DNA of 64,000 nt from Planctomycetia bacterium. GTDB lineage: Bacteria; Planctomycetota; UBA8108; SXIK01. This document shows, one piece after another, positions 1-64,000 of this stretch (its first letter is position 1; every line of letters starts with the position of its first letter). The stretch lies in assembly GCA_005772855.1 (NCBI GenBank), contig SXIK01000219.1:1-64000 (forward strand). The letters are read 5' to 3'. The position numbers were made by a program, and so were the translations under genes. The notes beneath the pieces were generated by a model. It had not been told where the DNA came from. It saw nothing but the letters and a program-made list of their open reading frames with translations, and did not search any database.

Positions 1-113
1 CAGCTCGCCGCAAACCCCCTCCTCGGCGCCTGATGGGCGCCGGGCGCCTCTGGCGCGAGCAGCCGCAACCTTTCGCAGGCTGCAAAAGGTCTCATCACTG
101 CCCGCGTGGGGTA
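1..113 (+). repeat. Family-1 dispersed element, copy A (3' part, cut by window edge)
   Basis: This is the right-hand part of a dispersed element seen complete at 33282-33602 and, inverted, at 7577-7849. It matches those copies almost base for base: the GGCGCCTGATGGGCGCC hairpin, the CGCAACCTTTCGCAGGCTGC stretch and the tail GGTCTCATCACTGCCCGCG that ends at a TA. The left half lies outside the window. Its tail abuts the 3' end of the leftward DUF1552 gene, so here it cannot serve that gene as a promoter. No ORF inside it is convincing. Confidence 0.8.
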
Positions 114-115
114 TG

Positions 116-1420
116 TTATACCTCTGCCAGAGGCTCGGTCGCGTCGCCGAACTTCTCGACGCGCACCTTCATTTTGTCCAATATCGACAAGTGCAGGCGG
201 CAGAACTGGCGGTTGGGATTGTCCCGATAATCAAGGACGCGACCGGTCTTGATTCGGCCGCCGCCGCCGCCCAGCATTACGACTGGCAACTGTGTTGCGT
301 CGTGGCTTCCGGTCAACATGCTTGAGCAGAACAGCAGCAACGAGTTGTCCAGGGTCGTTCGTTCCCCTTCCTGAATCGCGCCGAGCTTGCGGGCGATATA
401 GGCGAGCTGCTCGACGAAGAATTGGTTCACCTTCAGCCAATCGGCCGTGTCGGAATGCGACAGTAAATGGTGAATCATGTAATCCACACCAAGGTTGGGG
501 AAGCGGAGTGACGAGTGGTCGTTGTTCAGCTTCAGAGTCGTGATTCGCGTGGCATCGGTCTGAAAGCCAAGCACCAGGATGTCGCACATGAGCCGCATGT
601 GATCGGCGATGTTTTGGGGAATGCCTTCTGGGGGGCGCGGGATATCCGGTTTGTCGAGAGCCGGTCGCCAACCTTGCAACTCTCCCTGCTTGCCGGCTTG
701 CTCGATTCTCTGCTCCACGTCTCGCACCGAGTCCAGATATTCATCGAGCTTGCGCTGGTCGCTGGTGCTGATTTGACGGCGAAGATCTGTGGCGTCCGCG
801 AGCACCGCGTCGAGCACGCTCTTGTCGCCACGCCCCACCTTGTCCTTGAAGAGCCGATCAAAAGCCAACGCAGGATACACCTCCAGGGGGGTCGGCGTTG
901 TCGGCGAGCTCCAGGAGATGTGCGAGCTGTAAAGCATGGAATAGTTCTTGTGGACAGACGGGTTCGCCTTCTCGCACCCCAGTACGAGACTGGGTACCTT
1001 GGTCGAGCGGCCGTAGCTTTGCGCAAGCAGCTGGTCGACGCTGGTTCCGGAGCGAATGTCTCCACCGGAAGCGAGAGGTGCACCGGAAAGGAGATTGCCG
1101 GTCTGGGAGCTGTGAATGTTTCCCTTCAGCGCCTCGGCATTGTAGAGCCCGCGAATGAAGAGCATCTTTTCCTTGAAGGGCTCAAGCGGCCCGAGCACCT
1201 GCCCCAGTTCCATGCTCTTGCCCTCGCCCTTGGCCCACCACTCCTTCCCATGAAATCCATTGCCCGCGAAAAGCACCGCAAGCCGTACGGGAGCTTCACT
1301 GGTCTTTTGATTGCCAGAAGGCTCGTCTCCCCAGACGAGTCTGGATTCGAGCCAAGGCAATGCCATCGAGACTCCGAGGCCTCGAAGCATTGTGCGACGG
1401 GAGAATTTATGGCTGGTCAT
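116..1420 (-). CDS. DUF1552 family Tat-exported protein
   Basis: A 434-residue protein of the DUF1552 family (PF07586), a sulfatase-like secreted family of unknown function abundant in Planctomycetota. The N-terminus reads SRRTMLRGLGVSMALPWLES, a twin-arginine-type signal of the kind usual in this family, so export in folded form is likely. The rest is the full-length family body, including the GSHDATQLPVVMLGGGGG-type C-terminal segment. I chose the ATG at 1420 over the ORF-track start because GGAG lies seven bases upstream of it. It follows the DUF1592 cytochrome-like gene after 36 bases, the standard partner order for these two families, and the two are probably one operon. Function is not established for the family; the pairing suggests a shared periplasmic redox or scavenging role. 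Confidence 0.9.
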   Translation of the reverse strand: MTSHKFSRRTMLRGLGVSMALPWLESRLVWGDEPSGNQKTSEAPVRLAVLFAGNGFHGKEWWAKGEGKSMELGQVLGPLEPFKEKMLFIRGLYNAEALKGNIHSSQTGNLLSGAPLASGGDIRSGTSVDQLLAQSYGRSTKVPSLVLGCEKANPSVHKNYSMLYSSHISWSSPTTPTPLEVYPALAFDRLFKDKVGRGDKSVLDAVLADATDLRRQISTSDQRKLDEYLDSVRDVEQRIEQAGKQGELQGWRPALDKPDIPRPPEGIPQNIADHMRLMCDILVLGFQTDATRITTLKLNNDHSSLRFPNLGVDYMIHHLLSHSDTADWLKVNQFFVEQLAYIARKLGAIQEGERTTLDNSLLLFCSSMLTGSHDATQLPVVMLGGGGGRIKTGRVLDYRDNPNRQFCRLHLSILDKMKVRVEKFGDATEPLAEV

Positions 1421-1456
1421 GAGTGGCTCCAAAAACAACTTCTCTAATCGAACCTC

Positions 1457-4400
1457 TTATTCATTATACGCCATATCCCGGCCACGGATCTCACGGAACT
1501 GCCGGCTCCGAACGATGGCCTCAATGGCCGAGACGACGCGATAGTCCCTTGCCTTCAACTCGGATTCGATTTCGGCCAGGAGCAATTCGTCGGAAAGCTG
1601 GACGGACCGACCCAGCGCGTAGCCGAGCAGTTTGCGACAAAACTGTCGAAGAAACGCATCGCGGCGCACGCTGAGCAGATAGCCGCGCAGGCCAGAAAGG
1701 CCTTCAAACTGTGCCCCGTCCATGGCTGTCACGTGGGTGTCGATGCGCCGATCTCCCAGGTCCTTCTCGCGCCGTCGGCCGATGGCGTCGAAGCCTTCCA
1801 GCGAGAAGCCGAAGGCATCGATGCGCTGATGACAGACGGCACACTTTGCGTCGCTGCTATGTTTTTCAACGAGCTGTCGAACGGTCAGGCCCTCGGTCGC
1901 GGTTTCGTCCTCGGGAAGCTGTGGAACGCCCTTCGGCGGGCGTGGCAACCTTTCGCCCAGTAACACCTCGCTGACCCAGTTACCGCGCAAGATCGGACTG
2001 GTGCGGGATGCCCCCGACTGCTTGGAGAGGGTAGTCGCCTGAGCAAGAATTCCACCACGCAAAAATTTCTTCACTCCGTCGACGCGCCGCCACACAGTTC
2101 CACTGACGCCGGGAATTTCGTAGTGCTTGGCCAACTCCTCGTTGAGGAATGTGTAGTCCGCATCGAGGAGGTCGAGCACGGAGCCGTTGAGCTGGAAGAA
2201 GTGGGTAAAGAACTGGACGGACTCCTCATACATCGCCCCGCGGAGGCTCACAAATGTGGGAAAATGCCGCTCGCTTTTCTCGTCCAGATGGTCGAAATCG
2301 TAGATGTGAAGCCACTGGCAGGCGAACTCGGTCGCCAGCCGTCGTGTTCTTGCGTCTTGAAGCATGCGTCGCGTCTGTAGTGCCAGGGTGTCGGGGTTCA
2401 TGAGCTGACCAGCCGCCGTAGCCTGGAGCAACTCTTCGTCCGGCAGCGACGACCAGAGGAAATAGCTCAGTCGATTCGCCAGTTCCCAGTCAGAGACCGG
2501 CCCCTGTCCTGTGCCCTCAACAGGTTTTTCGGGCCGGTAGAGAAATGCCGGGGCGACGAGAATCCGCGATAGCGTGAGACGAAACGCTTCCTCGTGCGGG
2601 ATCTCCTCTGCTCGAAGTTTGCCGTAAAAGGAACGGAGCTCACGATTTTCCGCTTCCGTCAGGAATCGCCTGTAAGCGCGCCTCGCAAAGGCGACCAGGG
2701 CATCGAGCTGCAGGGGCTCGGTGTCGATCAAGAGTTGCCGAAAAGCAGCAGCCCTGTCGTTGATAGGTTGTCGCAAAGGCTCGAAGACCTTCGGATCGGC
2801 GTCCTGCGTTGCGAATTCCATCAGCTGGGCAAAGACGTCGACCGTCGTCAGCGCGTCCTGACTGACGTAACGTAGCTTGTCCCAGAGCTGGTTGAGTTGA
2901 TGCTGCTCTTCCTCCTTGAGCATGAGTCGCACGAGGTGATCGTCTTCGCGATGGAGCAGCGTGAGGGTGACGGCTTCATCCACCGGGACGATCTGGGTGT
3001 AGCAGAGGGCTCCCGGAAACAAGAGACGGAATTCCTCCAGCGATTCCTCGACGCGCTTTCGCGCGCGGCTCTCCTCCTGGGTGAGAATCGGGATTCGTGG
3101 ATAAAGGACGGGCGGCGATTCCAGCTTGCTCGCTGCCACATCCAGTTGCACGCTGCCCTCGGCGCCCGTGTTCTTGTCGAGCTCGCCAGTTGTTACGAAT
3201 TCGCAGCCCGCCACGAGATCTGCGGGGAAACGCATCTCGATCACCGAGGGGGCTCTGACACAAAGACTGGCTTCGTCGATTGTCGTGCCGATCGGATGTT
3301 TACCAAACATCGAGGGGTCCAGGCCCCAGCTGGCCTCACCGGCCGCTCGATTTCCGCGTGGATCGCCTGGCAGCGACACGACGCTCTGCCTTTCCGCGGC
3401 GCGGTCTCGGAGCATCAAGTTCAGTAGCGGTCCACCGAGCGAGGTGAATTGTCGATGGAGCACCGCATCGGGAGAGTCGCTCGTTGATGGTGGCCCGGAT
3501 GTGAGCAATTTCTGCAAGTCGGCAGCGATTCTCTGCCTCTCCTCGGTGCTGTTGGCCGTTTGCCATCTCGCTAGCAGTGAACCTGCGGGGATGACGGCGC
3601 CGTTCCCGGCGTCTCCCGTCTCTGGCTCGGTGTAAAAATGCCACACGCCCTGATTGCCAAGACGGTCGGAGTGAGGATTGCCTGCAAGAATGTCGCAGGA
3701 CGCGTCCTCGGTGAGATTCCATGTCTTGCCGCCCTCTCCCGAGCTGACGAGCCGAAACTCGATCTCTGTCAGGTCGCAAGACGCATTTCCTTCGCGTGAA
3801 CCGATCCGCAGCGAGACCAGGTCGCCGGAGTGGATGGAGAGGTCTTCCACGGGGCCGACTTGTACCCCTCCAGTTCCCAGCAACAGGTTTCCTGTGGCCA
3901 GTTGCTGCCGCGTCATTCCGCGTCGGAGCTCGAGCGACCAGGTCACACCGTTGCCGCAGTCCGGGTGTGCGCGCAGAACCCTCGCTTCGGCGCGGATGGT
4001 TGCCGTCACAGGGCTGCGCCAGCCGACCACGGCTTGCAACTTCGCGGATGGGTGAATCACAAGGCTCCGCGGTTTCACGATGCCTGGAATGCGCACGCTC
4101 TGTTCCGACGAGTTCGCCAAAACGTTTGGCGCTTCTGCGCTGCCCCAGCCCTTGACGAAGTCATAACCCGCGACACTGCTCAGCGCATTCGTCAAGTGCC
4201 CTGTGACCTGGACTGCGCTCTTCTCGCCGATTCCGAAGTAGTCAAGCCACGCCCGCAACACACCGGCTTCGATCCCGTGCTTTCGAGCGAGTTCGGCCAC
4301 GTCGACCTTGCCTTGCGCTCCGGCGGCTTCATCGGTTGCGCTCAGGTATTTGGCCGTATCGCGGAACATCCCCTCGCGACGTACCGAGAGATCGCGGGTG

Positions 4401-5686
4401 ACCTCGCGTACATCGCGCAGCAACAGGTCGGGGCGGCCGGGCGCTACCCATCTGGGCTGGTGCCAGACAACGAAATCGTGCTCGTTGCCATCTCCCGCGT
4501 CGCTCGCGACGAGAGTCAACGTGACTTCGGAATGTTCCGTCACCGCTGGGATCTTGACTCGGATATCGTACTTGGTGGCGAGGGGGTCGACGCGCTCGAG
4601 CCATCTTTTCGGTCCGCCGATCTTGCCAATATGACCCACTTTTCCAAATTTCCAGAGAGCCTGCTGCCACTGAGTGACTTCTTCGGCGAGTGCTGCCGCA
4701 TCACTCGTTTTCGCCACCCGCCACCGAGCGCGAAGACCGTCGAGGAAGAGCGAAGGCTCTGTGCTCGAAAGGCTAGCTCCGAGGGTGGCAAGATACCTGG
4801 CGCTCAGCCCGTGTTCGCGTGCAACGGTCTCCAGGGTCTTGCTGCCCGTCGCCAATGCCTCTCGCTCGGTGAGTGCCGCAGCAAAATATCTTGCCAGAGG
4901 CAGGCGTCCACCGTCATTGATCTTGAAGGAGTTTCCCTGTCGATTCACCTGTTCGGCACCCAGAGGTTCGGTGAATTTGCCATAGAATTCACGAATCTGT
5001 TTCAGGTACTCGTCCGTCCAGTCGCGCCTTGTTGTTCCGGGTGAGAAGCGGAAGCCATCTGGCAACAGCACCGCGTGGGCAGCGATCTCCTTGGCGGCAT
5101 CCAGATACTTCGTGACGAGCGACGGTGACATGACCAACGCGTTGCCGGTGTTGGTGAAGCCTTCACCCGCCGCCCCATCGACGGGGAACTCACGCGCCGG
5201 GTCGAGTGAGCCGACACTCGTCAAATCGCGAAGCGTGTAGGTGTATTCGGCATTGCTGAGCCGGCGGAGGACAACGCGTCCTGGATCTCCGGCTCGTGCC
5301 CTGGCCTCGAACGTGAGAAAGCCCCGCACCCACTCCAAGAGTTGCGATCGCTCGGCATCGGTCGGCTGGCGAGACGCCCTGGGCGGCATCTGGCCGCTCG
5401 CGAGCATCTCGCCGATTTTTTGCCAGGTCTCCGGGTGCCGGCGCACGTCCAGCCAACTCGGAAATAACGACAGATCGACGTCTGCCTCGATAAGCTCCGC
5501 GCTGTGGCATTTCTCACAGTAGCGAGCCAGGAGCGGGCGAACCTTGGGCTCATACACCTCTTCCAGTGTTTTCGCCCCGATTTCCTCTGCTTCCGCCACC
5601 TGTGATGTCAGAAGCAGCGACGCGAGCACCAGCAAGAGTGTTGATGGCGAGCTTCTGGCGCCTTGCAGCAAGGCAGGATCGGGCAT
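1457..5686 (-). CDS. Secreted DUF1587/DUF1592/DUF1588/DUF1585 cytochrome c-like protein
   Basis: A 1409-residue exported protein. Residues 1-33 form a signal peptide. A planctomycete-type cytochrome domain follows with the haem motif CEKCH at about 57-61. A DUF1587 segment begins near 133 (RLSNAEYTYTLRDL). A long central region contains beta-rich stretches probably used for ligand binding. The C-terminal third is the DUF1595-DUF1592-DUF1588-DUF1585 series, with a second haem motif CAVCHQ near 1310 in the DUF1588 part and LLGYALGRSVQLSDE in DUF1585. It is longer than typical members (about 800-1000 residues) because of the central insertion. SD-like GAGAGG lies just before the ATG. It sits directly upstream of the DUF1552 gene. 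A periplasmic, c-type-haem protein is well supported; the substrate is unknown. Confidence 0.9.
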   Translation of the reverse strand: MPDPALLQGARSSPSTLLLVLASLLLTSQVAEAEEIGAKTLEEVYEPKVRPLLARYCEKCHSAELIEADVDLSLFPSWLDVRRHPETWQKIGEMLASGQMPPRASRQPTDAERSQLLEWVRGFLTFEARARAGDPGRVVLRRLSNAEYTYTLRDLTSVGSLDPAREFPVDGAAGEGFTNTGNALVMSPSLVTKYLDAAKEIAAHAVLLPDGFRFSPGTTRRDWTDEYLKQIREFYGKFTEPLGAEQVNRQGNSFKINDGGRLPLARYFAAALTEREALATGSKTLETVAREHGLSARYLATLGASLSSTEPSLFLDGLRARWRVAKTSDAAALAEEVTQWQQALWKFGKVGHIGKIGGPKRWLERVDPLATKYDIRVKIPAVTEHSEVTLTLVASDAGDGNEHDFVVWHQPRWVAPGRPDLLLRDVREVTRDLSVRREGMFRDTAKYLSATDEAAGAQGKVDVAELARKHGIEAGVLRAWLDYFGIGEKSAVQVTGHLTNALSSVAGYDFVKGWGSAEAPNVLANSSEQSVRIPGIVKPRSLVIHPSAKLQAVVGWRSPVTATIRAEARVLRAHPDCGNGVTWSLELRRGMTRQQLATGNLLLGTGGVQVGPVEDLSIHSGDLVSLRIGSREGNASCDLTEIEFRLVSSGEGGKTWNLTEDASCDILAGNPHSDRLGNQGVWHFYTEPETGDAGNGAVIPAGSLLARWQTANSTEERQRIAADLQKLLTSGPPSTSDSPDAVLHRQFTSLGGPLLNLMLRDRAAERQSVVSLPGDPRGNRAAGEASWGLDPSMFGKHPIGTTIDEASLCVRAPSVIEMRFPADLVAGCEFVTTGELDKNTGAEGSVQLDVAASKLESPPVLYPRIPILTQEESRARKRVEESLEEFRLLFPGALCYTQIVPVDEAVTLTLLHREDDHLVRLMLKEEEQHQLNQLWDKLRYVSQDALTTVDVFAQLMEFATQDADPKVFEPLRQPINDRAAAFRQLLIDTEPLQLDALVAFARRAYRRFLTEAENRELRSFYGKLRAEEIPHEEAFRLTLSRILVAPAFLYRPEKPVEGTGQGPVSDWELANRLSYFLWSSLPDEELLQATAAGQLMNPDTLALQTRRMLQDARTRRLATEFACQWLHIYDFDHLDEKSERHFPTFVSLRGAMYEESVQFFTHFFQLNGSVLDLLDADYTFLNEELAKHYEIPGVSGTVWRRVDGVKKFLRGGILAQATTLSKQSGASRTSPILRGNWVSEVLLGERLPRPPKGVPQLPEDETATEGLTVRQLVEKHSSDAKCAVCHQRIDAFGFSLEGFDAIGRRREKDLGDRRIDTHVTAMDGAQFEGLSGLRGYLLSVRRDAFLRQFCRKLLGYALGRSVQLSDELLLAEIESELKARDYRVVSAIEAIVRSRQFREIRGRDMAYNE

Positions 5687-5743
5687 AACGGACCTCTCAC
5701 AGGAGTCAGAGACGCAGTGAATATGCCAGCCGCCCCTGAGAAA

Positions 5744-5771
5744 AGGCTATCAGCCAATTGCAGGTCGTCAA
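5744..5771 (-). promoter_or_regulatory. Possible sigma-70-type promoter of the DUF1592/DUF1552 operon
   Basis: On the minus strand a TTGACG hexamer is followed after 16 bases by TAGCCT, about 58 bases before the ATG of the DUF1592 gene. The -35 is good and the -10 is weak. The placement fits, but there is no other support. Confidence 0.35.
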
Positions 5772-5856
5772 GTAAAGGCAGCCCTGCCCTGCGGTCACAG
5801 GTTCGACAGGCTCCTACGCCGAGGTGCTGGCATCCCAGGGATATGCCAACCTCGTC

Positions 5857-7515
5857 CTATTGTCCCGCTATTTTTTCTCTCGCCTCGAGCACGTTCTTGA
5901 CTACCAGCTCGACACCTTCCTCGTTCACGAAAGGCGAAGTTATGAAGGACTTGAGAGCGACCATTGGCTCGCCGTACTCTGTGTGTCGGTAGTTCTCAGT
6001 CAGGCTGATCATGACTCCCCGACCTGCCATGGCCTCCTCATGCACGTGGCGATAGATTTGACGGTTGTATTCGTTGTGGGCGAGAAGCTTTTCACGAAAA
6101 GAGGGGTCCGAGCGCTCCTTCTCGACGATCGTCCAGGTGTCGACCCCACCGGGATACGCCCGGAAAAGCGTGACCGTTCCAAAGTTCTCCCCGTTCAAGA
6201 CAGCGGTGGCACTGTGTCCTTCGAGCTGTTCCCGCAACGCTTCTGCCATCTCAACCAGGTGTCCCAGAAGAGCCCGAAAGCCCTCCTTTCCCAGTAGCTC
6301 AAGACTTCCGAGGGCTGCCATGGGTCCACATCCACTCCGGCTTGTCTCGAGCGTGAAGATCCCGGGCTTGTAACTGCCGAACTGGTAAAGATACGGCATC
6401 AGAGACGGCTCGCGGGAGAGCAAGTTGAGGTCCTGGCGGTCCCGCGAAAGGAAGAGGCTAGATATATAGGGGCAAAACCCCGTTTTGTGAAAGTCGATGC
6501 CGAGCGAGTCGGCGAGAGCGAGCTTCGAGATGCGCCGGGAGGCCCCCGAGAGCGCCCGTACGGTGCGTGGGCGGAACCCCAGTGGATTGCCTTCAAAGTC
6601 GTAGTCATTAAAAACGCTCCAGGCCCAGCCAATCACGGCGTCGGCATGGACGTGCGGCCGGTAGGCGAGGTGGTAGTCGCGCACGAGAGCATCGCGCAGC
6701 GCCACCATGGCCTCGAGATCGTCGAGACCGAAGGCATCGGTCGTTCCCATTGTGGCGATGAAGCCAGCGATCTTGCCGCCGGCCTCGACGTGCTTTCTCG
6801 CCGCTGGCTCGAGCAGGTCCATGCGGATCGCGTTGTCACGCCCCGATGGGATCGCGACGACATTTCTTGACCCGAGTCCGAGCCACGAGGCGATGCTCGA
6901 CTTGCAGTAGTGGCTCTGCCGGGAGGCGAAGATGACCGCATCCTCCCGAACCCCTTCTTTCATCGACCCTGGAAGAGCCTTCTCGAGCCCAATCCGAATC
7001 GCATAGAGTTCCGTTCCAGTCCCGCCAAAGGTGAACACCCCGCCTGCCGTGCCCGGGTCGTAGCCCACCAGCGCCGACGCCATGGCTGTCACCTCCAGTT
7101 CGGCGAGCGCCAGGCGCTGGCTGTTCTCGTCCCAGACGAGGTTTGGGTTGTAGAGCGTCGGGAGCATGGCGCCGACGATGCTTGGGATCGAGCTGACGCC
7201 GATGACGTTCACCTGGCTCCTGGGGTGGCCAAAGACAATCATGCCTTCAAGGTATTTCGCGAGCTTTTCGATGACTTCCTTTGGGGATGTCGCCTGTTCG
7301 GGGACGCGCCGCTCCGTCGCACGTTCGAATTCCTTGGAAAGCGACTCGGCTGGTTCCCCGAGGATCGGCACCTGGCTCTTGAGGGCGTCGACCTTGTTGA
7401 GGGCGCTCGAGATCGAGTAGACAAAGTAGGCGTCGTGGATGGGGTCGGAAACCGGCTGGGGAAAGGCTTTTCGTAGCTCTTCGAGAAGGAGTTTGTAGCG
7501 GAGATTTTGGGGCAC
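5857..7515 (-). CDS. PLP-dependent (group II) amino-acid decarboxylase
   Basis: A 552-residue protein of the pyridoxal-5'-phosphate-dependent decarboxylase family (PF00282; glutamate, aspartate and aromatic decarboxylases). The cofactor lysine is visible at about residue 344 in DFHKTGFCPY. The aspartate-containing HVHADAVIGWAW segment and the upstream ATMGTTDAFG loop are the usual cofactor-binding elements. The protein should be cytoplasmic and release CO2 from an amino acid, but the substrate cannot be read from sequence. Glutamate (giving GABA) or aspartate (giving beta-alanine for CoA) are the obvious candidates. It is monocistronic. Upstream lies the inverted repeat element B, whose tail TATATATA ends about 60 bases before the start codon, so the element may provide the -10 region. 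Confidence 0.88.
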   Translation of the reverse strand: MPQNLRYKLLLEELRKAFPQPVSDPIHDAYFVYSISSALNKVDALKSQVPILGEPAESLSKEFERATERRVPEQATSPKEVIEKLAKYLEGMIVFGHPRSQVNVIGVSSIPSIVGAMLPTLYNPNLVWDENSQRLALAELEVTAMASALVGYDPGTAGGVFTFGGTGTELYAIRIGLEKALPGSMKEGVREDAVIFASRQSHYCKSSIASWLGLGSRNVVAIPSGRDNAIRMDLLEPAARKHVEAGGKIAGFIATMGTTDAFGLDDLEAMVALRDALVRDYHLAYRPHVHADAVIGWAWSVFNDYDFEGNPLGFRPRTVRALSGASRRISKLALADSLGIDFHKTGFCPYISSLFLSRDRQDLNLLSREPSLMPYLYQFGSYKPGIFTLETSRSGCGPMAALGSLELLGKEGFRALLGHLVEMAEALREQLEGHSATAVLNGENFGTVTLFRAYPGGVDTWTIVEKERSDPSFREKLLAHNEYNRQIYRHVHEEAMAGRGVMISLTENYRHTEYGEPMVALKSFITSPFVNEEGVELVVKNVLEAREKIAGQ

Positions 7516-7576
7516 TGTTTCTCGAGGTCGGAGTGTGTTGTTTTCGTAGACGGATCGGAAGCGCCTCTCCTATATA

Positions 7577-7849
7577 TACCGCACGCGGGCAGTGATGAGA
7601 CCTTATTGCAGCCTGCGAAAGGTTGCGGCTGCTTGCGCCAGAGGCGCCCGGCGCCCATCAGGCGCCTAGGAGGGGGTTTGCGGCGAGCTGGCGGAGCCGC
7701 GTGGCGTTGTTGCCTCCGCCCTCACCCCGCTCGGACGGCGAGCCGACGTGGGGGAGGGTCCGCCTCCCCCACTAGCAGAAACGAGCAGCAGACTTGAGCT
7801 GGTCCTCCTCTGCCCATTCGGAATGTCTCACGTGTGGGCGCGCGAGGTA
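7577..7849 (-). repeat. Family-1 dispersed element, copy B (complete, inverted)
   Basis: A complete, roughly 273-bp copy in the minus orientation. Both ends abut TATA/TA and carry imperfect inverted repeats: CCGCACGCGGGCAGTGATGA at one end and, read inward from the other, CCTCGCGCGCCCACACGTGA. Inside are a ten-base-pair hairpin GTGGGGGAGG/CCTCCCCCAC and the GGCGCC-rich core. It is close to copy C at 33282-33602 but lacks about 49 bases (a GCACGCTGCGCGTGC-containing module). It shares its outer TATA with element D, which lies head to head with it. Its tail points at the decarboxylase gene. No credible coding sequence lies within it. Confidence 0.85.
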
Positions 7850-7954
7850 TACTCCTTGCGGGGGAAGGAAAACCTCCCCCGCACCGGACGCCTCAGGCGC
7901 CGATTGTGGGTGAGCCTTGGTCAAGGTGTCCCAGTCACGGCCGTGCGGAGTCCA
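7848..7954 (+). repeat. Family-2 dispersed element, copy D (short form)
   Basis: About 107 bp. It begins TATACTCCTTGCGGGGG and has a GCGGGGG...CCCCCGC head hairpin. It ends with GGTGTCCCAGTCACGGCCGTG, matching copies E (18934), F (29855) and G (61007). It lacks the first GGCGC...GCGCC hairpin seen in E and G. It abuts element B and points toward the GTG of the next gene about 50 bases away. Confidence 0.75.
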
Positions 7955-8004
7955 ATCCGTACGTTGCCGGCTATCCAAGCACTTTTTCGAAGAGGTAGAA
8001 CTCC

Positions 8005-9066
8005 GTGCTCCAGCCAATTCGATCGCCCTGGATCCTCCTGTCGTTCCTGGCCTGTCTCAGCCACCCATGCTCTGCCTTCACGGACGATTCGATCTCCGGA
8101 CGATGGAAATTCTCGATCCAGATCGAGGAGCAGATCAAGGAGTACGATCTCGTCCTGGAACAGGATGGAAACAAGTTTTCGGGCGAACTGATCACTCCTC
8201 GCGGCGGCCGCAAGGACGCCTTCGAAGGCGGTTCCATCGAGGGCGGGTGGCTCAAATTTGAGGTGAAGCTGGAAGCCGGTGAGGCCTGTGCCTGTGAGCT
8301 GGAGAAGAAGAGCGCCTGGACATTCGAGGGGAAGCTTCTGGTGAGCGGTCGCAGCCCATTCCCGGCGGTCATCACGCGAGCCATCTCTCGCGACGCGGTT
8401 GTTGGTAGGTGGAGTGTGGTGTCGATAAACACGGACGGTAAGGAGTTTCCGTCGACACTCGAGCTGGCAGAGAAGAGTGGGGTGCTCACTGGCACGTCGA
8501 CAAGCCGTGAGCTCGGCACGATTGTCCTCGAGAAGGTTTCGTTCGATGGCGAGAAGCTCGAATTCGAGCTCACTCTGCCGATCGAAGGAAACAAGGTCTC
8601 GTTTCGCATTGTGGCCGAGCTCAGGAAGCCGGACAAGCTTGAGGGTCGCTGGAAGACCCGCGACGCTGACTTTTCGGGCGACTGGACCGCCACGAGGGAG
8701 GTCTCTCCCGTGGCGGCGTCTCCAGCAGGGAAGACAGTACAACCACTGGTTGCGAAGGCGCTGAGCGGCAAGTGGCACGCCATTGCCGAGACGCCGGGAG
8801 GCAAGAAGGCGATCGTGATCGAGCTGGCGCTTGATGGCGAAAAGGTCTCGGGCAAGACCCATACCTCAAGAGGAGCGGCCGAGCTCAAGGGTGGCAAGGT
8901 CGCGGGAAAGAAGGTCGAATTTTCCTTCCTCTACAAGATGGATGAAGGCGAGGTGGAAGTGAAAGTGGAAGCCGAGCTTCAGGAGGATGGCGTCCTCAAG
9001 GGTTCCTGGAGCATTCCGGGGGGTGCTGGCGGTAGCTTCCTGGGGATGAAACCCGTTCTCTTGTAG
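8005..9066 (+). CDS. Secreted protein with three beta-rich repeats, function unknown
   Basis: A 353-residue protein that I do not recognise. A signal peptide occupies about residues 1-25 (WILLSFLACLSHPCSA). The mature part consists of three repeats of about 100 residues, each opening with a G-R/K-W motif (SGRWKFS, VGRWSVV, SGKWHAI). Each repeat continues with alternating hydrophobic strands and an LxxxGxxxxGxxxT/S pattern, as in small lipocalin-like or calycin beta-barrels. Charged residues are abundant. The start is GTG at 8005 with GAGG nine bases upstream. It is transcribed away from the repeat pair B/D and converges on the DUF1614 gene, ending two bases before that gene's stop. A periplasmic or surface role is inferred from the signal only. 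Confidence 0.75.
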   Translation: MLQPIRSPWILLSFLACLSHPCSAFTDDSISGRWKFSIQIEEQIKEYDLVLEQDGNKFSGELITPRGGRKDAFEGGSIEGGWLKFEVKLEAGEACACELEKKSAWTFEGKLLVSGRSPFPAVITRAISRDAVVGRWSVVSINTDGKEFPSTLELAEKSGVLTGTSTSRELGTIVLEKVSFDGEKLEFELTLPIEGNKVSFRIVAELRKPDKLEGRWKTRDADFSGDWTATREVSPVAASPAGKTVQPLVAKALSGKWHAIAETPGGKKAIVIELALDGEKVSGKTHTSRGAAELKGGKVAGKKVEFSFLYKMDEGEVEVKVEAELQEDGVLKGSWSIPGGAGGSFLGMKPVLL

Positions 9067-9068
9067 CC

Positions 9069-9764
9069 TTACGCCGGCGCACCCGGGGGCAGGAATGCCG
9101 AGACGACTGAGTTGAGGAGCACGGCCCCGAACGTTCCCGCGCCGCCGAGGCTGGCAGTGGCTGTCGGGTGATCCTTCAAGGTGTGGAGCTTGAGCCCGGT
9201 GCCAAGGACTGGACCCAGCCAACCCGCCACGAACGCGATGGGGGGGGCGTCGCTTGATTTCAAGAGCAGCGCCGATGCGGCAGCGACGAGCGGCGTTATC
9301 AGCCCTGGCACGGCAAAGCCCACACAGGGCACGGCCCTGGCGAGCCTCCAGGACACGCCGACGTTCACGCAGGAGGCCAGGAGGACCGCGATGAGCGCCC
9401 GGTGTGGATTGTCCCCTGCTGCAATGTGCACCAACTCATAGATCGCGATGGCGCCCGGGATCGCAAAGCCGCCCAGATTCAACGCCAGGACGCAGCGCTT
9501 TCTTAGCTCTGTCCAGTGTGGGAAGAGGCCTTCGAGGCCTAGCACCGAGAGAGGGTCAGCACAAACGAAGCGTTTTGTCTCGAAGCGCCAGACGGGCAGG
9601 TTCACGGCCGAGCCGACAAGCATGGCGTAGAAGTAGAGGATCGCCAGATCGGCCGGAAGGTGGAGGCGGGTCAAACTTGCTTCCAGCGCCTCCGGAAAGC
9701 TTGACGGCAAAATCCAGACACCCAGGACCGAAAGAGCGATGCAAAGAAATTCCATGCGGTTCAT
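9069..9764 (-). CDS. DUF1614 family integral membrane protein
   Basis: A 231-residue membrane protein of the DUF1614 family (PF08073). It has about six hydrophobic segments. The family landmarks are visible: VGSAVNLPVWRFE after the second segment, VGFAVPGLITPLVAA in the middle, and ASLGGAGTFGAVLL near the C-terminus. I chose the ATG at 9764 (MNRMEFLC); the longer ORF runs into the upstream gene out of context and has an unstructured arginine/serine-rich extension. It starts 17 bases after the ThuA-like/methyltransferase gene and probably belongs to the same transcript. The family's function is unknown. Confidence 0.82.
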   Translation of the reverse strand: MNRMEFLCIALSVLGVWILPSSFPEALEASLTRLHLPADLAILYFYAMLVGSAVNLPVWRFETKRFVCADPLSVLGLEGLFPHWTELRKRCVLALNLGGFAIPGAIAIYELVHIAAGDNPHRALIAVLLASCVNVGVSWRLARAVPCVGFAVPGLITPLVAAASALLLKSSDAPPIAFVAGWLGPVLGTGLKLHTLKDHPTATASLGGAGTFGAVLLNSVVSAFLPPGAPA

Positions 9765-9780
9765 GGGGCAACATGATGCG

Positions 9781-11292
9781 TTATTGCGAAGCGTTCGCAA
9801 GCAACTCGCGGCGTTCGAAGACCAGAATGTGCTGGTGGGGGAGAAACTCGTGCTTTTCCACCAGCCGGAAGCCACGGGGCTCGAGCTCGGCCTTGAGCTG
9901 CTGCACGGTCGTCCTGTGGAGCGACTTGATCGGCACCGACGGATCCTCGCCGCGATACTCGACGAGCGCAAGGCGGCCGGGACGAACACCCTCCTGGCCT
10001 CTTCGCAGGCTTTGGCGGATGGCGTCGACCGTCACCGCTGGCCTTGAGAGCTCGTGGTACACATCGACCATCAGGGCGAGGTCGACCGAGTCGTTCAGGA
10101 GGCCGGTCTCCGTCTCCGTTGTCTGGACGGGAAGGACGTTTTTCACGCCGTCTTTCTTGAGGCGCATCCTCAGCAGGCTCAGCATCTCTTCTTGCAGGTC
10201 CGTGGCGTAGACCTTGCCGTTCGGGCCGACGCGCTTCGCCATTCGAAACGCGAAGTAGCCCGTGCCGGCGCCGATGTCGGCAACGGTCGAGCCCTCGGCA
10301 ATGGCGAGAGCGTCGAGCACTCTCTCGGGTTGCTCGGTCTGTTCGCGATCTTGACGCTCGAGCCAGTCCGCGGCCTGGAATCCCATGACGGGGGCGATCT
10401 CTCGACCGAGATAGTAGCCAACCGACTCCGGAAAGGCGGCGAATCGGCTCTCCTGGGCCAGCGGGATCTGCTCGGCAAGGAGTGGCATGTCGGGCGGAAT
10501 TCTTATTGTCACCTGGCGGCCTCCGGCCCACTCGATCGATCGAGCAACGAGCATGCAAAGCGCCGCTCGCTCCCGCAAGGCTCCTGACTCGGGGCGTGGC
10601 TCGAGCGTCAAGACCAGGACTCGACTGGACTCAGTCTGGTGCGTCCACAATACGGGGCTCGGATCCCCGGGCGGCGAGGCGCTGTCGACGGCATAGGCGA
10701 GCGGTGTCCCCGGGAGTTGCCCTGGAAGGGCGTGAGTCTTGCGGACTTTCTCGAACAGAAGGTGGCTCACGCACTGTGTGATCGAGTGGCTCTGGTCCCG
10801 CACGAGAATAGCGGCACTCTTGAGCTCCAGTGCCGGGGCAGCATCCCTGGGTTTCGGCGAGCGGAGGAGAAGCTTGTCGTAGGCGCCCGAGAGGGAAAGG
10901 GTGGCGGTGCTGGCGCCCAGGACCACGAGCCCGGATCCCCTTGCCACGGCCTCCGCGAGCCTTTGCACCCCCCGCTCGCCTGCGGCCTCGAGCCCGGCTG
11001 CCGCCGGGGGTGCTAGCACGATCACGTCCGTGTTTGCGAGAGCCTCCGCTTCAAACTTCAAGCCCCCAGGGGTGAGCTTCGCGCGTCCTTCGAGCAGCGC
11101 CTCAAGCTCGGTCCAACGGGAGTCGGCGCTGATGCCGACTGCCAGGACGCGTAGCTCGGCCGGAGCTGTGGCGCAAAGTCCGAGCCCGAGGGAGAGAGTC
11201 GCCCCCAGCAGCAAGGCCCGTCGAAGCCGGTGCCCAGGCCTGCCTACCCGGGCTCCTGCGTGTGGGCCTACGAAGCCTGCTCTCGCCAGCAT
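9781..11292 (-). CDS. ThuA-like domain fused to a SAM-dependent methyltransferase, exported
   Basis: A 503-residue protein from the ATG at 11292. Residues 1-40 are a positively charged, then hydrophobic leader (LLLGATLSLGLGLCATAPAE), consistent with a signal peptide or anchor. About residues 45-290 resemble the type-1-glutaminase-fold ThuA-like family, ending in SRVLVLTLEP and ARSIEWAGGRQVTI. About residues 310-500 are a class I methyltransferase with the SAM motif VADIGAGTGYFAF and acidic motif DLALMVDVYHEL. A methyltransferase behind an export signal is odd; the family is common in planctomycetes, and the enzyme may in fact act outside the cytoplasm or on surface polymers. The start codon overlaps the end of the upstream small gene by 25 bases, suggesting translational coupling. 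Confidence 0.78.
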   Translation of the reverse strand: MLARAGFVGPHAGARVGRPGHRLRRALLLGATLSLGLGLCATAPAELRVLAVGISADSRWTELEALLEGRAKLTPGGLKFEAEALANTDVIVLAPPAAAGLEAAGERGVQRLAEAVARGSGLVVLGASTATLSLSGAYDKLLLRSPKPRDAAPALELKSAAILVRDQSHSITQCVSHLLFEKVRKTHALPGQLPGTPLAYAVDSASPPGDPSPVLWTHQTESSRVLVLTLEPRPESGALRERAALCMLVARSIEWAGGRQVTIRIPPDMPLLAEQIPLAQESRFAAFPESVGYYLGREIAPVMGFQAADWLERQDREQTEQPERVLDALAIAEGSTVADIGAGTGYFAFRMAKRVGPNGKVYATDLQEEMLSLLRMRLKKDGVKNVLPVQTTETETGLLNDSVDLALMVDVYHELSRPAVTVDAIRQSLRRGQEGVRPGRLALVEYRGEDPSVPIKSLHRTTVQQLKAELEPRGFRLVEKHEFLPHQHILVFERRELLANASQ

Positions 11293-11666
11293 CGCCAGGC
11301 CCTGGCATGTCTCAGGACCCAGTCGCGGGCCGCGAACTCCTCGCCCACGTCCCTCCCTGCGTTCTCGCTCAGTAGCCACTTGTGACGAAGGATCTCCTGG
11401 TATTGATCCGCGCAGTCCCGGCGCATCTTGTCGCGGCGCCAGTCGGACCCGAGTCCGGACTCCCAGCTCAGCAAGACCTCCTGGACCGAGGCCTCTCGGC
11501 CCAGTGAGATCGAGAGGTAGTACCGGTGGTCCAGCATGGCTTTGCGTTCGGAAAGGTAGTATTTCGAAATCATCGGGTCGCAGAGAAAATGAGTCACGGA
11601 CGAATTTCCTTCCTGTTTCCCGCAATCCCTCATGGACGACACGGTATCTTGGGTGTTCAGGCACAC
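11268..11666 (-). CDS. Small conserved-looking protein with a DUF4032-like C-terminal motif
   Basis: A 132-residue soluble protein that I recognise only in part. It is rich in Tyr, Trp, Arg and Asp. The C-terminal half, HKWLLSENAGRDVGEEFAARDWV, resembles the end of DUF4032-family proteins; the rest (KAMLDHRYYLSISLGREASV) I cannot place. The composition is that of a genuine protein and differs from the arginine-rich shadow frame that the ORF track extends through the same DNA. The true start is uncertain: in-frame candidates lie at 11666 (GTG), 11633 and 11573. Its end overlaps the start of the ThuA-like/methyltransferase gene, so it is probably in that operon. Confidence 0.6.
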   Translation of the reverse strand: MCLNTQDTVSSMRDCGKQEGNSSVTHFLCDPMISKYYLSERKAMLDHRYYLSISLGREASVQEVLLSWESGLGSDWRRDKMRRDCADQYQEILRHKWLLSENAGRDVGEEFAARDWVLRHARAWRCWREQAS

Positions 11667-11871
11667 GGCGAGGCGCTCTCCGGGGAGTCACCATATTCTT
11701 CGTAAGATCCGGGGCAATATCCTTGGTGGAAAATCGGCGAAGCGAATTCACCGGCCAGAAAGCCGGGTCCAATCCAACGCATTGGATATATGCCGCAGGT
11801 TCAAGAAACTACCTCTCAAAAATACCAGCCAAGAAATGTTGCTGCAACTGTGGTCTTGGGGTCCGAAATGA

Positions 11872-12654
11872 TCAACTTACCGGAATCAGGAACTGCTCCA
11901 GCGAAGGCAGGACCTCGTTGGCGCGTCCAAAAACAGTGAGCGAGATGGGGTTCTTTGAGTTGATGCGCGCGAGAGAAAGTGTCTCGAGTGCGGGTCTGCA
12001 GTCGACCACGGCCCCCGCCTCCCTCGCGATCAAGATTCCTGCCGCGACGTCCCAGACGTTGGCACGTGCAAAGCAGGCGGCGAATGTGCCGGTGGCGAGG
12101 TATGCCAGGTTGACGATCAGGCTCCCCAGGATTCGATGCTTGGCCGGGACGGTGAGCCGGAGGCGCCGGTGGAGGCGGGAGGTCGTTGCCACAGTGCACA
12201 GGTCGCTGTACTCCGTCACCCTGGAGCTGTGGATGCGTTGGCCATTCAGGAATGCACCCTCGCCCCGGCGCGCGTGAAACATCTCGTCGATCGCTGGAAG
12301 GTAGATCCAGCCTGCCGCTGGCCCCTGGCTGTCCCAGTGGCAAAGGGTGGGGCCCCAGTAGACGATTCCTTGCGTGAAGTTGCTCGTCCCGTCAATTGGG
12401 TCCAACACCCAGTAGCGCTCCGGGTCGCGCAGCACGTTGCCGTGTTCCTCGCCGATGAAGCTGTCCTGCGGAAAATGCTGCGAGATGAAGTCGAAGACGC
12501 GTCGCTCACTCCCCAGATCGTACTCCGTGACCACGGAGAGCCCATGAGAGCTCCCCTCCTTCACCTGGATGTCAGCGCTCTGGAGCTTGCGGTAGCCTTC
12601 GAGCTGGTAACGGCCGACCTCGCGCAGAAGCATTTCGATCTGTTGGGAGTCCAT
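11872..12654 (-). CDS. Inositol-monophosphatase family phosphatase
   Basis: A 260-residue member of the IMPase/FBPase/CysQ superfamily (PF00459). It shows the metal-binding glutamates GEEHG, the signature WVLDPIDGTSNF, and the second metal/substrate motif WDVAAGILIAREAGA near the C-terminus. These enzymes hydrolyse small sugar or nucleotide phosphates with Mg2+; inositol 1-phosphate, fructose 1,6-bisphosphate and PAP are possible substrates. I chose the ATG at 12654 (MDSQQIEMLL) over the TTG at 12675 that overlaps the ABC gene. It follows the second ABC exporter half after 17 bases. About 205 bases with no visible gene separate it from the next gene downstream. Confidence 0.9.
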   Translation of the reverse strand: MDSQQIEMLLREVGRYQLEGYRKLQSADIQVKEGSSHGLSVVTEYDLGSERRVFDFISQHFPQDSFIGEEHGNVLRDPERYWVLDPIDGTSNFTQGIVYWGPTLCHWDSQGPAAGWIYLPAIDEMFHARRGEGAFLNGQRIHSSRVTEYSDLCTVATTSRLHRRLRLTVPAKHRILGSLIVNLAYLATGTFAACFARANVWDVAAGILIAREAGAVVDCRPALETLSLARINSKNPISLTVFGRANEVLPSLEQFLIPVS

Positions 12655-12671
12655 GCGAATTTGTCTCTCTA

Positions 12672-14483
12672 TCAAGAAAGGGAGCTAGTCCCTAGCTGGC
12701 TGAGTCGGTGGTAGATGCCTTTTTGCTGAATGAGCTCGGCGTGGCTGCCGCTCTCGCGGATCTCGCCCTTGTGAAGGACGAGGATTCGATCCGCGCGGCG
12801 GATCGTCGAGAGACGGTGCGCGATAACGAGCGAGGTGCGTCCCTTGAGCAGCTTCTCGAGGGCGTCTTGAATCAAGAGCTCGGTTTCGGTGTCAATGTTG
12901 GAGGTGGCCTCATCAAGGACGATGATCTCCGGGTCGTGGGCGAGCGCCCTGGCAAAGGCGAGGAGCTGCCTTTCGCCTGCCGAGAGGGTGGCTCCGCGTT
13001 CCTTGAGCACTTGGTCCAGACCGTCTGGAAGCCGGTCGATGAACCGGTAGGCATTGACGTGGCGCGCGCACTGTTCGATCTTCGAGTCGGAGATCCTTGA
13101 ATCGCCGAGGCGGATGTTTTCCCGAATGGTCCGGGAGAAAAGAAAAACATCCTGGAGGACAACGCCAATGCGTTTCCTGAGCGCGCTCTTGTCCAGTTCG
13201 CGGACATCGACGCCGTCCACCTCGATGGAACCTCGAGCAGGATCGTAGAACCGGCTCAGGAGGCCAATGATCGTGCTCTTGCCCGCCCCGGTGGCGCCCA
13301 CGATGGCTACCATCTCGCCGGGCTGAACCGAGAAGCTCACATTTTTCAGGACTAGCTCGTCGTCCTTGTAGGCGAACTCCACGTTCCGGAACGCGACCTT
13401 TGGCTTCTCATACGGCGCCAGAATCGACCGCGTTCTGACGGGCATCCCCTCCTCGGTGTCCAGCAGCTTGAAGATTCTCTCGGCGGCGGCCATGGCCGAC
13501 TGTAGCACGTTGTACCGCTCCGCCATGTCCCGGATGGGCTGAAAAAATCGGCCGAGGAACTGATAGAAGAGATAAAGGTTTCCAAAGGTGATCGCTCCGG
13601 CCTCGATGAGCGCCCCGCCCCGATAGAGGATCCCGGCGAGAGCCACCGTGCTGATCACCTCGACCGCTGGAAAGTAGAGCGAGTAAGCAAGGACGGTCTT
13701 TTGAAACGCGTCGAGGTAAGCGCCGTTGATCGCCGAGTATTGGCGGAAGTTTTTTTCTTCCTGGTTAAAGACCTGGATGATGCCGATCCCCTGGATCGAC
13801 TCCTGCGTGAACGCGTTCAGGTGGGCGATGTGGCCCCGCTGCTCCCGGTAAAATTGTTGTGCCTTGTAGCGGAAGACAAAGGTGATTCCGAGGAGGAATG
13901 GAAGAGCCGAGAGCGTGACCAGCGCCAGCGTCGTGTTGACCCAAAGGAGCGTCAGCGTGATGCCGGCAAGAACCATGATGTCGGCGACAAAGGTCACGAC
14001 GCCGCTCGTGAAAAGCTCGCTCAGGGCCTCGATGTCGCTTGTGATGCGCGTGACGAGCCGACCGACCGGGTTGTGGTCATAAAATGCAAGCGGCATCTGC
14101 TGCAGGTGCTTGAAGACCTCCAGGCGCAGGTCATTCATGACCTTCTGGCCGACGCTGGCCATCATCACCCCCTCGAAGTATCGCAGGACCACGAGCAACA
14201 GCGAGACGAGGACGAAGAGCCCGCCGAGCCCGAGGAGATCCCGGAGCGCGGCGGTCCTCTCGGGCGAGACGGCCGTGAAGGTTTGCTTCAACGGGCCATC
14301 GATGGCTCTTGCGAACAGGATGGGGCCCGCGACGCTGAGTGTGGTGACCAACAGGATGAGAAAGACGACCGCCGCCATGGGAGTGCGGTAAGGCAAGGCG
14401 TACCAAAGAAGGCGGCTCATGAGCCTTCGATCGAAAGCCTTTCCAATGATCACTTCGTCCTGAAAGGGGTTTGGCGTCGTCAT
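12672..14483 (-). CDS. ABC exporter half-transporter with consensus catalytic site
   Basis: A 603-residue type IV ABC exporter: six transmembrane helices in residues 30-330, then an ATPase domain. Walker A is GATGAGKSTI, the signature is LSAGERQLLA, and Walker B with the catalytic glutamate is IIVLDEATSNID, followed by the switch histidine in IAHRLSTI. The signature deviates from LSGGQ. Placed 22 bases after another half-transporter whose catalytic residue is aspartate, it most likely forms an asymmetric heterodimer of the TM287/288, BmrCD or TmrAB kind, exporting lipids, peptides or drugs across the inner membrane. Confidence 0.93.
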   Translation of the reverse strand: MTTPNPFQDEVIIGKAFDRRLMSRLLWYALPYRTPMAAVVFLILLVTTLSVAGPILFARAIDGPLKQTFTAVSPERTAALRDLLGLGGLFVLVSLLLVVLRYFEGVMMASVGQKVMNDLRLEVFKHLQQMPLAFYDHNPVGRLVTRITSDIEALSELFTSGVVTFVADIMVLAGITLTLLWVNTTLALVTLSALPFLLGITFVFRYKAQQFYREQRGHIAHLNAFTQESIQGIGIIQVFNQEEKNFRQYSAINGAYLDAFQKTVLAYSLYFPAVEVISTVALAGILYRGGALIEAGAITFGNLYLFYQFLGRFFQPIRDMAERYNVLQSAMAAAERIFKLLDTEEGMPVRTRSILAPYEKPKVAFRNVEFAYKDDELVLKNVSFSVQPGEMVAIVGATGAGKSTIIGLLSRFYDPARGSIEVDGVDVRELDKSALRKRIGVVLQDVFLFSRTIRENIRLGDSRISDSKIEQCARHVNAYRFIDRLPDGLDQVLKERGATLSAGERQLLAFARALAHDPEIIVLDEATSNIDTETELLIQDALEKLLKGRTSLVIAHRLSTIRRADRILVLHKGEIRESGSHAELIQQKGIYHRLSQLGTSSLS

Positions 14484-14505
14484 CGATGGTGTGTGCGATT
14501 CGAGA

Positions 14506-16458
14506 TCAAAGGCTCGCCAGCTCGTCCGAAAGCAGTTGGAGCCGATGCACCTCGGCGTAGGTTCCGCCCCGGGCGAGGAGCTCGTCGTGAGATCCCTGCT
14601 CGGCTACCTTGCCGCCGTCGAGTACGTAGATGCGGTCGGCGTGGCGGAGACTCGAGATCCTGTGACTCACGATGATCGTCGTGAGGCCTCTTGTCACGCG
14701 TTTCAAGTTCTTGAGGATTTCCTCCTCCGTCTGTGTGTCGACGGAGGAGAGCGCATCGTCGAGGATCAAAATCTTTGGCTGGACGAGGAGCGCGCGGGAG
14801 ATGGCCGCCCGTTGCTTCTGGCCCCCCGAAAGAGTCACCCCCCGCTCGCCCACAAGCTCCTCGTAGCCATGGGGGAGCTGGTCGATATCCTTCGAGAAGC
14901 GGGTGATCTCTGCGACCGCGTAGACGTCCTCGGGCTCGGAAGACTCGGTCCCGAAGGCGATGTTTTCCGTCACTGTACGGGAGAAAAGAAAGCTCTCCTG
15001 GGGCACGAAGCCGATCGCGCGTCGCAGTGTGGAGAGCGCCATGCGATTCACATCGATCCCGTCGATGAAGATCGCACCGTCTGGAGGCGGGTAAATCCTC
15101 GGGATGAGTTGTACGAGGGTCGACTTGCCCGAGCCAACGCGTCCAACGATCCCGACAGTCTTGCCCGCGGGCACCTCGATCGAAACGTTCGAGAGCGCGG
15201 GACCTCCCACGACTTGTGTCCCGGAATCTGGGGGCGCCGGACGCCGGCGGGAGTTCGCCTCCGCGAAGCAGAAGGTGAGGTTTCGGATCGAGATCGATCC
15301 CTCGATCGATAAGCCCTCTGGCATCTGTGGCTCCGCGGGTTCGCGCACGAGCGGCTCGATCTCGAAGATCGACTTTAGCCGTTTCACGCTGGCGCCGGCG
15401 CGATGGTACTGATTCACGACCCAGCCGATCGAGATCATGGGCCACAAGAGGCTCGACTGATAGCCTGCGAACTTGATCACGTCGCTCAGGTCCAGCTCGC
15501 TGGAGAGCATGAGCGTGCCGCCCACCAAGAGCAGCGAGACGAGCGAGAAGTCCGAGACTCCTCCGATGATCGGGCCCATCCACGCCGCCGTCATTGCCAG
15601 GGCGATGTTGCGCTCGAGGTATCTTTTCGTGATCCTCGTGAACGACTGGATCTCGTCGTCCTCCAATGCGTAGGACTTCACGACCCGCACACCGGCAAAG
15701 TTCTCCTGGCCCGCCGAGCTCAGCTCGCTGAGCGTCTCCTGCGACTTGAGCACCGCCTCGTGCACTCGGGGCCCCACCGCTCTTACAGCCAGCGTCAGGA
15801 GTGAAAGTGGGATCATGAGGCAGATCGTCAGTTTCCAGCTCACCGAGAGCATGAGCGGCATGGCCACGGCCAGCAGAAGGATCGTACGAGAAGTGTAGAG
15901 GATCACGGGGCCCGCGACCGTGCGGACGCTTTCGACGTCGCTCGTGGCTCGAGCCATGAGGTCGCCAGTCCGGGCGCTCTTGAAGTAGAGCTGATCCAGG
16001 CCTTGAAGATGGCGGAAAAGGTGGTTGCGGAGGTCGAACTCCGTTTTTCGCGAGGCACCGATGATCCAGAAGCGCACGGCAAAGAGGCCCACGCCGCCGG
16101 CCACGCTCAGGGTCAGGATCCAGCCGAGAATTCTCTCCAGATCACCGGGCTGGCGATGGGGGTCCTGTAGCACTCGGATCGCTTCTCCCGCCAGGTAGGG
16201 AGTCGAGAGGCCTGCGGCCACGCTGAAGGGCACCAGGAGGAGCCCGAGAAGATAGCCTCGCCAGTGAGGCCGAAGGTAGGGATAGAGGAATCGAAACGTT
16301 TCCACTGGACGGCGGATTGTACCCAGAAATCCACGATTGCCACGCCGGCTGATGTGGACGACGCCCAGTGTCGAGGCGCTCAGGGTGATGGGCAGCGCGA
16401 GTGATTTGGGCACATTCCTCAACGCTTGCGTCCAGGCGGTCGCAATCCGCCCCTTCAC
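14506..16458 (-). CDS. ABC exporter half-transporter with degenerate catalytic site
   Basis: A 650-residue type IV ABC exporter half. After an N-terminal extension of about 60 residues come six transmembrane helices and an ATPase domain with Walker A GRVGSGKSTL, the canonical signature LSGGQKQR, and Walker B ILILDDALSSVD. The residue after the Walker B aspartate is Asp instead of the catalytic Glu, while the partner gene has Glu. That split (degenerate site here, altered signature there) is characteristic of heterodimeric exporters with one weak ATP site. The reported start is GTG without a clear ribosome-binding site, so the true N-terminus could be shorter. It leads a run containing its partner, the IMPase-like gene and others. 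Confidence 0.92.
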   Translation of the reverse strand: MKGRIATAWTQALRNVPKSLALPITLSASTLGVVHISRRGNRGFLGTIRRPVETFRFLYPYLRPHWRGYLLGLLLVPFSVAAGLSTPYLAGEAIRVLQDPHRQPGDLERILGWILTLSVAGGVGLFAVRFWIIGASRKTEFDLRNHLFRHLQGLDQLYFKSARTGDLMARATSDVESVRTVAGPVILYTSRTILLLAVAMPLMLSVSWKLTICLMIPLSLLTLAVRAVGPRVHEAVLKSQETLSELSSAGQENFAGVRVVKSYALEDDEIQSFTRITKRYLERNIALAMTAAWMGPIIGGVSDFSLVSLLLVGGTLMLSSELDLSDVIKFAGYQSSLLWPMISIGWVVNQYHRAGASVKRLKSIFEIEPLVREPAEPQMPEGLSIEGSISIRNLTFCFAEANSRRRPAPPDSGTQVVGGPALSNVSIEVPAGKTVGIVGRVGSGKSTLVQLIPRIYPPPDGAIFIDGIDVNRMALSTLRRAIGFVPQESFLFSRTVTENIAFGTESSEPEDVYAVAEITRFSKDIDQLPHGYEELVGERGVTLSGGQKQRAAISRALLVQPKILILDDALSSVDTQTEEEILKNLKRVTRGLTTIIVSHRISSLRHADRIYVLDGGKVAEQGSHDELLARGGTYAEVHRLQLLSDELASL

Positions 16459-16527
16459 ACTCGCAGCCGCCGAGAGCCTTGCAATCTCGCTGGGGGCAAA
16501 ATTCCTCAGTTCACTGATTATTTCCCG

Positions 16528-16974
16528 CTACCTTGGCGCGCCCGGCCTGCGCCGGGGCCCGCGGTCTTTCAAGGTCTTGCGCTGGGTTGTCTCCACTGGC
16601 CGCTCCACTCCTCGGCCCAGAAGCTCGAGGAGATCGGACACGGTCACAATGCCGCGAAGACGTCCCCCGTCGAGTACTGGAAGACAGCCCACGCTGTACC
16701 CGCGCATCAGATTCGCCGCCTGGCGAAGCGTGGTTGTCGGTTTCGCGCTGACAGTCCGATGGGTCATGAGATCACGGACAGTCCTGTCTGTTCGCAGCGC
16801 GGAGCTACGGGGGCCGCCCAGGTCCCGCCCGGAGATGACACCGACGACCTTGCCGCCCTCGACCACGGCGAGGTGGTGAATTCTACTGTCGCGCATTCGC
16901 CGCCACGCATCTTCAGCTTGATCGCCGGGAGCCGCAGTCTCAACATTCGTGGTCATGATCTCTTCAAGGCGCAT
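16528..16974 (-). CDS. Stand-alone two-CBS-domain protein
   Basis: A 148-residue cytoplasmic protein consisting of two CBS motifs (a Bateman module). The first runs from about 1-55 (MRLEEIMTTNVETAAPGD) and the second from about 70-130 (VRDLMTHRTVSAKPTTTL, VSDLLELLGRG). CBS pairs bind adenine nucleotides and act as energy or ligand sensors. The start at 16974 is fixed by a strong AAGGAGG nine bases upstream; the longer ORF-track start has no such site. It lies 69 bases upstream of the ABC exporter genes in the same direction and is divergent from a site-2 protease that also carries two CBS motifs, so both may respond to the same ligand. Confidence 0.88.
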   Translation of the reverse strand: MRLEEIMTTNVETAAPGDQAEDAWRRMRDSRIHHLAVVEGGKVVGVISGRDLGGPRSSALRTDRTVRDLMTHRTVSAKPTTTLRQAANLMRGYSVGCLPVLDGGRLRGIVTVSDLLELLGRGVERPVETTQRKTLKDRGPRRRPGAPR

Positions 16975-17212
16975 GTGAATAATCCTCCTTCGATTGAGTG
17001 GACCAAGGTGCAAATGGTATTCCGCGCCGTCCCCGGGCCAAGGCGCGGACGGGGGGAGAGTGCAGTGCAAGGCGGGGGCTTCTCGACCTGTGCCGACGCG
17101 ATCCGTCTGCAACCTTGAGGGGACCCCTCGCTGTCCATGCGGGCCAAGCTCCTCGGCCGAGTCAGAAGGACCGGCTTCCTGTCGGGCCGGCTGACTGGCA
17201 TCCTATGCTTCC

Positions 17213-18313
17213 ATGAAATGGTCCTTGAGGCTGGGCAGCGTTGCTGGCATAGGCATCTTCCTTCACTGGACATTCCTGATCCTCGTCGGATGGATTTTCA
17301 TGGGGCAACTCGGTCAGGGAGAAGACCTGCTGGCGGCGCTACGCGGCGTGGCGTTTATCCTGGCGCTGTTCGGTTGCGTCGTGCTGCACGAGCTGGGTCA
17401 CGCGTTGACGGCGAGACGCTATGGAATCCGCACGCGCGACATCACAATCCTGCCCATTGGGGGCGTTGCGCGGCTGGAGCGTATGCCGGAGAAACCGATG
17501 CAGGAGCTCTGGGTGGCGCTGGCCGGGCCCGCGGTGAACGTCGTCATCGCAGGGATTCTTTTCGCTCTTGTCATCGCGCTGGTGGGGTGGGGCGAGTTGT
17601 CTCGGGTCGAGCTGACTCAAGGCCACTTCTTCGTCCGCCTCCTCTGGGTAAACCTCTTGCTGGTCGCCTTCAATCTACTCCCGGCCTTTCCGATGGATGG
17701 TGGGCGAGTATTGCGGGCGCTCCTGGCCAGCCGCATGGGTCGTCCACGCGCAACTGCCATCGCCGCGAAAGTTGGCCAGGCCATGGCCATACTCTTTGCC
17801 ATCTTCGGTTTTTTTTACAACCCGATGCTCATGTTCATTGCGCTGTTCGTCTATCTCGGAGCGCAGGCGGAAGCGCAGATGGTGGAGGTGAGCTCCCTCA
17901 TTGAGGGGTTGATGGTCCGCAACGCCATGATGACACACTTTCGCAGTTTGGCAGCGGACGACCTGTTATCCACTGCGATTCAGGAGTTGCTCGCCGGTTC
18001 GCAACAGGATTTCCCGGTGCTCGAGGGTGATCGCGTTGTCGGAATTCTCCGACGAAATGACCTGGTGAAGGCGCTGGCCGAGGTTGGCCGCGAAACCAGC
18101 GTGGAGAGCGCCATGTGTCGCGATTGCACCGTGGTCCATGCCAGCGACCCCCTGGAGAAGGGATTTGAGGTGCTGCGCCAGGGCGTTTGCACGACAGTGC
18201 CGGTACTGGACAACGGGAGGCTGGTCGGCCTGTTGACGCTGGAAAACCTCGGCGAGCTGGTGATGGTCAACTCCTCCCTGCGGCGCAGCAAGATTATTTC
18301 CAGCGGCCCGTGA
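17213..18313 (+). CDS. Site-2-protease-like M50 metalloprotease with C-terminal CBS pair
   Basis: A 366-residue intramembrane zinc protease of the M50B/SpoIVFB-like group. The zinc motif HELGH is at about residues 59-63 within a hydrophobic segment. The second conserved motif NLLPAFPMDGGR, whose Asp is the third metal ligand, is at about 156-167. Four to six membrane helices lie within residues 1-225. About residues 235-360 form two CBS motifs (VRNAMMTHFRSLAADD, VESAMCRDCTVVHASD), which in this family bind ATP and modulate proteolysis. Likely substrates are membrane-anchored regulators such as anti-sigma factors; none is adjacent. It is divergently transcribed from the stand-alone CBS gene across about 240 bases. 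Confidence 0.92.
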   Translation: MKWSLRLGSVAGIGIFLHWTFLILVGWIFMGQLGQGEDLLAALRGVAFILALFGCVVLHELGHALTARRYGIRTRDITILPIGGVARLERMPEKPMQELWVALAGPAVNVVIAGILFALVIALVGWGELSRVELTQGHFFVRLLWVNLLLVAFNLLPAFPMDGGRVLRALLASRMGRPRATAIAAKVGQAMAILFAIFGFFYNPMLMFIALFVYLGAQAEAQMVEVSSLIEGLMVRNAMMTHFRSLAADDLLSTAIQELLAGSQQDFPVLEGDRVVGILRRNDLVKALAEVGRETSVESAMCRDCTVVHASDPLEKGFEVLRQGVCTTVPVLDNGRLVGLLTLENLGELVMVNSSLRRSKIISSGP

Positions 18314-18432
18314 GGTGAAATTTGCCCAGGGGGTCAAGATCTTTATTCATGGGGAGCCAATATACGCCCACGTGATTCGTGCTACTTGCCTCCCGCCGCC
18401 TCCTCGGCGCCCGGGAGCTTGTCGCGCACCGC

Positions 18433-18780
18433 TCAGGCGTCGTTCACGGCCGCGGCGTGACCTCGCCAGGCTTTGCTCAGTGCTTCCTTCGAGATCTCCC
18501 AGTGATTCGCGTGCCACGCGACGGCGCCGTCGCGCACAAGAAGCGCCTGGGGCGACGCATGCGGGATCCCGAGCTTTCCGGAGATCGCGTCTGAAAGTGG
18601 GCGGCTTTCGATCACCAGGACAAGGAACGCGGCTGCTCTTGGCTCCTCTCGCTCGAACGCCTCGAGCTCCTGGAGGGCCGCTGCCGAGATCGGGCACCGC
18701 GTGCTGTGCTTGAAAATGATCCCTGACGTGTGCGCGGCGAGAAACGCCGTCAACTCATCTTCGTTTGTCCAGCGGGTCAT
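18433..18780 (-). CDS. ytxJ: YtxJ/BrxC-like thioredoxin-fold protein
   Basis: A 115-residue cytoplasmic protein of the YtxJ family (DUF2847; BrxC in bacillithiol-producing bacteria), full length. The active-site motif is FKHSTRCPIS, with a single cysteine, followed by the family's SxALxE helix and a late SPQALLVRDGAVAWHANHW segment. In Bacillus-type species these proteins act as monothiol bacilliredoxin-like enzymes that remove low-molecular-weight thiols from proteins. No bacillithiol biosynthesis gene is seen in the window. It is monocistronic, facing the end of the M50 protease gene. The symbol is by family membership. Confidence 0.85.
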   Translation of the reverse strand: MTRWTNEDELTAFLAAHTSGIIFKHSTRCPISAAALQELEAFEREEPRAAAFLVLVIESRPLSDAISGKLGIPHASPQALLVRDGAVAWHANHWEISKEALSKAWRGHAAAVNDA

Positions 18781-18933
18781 GGAGCAGAGGATAGCGCAGT
18801 AAGGCCCTTGAGGCGAGGTTTTCTGTGCCTGGACGGAGCCGTCGAGCCCGATTGCTTTTTTCTCGCGAAAATCAAGGCTCGCTCAGGGTGGCGATTCCAC
18901 CGTTCCGATTGAAGTGGGTACTGCCAGTTGATC

Positions 18934-19054
18934 TATTCTCCATGCGGGGGATGAAGACCTCCCCCTCCTCGGCGCTCGATTAGCGCCGGGCGCCTCAGGT
19001 GCCGAGGGTGAGGGAGCGATGGCCAGGATGTCCCAATCTTGGCCGCGAGGCGTA
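18934..19054 (+). repeat. Family-2 dispersed element, copy E
   Basis: About 121 bp. The head TATTCTCCATGCGGGGG matches copy D (TATACTCCTTGCGGGGG). It then has the GGGGG...CCCCC hairpin, the GGCGCTCGATTAGCGCC hairpin, the GGGCGCCTCAGGTGCC segment, and the tail GGATGTCCCAATCTTGGCCGCG ending near a TA (CGTACAAT). It fills most of the 336-base gap between the YtxJ gene and the MFS permease. The remaining 150 bases before it hold nothing recognisable. Its tail lies about 60 bases before the permease start and points into it. Confidence 0.78.
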
Positions 19055-19116
19055 CAATGCCGCCCGTTCCTTTCCGGTAGTTTCATGGAAACAGACTTGT
19101 TGAGAGACGAGGTTGC

Positions 19117-20487
<1,371 letters not shown>

Positions 20488-20497
20488 AAGAGCTCTC

Positions 20498-21610
20498 ATG
20501 CCACTCATCCGCGAATACGACGCTGTCAAGGACCTCTACAAGCTCTGCGCCGACAGGGACCTCGTCATGGCCCGCATCGGTTATAGCGACTCGGATCAAA
20601 TTCAGGGGATTGTCCGGGGTGCCGCGTGTTTCGGGCGCGAGCGTGGCCTCAAGAAAGTTCCAATCGGGATCTTCGCGACCGTCGGTCACTACATCATGCA
20701 GCAGCTTCCGCGTTACTTGAGCTCCGATCACAGGCTTCCCTCGGAAGGCGGCGACCCCGCCGAGTACCGGCGCCGCTGCTTCAGGAACGGCCGTCTCGCC
20801 GCGGGCTTCCTGGAGATCCTGACAGATCCTGCCGACAGCGACTTCGGCCACGTCCACGTCACCCATCACTATGACCATGGTCACCACACGCTTCCCGGTG
20901 GAATCGTCTCGCAAAATGAATTGCTCCGGGAGCCCGAGTTCCTCGATCTCTTCTCGAGTGTCATGTTCGACGATACCCATTCGCCGTTCGATCGCAACGT
21001 CGAGCATTCGATCGCCTACAAGAAGCTCCTTGAAGTTTCCCGACGGCGCAAGGTGCTCGAAGGCTGTCTCGAGGAGGTGGCTGCCGGCGGACAGGGGCTT
21101 GAGAAAAGTGACTTCACGGATCCCCACAAGATCGTTGAGTACCTGGACAGAACCGGCTTCGACCTCGTCGTTCCGAACATCGGTACCGAGTCGATCCACG
21201 CCAAGGCAGTGGGCGTCCAGTGGCAAGTGCTCGAGCAGATTCACAAGCTGGGCGTTGGGCACCGTCTGATCGTGCACGGGTTCTCGTCAATTCGAACACT
21301 CTCGGTGCCCGAGCAGCGCCGGCTCGGCGCGCTGGGTGTGGTTGGCATGAACGCGTGGAGCTATATCCCGCAGGCCATCGGGCCGGCACTTCTGGAGCGC
21401 TCGGAGCTCATTCGCAAGTACAAGGATGCACAGAAGGGCTATCCCGTCGGCTTCGATGCCCAGGGCAATCCCCACTACAACCCCTCGAAGGATGCGAACG
21501 TTTTCTTCGGCCCAGTCCTCGATCAGGTGCGCGACCTGAAGGTCAAGCTCATCGCAGAGAGCGTTTACGAGATCCTGAAGAACCTTGGATACGACCGGCT
21601 CGCTGCATGA
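20498..21610 (+). CDS. Class II (zinc) aldolase-like TIM-barrel enzyme
   Basis: A 370-residue protein resembling class II fructose/tagatose-bisphosphate aldolases (PF01116). Aligned landmarks are HVHVTHHYDHGHH (metal-ligand region), SVMFDDTHSPFDRNVEHS (catalytic-Asp region), VVPNIGTESIHAK (second metal ligand region), and RLIVHGFSSI with VVGMNAWSY (phosphate-binding loops). These correspond in order to the ALHLDHA, MIDGS, GTxHG, LHGGSG and KxNxxT motifs, but every one deviates. The substrate is therefore likely not fructose 1,6-bisphosphate. I started at the ATG at 20498, ten bases after the permease stop; the ORF-track start lies inside the permease gene. Co-transcription suggests it acts on a compound imported by the permease. 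Confidence 0.72.
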   Translation: MPLIREYDAVKDLYKLCADRDLVMARIGYSDSDQIQGIVRGAACFGRERGLKKVPIGIFATVGHYIMQQLPRYLSSDHRLPSEGGDPAEYRRRCFRNGRLAAGFLEILTDPADSDFGHVHVTHHYDHGHHTLPGGIVSQNELLREPEFLDLFSSVMFDDTHSPFDRNVEHSIAYKKLLEVSRRRKVLEGCLEEVAAGGQGLEKSDFTDPHKIVEYLDRTGFDLVVPNIGTESIHAKAVGVQWQVLEQIHKLGVGHRLIVHGFSSIRTLSVPEQRRLGALGVVGMNAWSYIPQAIGPALLERSELIRKYKDAQKGYPVGFDAQGNPHYNPSKDANVFFGPVLDQVRDLKVKLIAESVYEILKNLGYDRLAA

Positions 21611-21642
21611 TCACAGGTGGCGGCGCTTGACCGCGGCGACGA

Positions 21643-22392
21643 TCAGTTTTTCCCGAAGAGGAGATCTCCTGAAAGCGCATGCTGGAGGATCTCGTCGCAG
21701 GCCTTTTTGTGCTCCGAATGGCTGCGCCTGAAGATCCGCGTCGTTGCCATCCACACGGGCAAGTAAAGAAACGGCGCCAGGGCGAGCGATGACAGACTGT
21801 ACTTCGCCGTCGTGACCTCTCTCAGCTCGAAACCCGTCTGGAGCAGCATGAAACGAAGCTTGAAATAATCGACGAGATGCACGTGGCCAAGGTACTTCCC
21901 TTGCCAGAGCTGTGTGACCTCGCTGAGGGGTTTCCTTCGAAACGAGAACTGCCCCGAGAGGAGATAGGCGACGCGGGCGCGGAGGCTCACGATGTTGGGG
22001 GTTGTGACGACAAGAGTGCCCCCGGGTTTGAGGACGCGCTCGCATTCTCGCAGGAAGTCGGTCTGACGCGAATTGTGCTCGATCCCCTCACTGCAGAGGA
22101 TCGCGCTCAGGCTGTCCGTTGCGAAGGGGAGCGTCTTCTCCATGTCGACCTTCAGGGCCGGCGCGCCGTGGCCCTTCGTCTTTCTTGGAAACAGATCGGC
22201 GCCGATGGGTTTGAAGCCGGCGGCTCGTATGCCGGGGAAGTTGACTCCGCGTCCCGCCGGCAAATCGAGGCAGAGACCCTTGAGCGGAGCCCTCGACAGG
22301 ATCACCTGGATGTCGTCGTAGGCGTTGGCTTTCCGAAAGAGTCGGGCCCGCTCTTGCGGGGGCGGTGCTGTGACACGGGTTTCAGCCTGCAT
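21643..22392 (-). CDS. SAM-dependent methyltransferase
   Basis: A 249-residue class I methyltransferase. The SAM-binding motif is LCLDLPAGRGVNFPGI, then the acidic PIGADLFP, then DMEKTLPFATDSLSAILCSEGIEH and RVLKPGGTLVVTTPN, all of the Methyltransf_11/UbiE type. The C-terminal part has a hydrophobic stretch (SLALAPFLYLPVWMA) that may associate with membrane. The family includes many enzymes for polysaccharide or lipid modification; the substrate cannot be told. It converges on the aldolase gene and is divergent from rpiB across about 150 bases. Confidence 0.85.
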   Translation of the reverse strand: MQAETRVTAPPPQERARLFRKANAYDDIQVILSRAPLKGLCLDLPAGRGVNFPGIRAAGFKPIGADLFPRKTKGHGAPALKVDMEKTLPFATDSLSAILCSEGIEHNSRQTDFLRECERVLKPGGTLVVTTPNIVSLRARVAYLLSGQFSFRRKPLSEVTQLWQGKYLGHVHLVDYFKLRFMLLQTGFELREVTTAKYSLSSLALAPFLYLPVWMATTRIFRRSHSEHKKACDEILQHALSGDLLFGKN

Positions 22393-22544
22393 GTTGTTGA
22401 GTGCGTACCGATTGCCCGGGCGGGGGGCAAGCTTGCGATAATGCGAACTGGATTATTGGCTTTCCGAAATTTGCTGGAGCCTCCGGGCGACCGCGCGAAT
22501 AATGCTCTTGCCTCGACAGGAACTTGGAGGATTCAAGAGCGCCC

Positions 22545-23003
22545 ATGAAGATTGCTATTGCTGCGGACCATGCCGGCTTCCAGATCAAGGAGGAGCTTCT
22601 GAAGGAGCTGAAGGCTCTGGGGCATGAGACGCTCGATTTGGGCACGCACGATCCTTCACGACCGTCGGACTATCCCGACTTTGCCCAGGCGGTTGGCAGC
22701 GCGCTTCTGGCCGGAAAGGTCCACAGGGGTGTGATTGTTTGCGGCAGCGGCGTGGGAGTGTGCATCGCCGCAAACAAGATTCCTGGCGTCCTGGCCGGCG
22801 TCTGCCACGATACCTACTCGGCACGGCAGGGCGTGGAGCATGATGACATGAACGTGCTCTGCGTCGGACAGCGAGTGATCGGGGTCGAACTGGCCAAGGA
22901 GGTCCTGAGGGCATTCTTGAATGCCCGTTTCTCCGTGACGGAGCCGAGGCACGTTGCCCGGCTCGAGAAGGTCAGGGCTCTTGAGAAGCGGCACCTCAAA
23001 TGA
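22545..23003 (+). CDS. rpiB: Ribose-5-phosphate isomerase B
   Basis: A 152-residue cytoplasmic enzyme of the RpiB/LacAB family interconverting ribose 5-phosphate and ribulose 5-phosphate. The N-terminus MKIAIAADHAGFQIKEEL and the active-site loop VCGSGVGVCIAANKIPGV with its catalytic cysteine (the C in VCGSG) are diagnostic. HDTYSARQGVEHDDMNVLCVG completes the site. Start: ATG 22545, the family start; the ORF-track TTG at 22524 adds seven residues. The ATGA overlap with the following small membrane protein gene points to translational coupling. Confidence 0.95.
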   Translation: MKIAIAADHAGFQIKEELLKELKALGHETLDLGTHDPSRPSDYPDFAQAVGSALLAGKVHRGVIVCGSGVGVCIAANKIPGVLAGVCHDTYSARQGVEHDDMNVLCVGQRVIGVELAKEVLRAFLNARFSVTEPRHVARLEKVRALEKRHLK

Positions 23004-23446
23004 GCCACAGAGCCTTCTGGGACTACATAAAGAGTGCTCAGTTTCGGTTCTATCAGGAACGTGACCTGAGCCTTGACCTTTGTCACAATGGCTGGCCGGG
23101 GTGGCTCGTGGGAGCACTTGCGGTCGCCACGAGTGTGGTCTTCCTGCTTGCAATCTTTCACACCATTCCCGCCAGACGCCACGTGACCGGCCTGCTTCTC
23201 GGCCTCGGGTTGGCGGCGGTGTTGGTGGGCGCGGCAACGTCCTACTCGCACTGGAGGAGGCTGGAGGCTGTGGAGGCAAAGCTGATCCGCGCCACGGCAG
23301 GGCCGCCCCCGGCAACCGAGGAGCAGAAGGCGGCCGTGGTGTTGCTGCCTCTATTGCTGGGCACCGCTACGCTTGTCCTGGGGGCGGCAGGCTGTCTCTA
23401 CATGGCGGTTTTTTGGGTCGGCGGGCGGGCAAGATCTGCCGGGTGA
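23000..23446 (+). CDS. Small three-helix membrane protein, function unknown
   Basis: A 148-residue protein that I do not recognise. An aromatic, charged N-terminus of about 30 residues is followed by three hydrophobic helices (WLVGALAVATSVVFLLAIF, VTGLLLGLGLAAVLVGAA, VLLPLLLGTATLVLGAAG). The second connecting loop is alanine- and proline-rich. It overlaps the rpiB stop by four bases (ATGA), so it is co-translated with rpiB; no functional link is evident. Confidence 0.7.
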   Translation: MSHRAFWDYIKSAQFRFYQERDLSLDLCHNGWPGWLVGALAVATSVVFLLAIFHTIPARRHVTGLLLGLGLAAVLVGAATSYSHWRRLEAVEAKLIRATAGPPPATEEQKAAVVLLPLLLGTATLVLGAAGCLYMAVFWVGGRARSAG

Positions 23447-23525
23447 AACGGGCGGAGGCTTCGCCGTCGAGTGACATTTTTCCCAACTTACGGCCCGGCG
23501 CCCGGGGTGATAAGGTAGGGCTTCC

Positions 23526-25421
23526 ATGAGCGCAAGAGAGAAGCCCTCTGCATTGCTCGCAGAACTACTCGAGGTTCGAGAGAGCCTTCCAAGCCTTGAA
23601 CTTGAGTACAAGTCCCTGGTAGACAAAGTGCCGGATGCTCGACGGAACGGCGCCAGAAACCTCGTCCACTACTTGGCGCTTCGTCGACGAGACCTCCGTC
23701 TGCTTCAGCATCGCCTGAGTGCCTACGGGCTCTCCTCTCTCGGAAGGTCAGAGTCCCACGTGGCGGCCAACCTCGATGCCGTGCTGCGCATTCTTTTCCG
23801 TCTGGAAGGCCGCGAGTTTGTGCTTCCGGATGGCTGGTCTCCCGGCCCTTCCCACGATGAGGGCCGTGCGGCGATAGAGGCCCGAACGACCGCTCTCTTT
23901 GGCGAATCTACCGCGTCTCCTTCGGGTCGAAAGGTGCGGATCATGGTCACAATGCCCTCCGAGGCCTCCCGGGACCCCGGTCTCATCCGAGGGCTTGTCG
24001 ACAATGGCATGGACTGCATGCGAATCAATTGTGCGCACGATGATGCTCTCGCCTGGAGACAGATGATCGAGAGCCTGCGGCGTGCCTGCCACGAAACCGG
24101 TCGGAAATGCCGAATCTTGATGGACCTGGCCGGACCGAAACTGCGGACAGGCGCCCTGGAGCTTGGGCCTTGCGTGGGCAGCTGGAGGCCGCATTTGACT
24201 ACCACCGGGGAGTTCGAGGCACCCGCCCGGATCTGGCTGACGCCCGCCGATGCTCCCGAGCCGGCACCTCCCGAAGCTGACCAGGCGCTGCCCGTGGAGG
24301 CACAGTGGCTAGCGCAAATTCAGCCCGGGGAAAGGGTACGCCTTGTCGATCTCCAGGGGAAAGTGCGCCGCTTGCGGTTGATGAACCCCGAAAGTCGGTC
24401 GATTTGGGCGGAGTGCGACAAGGCCGCGTTCGTCTCGAGCGAGACGGAGCTGATAGTCAAGCGCAAGAAGGGTGGAGCGGAGCCCGCCACCTTCGTCTCG
24501 ACACGACTGTCGGCGTTGGCGCCGATGGTGCAGCACCTTCAACTCCAGACGGGGGATGCCCTGATCCTTTCCCGGGATCCAACCCCGGGAACCCCTCTTC
24601 ACCGAGATGCCGAGGGGCACATCCTTGGCGAGGCGCGCATTCCCTGCACCCTCCCGGAAATCTTCCTGGACGTGAGGCCCGGGGAGAAAATCTGGTTCGA
24701 CGACGGGAAAATCTCCGGGCTTGTATTTGAGGTCCGTCCAGAGGCCTTGTGCGTGCGCATTTTGAATGCGCCTCCGCCAGGGAAGAAGCTAAGGGCCGAC
24801 AAGGGGATCAACTTGCCGGAGAGCCACCTCACGCTGCCGGCTCTCACGGCCAAGGACCTTGCGGACCTGGATTTCGTGGCCGAGCATGGCGACCTCGTCG
24901 GGCTTTCCTTTGTCCACCGGCCAGAGGATGTTGAGCAGCTCCAGGCCGAGATCCAGAAGCGCACGACAAGAGACCTCGGGATCATTCTCAAGATCGAGAC
25001 ACGGCGGGGTTTTGGCCGGCTGCCTGCCTTGCTCTTGACCGCGCTTCGTACCGATCCAGTGGGGGTAATGATTGCACGTGGGGACCTTGCGGTCGAATGC
25101 GGCTACCAGCGCCTCGCCGAGGTCCAGGAGGAGATCCTCTGGCTCTGCGAGGCTGCCCACGTTCCTGTGATCTGGGCCACCCAGGTACTTGAGACATTGA
25201 ACAAGAAGGGCCAGCCATCGCGGGCGGAGATTACCGACGCAGCCATGGGCGAGCGGGCCGAGTGCGTCATGCTCAACAAGGGCCCTCACGTCCTGGAGGC
25301 CGTACGGCTTCTCGACGACATTTTGGCTCGAATGCAATCGCATCAGGAGAAGAAGGTTTCACTGCTCAGGGCTCTATCGGTGTCTCGCGGAGACGACCCA
25401 GCGGGAGGCCTTCACGCTTGA
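23526..25421 (+). CDS. Pyruvate-kinase-like protein with N-terminal extension and no C-terminal regulatory domain
   Basis: A 631-residue protein. The first 130 residues are helical and not part of pyruvate kinase. From about 137 a pyruvate-kinase barrel begins (RKVRIMVTMPSEASRD, CMRINCAHDD, ILMDLAGPKLRTG). An enlarged B-domain-like insertion follows, then IILKIETRRGFGRLPA, GVMIARGDLAVECG and VPVIWATQVLETLNKKGQPS close the barrel. It stops soon after, so the usual C-terminal allosteric domain is missing. The catalytic lysine motif (KIE) and ARGD are kept; the RLNFSHG motif reads RINCAHD. It may be an active non-allosteric kinase or a specialised paralogue. It is monocistronic, with AAGGTAGGG before the ATG. 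Confidence 0.82.
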   Translation: MSAREKPSALLAELLEVRESLPSLELEYKSLVDKVPDARRNGARNLVHYLALRRRDLRLLQHRLSAYGLSSLGRSESHVAANLDAVLRILFRLEGREFVLPDGWSPGPSHDEGRAAIEARTTALFGESTASPSGRKVRIMVTMPSEASRDPGLIRGLVDNGMDCMRINCAHDDALAWRQMIESLRRACHETGRKCRILMDLAGPKLRTGALELGPCVGSWRPHLTTTGEFEAPARIWLTPADAPEPAPPEADQALPVEAQWLAQIQPGERVRLVDLQGKVRRLRLMNPESRSIWAECDKAAFVSSETELIVKRKKGGAEPATFVSTRLSALAPMVQHLQLQTGDALILSRDPTPGTPLHRDAEGHILGEARIPCTLPEIFLDVRPGEKIWFDDGKISGLVFEVRPEALCVRILNAPPPGKKLRADKGINLPESHLTLPALTAKDLADLDFVAEHGDLVGLSFVHRPEDVEQLQAEIQKRTTRDLGIILKIETRRGFGRLPALLLTALRTDPVGVMIARGDLAVECGYQRLAEVQEEILWLCEAAHVPVIWATQVLETLNKKGQPSRAEITDAAMGERAECVMLNKGPHVLEAVRLLDDILARMQSHQEKKVSLLRALSVSRGDDPAGGLHA

Positions 25422-25429
25422 CGGATTCC

Positions 25430-25972
25430 TCACCGCTCGACGCGGAGGTCGAGATCAATGTTCTCAAGTTCTGCCCATGCCTGGAGTCGGCTCCGCAGAG
25501 CAGGAATCAAGACGCCTTGAGGCACCTCGACGTCCATCTCAATTGAGAACATGGGAGTGCCGGTCACGGGGGCATTGGACCGAGTAGTGTCGAGACGTGC
25601 GACGTTGACACGCTCCACGGCAAGCAGCCGGCTGAGCTTGTGCACAATGCCTGGCTGGTCCATGGAAACGGCATCGATGCGGCAGAGGATCGCCGGCGGC
25701 GAGAACCGCCTGGCCTCGGGCCCGGCGACCGTTTCCTTGAGCTTGACGAAAAGTCCAAGCTCCTCTTCGAGGCTCGGCATGTCGGCCCGGACCTTGTTGA
25801 GAGATTCCGTGCCGCCCGTGACGAGCACCATCAGCGAGAACTCGCCGCCGAGAATTCCCATTCGGGAGTCTTCGAGGTTGCAGCCGGCCTCATAGACGAG
25901 GCCGCTAATGCGATCCACGATTCCGGGGCGATCGTTGCCGCTGGCAAGGATCAAGAGCGCGTTGTTTGACAT
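25430..25972 (-). CDS. GcvR-like protein with two ACT domains
   Basis: A 180-residue cytoplasmic regulator with two ACT domains: about 1-80 (ALLILASGNDRPGIVDRISG) and 95-175 (CRIDAVSMDQPGIVHKLSR). Both contain the DxPGIV turn that binds small ligands such as glycine or serine in this group. It resembles GcvR, the glycine cleavage regulator, which works by binding a partner transcription factor rather than DNA. No gcv gene or GcvA is nearby. I used ATG 25972 because family members begin there; the ORF-track form adds 38 residues. It converges on the pyruvate-kinase-like gene with a gap of eight bases. Confidence 0.82.
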   Translation of the reverse strand: MSNNALLILASGNDRPGIVDRISGLVYEAGCNLEDSRMGILGGEFSLMVLVTGGTESLNKVRADMPSLEEELGLFVKLKETVAGPEARRFSPPAILCRIDAVSMDQPGIVHKLSRLLAVERVNVARLDTTRSNAPVTGTPMFSIEMDVEVPQGVLIPALRSRLQAWAELENIDLDLRVER

Positions 25973-26120
25973 GGGCGACGAGTCCTTATGTTGGGGTGCC
26001 GAGGCTTGTCGGGAAATCAACGACGAAGAGTTCCGGTAAACAGGCAAAGCCTCAATCAAGGCGACTTCGAATCTACTTCCTCTCAATTCTTTCTCGAATC
26101 CATCCGAAAACTAAAGAGGA

Positions 26121-27047
26121 ATGCGGAACATTTTGATAGTTCTCAGTCTATGGCTTCTATCCGGATGCGACTTGACCCTCGGTGCTGGCACGCCAGGGCC
26201 CAAGACAGTCCGACCTGGCACCAACCACAAGGTGCGAGCAGGTGAGAGTCTCTTCGCAATCGCCGAGCAGGCTTACGGGAACGGGATCGAGTGGACTCGT
26301 ATCTGGGAAGCCAATCCCTGGATTCCGGCGGAGGGATACCCCCTCCGGATTGGTGAGACAATTTACATCCCTCCTCGCGACGCTTCCTGGGGCGACCCAC
26401 CGCCGAGGAAAAACTATGCTCTCGATCCTGGGACCGGCTCCTTCGAGGGCCAGGACGAGGACCCCGAAGCTCGCCCGGCCACTGAAATCGCCGCGGATCC
26501 CGGCAACGAAGGATCGAGCCAACCCGGTGGATTAGCCGTCTGGCGCAACCTCGCCTCGAGCGTCTCCTCGAAGACGCTCTTCGGTCATTCGGTTGAGAAG
26601 GCTCTGCTCCTCGGCTTCGGCGGGTTTCTGGGGCACGCCATCTTCCAGGGAATCCTCGTCTGGTTGGCGGCCAACATCACGTTCGTCAAGGAAGCCTCGC
26701 TCAAGAAATCCCTCAGGGCAATCTTTCTCACCGAATCTCTGACGTTCGCAACGCTGGTTGTGCTAGGCGGGGTTGCGATTCTCATGGTCTATCTGGGCAC
26801 AGAGCCCGCCGCGTCGCCTGGCACGAAGCTTTTTCCCACGTTCGAGAGCTATCTTCGAAGCCCCACTGGACTTGGTATTGCCGGCTTCACCGTCCTCGCG
26901 CTCTATGTAACGCTGAGTCTCCGCTTCCTGCCCCAGGTCTTCGCCATTCCGATGGGCCGAGCTGCCACACTCATGGCTATCGCCATCTTGATCCCGCACC
27001 TCACCGGCGCCTACCTCGTGGGGCAGAGAATGGGGATCATCCGGTAG
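26121..27047 (+). CDS. LysM-domain lipoprotein with C-terminal membrane helices
   Basis: A 308-residue protein. The N-terminus ends in the lipobox LLSGC at about 12-16, so it is probably lipidated. A LysM peptidoglycan-binding domain follows at about 36-85 (HKVRAGESLFAIAEQAYG, LRIGETIYIPP). After a proline/glutamate-rich linker come four hydrophobic helices (for example LGFGGFLGHAIFQGILVWLA and FATLVVLGGVAILMVYLG). A lipid anchor, wall-binding domain and multi-span membrane domain in one chain is an unusual combination. It would tie the inner membrane to peptidoglycan if the helices sit in the inner membrane. It is monocistronic, divergent from the GcvR-like gene across about 150 bases. Confidence 0.75.
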   Translation: MRNILIVLSLWLLSGCDLTLGAGTPGPKTVRPGTNHKVRAGESLFAIAEQAYGNGIEWTRIWEANPWIPAEGYPLRIGETIYIPPRDASWGDPPPRKNYALDPGTGSFEGQDEDPEARPATEIAADPGNEGSSQPGGLAVWRNLASSVSSKTLFGHSVEKALLLGFGGFLGHAIFQGILVWLAANITFVKEASLKKSLRAIFLTESLTFATLVVLGGVAILMVYLGTEPAASPGTKLFPTFESYLRSPTGLGIAGFTVLALYVTLSLRFLPQVFAIPMGRAATLMAIAILIPHLTGAYLVGQRMGIIR

Positions 27048-27087
27048 GTACCGCGACCCTGGGCTTTTCAGGAAACTGCCGTCAAAT

Positions 27088-27334
27088 CCCCCCTCCCTCG
27101 GACGGGCTGTCGCACACCCGAGTTCGGGGGTTGAATACTGCAGGTCGTCGCCGTCCAGACCGTGCTATTGCACGGACCGGGGGTCCTGAGGACGACACCC
27201 CTGCGCTAGAACGCACGAGCTCTACTGCAAACTGGTCGCCATGCGAAAAAGAAGTCAGAAGGCTGCCTTGAAGGCCGTGCCCGCTCAAGAAGTGTGCATT
27301 TGACAATCCGGACAAGTGCGCCTGGCGCACTTTT
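27088..27334 (+). ncRNA. Candidate structured non-coding RNA (6S-like rod), unproven
   Basis: The 310-base gap after the LysM gene can fold into a long rod. GTTCGGGGGT at 27122 faces ACCCC...GAAC at 27197-27212, GTCGTC at 27144 pairs with GACGAC at 27191, and a perfect CCGTGC-TATT-GCACGG hairpin caps it at 27160-27175. A terminator-like hairpin with TTTT follows at 27314. A rod with internal bulges and a capped end is the architecture of 6S RNA, but I cannot confirm the family or even the strand. A 20-codon ORF (27241-27303) is also present but has no ribosome-binding site. No gene is seen otherwise in this gap. Confidence 0.3.
27314..27334 (+). terminator. Rho-independent-terminator-like hairpin
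   Basis: AAGTGCGCC and GGCGCACTT form a nine-base-pair stem around a single T (a larger loop in practice) and are followed by TT on the + strand. It lies between the LysM gene or candidate RNA (rightward) and the sigma-54 activator (leftward), so it may end the rightward transcript. Confidence 0.55.
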
Positions 27335-27357
27335 GTGCGGGACGGTGGTGTTGCTCT

Positions 27358-29634
27358 CTACTCCTGGAAGTCGCCGAGTTTCTTTCGCAGAGTGTTGCGG
27401 TGGATTCCGAGGAGGTCGGCGGCCTGGAGGCGTACGCCCTTCACCCTGGTAAGAGCGCGCCGGATCAAGACGTCCTCAACGACGGTCATGGTCTTGTCCC
27501 AGATTTCACCGTCAGGCGGTGGCGAGCCGAAGAGCCCGTCCATGTAGTGCTGGACGGCTTCCGTGAGCGACTGCGGACCCATGGGTGCCAGCCTCGCCTC
27601 ACGGCTGGCGGTCGTCATCGGCCGATCCAGGATTCCGAGGAAGTCAGCAGGCAGGATCAACTCCCCATCGCTTAGAACTACAGCCCGCTCCACGGCGTTC
27701 TCGAGCTCCCGTACATTGCCTGGCCAGTAGTGGCGAAGCAGCACTCGTAGGGCCTCGGGAGACAGCTTCAGATCCCGGAGCCCATTTTCCTTCTGGAATT
27801 TCTCGAGGAAGTGCTCTGCCAGGACCCTGATGTCCTCGGGCCGTTCCCGGAGCGGCGGCACCGAGATGGGGACGACGTTCAAGCGGTAGTAAAGGTCCTC
27901 CCGAAACTTCTTCTCCGCAATGAGCTGCTCCAGGTCTTGATGTGTCGCGGCGATGATTCGCACGTCCACCTTGACTGCGGACTCGGCGCCGACAGCTTCC
28001 ACCTCTCGCTCCTGGAGCACACGAAGGATCTTGGCTTGTAGCTGCTGGCTCATGTCGCCGATCTCGTCGAGGAAGATCGTGCCGCCGTCAGCGAGAATGA
28101 ACTTGCCCTTGCGGTCCGACACCGCCCCGGTGAAGGAACCCTTCAAGTGCCCGAAAAGCTCCCCTTCGAGGAGCTGCTCCGGGATGGCGGCGCAGTTTAC
28201 ACGTACAAAAGGCCTGTCCTTCCGCGGGCTGTTGAAGTGAATCGCGTGCGCGATGAGCTCCTTGCCCGTGCCGCTCTCGCCTCGAATCAGCACCGTCGAG
28301 CGCGTCGGGGCCACGTTCGTGACGATCGCGAAAACCTTCTGCATGGCCGGGCTGGAGCCGATGATATTGTCGAACTGATAGCGAGTCACGAGCTCGCGGC
28401 GGAGCATTTTGTTCTCACGGACGAGCGCTTCCTTCTCCTTGGCCACGCCCCTGTAGATCTTCACGGCCTGCGACAGTGTGCTCGCCACAATCTGGAGAAG
28501 GTCCAGGTCTTCGTCGAACTCGGAGTCGCCCGGGAACGTCTTCACGGCGCCAAGCACGCCGACCACCGCATTTTCGAGCAGGATCGGCACGGCAAGGAAA
28601 GAGAGCTGCTCCTCCTGGGGGTGTATTGCGCCCGTGCGGCCGAGAAAGGCAGGGTCGAGGCTGATGTCCTTCGCTCCGTAAGGCTTCCCGGTGCGAAAGA
28701 CCGTTCCCATGATGCCTTCACCCTTTTGGTACTTTCCCTTCGCGATCTGCTCCGAAGTCAACGCGTAGGCCACCTCGATGGACAGCTCCTCAGTCTCCGG
28801 GTCGACCAGCACCAGAAAGCCTCTCGTGAGCTGATTCCTGCGGGAAAGGATTTCCATCACATTCTTGAAGAGCTCCTCGAGGTCCAGCGCCGAGCCCAGG
28901 GCCTGGCTGAGCTCCAGCAGGGTCTCGTCCTGACGCACCTTGCGCTGGAGTCTGTCGAAGAACTTTGCATTCTCGAGGATCTGCGCCGCCTGCGTACCGA
29001 CGATTGTGAGGAGTTGCTCGTCCTCGCTCGTGAAATTGCCGGGGCGGGTACTGTCGACGCTGATCACGCCCATGACCTTGCGGTTCAACACCATCGGCAC
29101 GGCCATCTCACTCTGGATGTGCTCCTTGACCATGACGTAGCGAGAGTCGCGACCCACCTCAGGTATGTTCAAGGGCTTCCCGTGGAGCGCCACCCACCCC
29201 GTGATGCCTTGACCGACTTTCAGCACAACCTCTTCCCCAACGTTGGCGCCAAGCCCCCGGGAGGCGACGATCTTGAGACGGCGATCGTCCGAAAGAAGAA
29301 TCACCGAGCCCGTCGTGGCGCCCGTGTAGCGGATGCTGAGATCGAGGATCAGCTCGATGAGCCGGCCGGGTTCAAGGGTAGAGTTGAGTGCGAGGCAAAT
29401 CTCCTGAATGATCGCCAGACGGTTATCGAGCTTCCTGGGACCCTCTCCGTCAGAACGGCCAGTGCTCGAGGGGCCGGCGGCCGGGGGCTCTTCGGAAACC
29501 GACCGTTCTGTCGGGGGGACAAAGGGCGGTTTTGAGGGTTTAGAGGAACGCTCACTGAGTGTCATGGTGATCTCGGCGGCAGGCGAGGCGGGCTTTGGGT
29601 CTATAGTCTGTGCGTGAAGTTTCTCGAATTGCAC
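27358..29634 (-). CDS. Sigma-54-dependent transcriptional activator with two GAF domains
   Basis: A 758-residue bacterial enhancer-binding protein. Domains in order: two GAF sensor domains (about 80-230, [19 protein letters not shown]; and 245-400, [19 protein letters not shown]), an AAA+ ATPase (about 425-660), and a Fis-type helix-turn-helix at the end ([20 protein letters not shown]). In the ATPase, Walker A is GESGTGKE and Walker B is [11 protein letters not shown]; the sigma-54-contacting loop reads GSFTGA instead of GAFTGA, a tolerated variant. GAF domains respond to small ligands, as in NifA or FhlA. There is no adjacent target operon, so its regulon is unknown. The start is GTG 29634 or ATG 29565; neither has a strong ribosome-binding site. 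Confidence 0.93.
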
Positions 29635-29854
29635 TGAATATTAGCACGAGCGCTCTCGGATGTCACTGCCGCTGAGTCAAAGAACACAAAATGAGCGGTG
29701 GTTGGGGCGGTCGACTCGCCATCGCACGCGATTTGACGGAGGAGCGGCGGGATCTGATATTCCGGGGCTTCTTTTCCGTGACAAAAAAAGGAAGGCGGCT
29801 GGGGAGTCTTCTCTGGTTCAAACCCAGGCCAGCACGGACGGTACTGCAAAGATG

Positions 29855-30156
29855 TGGACTCCTCGCGGGGGAGGGAGACCTCCCCCACACCTGCCGCCTG
29901 GCCTCGTCCCCTCAGGTTGCACGCTGCGCGTGCGCCTCAGGGCCAGGCTCTCGGGAGCCGCCCGCTGTCGCTGGGCGCCGGCTCTCCCCCGAGCCGTTTG
30001 CGGCTGCGCCAACTCGCTGCAAAACCCTCGGCGGCGACCGCTTCGCGGTTCCGCTGCCTCCGCGAGTGTCGGGACTCCCACCCCGGTCGCCCTGGAGGAC
30101 GCCGATGGTGGGGAAGCGTTGGCCAGGATCTCCCAATCATGACCGTGCACACGATA
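29855..30156 (+). repeat. Hybrid dispersed element, copy F (family-2 ends, family-1 interior module)
   Basis: About 302 bp in the 840-base gap between the sigma-54 activator and the heparinase-like gene. The head GGACTCCTCGCGGGGG with its GGGGG/CCCCC hairpin and the tail TTGGCCAGGATCTCCCAATC are of the second family. The interior CACGCTGCGCGTGCGCC and GGGCCAGGCTCTCGG module is the one that distinguishes copy C of the first family from copy B. It is therefore a mosaic of the two. The ORFs the track reports through it are low-complexity frames without support. Confidence 0.72.
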
Positions 30157-30475
30157 TGCAATCGTGCCAGGTCTCGGAAGGATTTCATTTTTGGAGCTTG
30201 CCTCATTCAAATCAGACCGGAGAATGGCGCCCAGACACGTTCTTGCAGTATTCAGTCCGCGCCGTGTCAGAGGAAAATTTGGTCTCGGAATAACCCTCAA
30301 GCTGCCGGGTTCACTTCTTATTCCCCTTCTCCGCGTGTGTCTCAAGTCGTTTTGGTTGCCAGCCAGAGCGCGATAGCTGTCCATCGGAGGTGTCAAGCGC
30401 TAAGTCGCCTCCATGACAACCTTCTTGCAGCAGACCGCGCTGGCTCCAGGATTTTCGTAAGAAATTGTGAGTGGT
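30157..30475. other. Intergenic region, no gene seen
   Basis: These 319 bases between element F and the heparinase-like gene are less GC-rich than the flanks. They contain no credible ORF and no hairpin-plus-T terminator. They presumably hold the promoter of the heparinase-like gene, but I could not pick a convincing -35/-10 pair. Confidence 0.5.
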
Positions 30476-33241
30476 ATGCCAATAGCTACCTCGAGGTTAT
30501 TTTGCTCTGCAATAAGAAATTTGGCCTTGGGTCTGCTTTCCCAGTTGCTCCTGGTGATTGCTACGCCTGGCCTCGTCTCGGCGGCCGAACGCGAGCGCGG
30601 CGACCTCAACAACGATGGGAACATCGACCTCTCTGACTTGGTGCAGTACTTTGGCTTTCTCACACGGGGTGAATACAGTGGTTTTTGCAGGATCGTGGCC
30701 GACGTCAACGGCGACGAGCGTCTCGACTACTCCGACGCGATCTACTTGAGCCTCTTCCTGTTCTCGGATGGCCCTGACCTCGTTCCGTTGCCGTCCCTGA
30801 TGACGCCCTGCGGCGACCCGATGACAGGAATGACGCTGCGACGCCTCGAGGCCGTGAGTCTCACGCCGGCAAGCGCAATGGTGAGCTGGGAGTCGCCCAT
30901 CCGCGCCTCGACCCAGATTCGTTACGGAACGACCGCCGAAACTCTCGACAAGACAGTCGACGTCACCGAGCGCGTTTTCTACCACCAGGTGCTCCTCAGG
31001 GACTTGCAGCCCTTCTCGACATACTTCTATCAGGCTGAGTCCGAGACGGAGGACGGCTTGAAGGCAGTGTCCGAGGTGAAGTCCTTTCGAACGCACGACA
31101 CCCCCAAATCGACGGTTCGTCGGGATCGGCCGAGGCTCCTCCTCACGCAGAAGGATCTGGTCGAGATTCGGCGATCGATCAGCCCGAGGGCGGCAAAACA
31201 CTGGCTCTGGGCCGAGCTGACGGAGTGGTGCGACGCGCGGCTCGACTTGCCGATCAAGAATCTGGCCGAGGATGACGACGTCGACCAAAACGGGAGAGCC
31301 TTCGCGTTTGCGGCTCTTCTGAGCGACAACCCGAGCTATCGTCTACGAGCGATCCAACTGGCGACCCACATCGCCGACAATGGAGTTGGCGGCGAGCTCC
31401 GTGGCAGTATCGAGGCCATGGCCTACGTGTACGACTGGCTGCACGACTCCTTGCCCGAGCAGGTCAAAGAGCAAATCCGTTCGCGGCTCCTTCGAAGCTG
31501 TTACGACCTGGAGTCGCAAAATCGCGACGACGAGTTCGTTACTGGCCACAGCCATGGCAACCACAAGTCCCTGATCCTGGGCCTGCTTGCTGTTGAAGGC
31601 GAATCCCCGAAGGCCGACCAGCTCCTCGAACAGGTGGTGCAGAACTACCGTTACGGCTTTCTTGCGACCTGGCGCCGCTTCGGGGGCACCGACGGGGGCA
31701 GCTCAAAGGGCTGGTGGTACACAACCTACGCGCTGCCCTTCGAGCTGGAGTTCTTCGCCGCATGGCGTTCGGCGACGGGCGAAGACCTTTTCCAGACGGA
31801 GCGAACCTGGTGCGAGGGACTCTTGGATTGGTTCGTCCACGGCATGAGAGGTGACCACACCTTTCTGCGCGAGGGCGACAACCGCGTCTTCAACGGGCTC
31901 AACTTCCAGGACCGGCACTTCGGTCAGCTGCTTGCCAGGGAATATGGCAACTCACTGGGTCAGTGGTTCGCGCAAGAAGTCTTGGAAGAGACTCCTGTCT
32001 GGGGCCCGCACGTCGTGCTCGACATCCTCTGGAGCGATCCCGACGTTGAGGTTTCTGCGCCTTCGGGCCCCACGGTCCGACACTTTCGCAATGCTGGCGT
32101 CGTCATCATGAAGGAGAGCTGGAAGCGAGACGCTACCCTGGCGGCCTTTCGATCCGCCGAGGCCTACACGCTCGGCCACACGCATCGTGATAACTGCAGT
32201 TTTACACTCTTTTTCAAGGGTGGGCTGGCCCTCGACACAGGCATCTACGACGAATATGGTTCGGAGCACTACAGGAATTACTACTCCCGTAGTGTTGCTC
32301 ACAACACGATCACCGTGTACGACCCGAGCGAGGAGTTCAAACTGTACGGAGGCACTTACGCGAACGATGGCGGCCAACGCTGGCTTGCCGAGGGCACGGA
32401 TGTCGAGAATGCCTGGCCGGCAAGGGCAGAGGACACGATCGACCGGGCAGCAGGCTACCGCCTGGGAGGTATCACCCGTCATGAGGACGCCGAGGATTAC
32501 TCCTACACAGTTGGCAGTGGGGGCGCGGCCTACTCCAGGAAGAAGCTAAAGCGCTTCCTGCGACATTTTCTTTGGCTCAAGCGAGTCAACGGCTGGGAAC
32601 GCCCTGTCATGCTCGTTTTCGACGACGTCATCTCCACCAAGCCCAGCTTCAAGAAAACGTACCTCCTCCACACGGAGATGCAGCCCCTCATCAAGGGGCC
32701 ACTCGTCACTGTCCTGAGTGGAACCGGCAAAGGCAAAATGTTTCACTTCACGCTGGCTCCTGACGCGGCCGTCCTCACGCCTGTCGGAGGACCTGGAATG
32801 CAGTACTGGGTGGACGGTAAGAACTACCCGCCGAGCCGCTCGCCTCGCGAAAACGAGGAGTCCGGGTCGTGGCGACTTGAGGTTTCACCCTCGGTCGAGA
32901 GTCGTGAGGACCGCTTCCTGCATGCCCTCTACCCTGCCGAGACGGAGGATGCCGCCCCCGCAAGCGCCGTGACCTTTGTTGTGGGGCCAATGCAGCTTTG
33001 CGAGTTGGCGCAATGGACGATTCTCTTTGACTTCGGGAGTCTGCCGGATGTCTACGAATACCCCAATCGCCGGCCCGAGACGAGCCACCTGATCTTTGGA
33101 GCTTTGCCGAACACTCACTATGCGATCTTTGTGAACAACACGCAGGTTGCGACTGCCCTTGCAACTTTCGCCGGTGCCCTCCGTTTTGACGTGCAGGCTG
33201 TGGGTAGCGTGCGGATTGAGCGTGTGAAGTCCACTCCGTAA
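30476..33241 (+). CDS. Secreted heparinase II/III-like polysaccharide lyase with N-terminal dockerin-like and FN3 domains
   Basis: A 921-residue exported protein. A signal peptide covers about 1-36. Then comes a dockerin-like pair of calcium loops (GDLNNDGNIDLSDL, ADVNGDERLDYSDA) at about 40-100. A fibronectin type III domain covers about 120-210 (SAMVSWESPIRASTQIRYG). The remainder is an alpha-helical toroid and a beta-sandwich of the heparinase II/III family (PF07940; HSHGNHKSLILGLLAVEG, TLGHTHRDNCSFTLFFKGG, SVAHNTITV). Such enzymes cleave uronate-containing glycans by beta-elimination; catalytic His and Tyr candidates (HTHRDN, YYSRSVAHN) are kept. Dockerin-like segments usually sit at the C-terminus, so the N-terminal position is unusual. 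GTG 30467 is an alternative start. It is monocistronic, followed by element C. Confidence 0.85.
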   Translation: MPIATSRLFCSAIRNLALGLLSQLLLVIATPGLVSAAERERGDLNNDGNIDLSDLVQYFGFLTRGEYSGFCRIVADVNGDERLDYSDAIYLSLFLFSDGPDLVPLPSLMTPCGDPMTGMTLRRLEAVSLTPASAMVSWESPIRASTQIRYGTTAETLDKTVDVTERVFYHQVLLRDLQPFSTYFYQAESETEDGLKAVSEVKSFRTHDTPKSTVRRDRPRLLLTQKDLVEIRRSISPRAAKHWLWAELTEWCDARLDLPIKNLAEDDDVDQNGRAFAFAALLSDNPSYRLRAIQLATHIADNGVGGELRGSIEAMAYVYDWLHDSLPEQVKEQIRSRLLRSCYDLESQNRDDEFVTGHSHGNHKSLILGLLAVEGESPKADQLLEQVVQNYRYGFLATWRRFGGTDGGSSKGWWYTTYALPFELEFFAAWRSATGEDLFQTERTWCEGLLDWFVHGMRGDHTFLREGDNRVFNGLNFQDRHFGQLLAREYGNSLGQWFAQEVLEETPVWGPHVVLDILWSDPDVEVSAPSGPTVRHFRNAGVVIMKESWKRDATLAAFRSAEAYTLGHTHRDNCSFTLFFKGGLALDTGIYDEYGSEHYRNYYSRSVAHNTITVYDPSEEFKLYGGTYANDGGQRWLAEGTDVENAWPARAEDTIDRAAGYRLGGITRHEDAEDYSYTVGSGGAAYSRKKLKRFLRHFLWLKRVNGWERPVMLVFDDVISTKPSFKKTYLLHTEMQPLIKGPLVTVLSGTGKGKMFHFTLAPDAAVLTPVGGPGMQYWVDGKNYPPSRSPRENEESGSWRLEVSPSVESREDRFLHALYPAETEDAAPASAVTFVVGPMQLCELAQWTILFDFGSLPDVYEYPNRRPETSHLIFGALPNTHYAIFVNNTQVATALATFAGALRFDVQAVGSVRIERVKSTP

Positions 33242-33281
33242 GAATTTCTTTGCGGTGTGCAGTGACCGTGGAGTTAAACTA

Positions 33282-33602
33282 CACCTCGTGCGCCCACACA
33301 TGAGACATTCCGAATGGGCAGAGGAAGACCATCTCAAGTCTGCTGCTCGTTTCTGCTGGTGGGGGCGGCGGACCCTCCCCCACGACGGCTCGCCTCCGAG
33401 CGGAGCGAGGGTGGAGGCAACAACGACACGCGGCCCCTCCGGTCGCACGCTGCGCGTGCGCCTCCGGGCCAGGCTCTCGGAAGCCGCCAGCTCGCCGCAA
33501 ACCCCCTCCTCGGCGCCTGATGGGCGCCGGGCGCCTCTGGCGCGAGCAGCCGCAACCTTTCGCAGGCTGCAAAAGGTCTCATCACCGCCCGCGTGCGGTA
33601 TA
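33282..33602 (+). repeat. Family-1 dispersed element, copy C (complete, long form)
   Basis: About 321 bp, the most complete copy. The head ACACCTCGTGCGCCCACACATGAGAC and the tail GTCTCATCACCGCCCGCG, ending in GCGGTATA, are imperfect inverted repeats with ATGAGAC/GTCTCAT exact. Inside are the GTGGGGG...CCCCCAC hairpin, a module absent from copy B (GGTCGCACGCTGCGCGTGCG), and the GGCGCC-rich core identical to copy A. The terminal GGTATAAC resembles a -10 box and ends about 38 bases before the GTG of the next gene. Confidence 0.88.
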
Positions 33603-33639
33603 ACCCTTGAAGGGTATCCGCGTAGCTGAGGATAGATCG

Positions 33640-34422
33640 GTGCCAACCACAACTGTGGCGAACAAGACGAAATTCGAACGAAGCCAGCGGGAAAACCCAC
33701 GATTTTGGTCTCGCTTCCGACGGCCACCGAGCCTTGAAGGTCAGAGCGTTCTTGAAGTTGGCTGTGGATACGGGAGCCTCTGTGTGGAGGCGGCGGCCGC
33801 AGGGGCGCGGCGTGTAGTTGGGATTGACCTGCGCGAAAGCGCCATCAAGTTTGCGAAGGCTCACATCGCGGAGACTTATCCCGAGCTCGCAGAGCGCCTC
33901 GAGTTTCACGCTGTCCACCTGCGCCATTACCCCGCAGAGGTGTTCGACTGCATCCTGTCGAAGGACACCTTCGAGCACATCATTGACCTCGACTTGATGT
34001 TGGCGGAGATGAAAAGACGCCTCAAACCTGGAGGTCTCATTTACTCCGGCTTTGGACCCCTGTACCCGAGTCCTTACGGCGATCACGACCGCCGCCGCAT
34101 GTTGTTGCGCCACTGGGGGCTCCTGGGCAGTTCGCTCGCGCGTGTCCCCTGGGCGCACCTGGTGCTTGCAAACACTCTCGTGCGTCTCAACAACCAGCAT
34201 GAGAAGAAGCAAGCTCGCTCGCTCCGCGACCTGGGCCTCAACATGCTCGGATTCTCGGATTACGAGCGGATCATCAAGAATTCAGGGCTTCGCGTCCTTT
34301 ACTTCGACACGAACCGTGGCACGGGCGCGAGCCCCAGGATCTTCTCTGCGCTCAGGAAGTTGCCCATGCTCATGGACCTTTGCACGTATAACGCTTACTG
34401 CGTGCTCGAGAATCCTCGGTAG
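33640..34422 (+). CDS. UbiG-like SAM-dependent methyltransferase
   Basis: A 260-residue class I methyltransferase. The SAM motif is VLEVGCGYGSLCVEAAAAG, followed by VVGIDLRESAIKFAKAH, the DCILSKDTFEHI acidic motif and RRLKPGGLIYSGFG. The C-terminal region resembles methyltransferases that modify surface sugars or small molecules. I moved the start to GTG 33640 because GAGGA lies seven bases upstream; the ORF-track TTG at 33607 sits in the element tail. Its only visible promoter candidate is the TATA at the end of element C. The DUF72 gene begins eight bases after its stop. Confidence 0.85.
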   Translation: MPTTTVANKTKFERSQRENPRFWSRFRRPPSLEGQSVLEVGCGYGSLCVEAAAAGARRVVGIDLRESAIKFAKAHIAETYPELAERLEFHAVHLRHYPAEVFDCILSKDTFEHIIDLDLMLAEMKRRLKPGGLIYSGFGPLYPSPYGDHDRRRMLLRHWGLLGSSLARVPWAHLVLANTLVRLNNQHEKKQARSLRDLGLNMLGFSDYERIIKNSGLRVLYFDTNRGTGASPRIFSALRKLPMLMDLCTYNAYCVLENPR

Positions 34423-34429
34423 ACTCCGC

Positions 34430-35287
34430 TTGGACTTGTCTGCTTACTTCGGTGTTGCCGGTTGGTCCTACCCCGACTGGCGCGGCATTGTCTATCCGCC
34501 AGGCCTCAAGACGGCTGACCAGCTCTCTTACCTCGCCCGCTTCGTCGATCTTATCGAGGTGAACACGAGCTTTTACCGCGTCCCCACCTCAAGAATGGTT
34601 GAGGGTTGGCTGCGGAGGACGGAGCAGCTTCCAGCCTTCTTCTTCACAGCCAAGGTGCCCGGTACGGTCACGCACGAAGGCGAGTTGGGCGAGTCGGGGG
34701 CGCAGATGTTTCGCGATGCCTTCGCGCCGCTCATCGAAGCCGGCCGCCTGCGCCAGCTATTGGCGCAATTTCGCTGGGATTTCACCGACACGCACGCGAA
34801 CCGAGATCTCCTGGGCCGGCTGGTGGACCTCTACTCCCGTTCGGCGCCGATTGTGGTTGAGTTACGTCACAACTCCTGGCAGGCACCTGCGGCCCTCGAA
34901 GCCCTCGCCTCGCTGGGCGTCACCGTGGCGAATCTTGACATGCCTCTCGGGCGGGACTCCTTCAGCCTGGAAGTGTGTCGAGTCGGCGTCCACCGATACC
35001 TGCGTCTCCATGGCCGCAACCGGAAAGCCTGGTTCGACAAGAAGGCCGGCCGGGATGAAACCTACGACTACTTCTACTCTCCGGATGAGCTGGCGCACAT
35101 CCAGGCTCGGCTGTTGGCACTCAGACAGCATGCCAAGTCGATCACGGTGGTTGCCAACAATCATTTCCGGGGCAAGGAGGTGGCCAACACACTGGAGCTA
35201 ATGTCGCTCATCACGGGCGCGAAGGTCGACGTGCCACCCAGCCTCGTGCTGGAATACCCGAGGCTCCGAAACATCTGCCTCGAGTGA
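34430..35287 (+). CDS. DUF72 (YecE-like) TIM-barrel protein
   Basis: A 285-residue protein of the DUF72 family (PF01904). Landmarks: FGVAGWSYPDWRGIVYPP at the N-terminus, LIEVNTSFYRVP, KVPGTVTHE, VELRHNSW and the C-terminal VVANNHFRGKEVANTLEL. Length is close to the family norm. The biochemical function is not established. The start is uncertain: TTG 34430 or TTG 34436 are the only codons near the family start, with no clear ribosome-binding site, and translation may be coupled to the methyltransferase that ends at 34422. The long ORF-track version overlaps that gene and was not used. Confidence 0.88.
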   Translation: MDLSAYFGVAGWSYPDWRGIVYPPGLKTADQLSYLARFVDLIEVNTSFYRVPTSRMVEGWLRRTEQLPAFFFTAKVPGTVTHEGELGESGAQMFRDAFAPLIEAGRLRQLLAQFRWDFTDTHANRDLLGRLVDLYSRSAPIVVELRHNSWQAPAALEALASLGVTVANLDMPLGRDSFSLEVCRVGVHRYLRLHGRNRKAWFDKKAGRDETYDYFYSPDELAHIQARLLALRQHAKSITVVANNHFRGKEVANTLELMSLITGAKVDVPPSLVLEYPRLRNICLE

Positions 35288-35315
35288 CCGACACTACCGG
35301 TGGAGGCATTCCTCT

Positions 35316-36116
35316 GTGAAAGTTTCCCCCCTCGCCTTCGTGGAGTATCCTGTTGTTTCCATGCACCGCATCGACCACGTCGTCCTCGTTGTGAGAGACC
35401 TTGCTCAAGCGTCCTGGGATTTTGGCGGCCTTGGCTTCAATGTCTTCTACGGAGGCGCGCACGCCTCCGGCGAGACTCACAACGCATTGATCCCCTTCGC
35501 GGATGGGAGCTACCTCGAGCTCCTGGCATGGAAGAAGCGCCCCGGCGACCTCCGCGGACCGGCAGATCGCTGGTCCGGCTGGCGATTTCGCGGGGAGGGG
35601 CTGGTCGACTTCGCGCTGGCACCCGATGACCTTCCCGCGGCGCTCCGTGGAGCCAGGGAGCGAGACATCGAGCTCCTGGGCCCAGTTCCTGGCGGCCGGT
35701 CGAGGCCCGATGGCGTAGAGATCGCCTGGGAGCTGGCTCTGCCGAACGGCTTTGACCTCCCCTTCCTCTGCGCCGACGTCACGCCCCGAAGCCTTCGCGT
35801 GCCCGGAGGCTCCGCTGGCTCGCATGAAAACGGCGTGACGGGAATTGGCCGTGTAACCGTGGATACCATGGACGTTGCGGCGAGCGCCAGGCGGTATCGA
35901 GCGTTGGTGGGAGTCGAGCCCGTTCCTTCACCCCTGGAGGGCAGCCAGCGTTTTCAGCTCGATGCCGCGGCTATCGACCTCGTCTGGGCTCTTCGAGGCA
36001 ACGGGGTTCGCTCGATCGAGCTTTCCTGCGGCCCGACGGGAGAATCGAGGCTGCTTCCCCCGCGCTTCACGCACGGGGCGTCGATCGAAGTCGTTCCCAC
36101 AGGACTCATCGGCTAA
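35316..36116 (+). CDS. Glyoxalase-like VOC superfamily protein
   Basis: A 266-residue protein of the Glyoxalase_3 type (PF13468) within the vicinal-oxygen-chelate superfamily. It has an N-terminal VOC half (MHRIDHVVLVVRDLAQASWDF) and a second half (GIGRVTVDTMDVAASARRY) with the usual beta-alpha-beta-beta-beta folds. Such proteins bind a metal through His/Glu and act on varied small substrates; the specific reaction is unknown. GTG 35316 is preceded by GGAGG at nine bases, so I kept it; the ATG at 35361 is an alternative with no nearby site. It lies 28 bases after the DUF72 gene and probably shares its transcript. Confidence 0.8.
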   Translation: MKVSPLAFVEYPVVSMHRIDHVVLVVRDLAQASWDFGGLGFNVFYGGAHASGETHNALIPFADGSYLELLAWKKRPGDLRGPADRWSGWRFRGEGLVDFALAPDDLPAALRGARERDIELLGPVPGGRSRPDGVEIAWELALPNGFDLPFLCADVTPRSLRVPGGSAGSHENGVTGIGRVTVDTMDVAASARRYRALVGVEPVPSPLEGSQRFQLDAAAIDLVWALRGNGVRSIELSCGPTGESRLLPPRFTHGASIEVVPTGLIG

Positions 36117-36137
36117 ATATCCCGGTGTGATTTTCTG

Positions 36138-36479
36138 TCAGGTCTCCTTTCGCACGAAGAAGACCGCGGCCACGATCAGCCCGAACGCGACGAAGTGGTT
36201 CCACTTGAGCTTTTCGCCAAGGTACGTGGCGGAGAAAAAGCAGAACACGATGACCGTGATGACTTCCTGCATTACCTTGAGCTGAGCGCCCGATAGCCCG
36301 TTTGCGTGCCCGTGGCGGTTGGCTGGCACCTGAAAGCAGTACTCGGCGAAGGCGATCAGCCAGCTCACGAGCACGGCCTTCCAGAGGGGGGAGTCCTTGA
36401 ACTTGAGGTGCCCGTACCAGGCAACGGTCATGAAGACGTTCGAAATGGTCAGGAGGGTTACGGGGTAGAGTACTTTCAT
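36138..36479 (-). CDS. DUF486 family small membrane protein (DMT fold)
   Basis: A 113-residue protein of the DUF486 family (PF04342) with four membrane helices, related to small drug/metabolite transporters. Family landmarks are NVFMTVAWYGHLK, AEYCFQVPANRHGH and VFCFFSATYLGEK. It is full length. The function is unknown; small transporters of this type often act as dimers. It converges on the glyoxalase-like gene and is divergent from the DUF5698 gene. Confidence 0.9.
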   Translation of the reverse strand: MKVLYPVTLLTISNVFMTVAWYGHLKFKDSPLWKAVLVSWLIAFAEYCFQVPANRHGHANGLSGAQLKVMQEVITVIVFCFFSATYLGEKLKWNHFVAFGLIVAAVFFVRKET

Positions 36480-36593
36480 GGTTTCTCAGGTGAGGCTTCG
36501 ATTTGAGCTTCCGGGGAGAACAAGCCAAACTTTTACGCCACTTCTGCCGAAGAAGGAAAGAGGCATGCGCAGCTTCTCTCTGCACAGGAACCC

Positions 36594-37214
36594 ATGGCCA
36601 ACTCCCGATTCCTGATCATCCTCGTCCTGCCGCTTCTCCTCTGCTTTTGGTTCGTCGCGTACAGATATGGCGGCGACACGGAGTTGGTGAGTACTCAATC
36701 GGTGCTTCTTGGCGCTCTTTTAATCTTCCTCCTGCGTCTGTCGGACATGACGCTCGACACGCTGCGCCTCATGTTCACGATGCAGGGGCACAAGTGGCTG
36801 GCGGCACTGGTTGGCTTCATGCAGGCGGCGATCGTGGTCGTTGCAATCGCCCGGGTGGTCCGGGGCGTCACCAACGTGTGGAATATCCTCGCCTACGCCG
36901 GCGGGTTCGCCTGCGGCATCCTGGTCGGCATGACGATCGAGGAGCGAATGGCGCTGGGCTTCAGGCACCTCCAGGTCTTCTCAAAGACGAAGGGCGAGCA
37001 CATCGCAGATGTGCTGCGCCAGGCGGGGCACGCTGTCACGCTCATCGCGGGCTCAGGAAAGGACGGGCCTGTTCACATCGTGAGCTGTGTTGTCCGGCGC
37101 GGCGACATGGTTGCAGTTCGCTCCCTTGTGGACGACGTGGACCCCACGGCATTCATCACCGGCGAGGAGATCCGCCCCATCGCCCGCGGCTTCTTCGGCT
37201 CTCGATCCCACTGA
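36594..37214 (+). CDS. UPF0316-type membrane protein (DUF5698/DUF2179)
   Basis: A 206-residue protein of the UPF0316 type. Three or four N-terminal membrane helices (DUF5698; LRLSDMTLDTLRLMF, ALVGFMQAAIVVVAIARVV) are followed by a cytosolic DUF2179 domain at about 125-200 (VHIVSCVVRRGDMVAVRSLV). Family members are often near the ends of short operons; the role is unknown. AGGA precedes the ATG. It converges on the GNAT/acyl-CoA synthetase gene. Confidence 0.88.
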   Translation: MANSRFLIILVLPLLLCFWFVAYRYGGDTELVSTQSVLLGALLIFLLRLSDMTLDTLRLMFTMQGHKWLAALVGFMQAAIVVVAIARVVRGVTNVWNILAYAGGFACGILVGMTIEERMALGFRHLQVFSKTKGEHIADVLRQAGHAVTLIAGSGKDGPVHIVSCVVRRGDMVAVRSLVDDVDPTAFITGEEIRPIARGFFGSRSH

Positions 37215-37234
37215 ATGGAGGCTTGCAACGTGCC

Positions 37235-39946
37235 TCAAGCCCGGGCCACGCGCATCCGCCCGTCAACCACGATCGCACCTTCACCGGGTGCGAGTACCTT
37301 CACCGGGTTCAGGTCCAGTTCAAGAATCTCGGGTGCAATGTCAATCAGCGCTGAAACTCGCTGGATGAGTCCCACGAGTGCCTGGCGGTCGCCGGGCGGA
37401 GCGCCGCGATAGCCCTTCAGTAGCTTCTCGGAGCGCAACTTTTCCAGCATCTCCTCGGCATCGACGTCGCTTACCGGGGGCAGACGGAACGCGACATCCT
37501 TCAGAAGCTCGACGAGCACCCCGCCCATTCCGCACACGACGAGGGGGCCGAATGTCGGGTCCGACGTCACCCCAACGAGCGCCTCGATTCCGCCACGCAC
37601 TTCGCGCTGCAAGTAGACGCCTTCCAGCTCAAGGCCCGCCTTGCGCATGCGGTCCCTGAGGGTTGACAGCGCCGCAATTACTTGGTCGGGGGACTGGAGC
37701 CCCAGGAGCACGCCGCCGGAGTCGCTCTTGTGAAGAAGGCCGGGAGCGATGGCCTTGGCGACCAGCGGGAAGCCGAGCCGTTCCGTGGCCTCCGCGACGC
37801 CAATCGACGTTGCCGGAACGACTGCCTCGCCGCTTGCGAAGTCGATGCCAGCAGCCCGCAGCACGGTGGCAAGGTCGTCGGGCTCGAGCCAGGCCTCACC
37901 CCTGGCGCTCTCGAGGACCCGATCCAGAACGGCCCTGACGGCGGAGACGCGAGCTGGCTCAAGTTTTACCAACGTTCCCTGCGGTTTTTCTCGCCAGCGA
38001 GCGTAGCGGAAGGCTGCTGCAAGGGCCATGGCGGCGTTCTCGGGAAACGTGAAGCTGGGGATCCGGCCCCTGGGGCCCCGGCTCAGAACTTCGGGAGCTC
38101 CCTGCGACGAGAGAAATACGGTCAGCACCGGCTTGTGGGACGGCACCTTACCCGCGGCTCTTGCGATCGCCTCCGCGACCTTGTCGGGATTTGTCGCCAG
38201 AACGGGTATGTAAATCACGATGATGGAGTCCATGCCCGGGTCGTTGCCCATGGCCTCGATCGTGCGCTCGTAGTGCTCGGGCGGTGCCGAGGCGATCATG
38301 TCGACGGGGTTTCCCAGGCCAGCCGTCGCTGGCAGGAATGCCTTGAGCCGCAGGGTCGTGTCCGGGCCGAGGACTGGTACTGTGAGGCCCTGCGCCTCGC
38401 AGGCATCGGCGAGGAGGATGCCCGGGCCCCCGGCGTTGGTGACTACTCCAACTCGATTTCCGGCGGGCACCGGCTGCGTGGCGAGTAGTGCCGCCACGTC
38501 AAAGAGCTCCTCCAGTGTGCGTGTGCGGATGACGCCCGCGTCCTCGAAGAGCGCATCAACGGCAACATCGAGGCTACCAAGTGACGCGGAGTGGCTTGAA
38601 GCGGCCCGTGTTCCTGCGGCGGATCGTCCTGACTTGACCGCGACAATGGGCTTCTTTCTCGCGACTTCGGGCGCGACTCGCGCGAACTTGCGGGGGTTTC
38701 CGAAGCTCTCGAGGTACAGCACGATGACCTGCGTGCGGGGGTCCTCGGCCCAATAGGCGAGCAGGTCGTTGCCGGAGACGTCGGCCTTGTTGCCAACCGA
38801 GACGAAGGACGAGATCCCGCAATTGAGTTTCTCAAAATAGTCGAGGATGGCGATGCCAAGAGCTCCGCTTTGCGAGGACATCGCGATATTGCCCGCCGGG
38901 GGCTGGCCCGGGGCGAAGGTGGCGTTCAGAGACACCTCGGGGGCTGTGTTCAAGATTCCCATGCAGTTGGGACCGACCATGCGCATGCCGGCGCCTCGCA
39001 CGAGCGAGACGAGCCGCTCCTGCGATGTCAGCCCGTCACCCCTGGTCTCTGCGAAGCCTGCCGAGATCACGACGACCCCCCGCACGTGGGCCCTGGCACA
39101 GTCGATGATGACCTCCTCGACGGCGGGTGCAGGGACGGCAATGACCACGAGGTCGACGCTCGACCCGATGGCGCTCACGCAGGGGTAGCAGGTCAAGCCG
39201 CTGATCTGGCTCGCCTTCGGGTTGACAGGATAGATGGGGCCCTTGAAACCGTCACGCTTGAGGTTTTCGACGATGGTCGCACCGATGGTTCCGGGTATGC
39301 GGGAAGCGCCCACGACCGCGACACTCCTCGGCTCAAGGATAGACCGCACGCTCATGGCGGCCGCATGACGCTCTCGCTGGTGTGATGCTTCCTCCTGACC
39401 CCCTGTCTCGGCCGTGGGGAATGAGACGTGAAAGACGCCGCCCTCAAACGACTTTTTCACCAGGAATCCGCTCGTTGCGAACATGCTAATCATGCGATTG
39501 TTCTCCCCGAGCACTTCGGCCTCGAACTCACGGATACCGTTCTTGCGAGCGATGGGAGCCAGACGCTCGAGTAGAAGAGTGCCAATACCACGCCCCTGGT
39601 GCTTGTCGTCCACCGCAAAGGCGATCTCCGCTCTCTGGAGCGGGGCTCCAGGCTCGCCGATTGCAGAGTAGCGACCCACGCCGACGATCTGCTCTTCGCC
39701 ATCATCCCGGAGCGTGCCGACAATCGCGGCGTCGCGGACAAAGTCCAGCGTCGTGAACTTCTCGAGCTCCAGCTCCGTGAGCTTGCGCTTTGAACGGAAG
39801 AACCGGAAATAGGCGGACTCCGGGCTCATGCGGGCGAAAAGGTCGGCCAGACGCGGCTTGTCATCAGGCCGAAGGGCCCGAAGGTGGATCGATCCCCCAT
39901 CTCGGAGCACAGCGTTGGATTCAAGGAATGGGGTGTCTGCTTTCAT
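37235..39946 (-). CDS. GNAT acetyltransferase fused to an ADP-forming acyl-CoA synthetase
   Basis: A 903-residue cytoplasmic protein. About residues 1-175 form a GNAT domain (RFFRSKRKLTELEL, DDKHQGRGIGTLLLERL with the acetyl-CoA loop). About 195-330 is a CoA-binding domain (VAVVGASRIPGTIG). About 335-640 are the succinyl-CoA-ligase-like domains, and 670-895 an ATP-grasp domain (GFPLVAKAIAPGLLHKSDSGGV). The histidine phosphorylated in active ADP-forming synthetases is present in SSHSASLGS; in lysine-acetylating Pat proteins this residue is reported to be lost. So both activities may be live here. Pat-type proteins have the GNAT domain at the C-terminus; here it is N-terminal. It overlaps the end of nfo by ATGA, with GGAG before the ATG. 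Confidence 0.9.
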   Translation of the reverse strand: MKADTPFLESNAVLRDGGSIHLRALRPDDKPRLADLFARMSPESAYFRFFRSKRKLTELELEKFTTLDFVRDAAIVGTLRDDGEEQIVGVGRYSAIGEPGAPLQRAEIAFAVDDKHQGRGIGTLLLERLAPIARKNGIREFEAEVLGENNRMISMFATSGFLVKKSFEGGVFHVSFPTAETGGQEEASHQRERHAAAMSVRSILEPRSVAVVGASRIPGTIGATIVENLKRDGFKGPIYPVNPKASQISGLTCYPCVSAIGSSVDLVVIAVPAPAVEEVIIDCARAHVRGVVVISAGFAETRGDGLTSQERLVSLVRGAGMRMVGPNCMGILNTAPEVSLNATFAPGQPPAGNIAMSSQSGALGIAILDYFEKLNCGISSFVSVGNKADVSGNDLLAYWAEDPRTQVIVLYLESFGNPRKFARVAPEVARKKPIVAVKSGRSAAGTRAASSHSASLGSLDVAVDALFEDAGVIRTRTLEELFDVAALLATQPVPAGNRVGVVTNAGGPGILLADACEAQGLTVPVLGPDTTLRLKAFLPATAGLGNPVDMIASAPPEHYERTIEAMGNDPGMDSIIVIYIPVLATNPDKVAEAIARAAGKVPSHKPVLTVFLSSQGAPEVLSRGPRGRIPSFTFPENAAMALAAAFRYARWREKPQGTLVKLEPARVSAVRAVLDRVLESARGEAWLEPDDLATVLRAAGIDFASGEAVVPATSIGVAEATERLGFPLVAKAIAPGLLHKSDSGGVLLGLQSPDQVIAALSTLRDRMRKAGLELEGVYLQREVRGGIEALVGVTSDPTFGPLVVCGMGGVLVELLKDVAFRLPPVSDVDAEEMLEKLRSEKLLKGYRGAPPGDRQALVGLIQRVSALIDIAPEILELDLNPVKVLAPGEGAIVVDGRMRVARA

Positions 39947-40809
39947 GTGATGCTCCTGGTTTTTCGCGGTCGCTTCACAAGGGCGCGGAGTGCTGCCAGA
40001 TTTTTTCGTATCCTGCCGTTTTCGGGCGGCAGCTCGAAAATGAAGGGTGCATGGGCGAAGCGCGCGTCGTTCAGGATTCGACGCAGTCCCTCCGCGCCCA
40101 GGTAGCCCTCTCCGATGTGCTCGTGGCGATCGACTCGCGTGCCCAGCTCTTTCTTGGAGTCGTTGATGTGTATGCAGAGCACCCGGGAGCTGCCGACGTG
40201 CTCTTCCAGCTCGGTCATGGATCTGTGGTAGCCTTCGTCGGTCCGAAGCTCGTAACCGGCAGCGAAGATGTGGCAGGTGTCCACGCAGACGCCTGGCCGC
40301 TCCGGGTCCCTCAGTCGATCGATCAGGTTTCCGATCGACGCGAAGCTCACGCAGATCGACGATCCCTGTCCGGCCGATGTCTCGAGCAGGATGCGTGTTC
40401 GGAAGCCTCTTGTCGCCCGGTGGACCCTGTCGAGTGCAGTTGCCGCGCGTCTTAGCCCTTCCTCTTCGCTGGTGCCTCCGTGCGAGCCGGGGTGCAGCAC
40501 GAGGCTGGAGATGCCGAGCGCTTCGCAGCGTTCCACCTCGATGCGCAGCGCCTCCGTCGACTTGTCACGAAGCTCCTTTACCGGGGATGCGAGGTTGATC
40601 AGGTAGGCTGCATGAGCCACGACGGGTTTATGGCCCGTGGCCCTGGCGCGGTCGTGAAAGGCCTGGAGCTGCTCGTCCGTGAGCGGCTTTGCTGCCCAGG
40701 CGCCCTTGTTCTTCGTGAAGATCTGGAGTGCGTCGCAGCCTTCCTCCACGGCGCGGTCCAGCGCCGTGTGGAGGCCGCCCTCGGTGGAGATGTGCGCGCC
40801 AATCAACAT
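39943..40809 (-). CDS. nfo: Endonuclease IV (AP endonuclease)
   Basis: A 288-residue TIM-barrel apurinic/apyrimidinic endonuclease, close to the length of E. coli Nfo. It cuts 5' to abasic sites in base-excision repair using three zinc ions. Metal ligands are visible in order: HAAYLINLASP, LVLHPGSHGG, ILLETSAGQG, VCVDTCHIFAAGY, CIHINDSK, DRHEHIGEGYLG, FELPPENG. I used the ATG at 40809 (MLIGAHIS); the ORF-track form adds 84 residues antisense to the neighbouring gene. Its start codon overlaps the divergent rhodanese/methyltransferase ATG in a CATG, so there is no conventional intergenic promoter. It is co-transcribed with the GNAT/synthetase gene. Confidence 0.95.
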   Translation of the reverse strand: MLIGAHISTEGGLHTALDRAVEEGCDALQIFTKNKGAWAAKPLTDEQLQAFHDRARATGHKPVVAHAAYLINLASPVKELRDKSTEALRIEVERCEALGISSLVLHPGSHGGTSEEEGLRRAATALDRVHRATRGFRTRILLETSAGQGSSICVSFASIGNLIDRLRDPERPGVCVDTCHIFAAGYELRTDEGYHRSMTELEEHVGSSRVLCIHINDSKKELGTRVDRHEHIGEGYLGAEGLRRILNDARFAHAPFIFELPPENGRIRKNLAALRALVKRPRKTRSIT

Positions 40810-41701
40810 GGCGAGCATGCTATCATGCCGCCGATTGTCAAACGACCCGCAGTCCGACCCCACCGATATTGATTCTGCCCAGGCCGAGTGGCTCGTCCAC
40901 CGGGGCGAGGTCCGATGCCTTGACGTGCGTACGCCGGATGAGTTCGTTGGCCTTGGCCACATCCCGGGCGCCATGCTCTTGCCCGTCGACTGGATCCCCA
41001 CCGCTCTCGGCACACTCTCGAGGGAAGGCAAGCCGATCCTGGTCGTCTGCGAGCACGGCATCCGGAGCGCCTTTGCTGCACGATACCTGGCTCGAGCCGG
41101 CTTCGAGGGAGTCCTGAACCTTCGTGGAGGGATGTCGGAGTGGAGCGGCCCTCGTGATCACGCGCCGGCAAACCCGTTCTCGAGTACAGGACCCTGCTCG
41201 TGGCTTGTCGAGAACGCCGATCTTCTCCCGCGGAGCGGTCGGGCGCTCGACCTTGCGTGCGGAGGGGGGCGTCACGCGTTCCTCCTGGGGGCCGTTGGGC
41301 TCGAGGTTGACGCTTTCGACGTCGACGCGGAGAAGGTGAGTGAAATCGCCGCGATTGCTGCGCAAACTCGGGTACGAGTCCATGCCCGAGTCGTGGACCT
41401 CGAGACAGGCGTCGCCGATCTTGGCGACACTCTGTACGACATCATCCTCGTCATCCACTATCTCCACCGCCCGCTCTTCCCGGTGATTTTGAAGGCGCTC
41501 AAGCCCGGCGGCATTCTCCTTTACGAGACCTTCACTCTCGATCAGGCAAGGCGTGGCAAGCCCACGAACCCGACGTTTCTCCTCACGCCTGGTGAGCTGC
41601 CGCGGCTGGTGGAGCCCCTCGAGGTGATTCGGCAGCGTGAAGGTGACTTTGACGGCCGTTGCGTCTCGGCCGTGGCAGCCAGAAGACAGCTCGAGCACTG
41701 A
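40808..41701 (+). CDS. Rhodanese-methyltransferase fusion
   Basis: A protein of about 297 residues. Residues about 15-115 form a rhodanese domain with the active-site loop VVCEHGIRSAFAARYL, the cysteine being the sulfur carrier. Residues about 130-295 form a class I methyltransferase of the TehB/TellM-like type (RALDLACGGGRHAFLLGAVG, DIILVIHYLHRPLFP). Such fusions are suggestive of thiol or chalcogen methylation, for example of tellurite, selenite or a persulfide, but this is inference. Start: ATG 40808 or 40817; neither has a strong ribosome-binding site. The ORF-track start reaches into nfo and was rejected. The 184-base gap after it contains a GGCGCC...GGCGCC hairpin. Confidence 0.82.
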   Translation: MASMLSCRRLSNDPQSDPTDIDSAQAEWLVHRGEVRCLDVRTPDEFVGLGHIPGAMLLPVDWIPTALGTLSREGKPILVVCEHGIRSAFAARYLARAGFEGVLNLRGGMSEWSGPRDHAPANPFSSTGPCSWLVENADLLPRSGRALDLACGGGRHAFLLGAVGLEVDAFDVDAEKVSEIAAIAAQTRVRVHARVVDLETGVADLGDTLYDIILVIHYLHRPLFPVILKALKPGGILLYETFTLDQARRGKPTNPTFLLTPGELPRLVEPLEVIRQREGDFDGRCVSAVAARRQLEH

Positions 41702-41885
41702 GAGCGTGAGCCACCACTGGGCCCCGCCGCACGGTCCTCCGACGGAGGCGAGTGCCGCGCCGGAGACGCGTGGCGCCCCCCAGGCGCCAGGGAGGGCGCG
41801 TGTCGCCGCTCGCACCGAGAGGCCATCTGAAACACGCTTTCAAGTGCGTCTCGATTACAATCGTTGTCGAGGTTGATTGCAATCC

Positions 41886-44591
41886 ATGCAGCCAGCGAGC
41901 AACCCCATGCCTTCGACGCCAGCGGAGAACCGTGTTCGGGATCTGCTCGAACAGGCCGAGGTGCTATACAAGGGAGATCGCCATGCAGAGGCGGAGCCGC
42001 TCTTGCGTGAAGCCCTTCAGCTCGCAGAGCCGCAGTTGCCTCAGAAGCAAACGCAAGTGGCACTGGTGTGCGACCGCCTGGGCTACAATTGCCTTCGACG
42101 GGACAACCTCGGCGAGGCAGAGTCTCTGTTTCGAAGAGCCCTTGCGCTGCGTCGTGACGCCGTGGGTGTAGGGGACGTCGAGACGGCGGCAAGTTTCAAC
42201 AACCTGGGGCTGTTGCTCAGGGTCCAGGGCCGGCTGGCCGAGGCGGAGGTGCTTCTCCGGAGGGCACAGGAGGTATTCGAACGGCTGCTCGGCAGGGAGC
42301 ATGAAAAGTCGATTCGCGCTCTTACGAACTTGTCGCTCCTGGCTCTGGATCAATGCCGTCCGCAAGATGCTGAAAGATGCCTCCGGGCCGTCCTGGATTG
42401 CCGAATTCAGCCTGGAAAGTACCGCGACATGGAGAGAAGTCGATGCCTTTACCGCCTGGCGAACATACTCTGCGCAGAGGAGAGGTTCTCGGAGGCAGAG
42501 CCTCTTTATCGAGAAGCGGTCACTTGCCTGGGCGGGGTCTCCGGGGAATCCAGCTACGAGGCTGCGAGCGTGAGGTTGTCGCTGTCACGCTGCTTGCGGG
42601 CTCGCGGACAGTTGAGCGACGCTCATGAATGCTTGATCGAGGGCCTTCAGATGATCTCGGGCACCTTCGGAGATCAGCACCTCCACTCCGCGGCGGGCTT
42701 TGTCGAGCTGGGAGTGATTCTCGAAGCCCAGGGAAAGCTCGGCGAGGCAGAGTCCTACCTTCGCAAGGCGCTCGATATTCGGTTGCACACGCTCGGCGCT
42801 TCGGCCGTGGAGACAGTGGAAGCGCAACATGTCCTCGGAGCGATGCTGCTGGCGCAAGGAAGGCTCATGGAGGCCGAGGAGCTGCTGCACGCTGCAGCCG
42901 AGGGCTTCGAGACCTCCAGACTTTACGTGAGCTACGAAGGTCTCGAGCGGGCGGCGGTTGGCTTTGCGCGATCGCCCCTGTCGAGGTGGGCCGTCTGTCT
43001 TGCCAGGTGCGGAAGGGTTGGCGAGGCCTGGGCAGCGCTGGAGCGTGGTCTCGCGCGAGGGCTTCTGGACGAGGTCGCCGCACGCCGAGACCGCCGGCTC
43101 GACTCCGAGGAGGCAGCGCAGCTCCAGCTCCTGCGCACGGAGCTCGTGCGGCACGCGGCGTCAACGTCTCAAGACCTTCGCGAGGCCGAAGTCGCAAGAA
43201 CGCGGCTTCTCGAGTTTGAAGAGAAGCTGTCAGGGAGGTACGGCACGGCTGCGGGTGAAGTTCACTCCGTGGACCGGATCCAGTCGCGGCTCCGGGTCGG
43301 CACCGCCCTGGTGGTTTGGTTGGATCTGCCTCACAGGCCTCTGTCCCGGCATCCCATCGGAGAATCGTGGGCTTTTGTCCTGCCGGCGAGGGGAGAACCT
43401 CTTTGCGTGGCGATTCAAGGAGGAGGCCAGGAGGGCGCATGGAGACCAGAAGACCACAACTTGGCGGATCGAGTCCGTCATCTGCTTGCGCGCCCGCCGT
43501 ACGGACAGAGCGCAGGGGAGCTTGACCGTCTCCTCCATGAGCTGCGCGAGCAGAGGCTCAGCCCTCTGGAGCGTCTGCTCGAAAAGCAGGAGGCATTTCA
43601 CCCTGTTCGAAAGCTCATCGTCGTTCCCATCGACGCCATGGCGGGGATTCCGCTGGAGGCGTTGTCGGAAAAATACGAGGTAACCTACGCGCCCTCGGGC
43701 ACCTTGCTCGGCGCCCTTACGAAATCAGGAGTGAGCCCTCGCGCGAGCCCCGGGCCCGAGGTCCTCGTCGTGGGAGATCCTGCCACGGGACCCGGGGGCA
43801 CCTTCTCCTCCGGCCTGGGCCCACTTCCGGGAGCAAGGGCCGAGGCGGAGGCGATCGACTGCATCGCCCGCAGCCTGGATTCGCCCTCCAAGGGACGCTG
43901 CGACAAGCTGATCGGTTCGGACGCCAGCGAAGCCTCTCTGGACCGGCTCGCGCAGAGTGGTCGGCTCGCGACCTATCGCTACCTTCACTTCGCGGTCCAT
44001 GCGCTCGTCGACGACGCCGCTCCGCTCCGCTCCGAGCTCCTGCTGGCGCAGGATCAGCTCCTCGATCCAACGGAGCAAGCGATCTCCGGCCGCCCTATTT
44101 GCCGTGGGAGTCTGACGGCGGGAAAAGTGCTGCGCACGTGGAGCCTCAACGCGGAGCTGGTCGTCCTGAGTGGTTGCCAGACGGCGCTGGGAAAGGGGCT
44201 TGGCGGAGAAGGCACGATCGGCTTCGTGCAAACATTCCTCATAGCTGGAGTGCGCAGTGTCCTCGTGAGCCTCTGGAAGGTTGACGACGTTGCCACGTCG
44301 CTGCTCATGTCGAGGTTCTACGAGGGAATCCTGGTGCGCCGCCTCGCGAAGTCCGAAGCCCTGCGGGAAGCGAAGCGGTGGCTGCGAAACATGACTCGCC
44401 AGGAGGCGGCTCGTCACATCGGCGAGTTGGGCTTGCTCGGGGTATCTCGAGGTGCTTGTGACGAATCGGCGGTCTCGAGTGACTCGGCCGACCTGACCGG
44501 AGGTGTCAGTCGCGAAGACCTGCCCTTCGATCACCCGTTTTACTGGGCCGCCTTTGTGCTCTTCGGCCCGGGTGATCGGCTCGGCCCCTGA
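41886..44591 (+). CDS. TPR-CHAT protein (caspase-fold peptidase-like)
   Basis: A 901-residue cytoplasmic protein. About 15-370 are tetratricopeptide repeats of the kinesin-light-chain type (AEPLLREALQLAE, AEVLLRRAQEVFE, AESYLRKALDIRL). A helical linker follows. About 560-900 form a CHAT domain, a caspase-like fold, with the presumed catalytic histidine in YRYLHFAVHALVDD and cysteine in VVLSGCQTALGKG, both present. The C-terminal DHPFYWAAFVLFGPG is the standard end of CHAT domains. CHAT proteases in other bacteria cleave specific partners in defence or signalling. It converges on an operon that encodes a sigma factor and a DUF4384-like protein. Start ATG 41886, with GAGG 13 bases upstream. Confidence 0.9.
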   Translation: MQPASNPMPSTPAENRVRDLLEQAEVLYKGDRHAEAEPLLREALQLAEPQLPQKQTQVALVCDRLGYNCLRRDNLGEAESLFRRALALRRDAVGVGDVETAASFNNLGLLLRVQGRLAEAEVLLRRAQEVFERLLGREHEKSIRALTNLSLLALDQCRPQDAERCLRAVLDCRIQPGKYRDMERSRCLYRLANILCAEERFSEAEPLYREAVTCLGGVSGESSYEAASVRLSLSRCLRARGQLSDAHECLIEGLQMISGTFGDQHLHSAAGFVELGVILEAQGKLGEAESYLRKALDIRLHTLGASAVETVEAQHVLGAMLLAQGRLMEAEELLHAAAEGFETSRLYVSYEGLERAAVGFARSPLSRWAVCLARCGRVGEAWAALERGLARGLLDEVAARRDRRLDSEEAAQLQLLRTELVRHAASTSQDLREAEVARTRLLEFEEKLSGRYGTAAGEVHSVDRIQSRLRVGTALVVWLDLPHRPLSRHPIGESWAFVLPARGEPLCVAIQGGGQEGAWRPEDHNLADRVRHLLARPPYGQSAGELDRLLHELREQRLSPLERLLEKQEAFHPVRKLIVVPIDAMAGIPLEALSEKYEVTYAPSGTLLGALTKSGVSPRASPGPEVLVVGDPATGPGGTFSSGLGPLPGARAEAEAIDCIARSLDSPSKGRCDKLIGSDASEASLDRLAQSGRLATYRYLHFAVHALVDDAAPLRSELLLAQDQLLDPTEQAISGRPICRGSLTAGKVLRTWSLNAELVVLSGCQTALGKGLGGEGTIGFVQTFLIAGVRSVLVSLWKVDDVATSLLMSRFYEGILVRRLAKSEALREAKRWLRNMTRQEAARHIGELGLLGVSRGACDESAVSSDSADLTGGVSREDLPFDHPFYWAAFVLFGPGDRLGP

Positions 44592-44710
44592 TGGAGCGTC
44601 GGACGGCTCCGGCGCTGTGGTCTCCTGAGCGGCGGGACGATTATCGTGCTCTCGGTGCCGCGGGGCAGGAATCGGTGGCGGAGTATCTCCTCTGGACGGG
44701 CGGGTGGTAC

Positions 44711-47700
44711 TCAGCAGGGATAGGAGTCACAGGGAAACGGACCCTCGACGGGTGGAATCGGGTCGCGGCCGCAGCCCGTCTGCCCCTCGACTGGGCCAGG
44801 GCTTGGGGGGGTCGAATTGCCCAGAAAGAGGTAGTTGAGGATGAAGATTCCGTCTGACACATCCACCTTGTTGTCGTCATTGGCGTCGGCGGCAGCATGG
44901 CAAGGCAAGGCGCGGGTACCGAGGTAAAGCCAGCCGAACACCGTGACTGCGTCACTGAGGTCCGTCTCGCGATCCCCGTTGGCATCGGCCCTGTAAAAAA
45001 GGATGAAGTCCCCGATGTCCGCAATGCCACCCCCGCCGACGTTGAGCTCGTCGATCTCGAGGATCACGGTCTCTTCGCCGGTGCCTCCCGAGAAGCCGAC
45101 GTAGCCTTCGCTGGCATTCTCCTCCACGGGTTCGGTCTCGATGTCGAGAACGGGCGTGCCGCCTGGAGGGCCGATTCCGCCTCCGCCCCCGCCTCCACGG
45201 TTGGGGCGCAGCCAGGCGCGGACGTGCCCGTGGTCATAGAGCACCTGCACGTGAATTCCTTCCGGATCGAACACATCCGGCAGGCGATCGTCGGGCACCC
45301 CGAATTGAAGGTTGCGCTGAAGGCTGTGCACGGTCGCATTCGCATCGACTGCCACGTGATACGGTCCCGTGCCGGTGCCGAGAGGGCCCGCGATCGGATC
45401 CCAGCCGGACACATTGACGCCATCGCCGTCGTTCACGACCTCGCTCGTGTGCCTCAGATCGATCTCCACCGCGATGCTGTTGCGTGAAGCATCGGCCGTG
45501 CGCAGGACACTTTCGTCCCGCGATTGATTGATCTTCGCAAAGCCGAGCCCATCGGCAGCGTCGCCGCGCCGGAAATCGAGGAGGCCCGGATTGTCCTTCT
45601 GCGCCCTGTCGATACCCATCAGGAACAGCGTGAGCCCGTGACCCGGAGCACCGCCCGGCCCATCGCCCGCCTGGTGAGCGTTGTACCTGGCGAAGACGTC
45701 GAACTCGAGCAGGAAAAAACCCCTGAGGTCGAGGGGACGGTTCCAGTAGGCAGCAGTCGCGGCATTTTGGCCGCTGCCTTGAGGGTCGTTGCGAAGGTTC
45801 GTGATGCGCAGCCGGTTCTCAACAACCTTAGGCTTGAACGTAGCGCTTGAGCTGGTGCACGTCCAGCCCACAGGGCAGTCGCCTTCGAGGTCGGCGTCGA
45901 AGTCGAATCTCCCGAGCGGCTTGACGACCTCCCCTTCAACGTACTTGGGCACAATGGGCGAGGGAAAGCCGCGCGAGTAGCGGTCCCAGGAGATCACCTG
46001 CGCCTCGCAGCCGAGCTCAGAGCTTGAGGCGACGCCGACGAGCATCGTCCGGGGTGGTTCGTACCACGCAAACGAGCCCAGCGCACGCCACGAGCCCGGG
46101 CTCCCATCCCGAGAAGCGTAACCGTAAAACGAGTTGCCCCTCCGCACGAGTCGTAGCCATGGCGCGAGGTTTCGAGAGTCGCCCTCCACCTGGACCCTCG
46201 GGTCCACCGAGACGGGGTTGCAGGAAGCCGCAAGCGGTTCGACACCAAAGACGTCCTGCCACCAGATGAAATTGGGTTCCTCGACACCGCCCTGCCCGCC
46301 GGTCTTGTGGCGGAGCCCGATCCTGGGTCCTGGTCTGCCGCAGGTCAAGTCCTTCGCGGCTTGATTGAAGGTGAAAAAGTAAGCTGACTCCGGCGAGCAA
46401 TCCCACCTGGCCATGAGGCCGAACTTCCCCGTCGCAAGGTCGAAATCGGAGAAGCGAGCCTCAACTGTGAAGTCCCCCTCAAGAACCTCGTAAACGAAAT
46501 GAAACTGATCGCCACCGTTTCCAATCGTCGTTCCTCCGCCAAGGGTCGTGTAGACGTCGTCCGTCGGATCCGCAGTTCCGTTCGTGTTCAGGGAGATCGA
46601 TCCGGGCGCGCAGGGGCCGCCCCTGCCGATATTGTGTGAGTTTTGAAAGACGCCGAGGGGGCCTGTCGGCAGATCTTGAAAATAAAGCGCCCGAGGGCCA
46701 TCCGTTTCGGCGGTACCGGCGCGGCCGGTGACCAGCAGGGAAGTGCCCGGGGGACGTTGCACCGAGTAATGAACCCCGTTCCCCAACAGGTTGCCGGGCA
46801 CTTGCCAGGTGATCTTCACGCCCACTGGATCCGTCTCGAACGGCGGCTCGAGACGCTCTCCATCAAGCACGAGCGCTCTGAACCGTACTGTCTGCGTCGC
46901 CACACCACTGGAGTGGTGTTCGCTGTTCGCGAAGCCGACGAGAAGTCTCTGCGGGGCATTCTGGCCCCAGTCCTCGGCGTGGTCCTGAGTCCAGTTCGCG
47001 TCATCCCGCGGATCGAGGCGCCCATCCATCATGGCCTGCGTGTGGGCGTGCCAGCCCTGGATCACCGTGCCGCGTCGGGTGAGTCGGAAGCAGAGGGGGT
47101 GAGGCACGGTGCCCGCGATCGGTGCCTCGAAGAGGCCGCCGCTCTGGCATGCAAGGTGGAAGCGCCTGCCAGCCACCCGGGCGGCGTCCTGGAGGTCGGG
47201 AAGGTGGTCCTGGATCATGGTGAAACGGGAGCAAGTTTCGAGAGTCTCTCTCGCCATGAGGCCGAACTTGCCCCAGCGTCCCTGGCCCGTCGAGTGCTTC
47301 CTCGAGAGGATGCAGACCGAGACATCGAAGTCGCCCTCTATCCGGTTGTACGCGAACTCAAAGCTGTCACCCCCCTCCCAGATATCGCCGCCGGTTGAGC
47401 TCGTCGACTGATACTCCCGGGGGAGAATGGTCTGTGTTGTGCCGCTCTCTTCACCCCGGTCGGCGCCGACAACGCGGTGGTTGGAGAAGTCGATTCCCGG
47501 CGGCATGGGCGGCGGAATGAGCGGAGTCGGGAAAAGCAAGCTCGTTGTGCCGCCACTGGAGATGTCGAAGACGTTGGCGGGGCTCATCGCGGTGGCGCGC
47601 AGCTCCTCGCAGACAAGGTAGGAGGTTCTCGTGTCGAAGCTGGCTCCCGAAAGCGTCACCACGTGGCTCGGGCTCGGGCAGAAGTAGTCGGTGTCGAGGA

Positions 47701-48436
47701 CCCTTCGGGTGAGGACCGGCAAGTTCGGACCCTTGAGATCAGTCGTCGCGCCCAGAATGCGCACGAGGGGGTTTCCGGTGGTGGTGATCTTCTGGCCATC
47801 AGGCGTGGTCAGTGCAAGGCGGAACGCGAAGTCGCCGATCCCATCCCACACGAGCGCGGTGAGGCGATTCACGCCCGGCTCGAGCACGGCGACGGGACGC
47901 TCGATGCAGTCGGTGAAGAGTCCCCGGCACGTGCTTGTGTTTGCAATGAGGCCCGTGTTGAGCCAGACCTGGATCGAATCGTCGCTTGCGAGACAAACGT
48001 TGACAGGTAGCGGAGCTCCGGTGAGGTTCTCGACGTACGTCACTGCGATTGCCAGGATGAAGTCATCCACGAGACCACGGGAGTCCAGGTAGCTCTCAAA
48101 ATCGACGACGTCCGGGTCGGGCCCGAGGTCCAGGGCGACAAACTGGGGTTGGCCCACGCCTCGGTACTCGAGGCTGTGCGCAGTGCCACCAAAGTCAATG
48201 TCGCTCCAGACAGTACCGACGACCGGGTTCTCTTGCCGGATGATGTGCGGCGCGACCCAATTTTCGAGCATCGTGTGAGCGCCCCCGCCCGTGCAGTCGT
48301 TGGCCTGGAGCGGAAGCAGGCAGGCCCACTGGTCGGCTTGAATAAAGCCATTCGGATTCTGAGCGACGACCTGGCCGCATCCGACCAGCAGAAACAGAAA
48401 TCCCAGTGCCCACGAGTGCTTGTAGGCTGGACTCAT
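44711..48436 (-). CDS. Giant secreted lectin-like and dockerin-like protein
   Basis: A 1241-residue exported protein. The N-terminus (WALGFLFLLVGCGQVVAQ) is a signal peptide, possibly a lipoprotein signal (LLVGC). A PA14-like or similar beta domain covers about 30-230. Two concanavalin-like (DUF1349-type) domains follow, each with an EGDFxVxxxxxxF...GKFGLMAR pattern (about 360-530, 640-830). A legume-lectin-like domain covers about 860-1120 (LTLFLMGIDRAQKDNPG), then a glycine-rich loop. The C-terminus is a dockerin-like pair of calcium motifs (ADANGDRETDLSDA, ADANDDNKVDVSDG, YLFLGNSTPPSPGP). A surface or extracellular carbohydrate-binding role is likely. It follows the DUF4384-like gene by 48 bases, with GGAG before the ATG. 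Confidence 0.8.
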   Translation of the reverse strand: MSPAYKHSWALGFLFLLVGCGQVVAQNPNGFIQADQWACLLPLQANDCTGGGAHTMLENWVAPHIIRQENPVVGTVWSDIDFGGTAHSLEYRGVGQPQFVALDLGPDPDVVDFESYLDSRGLVDDFILAIAVTYVENLTGAPLPVNVCLASDDSIQVWLNTGLIANTSTCRGLFTDCIERPVAVLEPGVNRLTALVWDGIGDFAFRLALTTPDGQKITTTGNPLVRILGATTDLKGPNLPVLTRRVLDTDYFCPSPSHVVTLSGASFDTRTSYLVCEELRATAMSPANVFDISSGGTTSLLFPTPLIPPPMPPGIDFSNHRVVGADRGEESGTTQTILPREYQSTSSTGGDIWEGGDSFEFAYNRIEGDFDVSVCILSRKHSTGQGRWGKFGLMARETLETCSRFTMIQDHLPDLQDAARVAGRRFHLACQSGGLFEAPIAGTVPHPLCFRLTRRGTVIQGWHAHTQAMMDGRLDPRDDANWTQDHAEDWGQNAPQRLLVGFANSEHHSSGVATQTVRFRALVLDGERLEPPFETDPVGVKITWQVPGNLLGNGVHYSVQRPPGTSLLVTGRAGTAETDGPRALYFQDLPTGPLGVFQNSHNIGRGGPCAPGSISLNTNGTADPTDDVYTTLGGGTTIGNGGDQFHFVYEVLEGDFTVEARFSDFDLATGKFGLMARWDCSPESAYFFTFNQAAKDLTCGRPGPRIGLRHKTGGQGGVEEPNFIWWQDVFGVEPLAASCNPVSVDPRVQVEGDSRNLAPWLRLVRRGNSFYGYASRDGSPGSWRALGSFAWYEPPRTMLVGVASSSELGCEAQVISWDRYSRGFPSPIVPKYVEGEVVKPLGRFDFDADLEGDCPVGWTCTSSSATFKPKVVENRLRITNLRNDPQGSGQNAATAAYWNRPLDLRGFFLLEFDVFARYNAHQAGDGPGGAPGHGLTLFLMGIDRAQKDNPGLLDFRRGDAADGLGFAKINQSRDESVLRTADASRNSIAVEIDLRHTSEVVNDGDGVNVSGWDPIAGPLGTGTGPYHVAVDANATVHSLQRNLQFGVPDDRLPDVFDPEGIHVQVLYDHGHVRAWLRPNRGGGGGGGIGPPGGTPVLDIETEPVEENASEGYVGFSGGTGEETVILEIDELNVGGGGIADIGDFILFYRADANGDRETDLSDAVTVFGWLYLGTRALPCHAAADANDDNKVDVSDGIFILNYLFLGNSTPPSPGPVEGQTGCGRDPIPPVEGPFPCDSYPC

Positions 48437-48484
48437 ACCCGGACTCCAGACGGTCCTGGTGAATCTTGGACCCTTGTCAAATTA

Positions 48485-49186
48485 TTACGATTCATGGACG
48501 AAGGTCAAAGCCTGAACTTCGAGTTCTGCGTGGCCGCGAAGAGCGGAAAGGGCGCCCTCGAGCGTCGCCTCGTGTGACGCCACGTTGGCCCGGGCTGTCC
48601 TGGCCGCCTCATCGATGATGGTGCGAAAGTCGTCCGCCGTGCGGGGTGTCGCGCTTGCAAGCATTACGAAGGATTCCGTCCCCGTGCTCTGGTCAAGCCG
48701 ATAAGGTCCCAGGCGGGATGGCCCTGGAGCACAGGTCTTCGCCTGCGAGCTCACGGGCACGAGCACAAGTGCGCTGGTGAGCATCGCGACGAAGACCGTC
48801 GCCTCGCGTTCGGGGCTCCAGTGGATCACCACGCGGTCGCCGCTCCTGAACCTCGTCTCGTGGGCCCCGCGAAGAGTGCCCTCGTGCGCCAGGGCGAGGC
48901 GGGCCCCTCGCAGGAGCGGTGTGGTGGCTCTCTGCGCCTCGTCGACTCGCTCCGCGATCCAATCGCCAGCGGACCGGGCCGCCGCCTCCGTCGCGCTCTT
49001 GAGGCGCTCGAGAAGGCCCGGCGCCCGGGCTTGAAGCTCGGCGTCGACTCGGTCGAGCGCGCCGTGCAACGCGGTCAGGTCCCTCGGGGCCTGGAAGAGG
49101 TTGGGGGAACGTCGAACTGCCTGGCCCCACTTCCGGAGGAGGGCCGCCAGCGCCGGGTCGTCGAAGTCGTCATGTTCGGTCGTCAT
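48485..49186 (-). CDS. DUF4384-like protein encoded with an ECF sigma factor
   Basis: A 233-residue protein. The first 100 residues are helical and acidic/arginine-rich (DDPALAALLRKWGQAVRR). A hydrophobic strand or helix lies at about 130-150 (EATVFVAMLTSALVLVPVSS). The segment around it, SGDRVVIHWSPEREATVFVA followed later by GTESFVMLASATP, resembles the DUF4384 fold often found with caspase-like peptidases; this assignment is tentative. The gene begins one base after the sigma factor stop (TGA C ATG), so it is translationally coupled and may modulate that sigma factor. It does not look like a zinc-type anti-sigma factor (no HxxxCxxC). Confidence 0.6.
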   Translation of the reverse strand: MTTEHDDFDDPALAALLRKWGQAVRRSPNLFQAPRDLTALHGALDRVDAELQARAPGLLERLKSATEAAARSAGDWIAERVDEAQRATTPLLRGARLALAHEGTLRGAHETRFRSGDRVVIHWSPEREATVFVAMLTSALVLVPVSSQAKTCAPGPSRLGPYRLDQSTGTESFVMLASATPRTADDFRTIIDEAARTARANVASHEATLEGALSALRGHAELEVQALTFVHES

Positions 49187-49187
49187 G

Positions 49188-49805
49188 TCAATTCACGCCC
49201 TCAATTCCTTTTGCCTCCAAACAGAGTCGCAAGTCCCCCATGGCACGCACCATGCGGTCGCGTAGCGACGATTCGGCCAGCTTCAGGGTTGTCGCGATCT
49301 GACGCTTTGAACGTCCATCGGCGAAGTGGCTCCAGAACACCGATCGAGAGATCTCATCAAGTCCTCCCAGGCAATCGCGCACGGCGATGCGCTGCTCCTC
49401 CAACACAAGAGGGTCCGGGGAATCCACGTCGGCTGCCTTCGACGGTACGACATCTTGCCACAGGGCATCATCCGGGAAAAGCGCCTCCAGACTCGAGGCG
49501 TGGATACCTCGCCCCTTTTGCCTCCAGTGACTTGCGAGCGCGTTTTGGGCCGAGCCGAAGATGTAGCGACGCCAGTGGGTCATGCTCGTCTCCGCTGGCC
49601 CCGAGCCGTTCCGCACAGCGCGATAGAGGGAGACAAATACCTGTTGAGTCAGCTCATCGGCGTCGGAAACGGGGACGCGCTTCCAAAAAAAACGGTAAAT
49701 CGGGTCCCAAAACCACTCCACCAGGGCATCGAAGGCAGACCGTTCACCCGCCGCGAGATCCTGGACCAACTTCAAGAATTGCGGTTCCTGCTCACCCGGA
49801 CCCAT
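49188..49805 (-). CDS. ECF-type RNA polymerase sigma factor
   Basis: A 205-residue sigma-70-family factor. Region 2 is at about 25-75 (FDALVEWFWDPIYRFFWKRV, DADELTQQVFVSLYRAV). Region 4 is at about 140-200 (CLGGLDEISRSVFWSHFADG, KRQIATTLKLAESSLRDRMV), a helix-turn-helix that reads -35 DNA. The ORF track adds 53 residues of improbable composition; ATG 49805 has GGGAA just upstream and gives the family length. It heads a three-gene unit with the DUF4384-like and lectin/dockerin genes. No CxxC or HxxxC anti-sigma factor is adjacent. It is likely to regulate its own operon. Confidence 0.88.
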   Translation of the reverse strand: MGPGEQEPQFLKLVQDLAAGERSAFDALVEWFWDPIYRFFWKRVPVSDADELTQQVFVSLYRAVRNGSGPAETSMTHWRRYIFGSAQNALASHWRQKGRGIHASSLEALFPDDALWQDVVPSKAADVDSPDPLVLEEQRIAVRDCLGGLDEISRSVFWSHFADGRSKRQIATTLKLAESSLRDRMVRAMGDLRLCLEAKGIEGVN

Positions 49806-50005
49806 GCGATTCCCTTGGCTTCCGTACCTGGAAGGCGGACCCATCCCAACAGGGAGGACCTCGATGGCATTGTACCGCTTCGAGTCCGGGGCAAGGCCAG
49901 CGAAGTCAGCTTCCGCCCGGGTTGGGCAAGTGACCATTTGCAGCTCGTGGGGTAGGTAGCTCACAGACCTTCAACGCCGGCCGGGCCCGAGTGCGCAGAA
50001 GAATC

Positions 50006-50386
50006 TCACCGGGGAGTATGCAGGACCCCCTCATACCACAGCCAGAGCCCGACGAGACCCGCCTGGAGAAGGGCGATCAGCCAGAAGGTCAGCCGGAAGG
50101 AGCCCTTTAGCGTCTTGTGGCGGAATATCTTCTGCCCAACGATGGCTGCCGGGGTGCCGCCGAGGAACGCGATCGCGTGGAGGGTACGCTCGGGGATGCG
50201 GGGGGTGCTGCGGCGCCGGCTCAGTGACTTGTCGATTCCGTAAAACGCGAACGTCACGGCATTGATGGACAAGAAGTATGCAGCCACCCAAGACCAGCGA
50301 GGCCAGTGGACGAGGGCTCCCGTGAGGGCGAGCGTCAGGGCTCCGCCCCACAGACCGAACTTGCGAGCAATGGAGACGCGGGTCAT
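50006..50386 (-). CDS. DUF1294 family membrane protein
   Basis: A 126-residue protein with four hydrophobic helices, a member of the DUF1294 family (PF06961). The landmarks are FAFYGIDKSLSRRRSTPRIPE and HAIAFLGGTPAAIVGQKIFRHKT, followed by the C-terminal helix. Family function is unknown. It overlaps the CRTAC1-like gene by ATGA and is the last gene of that operon. About 200 bases separate it from the divergently placed sigma factor start. Confidence 0.9.
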   Translation of the reverse strand: MTRVSIARKFGLWGGALTLALTGALVHWPRWSWVAAYFLSINAVTFAFYGIDKSLSRRRSTPRIPERTLHAIAFLGGTPAAIVGQKIFRHKTLKGSFRLTFWLIALLQAGLVGLWLWYEGVLHTPR

Positions 50387-52674
50387 CTTTCGAGGAGCTC
50401 ATGATAGCTCCCCGGCGCCAGGCTCGAGAAGACCTGAGCTTCCTTCACGCCGGGCCACCCCACTGTCGCCGTGACGAGGCCCCTGCGCGCCCCGAGGCCC
50501 ACTCGAATCCGCGGATCGTGAGCGCTCAGGAAGCTTCCGTCGGTAGTTACCCCGCGTATTGATTTCCAACCGCTCACAGCGGTCTCGACGACGGCGCCGG
50601 TCACGGGCAGTTGGCGCCCCCGGGCATCCTTGCGTCTCTTGAGCTCGAAGCCGATCCAGCTCCGTTCGTCGCCTGCACGGTTTTCGAGGAGGATGGCAGG
50701 ACCGCCGCAGTTGGTGACCACCAGATCGGGGTCTCCGTCGTTGTCGTAGTCGGCCTCGGCCACGCCTCGGCCCACCAGGGCCTGCTCGAACCACGCTCCC
50801 GCGGCCTTCGAGACCTCCGCGAAATGACCCCGGCCATCGTTCTCGAGGAGCAGATCCAGCTGGCCGAAACCTGGAACGCCTCCAGGCACGATTTCAGCGG
50901 CGTTGTCGAGGACGTGACCGTTGGCGCAGTAAAGGTCGAGGTCGCCGTCGAGGTCGAAGTCGAGGAGACGTACACCGAATCCGAGGGGCAAGAAAGTCGC
51001 TCTTGCGATGCCGCTCTGCGTCGATCCATCAATGAAGAATCCATTTTCACTCAGGTAGAGCGTGTCGGGCTCGTTGCTGAAGTTCGCGACCAAGTAGTCG
51101 AAACGCAGGTCGCCGTCCACGTCACCGCGGTCGATCCCCATTCCCGCTCGCGGCACGCCCTCGGTATTGAACGCAAAGCCCGTCTCGAAGGAGACGTCCT
51201 CGAAGCGAAAGCCTCCGAGGTTGCGCCACAGGGTGTTGGGGGTCGAGTCGTTGGCGACGAATAGATCGGCGTCGCCGTCATTGTCGAAGTCGGAGGCCAG
51301 CACACCGAGACCCTTGCCCGCAAGGCGGCCCTGAGAGGCCGTGATTCCCGATTCGATGCTCTCGTCGCGAAACGTGCCGTCGCCGAGGTTTCGGTAGAGC
51401 ACGTCGGCCACGCCGTCGAAGTGGTGGGGGTGGCAGTAGGTCGAGAGCTTCTTGGAGCGGCCTGGCGCTTGAGTCTCGCACGCTCCTTGCGTTCGGGAGT
51501 CGTAGGCGACGTAACGCACGACGAAGAGGTCGAGGTCATGGTCGCCATCGAAGTCGGCCCAGGTCGCAGCGGTGCTCCAACCTGATGCGCCAACGCCCGC
51601 CTGCTCTGTCACGTCTTCGAAGCTCCCGTCGCTGCGATTGTGGTAGAGGGTGTTGCGTCCGTAATTCGTGACATACAGATCCGCCCGTCCGTCCTGGTCG
51701 TAGTCGCCCACGGCAGCTCCCATGCCGTAGCCATGCTCGCTGATCCCAGTCCTTGAGGTGACATCCTCGAAGAGCTTGCCGCCCAGGTTTTTGTAGAGAA
51801 CGTCAGTCGGCTCTCGAGGCCCGCCGGGCCCATCCAGTGCCTTCTCGGGGTGTCGGTGTCCCTGAACAAGGTAGAGATCGAGGAATCCGTCGCCGTCGAA
51901 GTCGAGCCACGCGGCCCCGGCCCCGATGGTCTCGGGCATGAATCGGAGGCCGCTCGAGCCGTTGACATGCTCGAAGCGGATGCCCCGCTCCGCAGTCACG
52001 TTACTGAAGGCTTCGCCGCTCCAGGTGCCCCTCCAGGACGGCGGCGCCGTGGCCTTCGGAGTATTGTCAGACGGCGCACTGTCAGAGCCGTTGACTGCGC
52101 TCCTCCCGGACTGGATTCGTTCGAGAGCGTGAGCTGCGAGCCTCTGTGCGCTCGGATTTTTCGATTCGAGACGCTTCCTGAGCTCCTGGGCGGCGGCTTC
52201 ACCGAGACCCGCAAGCGCCATCGCCGCCTTCCTGCGCACCTCCTCGCTCGAGTCCTCGAGTGCCTGGGCGAGCACTGCCATGGCGCTGGACGCTTGCGCC
52301 CCCATTTCCTTGAGTGCTTCCACGGCGAGGTAGCGCACGACGGCATCTTTCTCCTTGAGGGCCGAGATCAACGCCGGCAGGGCCTTCTCGCCTGCGCTCG
52401 AGAGCGCACGTGCCGCCCGGAAGCGAAGCACGAAGCTCGGGCCGCGGAGCGCCCGGGCAAGCCCGGGCACGGCGTCGGCGCCGACCTTCTCGAGCGAGCG
52501 AAGTGCCGCAAACGCACGCGCCTCGTCGCTGCCGCCGAGCTCCGCGATCAGGTCATCGATGGATCGCTTCCCTTCGTCCTCGAACGACGAGAGGGCATTG
52601 GTCCTCTGCCAGCTCAAGGGGAGCGGGCAGAGGACCAGGATTGTTATGGCGACGAGGCCCTGGGCGAACCGCAC
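50383..52674 (-). CDS. Secreted CRTAC1/ASPIC-UnbV protein with HEAT and FG-GAP repeats
   Basis: A 763-residue exported protein. A signal peptide covers about 1-25. About 35-190 are PBS/HEAT-like repeats (ARALRGPSFVLRFRAARALS). A CRTAC1-like propeller of FG-GAP/VCBS repeats extends over about 220-680, with repeated WxDFDGDGxLDLYLV and YDQDGRADLYVTNY motifs that bind calcium. An ASPIC/UnbV domain ends the protein (VGLGARRGLVTATVGWPG). The start is GTG 52674, overlapping the stop of the upstream gene. Such proteins are typical of planctomycete secretomes; the specific role is unknown. It is the second gene of a three-gene operon. Confidence 0.9.
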   Translation of the reverse strand: MRFAQGLVAITILVLCPLPLSWQRTNALSSFEDEGKRSIDDLIAELGGSDEARAFAALRSLEKVGADAVPGLARALRGPSFVLRFRAARALSSAGEKALPALISALKEKDAVVRYLAVEALKEMGAQASSAMAVLAQALEDSSEEVRRKAAMALAGLGEAAAQELRKRLESKNPSAQRLAAHALERIQSGRSAVNGSDSAPSDNTPKATAPPSWRGTWSGEAFSNVTAERGIRFEHVNGSSGLRFMPETIGAGAAWLDFDGDGFLDLYLVQGHRHPEKALDGPGGPREPTDVLYKNLGGKLFEDVTSRTGISEHGYGMGAAVGDYDQDGRADLYVTNYGRNTLYHNRSDGSFEDVTEQAGVGASGWSTAATWADFDGDHDLDLFVVRYVAYDSRTQGACETQAPGRSKKLSTYCHPHHFDGVADVLYRNLGDGTFRDESIESGITASQGRLAGKGLGVLASDFDNDGDADLFVANDSTPNTLWRNLGGFRFEDVSFETGFAFNTEGVPRAGMGIDRGDVDGDLRFDYLVANFSNEPDTLYLSENGFFIDGSTQSGIARATFLPLGFGVRLLDFDLDGDLDLYCANGHVLDNAAEIVPGGVPGFGQLDLLLENDGRGHFAEVSKAAGAWFEQALVGRGVAEADYDNDGDPDLVVTNCGGPAILLENRAGDERSWIGFELKRRKDARGRQLPVTGAVVETAVSGWKSIRGVTTDGSFLSAHDPRIRVGLGARRGLVTATVGWPGVKEAQVFSSLAPGSYHELLER

Positions 52675-52675
52675 A

Positions 52676-55432
52676 TCAGTTGCACGGCGAGCTGGGTGGG
52701 TCGCCGAAGGACAGGCCGTTCGTGATGACAGACGGACCGCTGTTGAGCGAGAAGAGGAAGTCGAGGCCGAGCGTGCCGTTCGACGGTGGATTCCCCGTGT
52801 TCCAGCCGTAGTGCGCCCCGCCGAAGTTGCCCTGGAAGGGAGAGTGACAGTTCATGCAAGTGTCAACGCCGCACTCGGGGAACTCGAAGTTTCCACAGAT
52901 CGTCTGGGCTTCAAGGATGTTGGTGCACATGAGGTAGTTGGCCCACACACCGGTCACGCAGGCCGGCCTGCCGGCTCCGGAACCCTGGCAGCCGCCGACG
53001 CCGTCGGGGGTCGGAATGTAGAAATCGGCCCAGTACCACTTGTCGATGTCCTTCGTAGTAAAGTGAATTGCCGTGAGGTAGTAGGTCGTGCCGTTTCCTG
53101 TGTAAGTGTAGCTGTAGTGTTTGGACAAGTCCTTGCCGACCAACTGCGCGGCCGTGCGCCACGCCGTCTTGACGACGATCCCGCTCCTGGGGAAGTGGGG
53201 GACTTGAGTCTTTCCTTGAAGCTCCAGATCGCGCAGCTTGCACTGGTTCCAGAGCTTGTTGTCGCGGACGTGGCAGTAGGCGGGGAGGTTGTAGAGGACA
53301 TCCTTCGAGCCCGGTGCAATATTGAACGGATCGGTCAGGGGCAGCGCCGCGCCTGCGGAGCTCATGGTATTGATCCTCGGGATGAAGTACTGCCACCTCT
53401 CGATCCCGTTGCACTTGGCAATCAGCTCGCAAAATCGGCACCAGCCAAAGTCGCGCTCGTCGTTGATCGGGTCGAACCCGCCGCACTGGCCCTTCGGCGG
53501 CCGGCCCGGGTGATAACCGCCGATGCCCCCAAGGACGCGCCCCTTGCTTTCGCTGAGGAAGTTCGCCAGAAGCTTGTTGGGCAGGAGGTTGATGCACTCG
53601 TTGCGGATGTCGGCTTCGACGAGGACTTCTGCTGAATCGTTTCCGAGACGCTCCTGGAGTTTCTCCGCGATTTCGGAGAGCCACTCACCGAACGACGGAG
53701 GCGCCACTCCGGGGAGCTTGCCCGTCCCCGCGAGCTCGAAGCCGAGTCCGATTCCACCTCTCGACAGATTTTGGACTGCGGGGAGGACGACGTTCCCCAT
53801 CAACGCCACGGGCTGGCTGAAATCAATCCGCTTCGAATCGAATTTGATCGTCAGGCCTCCCTTTTCGTTGAGGGAAGATACGGCGATCGCGGTCACCTCG
53901 CTGGGGAGGGTAGAGACCCTCAGAACGCTCGCAGAGATGTCGATCGGTCCCACCAGAATCAAGGGACACTGAGTCGGCTTGCAGGTGAAGTCTTTGAAGA
54001 TTCCAGGATCCACCATGACCCGTATGTCCACCTCGGATCTCTGCAAGAGCATGCCCACCTTGACAATGAGCTCGCTGGGCGATGACTTGATCGTCTCTGC
54101 CCGGGAGTCGCCAAAGAAGACCGCATTTTCCGCAGGATTTTGCGAAAAGCCTTCCCCATTCAAAGTCACGATATCGCCCTCGCGCACGAGCTCGTGCGAG
54201 CTCTTGAGGACTCGAGGCGCGGCCGGAGCGCCGCAGGGAATGTAGGGCCTTGGGCTGATTCCGGGACGCCCGAAAGGCGGTGGTAGCTCAGAATTTCCGA
54301 GGAAGAGGTAGCCAAGGCTTCTGACCGGATCTGAAATGTTTACCTCCCCGTCGGCGTTGGCGTCGAGAGCTTCCAGGCAAACGGGCCTCCTGGACCCGAC
54401 GAAGAGATATTCGAGGGTAGCAATCGGGTCAGCGATGTTGAACTTCCCATCGCCGTTCGACTCGCCGCGCACGAAAGTATGGCCGATGTAGACAAAGGCA
54501 TCAGGGAGCACCTCGGAACCCGTGCTTGTCTCCACGGCCACATCTCCGCGTGTCGGCTCCTTGGAGGCTCCGGCTTCCACCGTGACGGAAGCGTCGCTCA
54601 CCCTCAGGATCTTTGCCGGCACGCCGGCCAAGGTCACTTGCCTTGTCCCTTGAAGCCCGGATCCAGTAATGACCACCCCGATGCCGCCCTCGACGGGCGA
54701 CGTGCTCGGTGCCACACGCAAGAGCCGTGGAGACACTACCGTCTCCGTGATGTCGATCCGCGGCCCATTGAAGAAGGCGGATGAGCTCGAGTCTTTCGTC
54801 TTGGATGCTTGCGCCATTCCAGCACGCAGGAGCGGGGTGTCGAGGTCCGTGCCGGTTGAGTCGACACGCAGATGTCCTTCGTACCTCTCGCCGTCACGCG
54901 AGAATGAAGTACTGTAGACGTTGCCCTCGCGGCTGATTTTGAGGAAGATCGGAACTCCCGCTGCGACCGGTTGTGTGTTGGCGCTGGAGGCCTTGCCGCC
55001 CCGGACGTCCCGAAAGCTCGAGACGATCTGTAGCCCGCCGCCGGCGGACGTCTCGACGGAAATCCGCACATGGGGCGCATCGTGGAGCTCCGTGGAGCCC
55101 TCGTGAGCGCGGGCGTCGAGCCCGCCGAAGCTGGAGCCTCCCAGGTCACTGAGGCGCGCGACCAGCTCGAAGTCGGCTCGGGCGAGCTGGAAAAGGAAAC
55201 GGAAGGAGTCTTCCGTGGCGCCATAGCCGGTGCTCACGCTGCAGAGCTGGTAAGCGCCTTGATCCAGGGTGCGTGAAGCCCCACCGGAAACTTCGCCCAC
55301 GTCCCAGGGAAACCAGGGTGCTGTCGAGTTCGAGAGGAAGCAGTTCGGCCCGGGCTGCGCGTGGAGGCCCGAGGAAGCGAGAAGCAAGAAAGCAAGCCTG
55401 TACAAACTCGGAGTCAACCGAAATGGAGTCAT
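52676..55432 (-). CDS. Secreted IPT/TIG and dockerin-like protein with a c-type haem motif
   Basis: A 918-residue exported protein with a signal peptide at about 1-26. A lectin-like (DUF1349-type) domain occupies about 30-230. IPT/TIG domains lie at about 240-330 (GVVITGSGLQGTRQVTLAG) and 400-500 (GDIVTLNGEGFSQNPAENAV). Between them is a dockerin-like pair (GESNGDGKFNIADP, DANADGEVNISDP). The C-terminal half is unrecognised and ends with a single haem motif TCMNCHSPFQGN. It lacks the DUF1592-type domains but, like them, couples a single c-haem to a secreted body. Start: ATG 55432, with GAAGGAGGGTGT before it, stronger than the ORF-track start. About 270 bases separate it from the DUF1501 gene upstream in the same direction. 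Confidence 0.82.
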   Translation of the reverse strand: MTPFRLTPSLYRLAFLLLASSGLHAQPGPNCFLSNSTAPWFPWDVGEVSGGASRTLDQGAYQLCSVSTGYGATEDSFRFLFQLARADFELVARLSDLGGSSFGGLDARAHEGSTELHDAPHVRISVETSAGGGLQIVSSFRDVRGGKASSANTQPVAAGVPIFLKISREGNVYSTSFSRDGERYEGHLRVDSTGTDLDTPLLRAGMAQASKTKDSSSSAFFNGPRIDITETVVSPRLLRVAPSTSPVEGGIGVVITGSGLQGTRQVTLAGVPAKILRVSDASVTVEAGASKEPTRGDVAVETSTGSEVLPDAFVYIGHTFVRGESNGDGKFNIADPIATLEYLFVGSRRPVCLEALDANADGEVNISDPVRSLGYLFLGNSELPPPFGRPGISPRPYIPCGAPAAPRVLKSSHELVREGDIVTLNGEGFSQNPAENAVFFGDSRAETIKSSPSELIVKVGMLLQRSEVDIRVMVDPGIFKDFTCKPTQCPLILVGPIDISASVLRVSTLPSEVTAIAVSSLNEKGGLTIKFDSKRIDFSQPVALMGNVVLPAVQNLSRGGIGLGFELAGTGKLPGVAPPSFGEWLSEIAEKLQERLGNDSAEVLVEADIRNECINLLPNKLLANFLSESKGRVLGGIGGYHPGRPPKGQCGGFDPINDERDFGWCRFCELIAKCNGIERWQYFIPRINTMSSAGAALPLTDPFNIAPGSKDVLYNLPAYCHVRDNKLWNQCKLRDLELQGKTQVPHFPRSGIVVKTAWRTAAQLVGKDLSKHYSYTYTGNGTTYYLTAIHFTTKDIDKWYWADFYIPTPDGVGGCQGSGAGRPACVTGVWANYLMCTNILEAQTICGNFEFPECGVDTCMNCHSPFQGNFGGAHYGWNTGNPPSNGTLGLDFLFSLNSGPSVITNGLSFGDPPSSPCN

Positions 55433-55704
55433 ACACCCTCCTTCGCGTCGCCGGAGCCTCGAAACCCATCTGAGGCACACCTTGGGCCGAAATGCCCTCT
55501 CCTTTCCTTGGAGATTTGTTCCGGTCCTTACAAAGGCAATCGTCCGATCGACCGCGCCTCAGCTTAGGCGAACTGAATCGGGACTGCAACTGGGAACTCG
55601 GGCGAGGGCCCGCCCACTTCCTGACGTCTGCGGGGGCCCCTGTCAGCCCACCCAAACGAGTCCCCTGACGCGCTGCTCGCCTCGGTGTCTCGAGAAGAAG
55701 GGTT

Positions 55705-57141
55705 TCAGCCCAGAGCCTCGCGTACGACCTCGCCTGCGTTCACCGTGGCGCGCTCATTGCGGCCGTTGTGGAAATAGGTGAGTCTCAGGTGATCCATCCC
55801 GAGGAGGTGGAGGATCGTGGCGTGGAGGTCGTGCACGTGGACGGGCCGTTCGACGGCTCGCAGGCCAATCTCGTCGGTCGAACCGATGACTTGCCCGCCC
55901 CTCACGCCGGCGCCCGCGAGCCACATCGTGAAGCCCCACGGGTTGTGGTCACGTCCGCTGCCCTTCTCGTTGAAGGGGGTGCGGCCGAACTCGCCGCCCC
56001 AGATGACCAGGGTCGAGTCGAGCAGGCCTCGTGCCTTCAGATCCGCAAGCAAGCCAGCGATCGGCTTGTCCGACGCTCGACACCACTTCGAGTGATTGCC
56101 TTCCATGTCTGCATGCGCATCCCACCCGCTTCCGCTCCCGCAGTAGCATTGGACGAAGAGCACGCCACGCTCGACAAGCCGCCGGGCAAGCAAGCAATTC
56201 GCGCCGAACCTGCGCGTCGTGGGGTCGTCGAGCCCATAGAGCGCCTGGGTAGGTTCCGACTCGCCCACAAGATCAACGGCCTCCGGCGCCGCTGCCTGCA
56301 TGCGGTAGGCGAGCTCGTAGCTCTGGATTCGCGCCTCGAGCTCGCTGTCGCCACGGTGCGCAGCCGCGTGGCGGCGATTCAGGTCGGCAAGGTAATCCAG
56401 CTTGGATCTCTGCGCCTTCTGGCTGACGCCGCCGGGCGGGGCGAGATCGAGGATCGGCGTGCCTTCGCCGCGCAAAAGTGTGCCCTGGTAAGTCGCGGGG
56501 ATGAATCCAGCGCCCCAATTCTTCGATCCTCCGACGACTTCCCTGTCGTCCGCAAGCACCACGAAGGCGGGGAGGTTCTCGTTCGTTGAGCCGAGCCCGT
56601 AAGTCGCCCAGGCTCCGAGCGATGGACGGCCAGCGAGGATGGAGCCGGTGTTCATCTGGCAGACGGAGCCGACGTGGTTGAGTCCGTCGGCCCAGCACGA
56701 TCGAATCAAGGCGAGGTCATCAGCGTGTTTCGCGACGTGTGGGTACCAATCGGAGACCCAGAGGCCGCTCTTGCCGTGTTGCTTCCAGCTCCGCTTCGTG
56801 CCCATGAGGGCGTTCGAGGCCGTGCCCATGGCCGTGATCGGTTTGCCGAACGATGCAGGCATCGGCTGGCCGGCGAGCTTCTCGAGCGCCGGTTTTGGAT
56901 CGAAGATGTCGAGGTGGCTTGGCCCGCCCTCCATGAAGAGCCAGATTACGCTCCTTGCCCTGGGCCGGAAGTGGGGGCCGCGGTGAACGCCACGCCGAGG
57001 CGCCGCATCCGCGGTGCGAGACGTCAAGGCGTCGCGGGTGAGGAGATAGCTCAGCGCCAGCGCGCCGAAGCCGCCGCCCGAGCGAGCCAGGAGCTCGCGT
57101 CGCGTGCTGAGGAGTGGGATGTGGGTCCTGCGCTGCGTCAT
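55705..57141 (-). CDS. DUF1501 family secreted sulfatase-like protein
   Basis: A 478-residue protein of the DUF1501 family (PF07394). The N-terminus TRRELLARSGGGFGALALSYLL is a twin-arginine-type signal. Landmarks are SVIWLFMEGGPSHLDIFDPK, LNHVGSVCQMNTGSILAGRP, RRLVERGVLFVQCYCGSGSGWDAHADM and VIWGGEFGRTPFNEKGSGRDHNP. The metal/phosphate ligand residues of the alkaline-phosphatase fold appear to be retained. ATG 57141 starts one base after the PSD1 stop (TGA G ATG), so it is translationally coupled. The PSD1-DUF1501 pair is a hallmark of Planctomycetota and Verrucomicrobiota, probably in glycan or sulfated-polymer breakdown. Confidence 0.93.
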   Translation of the reverse strand: MTQRRTHIPLLSTRRELLARSGGGFGALALSYLLTRDALTSRTADAAPRRGVHRGPHFRPRARSVIWLFMEGGPSHLDIFDPKPALEKLAGQPMPASFGKPITAMGTASNALMGTKRSWKQHGKSGLWVSDWYPHVAKHADDLALIRSCWADGLNHVGSVCQMNTGSILAGRPSLGAWATYGLGSTNENLPAFVVLADDREVVGGSKNWGAGFIPATYQGTLLRGEGTPILDLAPPGGVSQKAQRSKLDYLADLNRRHAAAHRGDSELEARIQSYELAYRMQAAAPEAVDLVGESEPTQALYGLDDPTTRRFGANCLLARRLVERGVLFVQCYCGSGSGWDAHADMEGNHSKWCRASDKPIAGLLADLKARGLLDSTLVIWGGEFGRTPFNEKGSGRDHNPWGFTMWLAGAGVRGGQVIGSTDEIGLRAVERPVHVHDLHATILHLLGMDHLRLTYFHNGRNERATVNAGEVVREALG

Positions 57142-57142
57142 C

Positions 57143-59299
57143 TCAGTTCCTGTAGATGAACTCGCTGGAGTTGAGTAGCACGTGGCAGAGGTCCACAAGA
57201 GCCTTCTGGGCGCCACCCGCTATTTCCGCCTGTCGTTTGAGGAAGGCCGCGGCCTCAGCTTTCTCCTCGGCGCCCGGACGCCGAGCATAGGCAATCCTGT
57301 AGGATTCTTCCACCTGGCTCTCGAGACTCTCTGTTGCAGCCGCCCGCGCACGTGACGCGAAGGCGGCGGCCCATTCGAGGGTGAGCGCGTCATTCAGGAG
57401 GAGAAGCGCCTGCGGCGCAGTCGTGGTGACGTTTCTGCGCCCGCAGGTCTCGTGGGTGTCTGGCATGTCGAAAGCCTCGAAGAACGGATAGCGAAGGTTG
57501 CGCTTCACGAAGACGTAAATGCTTCGACGCCGACGTTCAAAACTGTCCGTGGTCAAGCTCCAACGCGCGTGGCCGTCCGTGCCCTGGGGCAGCTCGGGCA
57601 AGATGCTGGGGCCCCCGGCTTCAAGGTTCAGGATTCCGGCCGCTTGCATCGCGATGTCGCGGATCACCTCGCCTTCGAGACGAAACCGTGGGAAGCGCCA
57701 CAGCAGCATGTTTTCCGGGTCGGAAGCGGGCGGCGTGGATCCCATCGAGGACTGACGGTAGACACTCGAGGTCAGGATGAGCCGGTGAAGTCGTTTCAGG
57801 CTCCAGCCGCTCGAGACAAGCTCAGTGGCCAGCCAATCGAGCAGCCCGGGATGCGTCGGACGGTCCCCCAGGTGGCCCAGATCGTTCGGCGAGCCGGCGA
57901 TGCCGCGCCCGAAGTGGTAGTGCCAGACCCGGTTCGCAATCACGCGGGCCGTCGTCGGGTTGCGGGCATCAGCCAGCCAGTTGGCGAGGGCGGTGCGGCG
58001 ACCGCTTGATTCGATTCCCGGGGGCGGAAAGATTCGAGGCGCCTCGCTGGAGTAAGCGGACGGAAAACCTGGATCGACCTCCCGATCGGCTGCATTGTAG
58101 AGGCCGCCCGGGAGGACGTAGGTCTTCGGTGCCACACGGCCGCCGTCGCCGATGCCCGTGCCGATGGGCATCACGCCCGGGTGAAGCTCCGCGAAGTTGC
58201 TCCGCTGGTCGCTCAGGGCCTGCCAGCGTTTCTTGGCCTCCTCCTTGAGCCCGCCCACGATGCTGCCCAGATCCGGATTCAAGTAGGGGAGGGCCTTATA
58301 GTACATCTGCCACTCGATCGGCGTGCGATCAGAGGCCGGTTTCGAAATGGCGTTCTGGATCTCCTCGGGGAACCTGTCGAAGTTGTCCTTTGCGAGGTCC
58401 TTGCGTCTCGGCTCCTCGATGGCCGCCATCTGGGCGCGAATCGAGGCGGTCTTCTCCTCCCAGATGGCCATCTTCGCCCGGTGCCGCCTGAGCTCCTCGT
58501 CCCTGAGCAGCGGGATGTCGTCGACAGCTCGCACGTTGGCGAAGAAGGCCTGAAGCCTGTAGTAGTCCTCCTGCGTGATCGGATCGTACTTGTGATCGTG
58601 GCATCGCGCGCAGCCGAACGTCAGACCGGTGAAGACCTGCGCCGTGGTGTCGGTGATGTCGTTCAGGATCTCCTGGCGACGCTGCAGGAGGTTGCGGGCG
58701 TTCGACTCGTCGGGGTAGTGGCGGTTGAACGCGGTGGCGACGTGGGCCTCGGGGTCTTCGGGCCAGAGCTCATCGCCGGCGATCTGCTCCCTGACGAAGC
58801 GGTCGTAAGGCTTGTCGGAGTTGAGGGAACGGATCACGTAGTCACGGTAACGCCACGCATTTGGCCGCGTCTCGTCGCTCTTGAAGCCCTCGCTCTCGGC
58901 GTAGCGGGCCAGGTCGAGCCAGTGGCGAGCCCAGCGCTCGCCGTATTGGGGCGAGGCAAGGAGACGGTCGACCCTGCGCTCGAAGCCTTCAGAGGAATCA
59001 TCGGCGGCGAATGTCTCGACGTCGGCCGGCTCCGGCAGGAGACCGGCCAGGTCAAGGTAAGCTCGACGCAGGAGCTCGCTCCGCGAGGCCTCCGGCGACG
59101 GCGTAAGCCCGCTATCCTCTAGCTTCGCCAGCACGAAGGCGTCGATGGGGTTGCGGATCCAGGATCGGTTCCGGACCTCCGGCACCGCCGGTCGGACGAG
59201 TGGTGCGAGAGACCAGGGTCTCTCCTTCGCTCCGGGAGGGGCAGTTAGGAGACTGCTGCCGGCCAGAGCCCAGATGCAGGCGATATCAACCGCACTCAT
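57143..59299 (-). CDS. DUF1549/DUF1553 (PSD1) secreted protein
   Basis: A 718-residue protein with a signal peptide at about 1-22. It has DUF1549 at about 45-250 (NPIDAFVLAKLEDSGLTPS, YGERWARHWLDLARYAES) and DUF1553 at about 430-690 (RTALANWLADARNPTTARVI, YPFFEAFDMPDTHETCGRRN). A haem-type motif GCARCHDHKYDPI lies at about 230. It lacks the N-terminal PSCyt1 cytochrome domain many members have. ATG 59299 is used in place of the ORF-track TTG at 59308. It is co-transcribed with DUF1501. Its leader has the decamer CTTGCTACCC, similar to one before the DUF481 gene. Confidence 0.92.
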   Translation of the reverse strand: MSAVDIACIWALAGSSLLTAPPGAKERPWSLAPLVRPAVPEVRNRSWIRNPIDAFVLAKLEDSGLTPSPEASRSELLRRAYLDLAGLLPEPADVETFAADDSSEGFERRVDRLLASPQYGERWARHWLDLARYAESEGFKSDETRPNAWRYRDYVIRSLNSDKPYDRFVREQIAGDELWPEDPEAHVATAFNRHYPDESNARNLLQRRQEILNDITDTTAQVFTGLTFGCARCHDHKYDPITQEDYYRLQAFFANVRAVDDIPLLRDEELRRHRAKMAIWEEKTASIRAQMAAIEEPRRKDLAKDNFDRFPEEIQNAISKPASDRTPIEWQMYYKALPYLNPDLGSIVGGLKEEAKKRWQALSDQRSNFAELHPGVMPIGTGIGDGGRVAPKTYVLPGGLYNAADREVDPGFPSAYSSEAPRIFPPPGIESSGRRTALANWLADARNPTTARVIANRVWHYHFGRGIAGSPNDLGHLGDRPTHPGLLDWLATELVSSGWSLKRLHRLILTSSVYRQSSMGSTPPASDPENMLLWRFPRFRLEGEVIRDIAMQAAGILNLEAGGPSILPELPQGTDGHARWSLTTDSFERRRRSIYVFVKRNLRYPFFEAFDMPDTHETCGRRNVTTTAPQALLLLNDALTLEWAAAFASRARAAATESLESQVEESYRIAYARRPGAEEKAEAAAFLKRQAEIAGGAQKALVDLCHVLLNSSEFIYRN

Positions 59300-59373
59300 T
59301 GAGGTCAAGGCTATCTGCTCGTGTCGAGGGTAGCAAGACAGTCCGTTGGCCTGGCTTCAACATCTCCAGGACG

Positions 59374-60996
59374 TTATCGTCGGGTATCCTCGATTGCGGC
59401 CATCGCGGCGTTTCGCCCTGGCGCCCCGAGCACGCCGCCTCCGGGATGCGCGCCCGAGCCGCAGAGGTAGAGGCCCTTCACGGGCGTGCGGTAGCGAGCC
59501 CAGCCGGGAGCCGGCCGCAACCAAAAGAGCTGATCGAGGCTCATCGAGCCGTGGAAAATATTGCCGCCCGTGAGGCCGAAAATGCGCTCGAGGTCGAGCG
59601 GGCTCAGGATGTCTCTCGCGATCACGCTCCGAGTGAAGCCCGGGGCGAACTCCTCGATGACTTTGAAGACACGATCGGCAAAGGCGTCCTTCCGGCCTGG
59701 GTCGTCCCAGGAGCCCTCGGCGAGGCGATACGGTGTGTACTGGACAAAGAGCGAGGCGACGTGCTTGCCCGACGGCGCCAGGCTCGGATCGAGCGAGGTG
59801 GGCAGCGTCATTTCAATCACGGGTCGCGCCGAAGGCCTGCCGGCACAGGCGTCGCGATAGGCAGCCTCGATCTCTTCCAGGGTGGAGACGATGTGCACCG
59901 TGCCCCTGTGCTGTGGCGAGGGATCGTGGCCGGGGAGAGCCTTGAAGCTTGGGAGCCGGTCGAGCGCGAGGTTGATCTTCGTGACAGCGCTCGAGAAGTC
60001 CATCGACTCAATACGTTTCACCAGATCCCCGGTCACGGACTCTCTCGGCGTCAGCTGGAGGAACGTGACCCTCGGGTCTGCGTTCGAAAGCACGAGGCGC
60101 GCCTGGATTTCCGTGCCGTCATCGAGCACGCAGCCGCGGGCCTTGCCGTTCTCGACGAGCACTCGAGACACCGCGATGCCGGTGAAAATCTGCGCGCCGG
60201 CCTTCCGGGCAGCCCTTCCGATCGCCTCGGCGAGCATTCCCATGCCGCCTTGCACGTATCCCCAGACACCCCGGGCTCCGTCCGTCTCTCCCATGACGTG
60301 GTGGAGGAGCACGTATCCGCTTCCTGGAGTGGACGGACTCACCATTGCGCCAATGATGGCGTCGGTTGCGAGCGTGCCGCGAAGAGGCTCCGATTCGAAC
60401 CATCGATCCAGTACCTTGCGGGCCGGAGCGGTCAAGAGTTCAAGGACGAGAGGCAGGTCTTTCCCGAGCTTGAGAGCCCCCCAGCCGAGGCTCGCAAGCT
60501 CCTTCAGCGATTCAAGCTTCTCGATCCAACTTCCTTCCCCAAGATTGGGTGGAGCCTTCTCCAGGATCGGCTCGGCGAAGCGGGCGGCCTTCTCGAGTAG
60601 TGCTTCGTAGCTCCCGAGCGCCTCGGCATCTCGCGTGGAGAACTTCGAGATCTCCCTGTGATTCAAAGCCGAATCCGGGCCCAGGAACAGGTGGCGGCCG
60701 TCCGCGCACGGAGTAAAGGAGGACGGGTTGCGCGGAAGCATGGTGAAGCCATGGCTCTTCAGCTCCAGGTCACGGATGATCTGGGGCCGAAAGAGGCTGT
60801 TGACATAGGCCGCCCGGGAAAACTTGAAGCCCGGAACGATCTCCTCGGTGACAGCGGCGCCGCCGAGCAAGTGCCTCCGCTCGAGAACGGCAACCGACAG
60901 CTTTGCTCGGGCCAGGTAGGCGGCCGCCACCAGGCCGTTGTGGCCGCCGCCAATGACGATCGCGTCAACCGCTCGGGGCAAAGTGGGATTCGGCAT
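59374..60996 (-). CDS. PYROXD2-like FAD-dependent oxidoreductase
   Basis: A 540-residue flavoprotein. The N-terminal dinucleotide-binding motif is VDAIVIGGGHNGLVAAAYLA. A further sequence VLERRHLLGGAAVTEEIVPG fits phytoene-desaturase/PYROXD2-type enzymes, as does the C-terminal FAD segment GLYLCGSGAHPGGGVLGAPG. It is full length for the PYROXD2 type. The substrate is unknown; members include carotenoid desaturases and uncharacterised amine or retinoid-type oxidoreductases. It lies 74 bases before the PSD1 start and may share a transcript. Its 5' side abuts element G in the reverse orientation. Confidence 0.88.
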   Translation of the reverse strand: MPNPTLPRAVDAIVIGGGHNGLVAAAYLARAKLSVAVLERRHLLGGAAVTEEIVPGFKFSRAAYVNSLFRPQIIRDLELKSHGFTMLPRNPSSFTPCADGRHLFLGPDSALNHREISKFSTRDAEALGSYEALLEKAARFAEPILEKAPPNLGEGSWIEKLESLKELASLGWGALKLGKDLPLVLELLTAPARKVLDRWFESEPLRGTLATDAIIGAMVSPSTPGSGYVLLHHVMGETDGARGVWGYVQGGMGMLAEAIGRAARKAGAQIFTGIAVSRVLVENGKARGCVLDDGTEIQARLVLSNADPRVTFLQLTPRESVTGDLVKRIESMDFSSAVTKINLALDRLPSFKALPGHDPSPQHRGTVHIVSTLEEIEAAYRDACAGRPSARPVIEMTLPTSLDPSLAPSGKHVASLFVQYTPYRLAEGSWDDPGRKDAFADRVFKVIEEFAPGFTRSVIARDILSPLDLERIFGLTGGNIFHGSMSLDQLFWLRPAPGWARYRTPVKGLYLCGSGAHPGGGVLGAPGRNAAMAAIEDTRR

Positions 60997-61006
60997 GGCG
61001 GGATTC

Positions 61007-61124
61007 TACACGCCCCTGGGGGGAGGAAGACTTTCTCCTCGGCGCTCGACAAGCGCCGGGCGCCTCCGGTGCCGATGGTGGGTGAGCGTTGGCCACGGTG
61101 CCCCAATCATGGCCGCGTAGAGTA
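61007..61124 (+). repeat. Family-2 dispersed element, copy G
   Basis: About 118 bp lying between two leftward genes. Head TACACGCCCCTGGGGGGAGG, core GGCGCTCGACAAGCGCC and CGGGCGCCTCCGGTGCCGA, then GGGTGAGCGTTGGCC and the tail CCCCAATCATGGCCGCG ending in GAGTAT. It aligns with E over its whole length. The tail faces the 3' end of the DUF481 gene, so here it cannot be a promoter for a downstream gene on the + strand. Confidence 0.75.
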
Positions 61125-61208
61125 TCTCCGGCACGCCCGATCGTGGCCCCATCCCACAGGCACGACGCCGTTCCTTCTCCTCTGTCTCCGCCGTAAGCCC
61201 GGCGTTGT

Positions 61209-62309
61209 TCAGAACTCCTTGCTGAATCCGAACGTCACCAGGTAGAGGGTATCGGACCGCTCAAAGCCCGGCGTTGGGGTGTTATCCCACTTCCAGTTGA
61301 CCTGGAACGTGGCGACGAGCCCCTGCCAAATGTTGAACCGCACGCCCTGCTGGCTGTTGATATAAAGGTCTTCGGACTTTTCGAGGCCAGGGTAGCCTTC
61401 ATGGTAGTGAAAGAGGGTCAGTTGCTTCGGGAGGATTGGCCAGTCGAACTTGACGGCCCAGCGAGCTGACACGAACGTGTCGTCCGGGGAGCTCTTGTGG
61501 TCTTCGCTGAAGTAAGCGATACCGGCTTCACCAAAGAGCTGCATTTCGCGGAAGTTCTCGCCCTTGAAGTCGCCTTTGTCGATGAACTGATAACCGGGAC
61601 CGGTTGAGAGCGCTGTTCGCAGGCTGAGGTCCTGGAAACCGTCGTGCTCGAAGAGCGCGCTGGCATACCAAAAAAATCTCTGCGTGAGGAAGAAGTCATA
61701 CTTCATTCCCGCAGCGCCGTTTCTCAGAGTTACGCCGCTGTCGTTGTCACCGTAGTTGTAGCTTCCGTGGATGTTGAGACGCTGCCGCTCGCTGCGGGCC
61801 TCGAACTCGCCGAAGGCGCTGGCCGTACGGTTGTTGGAGTTGCCGTCGCTGATTGAAACTCCGACTCCCGAGTTGATCTTGAAGTCGATCGGCTTCTTCT
61901 CGACGTTCACGGTCCTTACGTCCGCCATGGCGACCGTCACGGGGCTCACTGAGGCGTCGGTGCGGATCGTGAGGTTGTCGCCCTGAACTCCGGCGATCGA
62001 GCCCTTGAACACGCTGTCCTTGACGGCGATGGGCAACGGCCTCGTGGGGGACGTCCTGATGTCCGCCACCTCGGCCCATTTGACCTTGATGACATCGTCC
62101 ACGGCTGCGAATGCGCTCTTCACGGTGACGACGCCGTCCTTGACATTCACGACATCGCCGATGAGCTTGCTGCCGTTCTTGAGCGTGACCTCGTCCAGGG
62201 TGGGCGACGCCTGCTCAGCTGAGCCCTGTGCCAACGCTCCGGGGGCACAGGAAATACTCAGGACGAATGCGAGGGTTGACGCTGTCGTTTTGAAGATGTT
62301 CTTGCTCAT
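61209..62309 (-). CDS. DUF481 outer-membrane beta-barrel protein
   Basis: A 366-residue exported protein of the DUF481 family (PF04338, YdiY-like). A signal peptide covers about 1-28 (TTASTLAFVLSISCAPGALA). A small beta domain with a KNGSKLIGDVVNVKDG start (SH3-like) covers about 45-140. DUF481 extends from about 150 to the end, with alternating strands (VGVSISDGNSNNRTASAFGE, WYASALFEHDGFQDLSL). The chain ends in FSKEF; a terminal phenylalanine is the classical outer-membrane insertion signal. It implies an outer membrane in the host. ATG 62309 is the better start; the ORF-track version adds five residues. The leader contains GGGTAGCAAA twice, 73 bases apart. Confidence 0.88.
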   Translation of the reverse strand: MSKNIFKTTASTLAFVLSISCAPGALAQGSAEQASPTLDEVTLKNGSKLIGDVVNVKDGVVTVKSAFAAVDDVIKVKWAEVADIRTSPTRPLPIAVKDSVFKGSIAGVQGDNLTIRTDASVSPVTVAMADVRTVNVEKKPIDFKINSGVGVSISDGNSNNRTASAFGEFEARSERQRLNIHGSYNYGDNDSGVTLRNGAAGMKYDFFLTQRFFWYASALFEHDGFQDLSLRTALSTGPGYQFIDKGDFKGENFREMQLFGEAGIAYFSEDHKSSPDDTFVSARWAVKFDWPILPKQLTLFHYHEGYPGLEKSEDLYINSQQGVRFNIWQGLVATFQVNWKWDNTPTPGFERSDTLYLVTFGFSKEF

Positions 62310-62456
62310 TGTGTTGGGTAGCAAAAAAGACTGGAATCAAGATGCTCGAGCCTGGTTAAAAAAATAGTGAAGGACAACTAACCGCAGAGGGTAGCAAAGG
62401 TTCTGACATCGCTGCAAGGGCCTCTAGACCTTGATGCCAGGGATTTCCTGGATTCG

Positions 62457-62484
62457 TTGACTTTTCCGGAAGGATCCCTATATT
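62457..62484 (+). promoter_or_regulatory. Sigma-70-type promoter of mscL with hairpin at the transcript start
   Basis: TTGACT at 62457-62462 and TATATT at 62479-62484 are separated by 16 bases, a near-consensus housekeeping promoter. It would start a transcript near 62491, leaving a leader of about 190 bases before mscL. The base-paired sequence CTTGGCCC-CGAGTT-GGGCCAAG (62485-62506) sits right at the transcript start. The only reported ORF in the leader (62457 on) is not supported. The rest of the 355-base gap holds the divergent DUF481 promoter region. Confidence 0.6.
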
Positions 62485-62680
62485 CTTGGCCCCGAGTTGG
62501 GCCAAGATTTCATGTGGAGGACTTTGGACACAGTGAAGACGCAGTCCTGGTGTTGGCGTGGCAGGAGGCTCGAATGCCGCGCCTCGAGGGCACGTGGGTG
62601 GTTCAAGCTTGCTTGCTGCTGCTGTGGCGGCCAGGGTCGTGGATAGTTGGAAGAGATTTTCAGAGAGAGGGAGTTAGCGC

Positions 62681-63100
62681 ATGGGTTTGATCGCAGAGTT
62701 CAAAGAATTTATCCTGAAGGGCAGCGTGGTTGACCTGGCCGTTGGCGTGATCATTGGCGCGGCCTTTGGCGGAGTGGTCAAATCTGCCGTCGACGACGTG
62801 ATGATGCCTCCCCTCGGGTATGTCATGGGAGGCATAGACTTCAAGGACAAGGTCTACGAATTGGCGCCTGCCGGTATACACCCCGTTACCAAGAATGACA
62901 TGAAGGCCACGGTGATCAGCTATGGCAAGTTCCTCAACGCAGTGATCAGCCTTCTGATTCAGGGGGCTGCGATCTTCCTGGTCATCAAGCTCATGAACAA
63001 GATGAAGAAAAAGCCCGCCGCCGTTCCTGCTGGCCCGCCGCCGCTCACGAAAGATCAGGAGCTTCTTTCGGAAATCAAGGAACTGCTCAAGCGGAAGTAG
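62681..63100 (+). CDS. mscL: Large-conductance mechanosensitive channel
   Basis: A 139-residue inner-membrane channel that opens under high membrane tension during osmotic downshock, acting as a homopentamer. It contains the N-terminal helix GLIAEFKEFILKGSVVDLAV, first transmembrane helix GVIIGAAFGGVVKSAVDDVMMP, a short periplasmic loop, second helix FLNAVISLLIQGAAIFLVIK, and a basic C-terminal helix. Length is typical. AGAGGGAG precedes the ATG. It is read from the TTGACT/TATATT promoter far upstream. Confidence 0.97.
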   Translation: MGLIAEFKEFILKGSVVDLAVGVIIGAAFGGVVKSAVDDVMMPPLGYVMGGIDFKDKVYELAPAGIHPVTKNDMKATVISYGKFLNAVISLLIQGAAIFLVIKLMNKMKKKPAAVPAGPPPLTKDQELLSEIKELLKRK

Positions 63101-63230
63101 GCCACAATCGCTTCTTCGGCTCTCGGAGGCGGGGGTGAGTTTCGAGAGAACCTTGAGTTCACTCGGTTCGTCGGGTACTCTCTCGCCCCTTTCCTTTTTC
63201 TGGGCTGGTAACCCTTATCTGGAGGTATCC

Positions 63231-63887
63231 ATGCTTCGGCTCATTATTGCGATCACCCTTTCCTCTCTCGTCGTCTCTTGTGACAAGTTGAACTCAAACA
63301 AGCAGGCGTCTCCCGCGCCGGAGGCTCACCCGCCGACTTCCCATTCCCCTGCAGTCTCAAAGCCGGCCCTTCCTGGCGCCGCCACCGACAAGGTCAAGGC
63401 CACGGCCGCAGACTCAAGCAAGACCGTCGAGAGCGCTGGCTCTGACCTCAAGAAGGCCGCCGACACTGGCGCCGAGAAGGCCAGTGAGGTCGTCGCCACC
63501 GCCAAGGTTGAAGGCTCGAAGGCCGTCGAGGCCGCCAAGGACGTCGCTGCCTCCATGCCCGAGCTCGCGAACCTGACGGAAGGCTCTTTCAGTGTTGAGA
63601 AGCTGAAGGAGATGGCGGGCAACTTCAAGCCCGAGCAGTTGAAGGGCATTGCTGACAAGGTTCTGGTTGTCTTGCAAGAGAAACAGGGCCTCGTCAAGTC
63701 GCTGACGGATCAGATCGGCAAGCTTGGAATCGCCGATGCGCTCAAAAAAGCCGATCTGACGAAACAATTGGCGTCCAACAGCGAGCTCGTCACGGGTCTC
63801 ATGAGCAAGCTGCAAGTGGTGGTGGACAAGTTGAAGGCCAGTGGGCTGGACGTTACGAAGTACGTCAGTGCCTTGACCGGCAAGTAA
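63231..63887 (+). CDS. Alanine/lysine-rich lipoprotein with amphipathic helices
   Basis: A 218-residue protein that I do not assign to a family. The lipobox LVVSC is at residues 13-17, so it should be lipid-anchored. A proline-rich linker follows, then alanine-, lysine- and valine-rich amphipathic helices (ADTGAEKASEVVATAKVEGS, KAVEAAKDVAASMPEL) reminiscent of apolipoprotein-like or YtxH-type proteins. A heptad-like C-terminal part (VKSLTDQIGKLGIADALKKAD) completes it. ATG 63231 is fixed by GGAGG five bases upstream; the ORF-track start lies before it with no site. It is followed by a clear terminator. Confidence 0.78.
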   Translation: MLRLIIAITLSSLVVSCDKLNSNKQASPAPEAHPPTSHSPAVSKPALPGAATDKVKATAADSSKTVESAGSDLKKAADTGAEKASEVVATAKVEGSKAVEAAKDVAASMPELANLTEGSFSVEKLKEMAGNFKPEQLKGIADKVLVVLQEKQGLVKSLTDQIGKLGIADALKKADLTKQLASNSELVTGLMSKLQVVVDKLKASGLDVTKYVSALTGK

Positions 63888-63908
63888 ACTATCCCTCAGT
63901 AGCGCTTG

Positions 63909-63951
63909 AAAAGGGCAGGACCGCGGAATTGCCGGCGGTTCTGCCCTTTTT
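63909..63951 (+). terminator. Rho-independent terminator after the lipoprotein gene
   Basis: AAAAGGGCAGGACCGC pairs with GCGGTTCTGCCCTTTT (one G-U pair) and is followed by TTTTT. It lies 22 bases after the lipoprotein stop. The stem is long and GC-rich and its A/T arms make it usable from both strands. Confidence 0.9.
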
Positions 63952-64000
63952 CATCTGGATCAGTGTTGGTTTCTTTATTCGGCTGGAAGGGGCGCCGAAT

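Follow-up and report, generated by a model that had tools for sequence, protein, structure and literature searches.

The closest described counterpart of the locus presented here belongs to type III-E CRISPR, in which the TPR-CHAT protease Csx29, once activated by RNA, cuts Csx30, an inhibitor of CASP-sigma, and this cut is proposed to lift the inhibition (PMC10028731). A second family for comparison is that of ECF systems with zf-HC2 anti-sigma factors and regulated proteolysis (RseA/DegS, RsiW type), which our locus resembles in that the regulator gene stands directly after the sigma gene. The succession of sigma gene, anti-sigma gene and further gene in one operon is how a sigma factor and its regulon are commonly arranged, and we know of very few TPR-CHAT proteins with a known substrate. 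A protease-controlled sigma/anti-sigma switch is as such already a known kind of device. What interests us here, more than the putative lectin of the locus, is a recurrent CRISPR-independent CHAT module and the matching compartments of its components.

Four genes form the locus in the window, by which we mean the whole 64,000-nucleotide stretch of planctomycetal DNA that was analysed (Table 1). All four open reading frames were found exactly where the first-pass annotation had placed them, and so were both spacings: 1 base separates the sigma stop codon from the ATG of the 233-aa gene, and 48 bases separate the latter from the 1241-aa gene. The CHAT gene is convergent with this sigma operon, and no terminator or promoter pattern was seen between the convergent CHAT and 1241-aa genes. 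The view that no described system has this composition was too strong, because Csx29/Csx30/CASP-sigma already pairs a TPR-CHAT protease with a cleaved sigma inhibitor (PMC10028731).

Table 1. The four genes of the locus, in window coordinates.
Feature	Position	Strand	Supporting match
TPR-CHAT caspase-like protease, 901 aa	41886..44591	+	PF12770 E 9e-55, TPR E 1e-38
1241-aa secreted protein, dockerin-like C-terminal tail, gene 3 of sigma operon	44711..48436	-	ORF
233-aa regulator, helical N-terminal part and DUF4384-like beta-sandwich	48485..49186	-	
ECF-type sigma factor, ~205 aa from ATG, ORF open to 49964	49188..49805	-	TIGR02937 E 5e-12

The sigma factor reaches 45.9 bits against TIGR02937, above the curated cut-off of 42.9, with the Pfam sigma regions remaining sub-threshold; it contains only the sigma2 and sigma4 regions, as ECF factors do. 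The convergent gene encodes what defines a TPR-CHAT protease, namely a TPR array and a CHAT domain with an intact His-Cys dyad. Counted from the ATG at 41886, the dyad consists of H705 (codon 43998-44000) and C764 (codon 44175-44177), which are invariant in an alignment of 11 proteins and kept in 78-80 of 87 CHAT domains. The protein has neither a signal peptide nor a hydrophobic N-terminus, and none of the four proteins gave a significant match in PADLOC-DB.

With the Csx29/Csx30/CASP-sigma system the locus shares a TPR-CHAT protein, a regulator and an ECF sigma factor that are encoded together and cytoplasmic, where Csx30 binds sigma and the window regulator is predicted to do so. Unlike in Craspase, the window regulator carries a DUF4384-like domain and shows no homology to Csx30 in a search of PDB chains, which returned no significant match and a single sub-threshold one to an unrelated chain (E 0.39). 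CRISPR-like direct repeats are absent from positions 30000-63999, the 34 kb around the genes, no cas genes occur among the annotated neighbours, and no Cas7-11-like gene was noted in the window. Nothing in the window module points to an RNA signal, again unlike Craspase. Given the lack of nearby repeats and of a significant PDB match, we propose that the module would work like the Csx29 system without belonging to it. The comparison with the zf-HC2 systems is similarly two-sided. Four relatives (L140, L135, L118, L116) carry zf-HC2 and a transmembrane helix (TM), and the zinc-finger part of L140 weakly matches PDB chain 3hug_B (E 0.014), which we take to be the anti-sigma factor of the SigL-RslA complex. 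The window regulator, however, has neither an HxxxCxxC motif nor a TM, and the candidate protease is a caspase-like CHAT rather than DegS, RseP or PrsW.

The first-pass annotation had described the 233-aa protein as DUF4384-like and suggested it as the regulator of the sigma factor; the domain and the tie to the sigma factor are both supported. Pfam gives no match to PF14326 (DUF4384) at E <= 1. Profile-profile comparison with 48 DUF4384 domains from the genomes examined gave 92% probability (E 5.7e-7), aligning aa 113-181 with columns 1-80 of 80 and ranking the protein 7th best of 1127 neighbourhood proteins, while a sigma protein as negative control reached 0.8%. The similarity is equally clear when the protein is aligned with its paralogue L003. 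Residues 11-88 form a helical N-terminal part and residues 91-232 a DUF4384-like beta-sandwich, which is Ig-like in the AF2 model; the pLDDT is 78 overall with a six-sequence alignment (58.6 with two sequences) and ~90 for residues 91-232. Against known structures the model gave only generic Ig-like matches, the best being RbmA (E 1.4e-3). A structure of the middle protein unrelated to DUF4384, which had been named as an outcome that would count against the proposal, did not emerge, though the domain lies below Pfam detection. The protein is devoid of a transmembrane helix, of the HxxxCxxC motif and of a zf-HC2 match, and has one Cys in total. No homologue was recognisable in 59 relatives, only the paralogue in its own genome. 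This paralogue (L003, 7226-8983) has a membrane helix and is followed by a Ser/Thr kinase gene, with no CHAT nearby. In relatives, PF14326 occurs fused to kinases or to a caspase-like domain beside TPR-CHAT (L060, L107, L108, L130); the window version instead stands alone as a small soluble protein that has diverged beyond the reach of the Pfam model, with its DUF4384-like domain joined to a sigma-linked N-terminal part.

This N-terminal part ties the regulator to the sigma factor. Residues 13-55 match an in-frame C-terminal extension of the orthologous, 46% identical sigma factor of a sister genus (G001, L064), with 43% identity over 51 columns, a value reached in 0 of 2000 shuffles. A part that is separate in one genome and fused in another is a classical sign of partnership, showing that the sigma factor and the 233-aa protein are most probably partners. 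Together with the 1-base spacing, the fusion makes a strong case that the two belong together, with the 233-aa protein as a candidate anti-sigma factor in the general sense. The lack of the zinc anti-sigma motif speaks against reading the locus as a sigma/anti-sigma/CHAT module.

The same orthologue raises a different possibility. The DUF4384 part is missing from it, and no DUF4384 or CHAT gene lies in its neighbourhood, so that a conserved CHAT tie of this particular sigma finds no support; additionally, the window CHAT is convergent, lies outside the operon and stands 4 kb from the regulator, with a 3.7-kb gene in between. Both facts argue against the module and fit the reading that sigma and the 233-aa protein are a true sigma/anti-sigma pair in control of the secreted protein, with the convergent TPR-CHAT as an unrelated neighbour. 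We regard this as somewhat unlikely, because the facing arrangement returns elsewhere. At L070, which holds the closest homologue of the window CHAT (36-47%), CHAT faces a gene whose TM product is a DUF4384 candidate of low score (E 0.0024) and which stands after a 126-aa HTH fragment resembling sigma region 4; L066 and L130 are likewise facing. Proximity of DUF4384 and CHAT is moreover far above chance, the window genome holds only three CHAT genes, and the window CHAT and the 233-aa protein both lack export signals, as the concordance of compartments described below predicts.

The proximity was assessed in 40 DUF4384 regions, a phylum-wide sample of 60 CHAT regions and 20 control stretches, for which local profiles of sigma, CHAT, kinase and DUF4384 were made. 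The first-pass annotation had proposed to check genome neighbourhoods for recurrent co-occurrence of CHAT with the sigma/DUF4384 pair, and this is indeed what we find, in counts above control and at further loci. A same-strand sigma gene lies within two genes of CHAT at 12 of the 60 sampled CHAT loci, whereas among control genes the figure is 12 of 294 (p 1e-4), and every sigma gene within this distance of a sampled CHAT shares its strand. Of 30 DUF4384 cases, 8 have a CHAT domain no more than 5 kb away, where the CHAT density of the same genomes would predict 0.62 (p 3e-7); the evidence for a DUF4384-CHAT partnership is statistical. Sigma, a DUF4384-like protein and CHAT occur together at six other loci (L065, L066, L068, L140, L096, L100). 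L065 combines CHAT and sigma with a TM and DUF4384-like protein, L068 combines them with a protein of zf-HC2, TM and DUF4384, and L066 has a sigma gene and a zf-HC2-kinase-TM-DUF4384-like gene facing CHAT. L140, from another family, is an operon of overlapping frames that runs from sigma through a zf-HC2/TM/DUF4384-like gene to CHAT. Most CHAT-sigma pairs have an HxxxCxxC or zf-HC2 anti-sigma motif in the gene that follows sigma, and the C-terminal parts of the encoded proteins vary (TPR, fn3-like, DUF928-like, carboxypeptidase-regulatory-like, DUF4384-like), suggesting a broader sigma/anti-sigma/CHAT module in which the sensor or docking end can be DUF4384 or one of several other domains. Against a general module stands that about 75-80% of the 60 sampled CHAT genes have no sigma nearby, and that a contig scan with the window CHAT found only four distant loci, from the cyanobacteria Symploca and Trichodesmium (two loci) and from Tsuneonella, where no sigma gene lies close to CHAT. 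For a partnership of the window CHAT with the window 233-aa regulator the evidence is moderate.

Three further arrangements were observed. In the window genome, a single leftward series of genes at L060 (5301-10560) encodes a kinase-TM-DUF4384 protein, a dockerin-tailed protein and a TPR-CHAT that is exported. Directly downstream of CHAT in L127 (5943-8999) is the gene of a 1018-aa protein that begins with a sigma domain and also has a membrane helix and a long C-terminal stretch. In the sigma/anti-sigma/CHAT operons of L135, L145, L156 and L174, the gene after CHAT is S8 subtilase-like, which Pfam confirms for L135 and L174.

The third gene of the operon had been annotated as a lectin/dockerin protein. 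The secreted ORF stands, while the lectin label finds no support: no Pfam family scored above cut-off (best DUF1349, E 0.04) and no lectin HMM matched, and the dockerin is a sub-threshold tail, which nevertheless recurs in at least 150 places of the 5.03-Mb genome. The proteins that share this tail, located at 44711-45010 in the window, differ widely in size and form a very large and presumably exported group. A dockerin-tailed neighbour is therefore expected often and tells little about the regulatory genes, and the idea that the sigma set specifically links a signal to lectin expression is not supported. The same abundance, together with more than 30 CHAT genes in some genomes of the phylum, could suggest a chance cluster of families that are numerous in these genomes (ECF sigmas, TPR-CHAT, dockerin-tailed proteins). 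With sigma-CHAT and DUF4384-CHAT proximity both above control rates, and DUF4384 rare in the genomes examined, we consider such a coincidence highly improbable.

Next to recurrence, the compartments of the partners agree. In all 26 readable CHAT/regulator pairs, a membrane helix or export signal in the regulator or DUF4384 protein coincides with an N-terminal export signal in CHAT, or both are lacking (Fisher 6e-7). Both partners are membrane-bound or exported in 18 pairs (L060, L065, L066, L070, L096, L100, L101, L102, L107, L108, L116, L118, L121, L130, L135, L136, L140, L161) and soluble, i.e. cytoplasmic, in 8 (window, L098, L145, L146, L156, L166, L172, L174). No pair is discordant; L068 was omitted as its CHAT N-terminus is unreadable (Fisher 4e-6 if counted as discordant), and L127 because it is the sigma protein that carries the TM. 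The calls combine hydropathy with reading by eye from putative start codons, in pairs chosen by the analyst, and some of the loci are related by descent. Under a strict automatic criterion, an export-type N-terminus is present in only 34 of 63 sampled CHAT proteins, so that the agreement is not trivial. The window sigma, the 233-aa regulator and CHAT are all predicted to be cytoplasmic, while most relatives have a membrane-spanning regulator and an exported CHAT. This agreement in CHAT/regulator pairs is a new observation.

It would equally arise if CHAT were the output, i.e. if the sigma factor, released by another signal, simply induced CHAT as an effector against stress or in defence, in the same compartment in which that signal is perceived, and to that extent it counts against the module. 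The many sigma to anti-sigma to CHAT operons, sometimes continued by an S8 subtilase, fit such an output. Yet CHAT lies outside the regulator's operon in the window, L066, L070 and L130, and L107 (9609-11774) encodes DUF4384 and a caspase-like domain in one protein, a fusion that suggests a physical partnership and makes CHAT as a mere output unlikely. The L107 fusion adjoins a TPR-CHAT gene, so that two caspase-fold proteins stand there with DUF4384.

We thus favour, with a probability of roughly 0.4, that the locus is the local form of a recurrent CRISPR-independent module of ECF sigma factor, anti-sigma-type protein and TPR-CHAT, in which CHAT frees sigma. The co-translated 233-aa protein would keep the sigma factor off, its N-terminal helices binding sigma and its DUF4384-like domain being the part that the TPR-CHAT protease, present in the same compartment, recognises. 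Upon a signal sensed by the TPR region, the protease would cut or remodel the 233-aa protein, and the freed sigma would transcribe its own operon, including the gene of the secreted 1241-aa protein.

In the open-access literature we found no pairing of DUF4384 with CHAT or sigma, an absence that is no proof that the module is undescribed; the CHAT/sigma-inhibitor papers there concern Craspase only, and an earlier description in ECF re-classification work is possible. The recurrent three-part sets in related genomes suggest that caspase-like proteases throw transcription switches outside CRISPR too. One may go further and speculate that such switches exist throughout the phylum, independent of CRISPR and with a compartment-matched CHAT cutting the regulator, so that Craspase would be the special case in which a guide RNA replaces the TPR-sensed signal; a generalisation this wide is doubtful. 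A partner gene that recurs, with its product in the same compartment, offers a concrete, testable substrate for many of the abundant TPR-CHAT proteins, and the data likewise hint at what DUF4384, whose function is unknown, may do. If true, the logic of Craspase, the release of a sigma factor by a caspase-like protease, would be a general mode of signalling rather than a CRISPR oddity.
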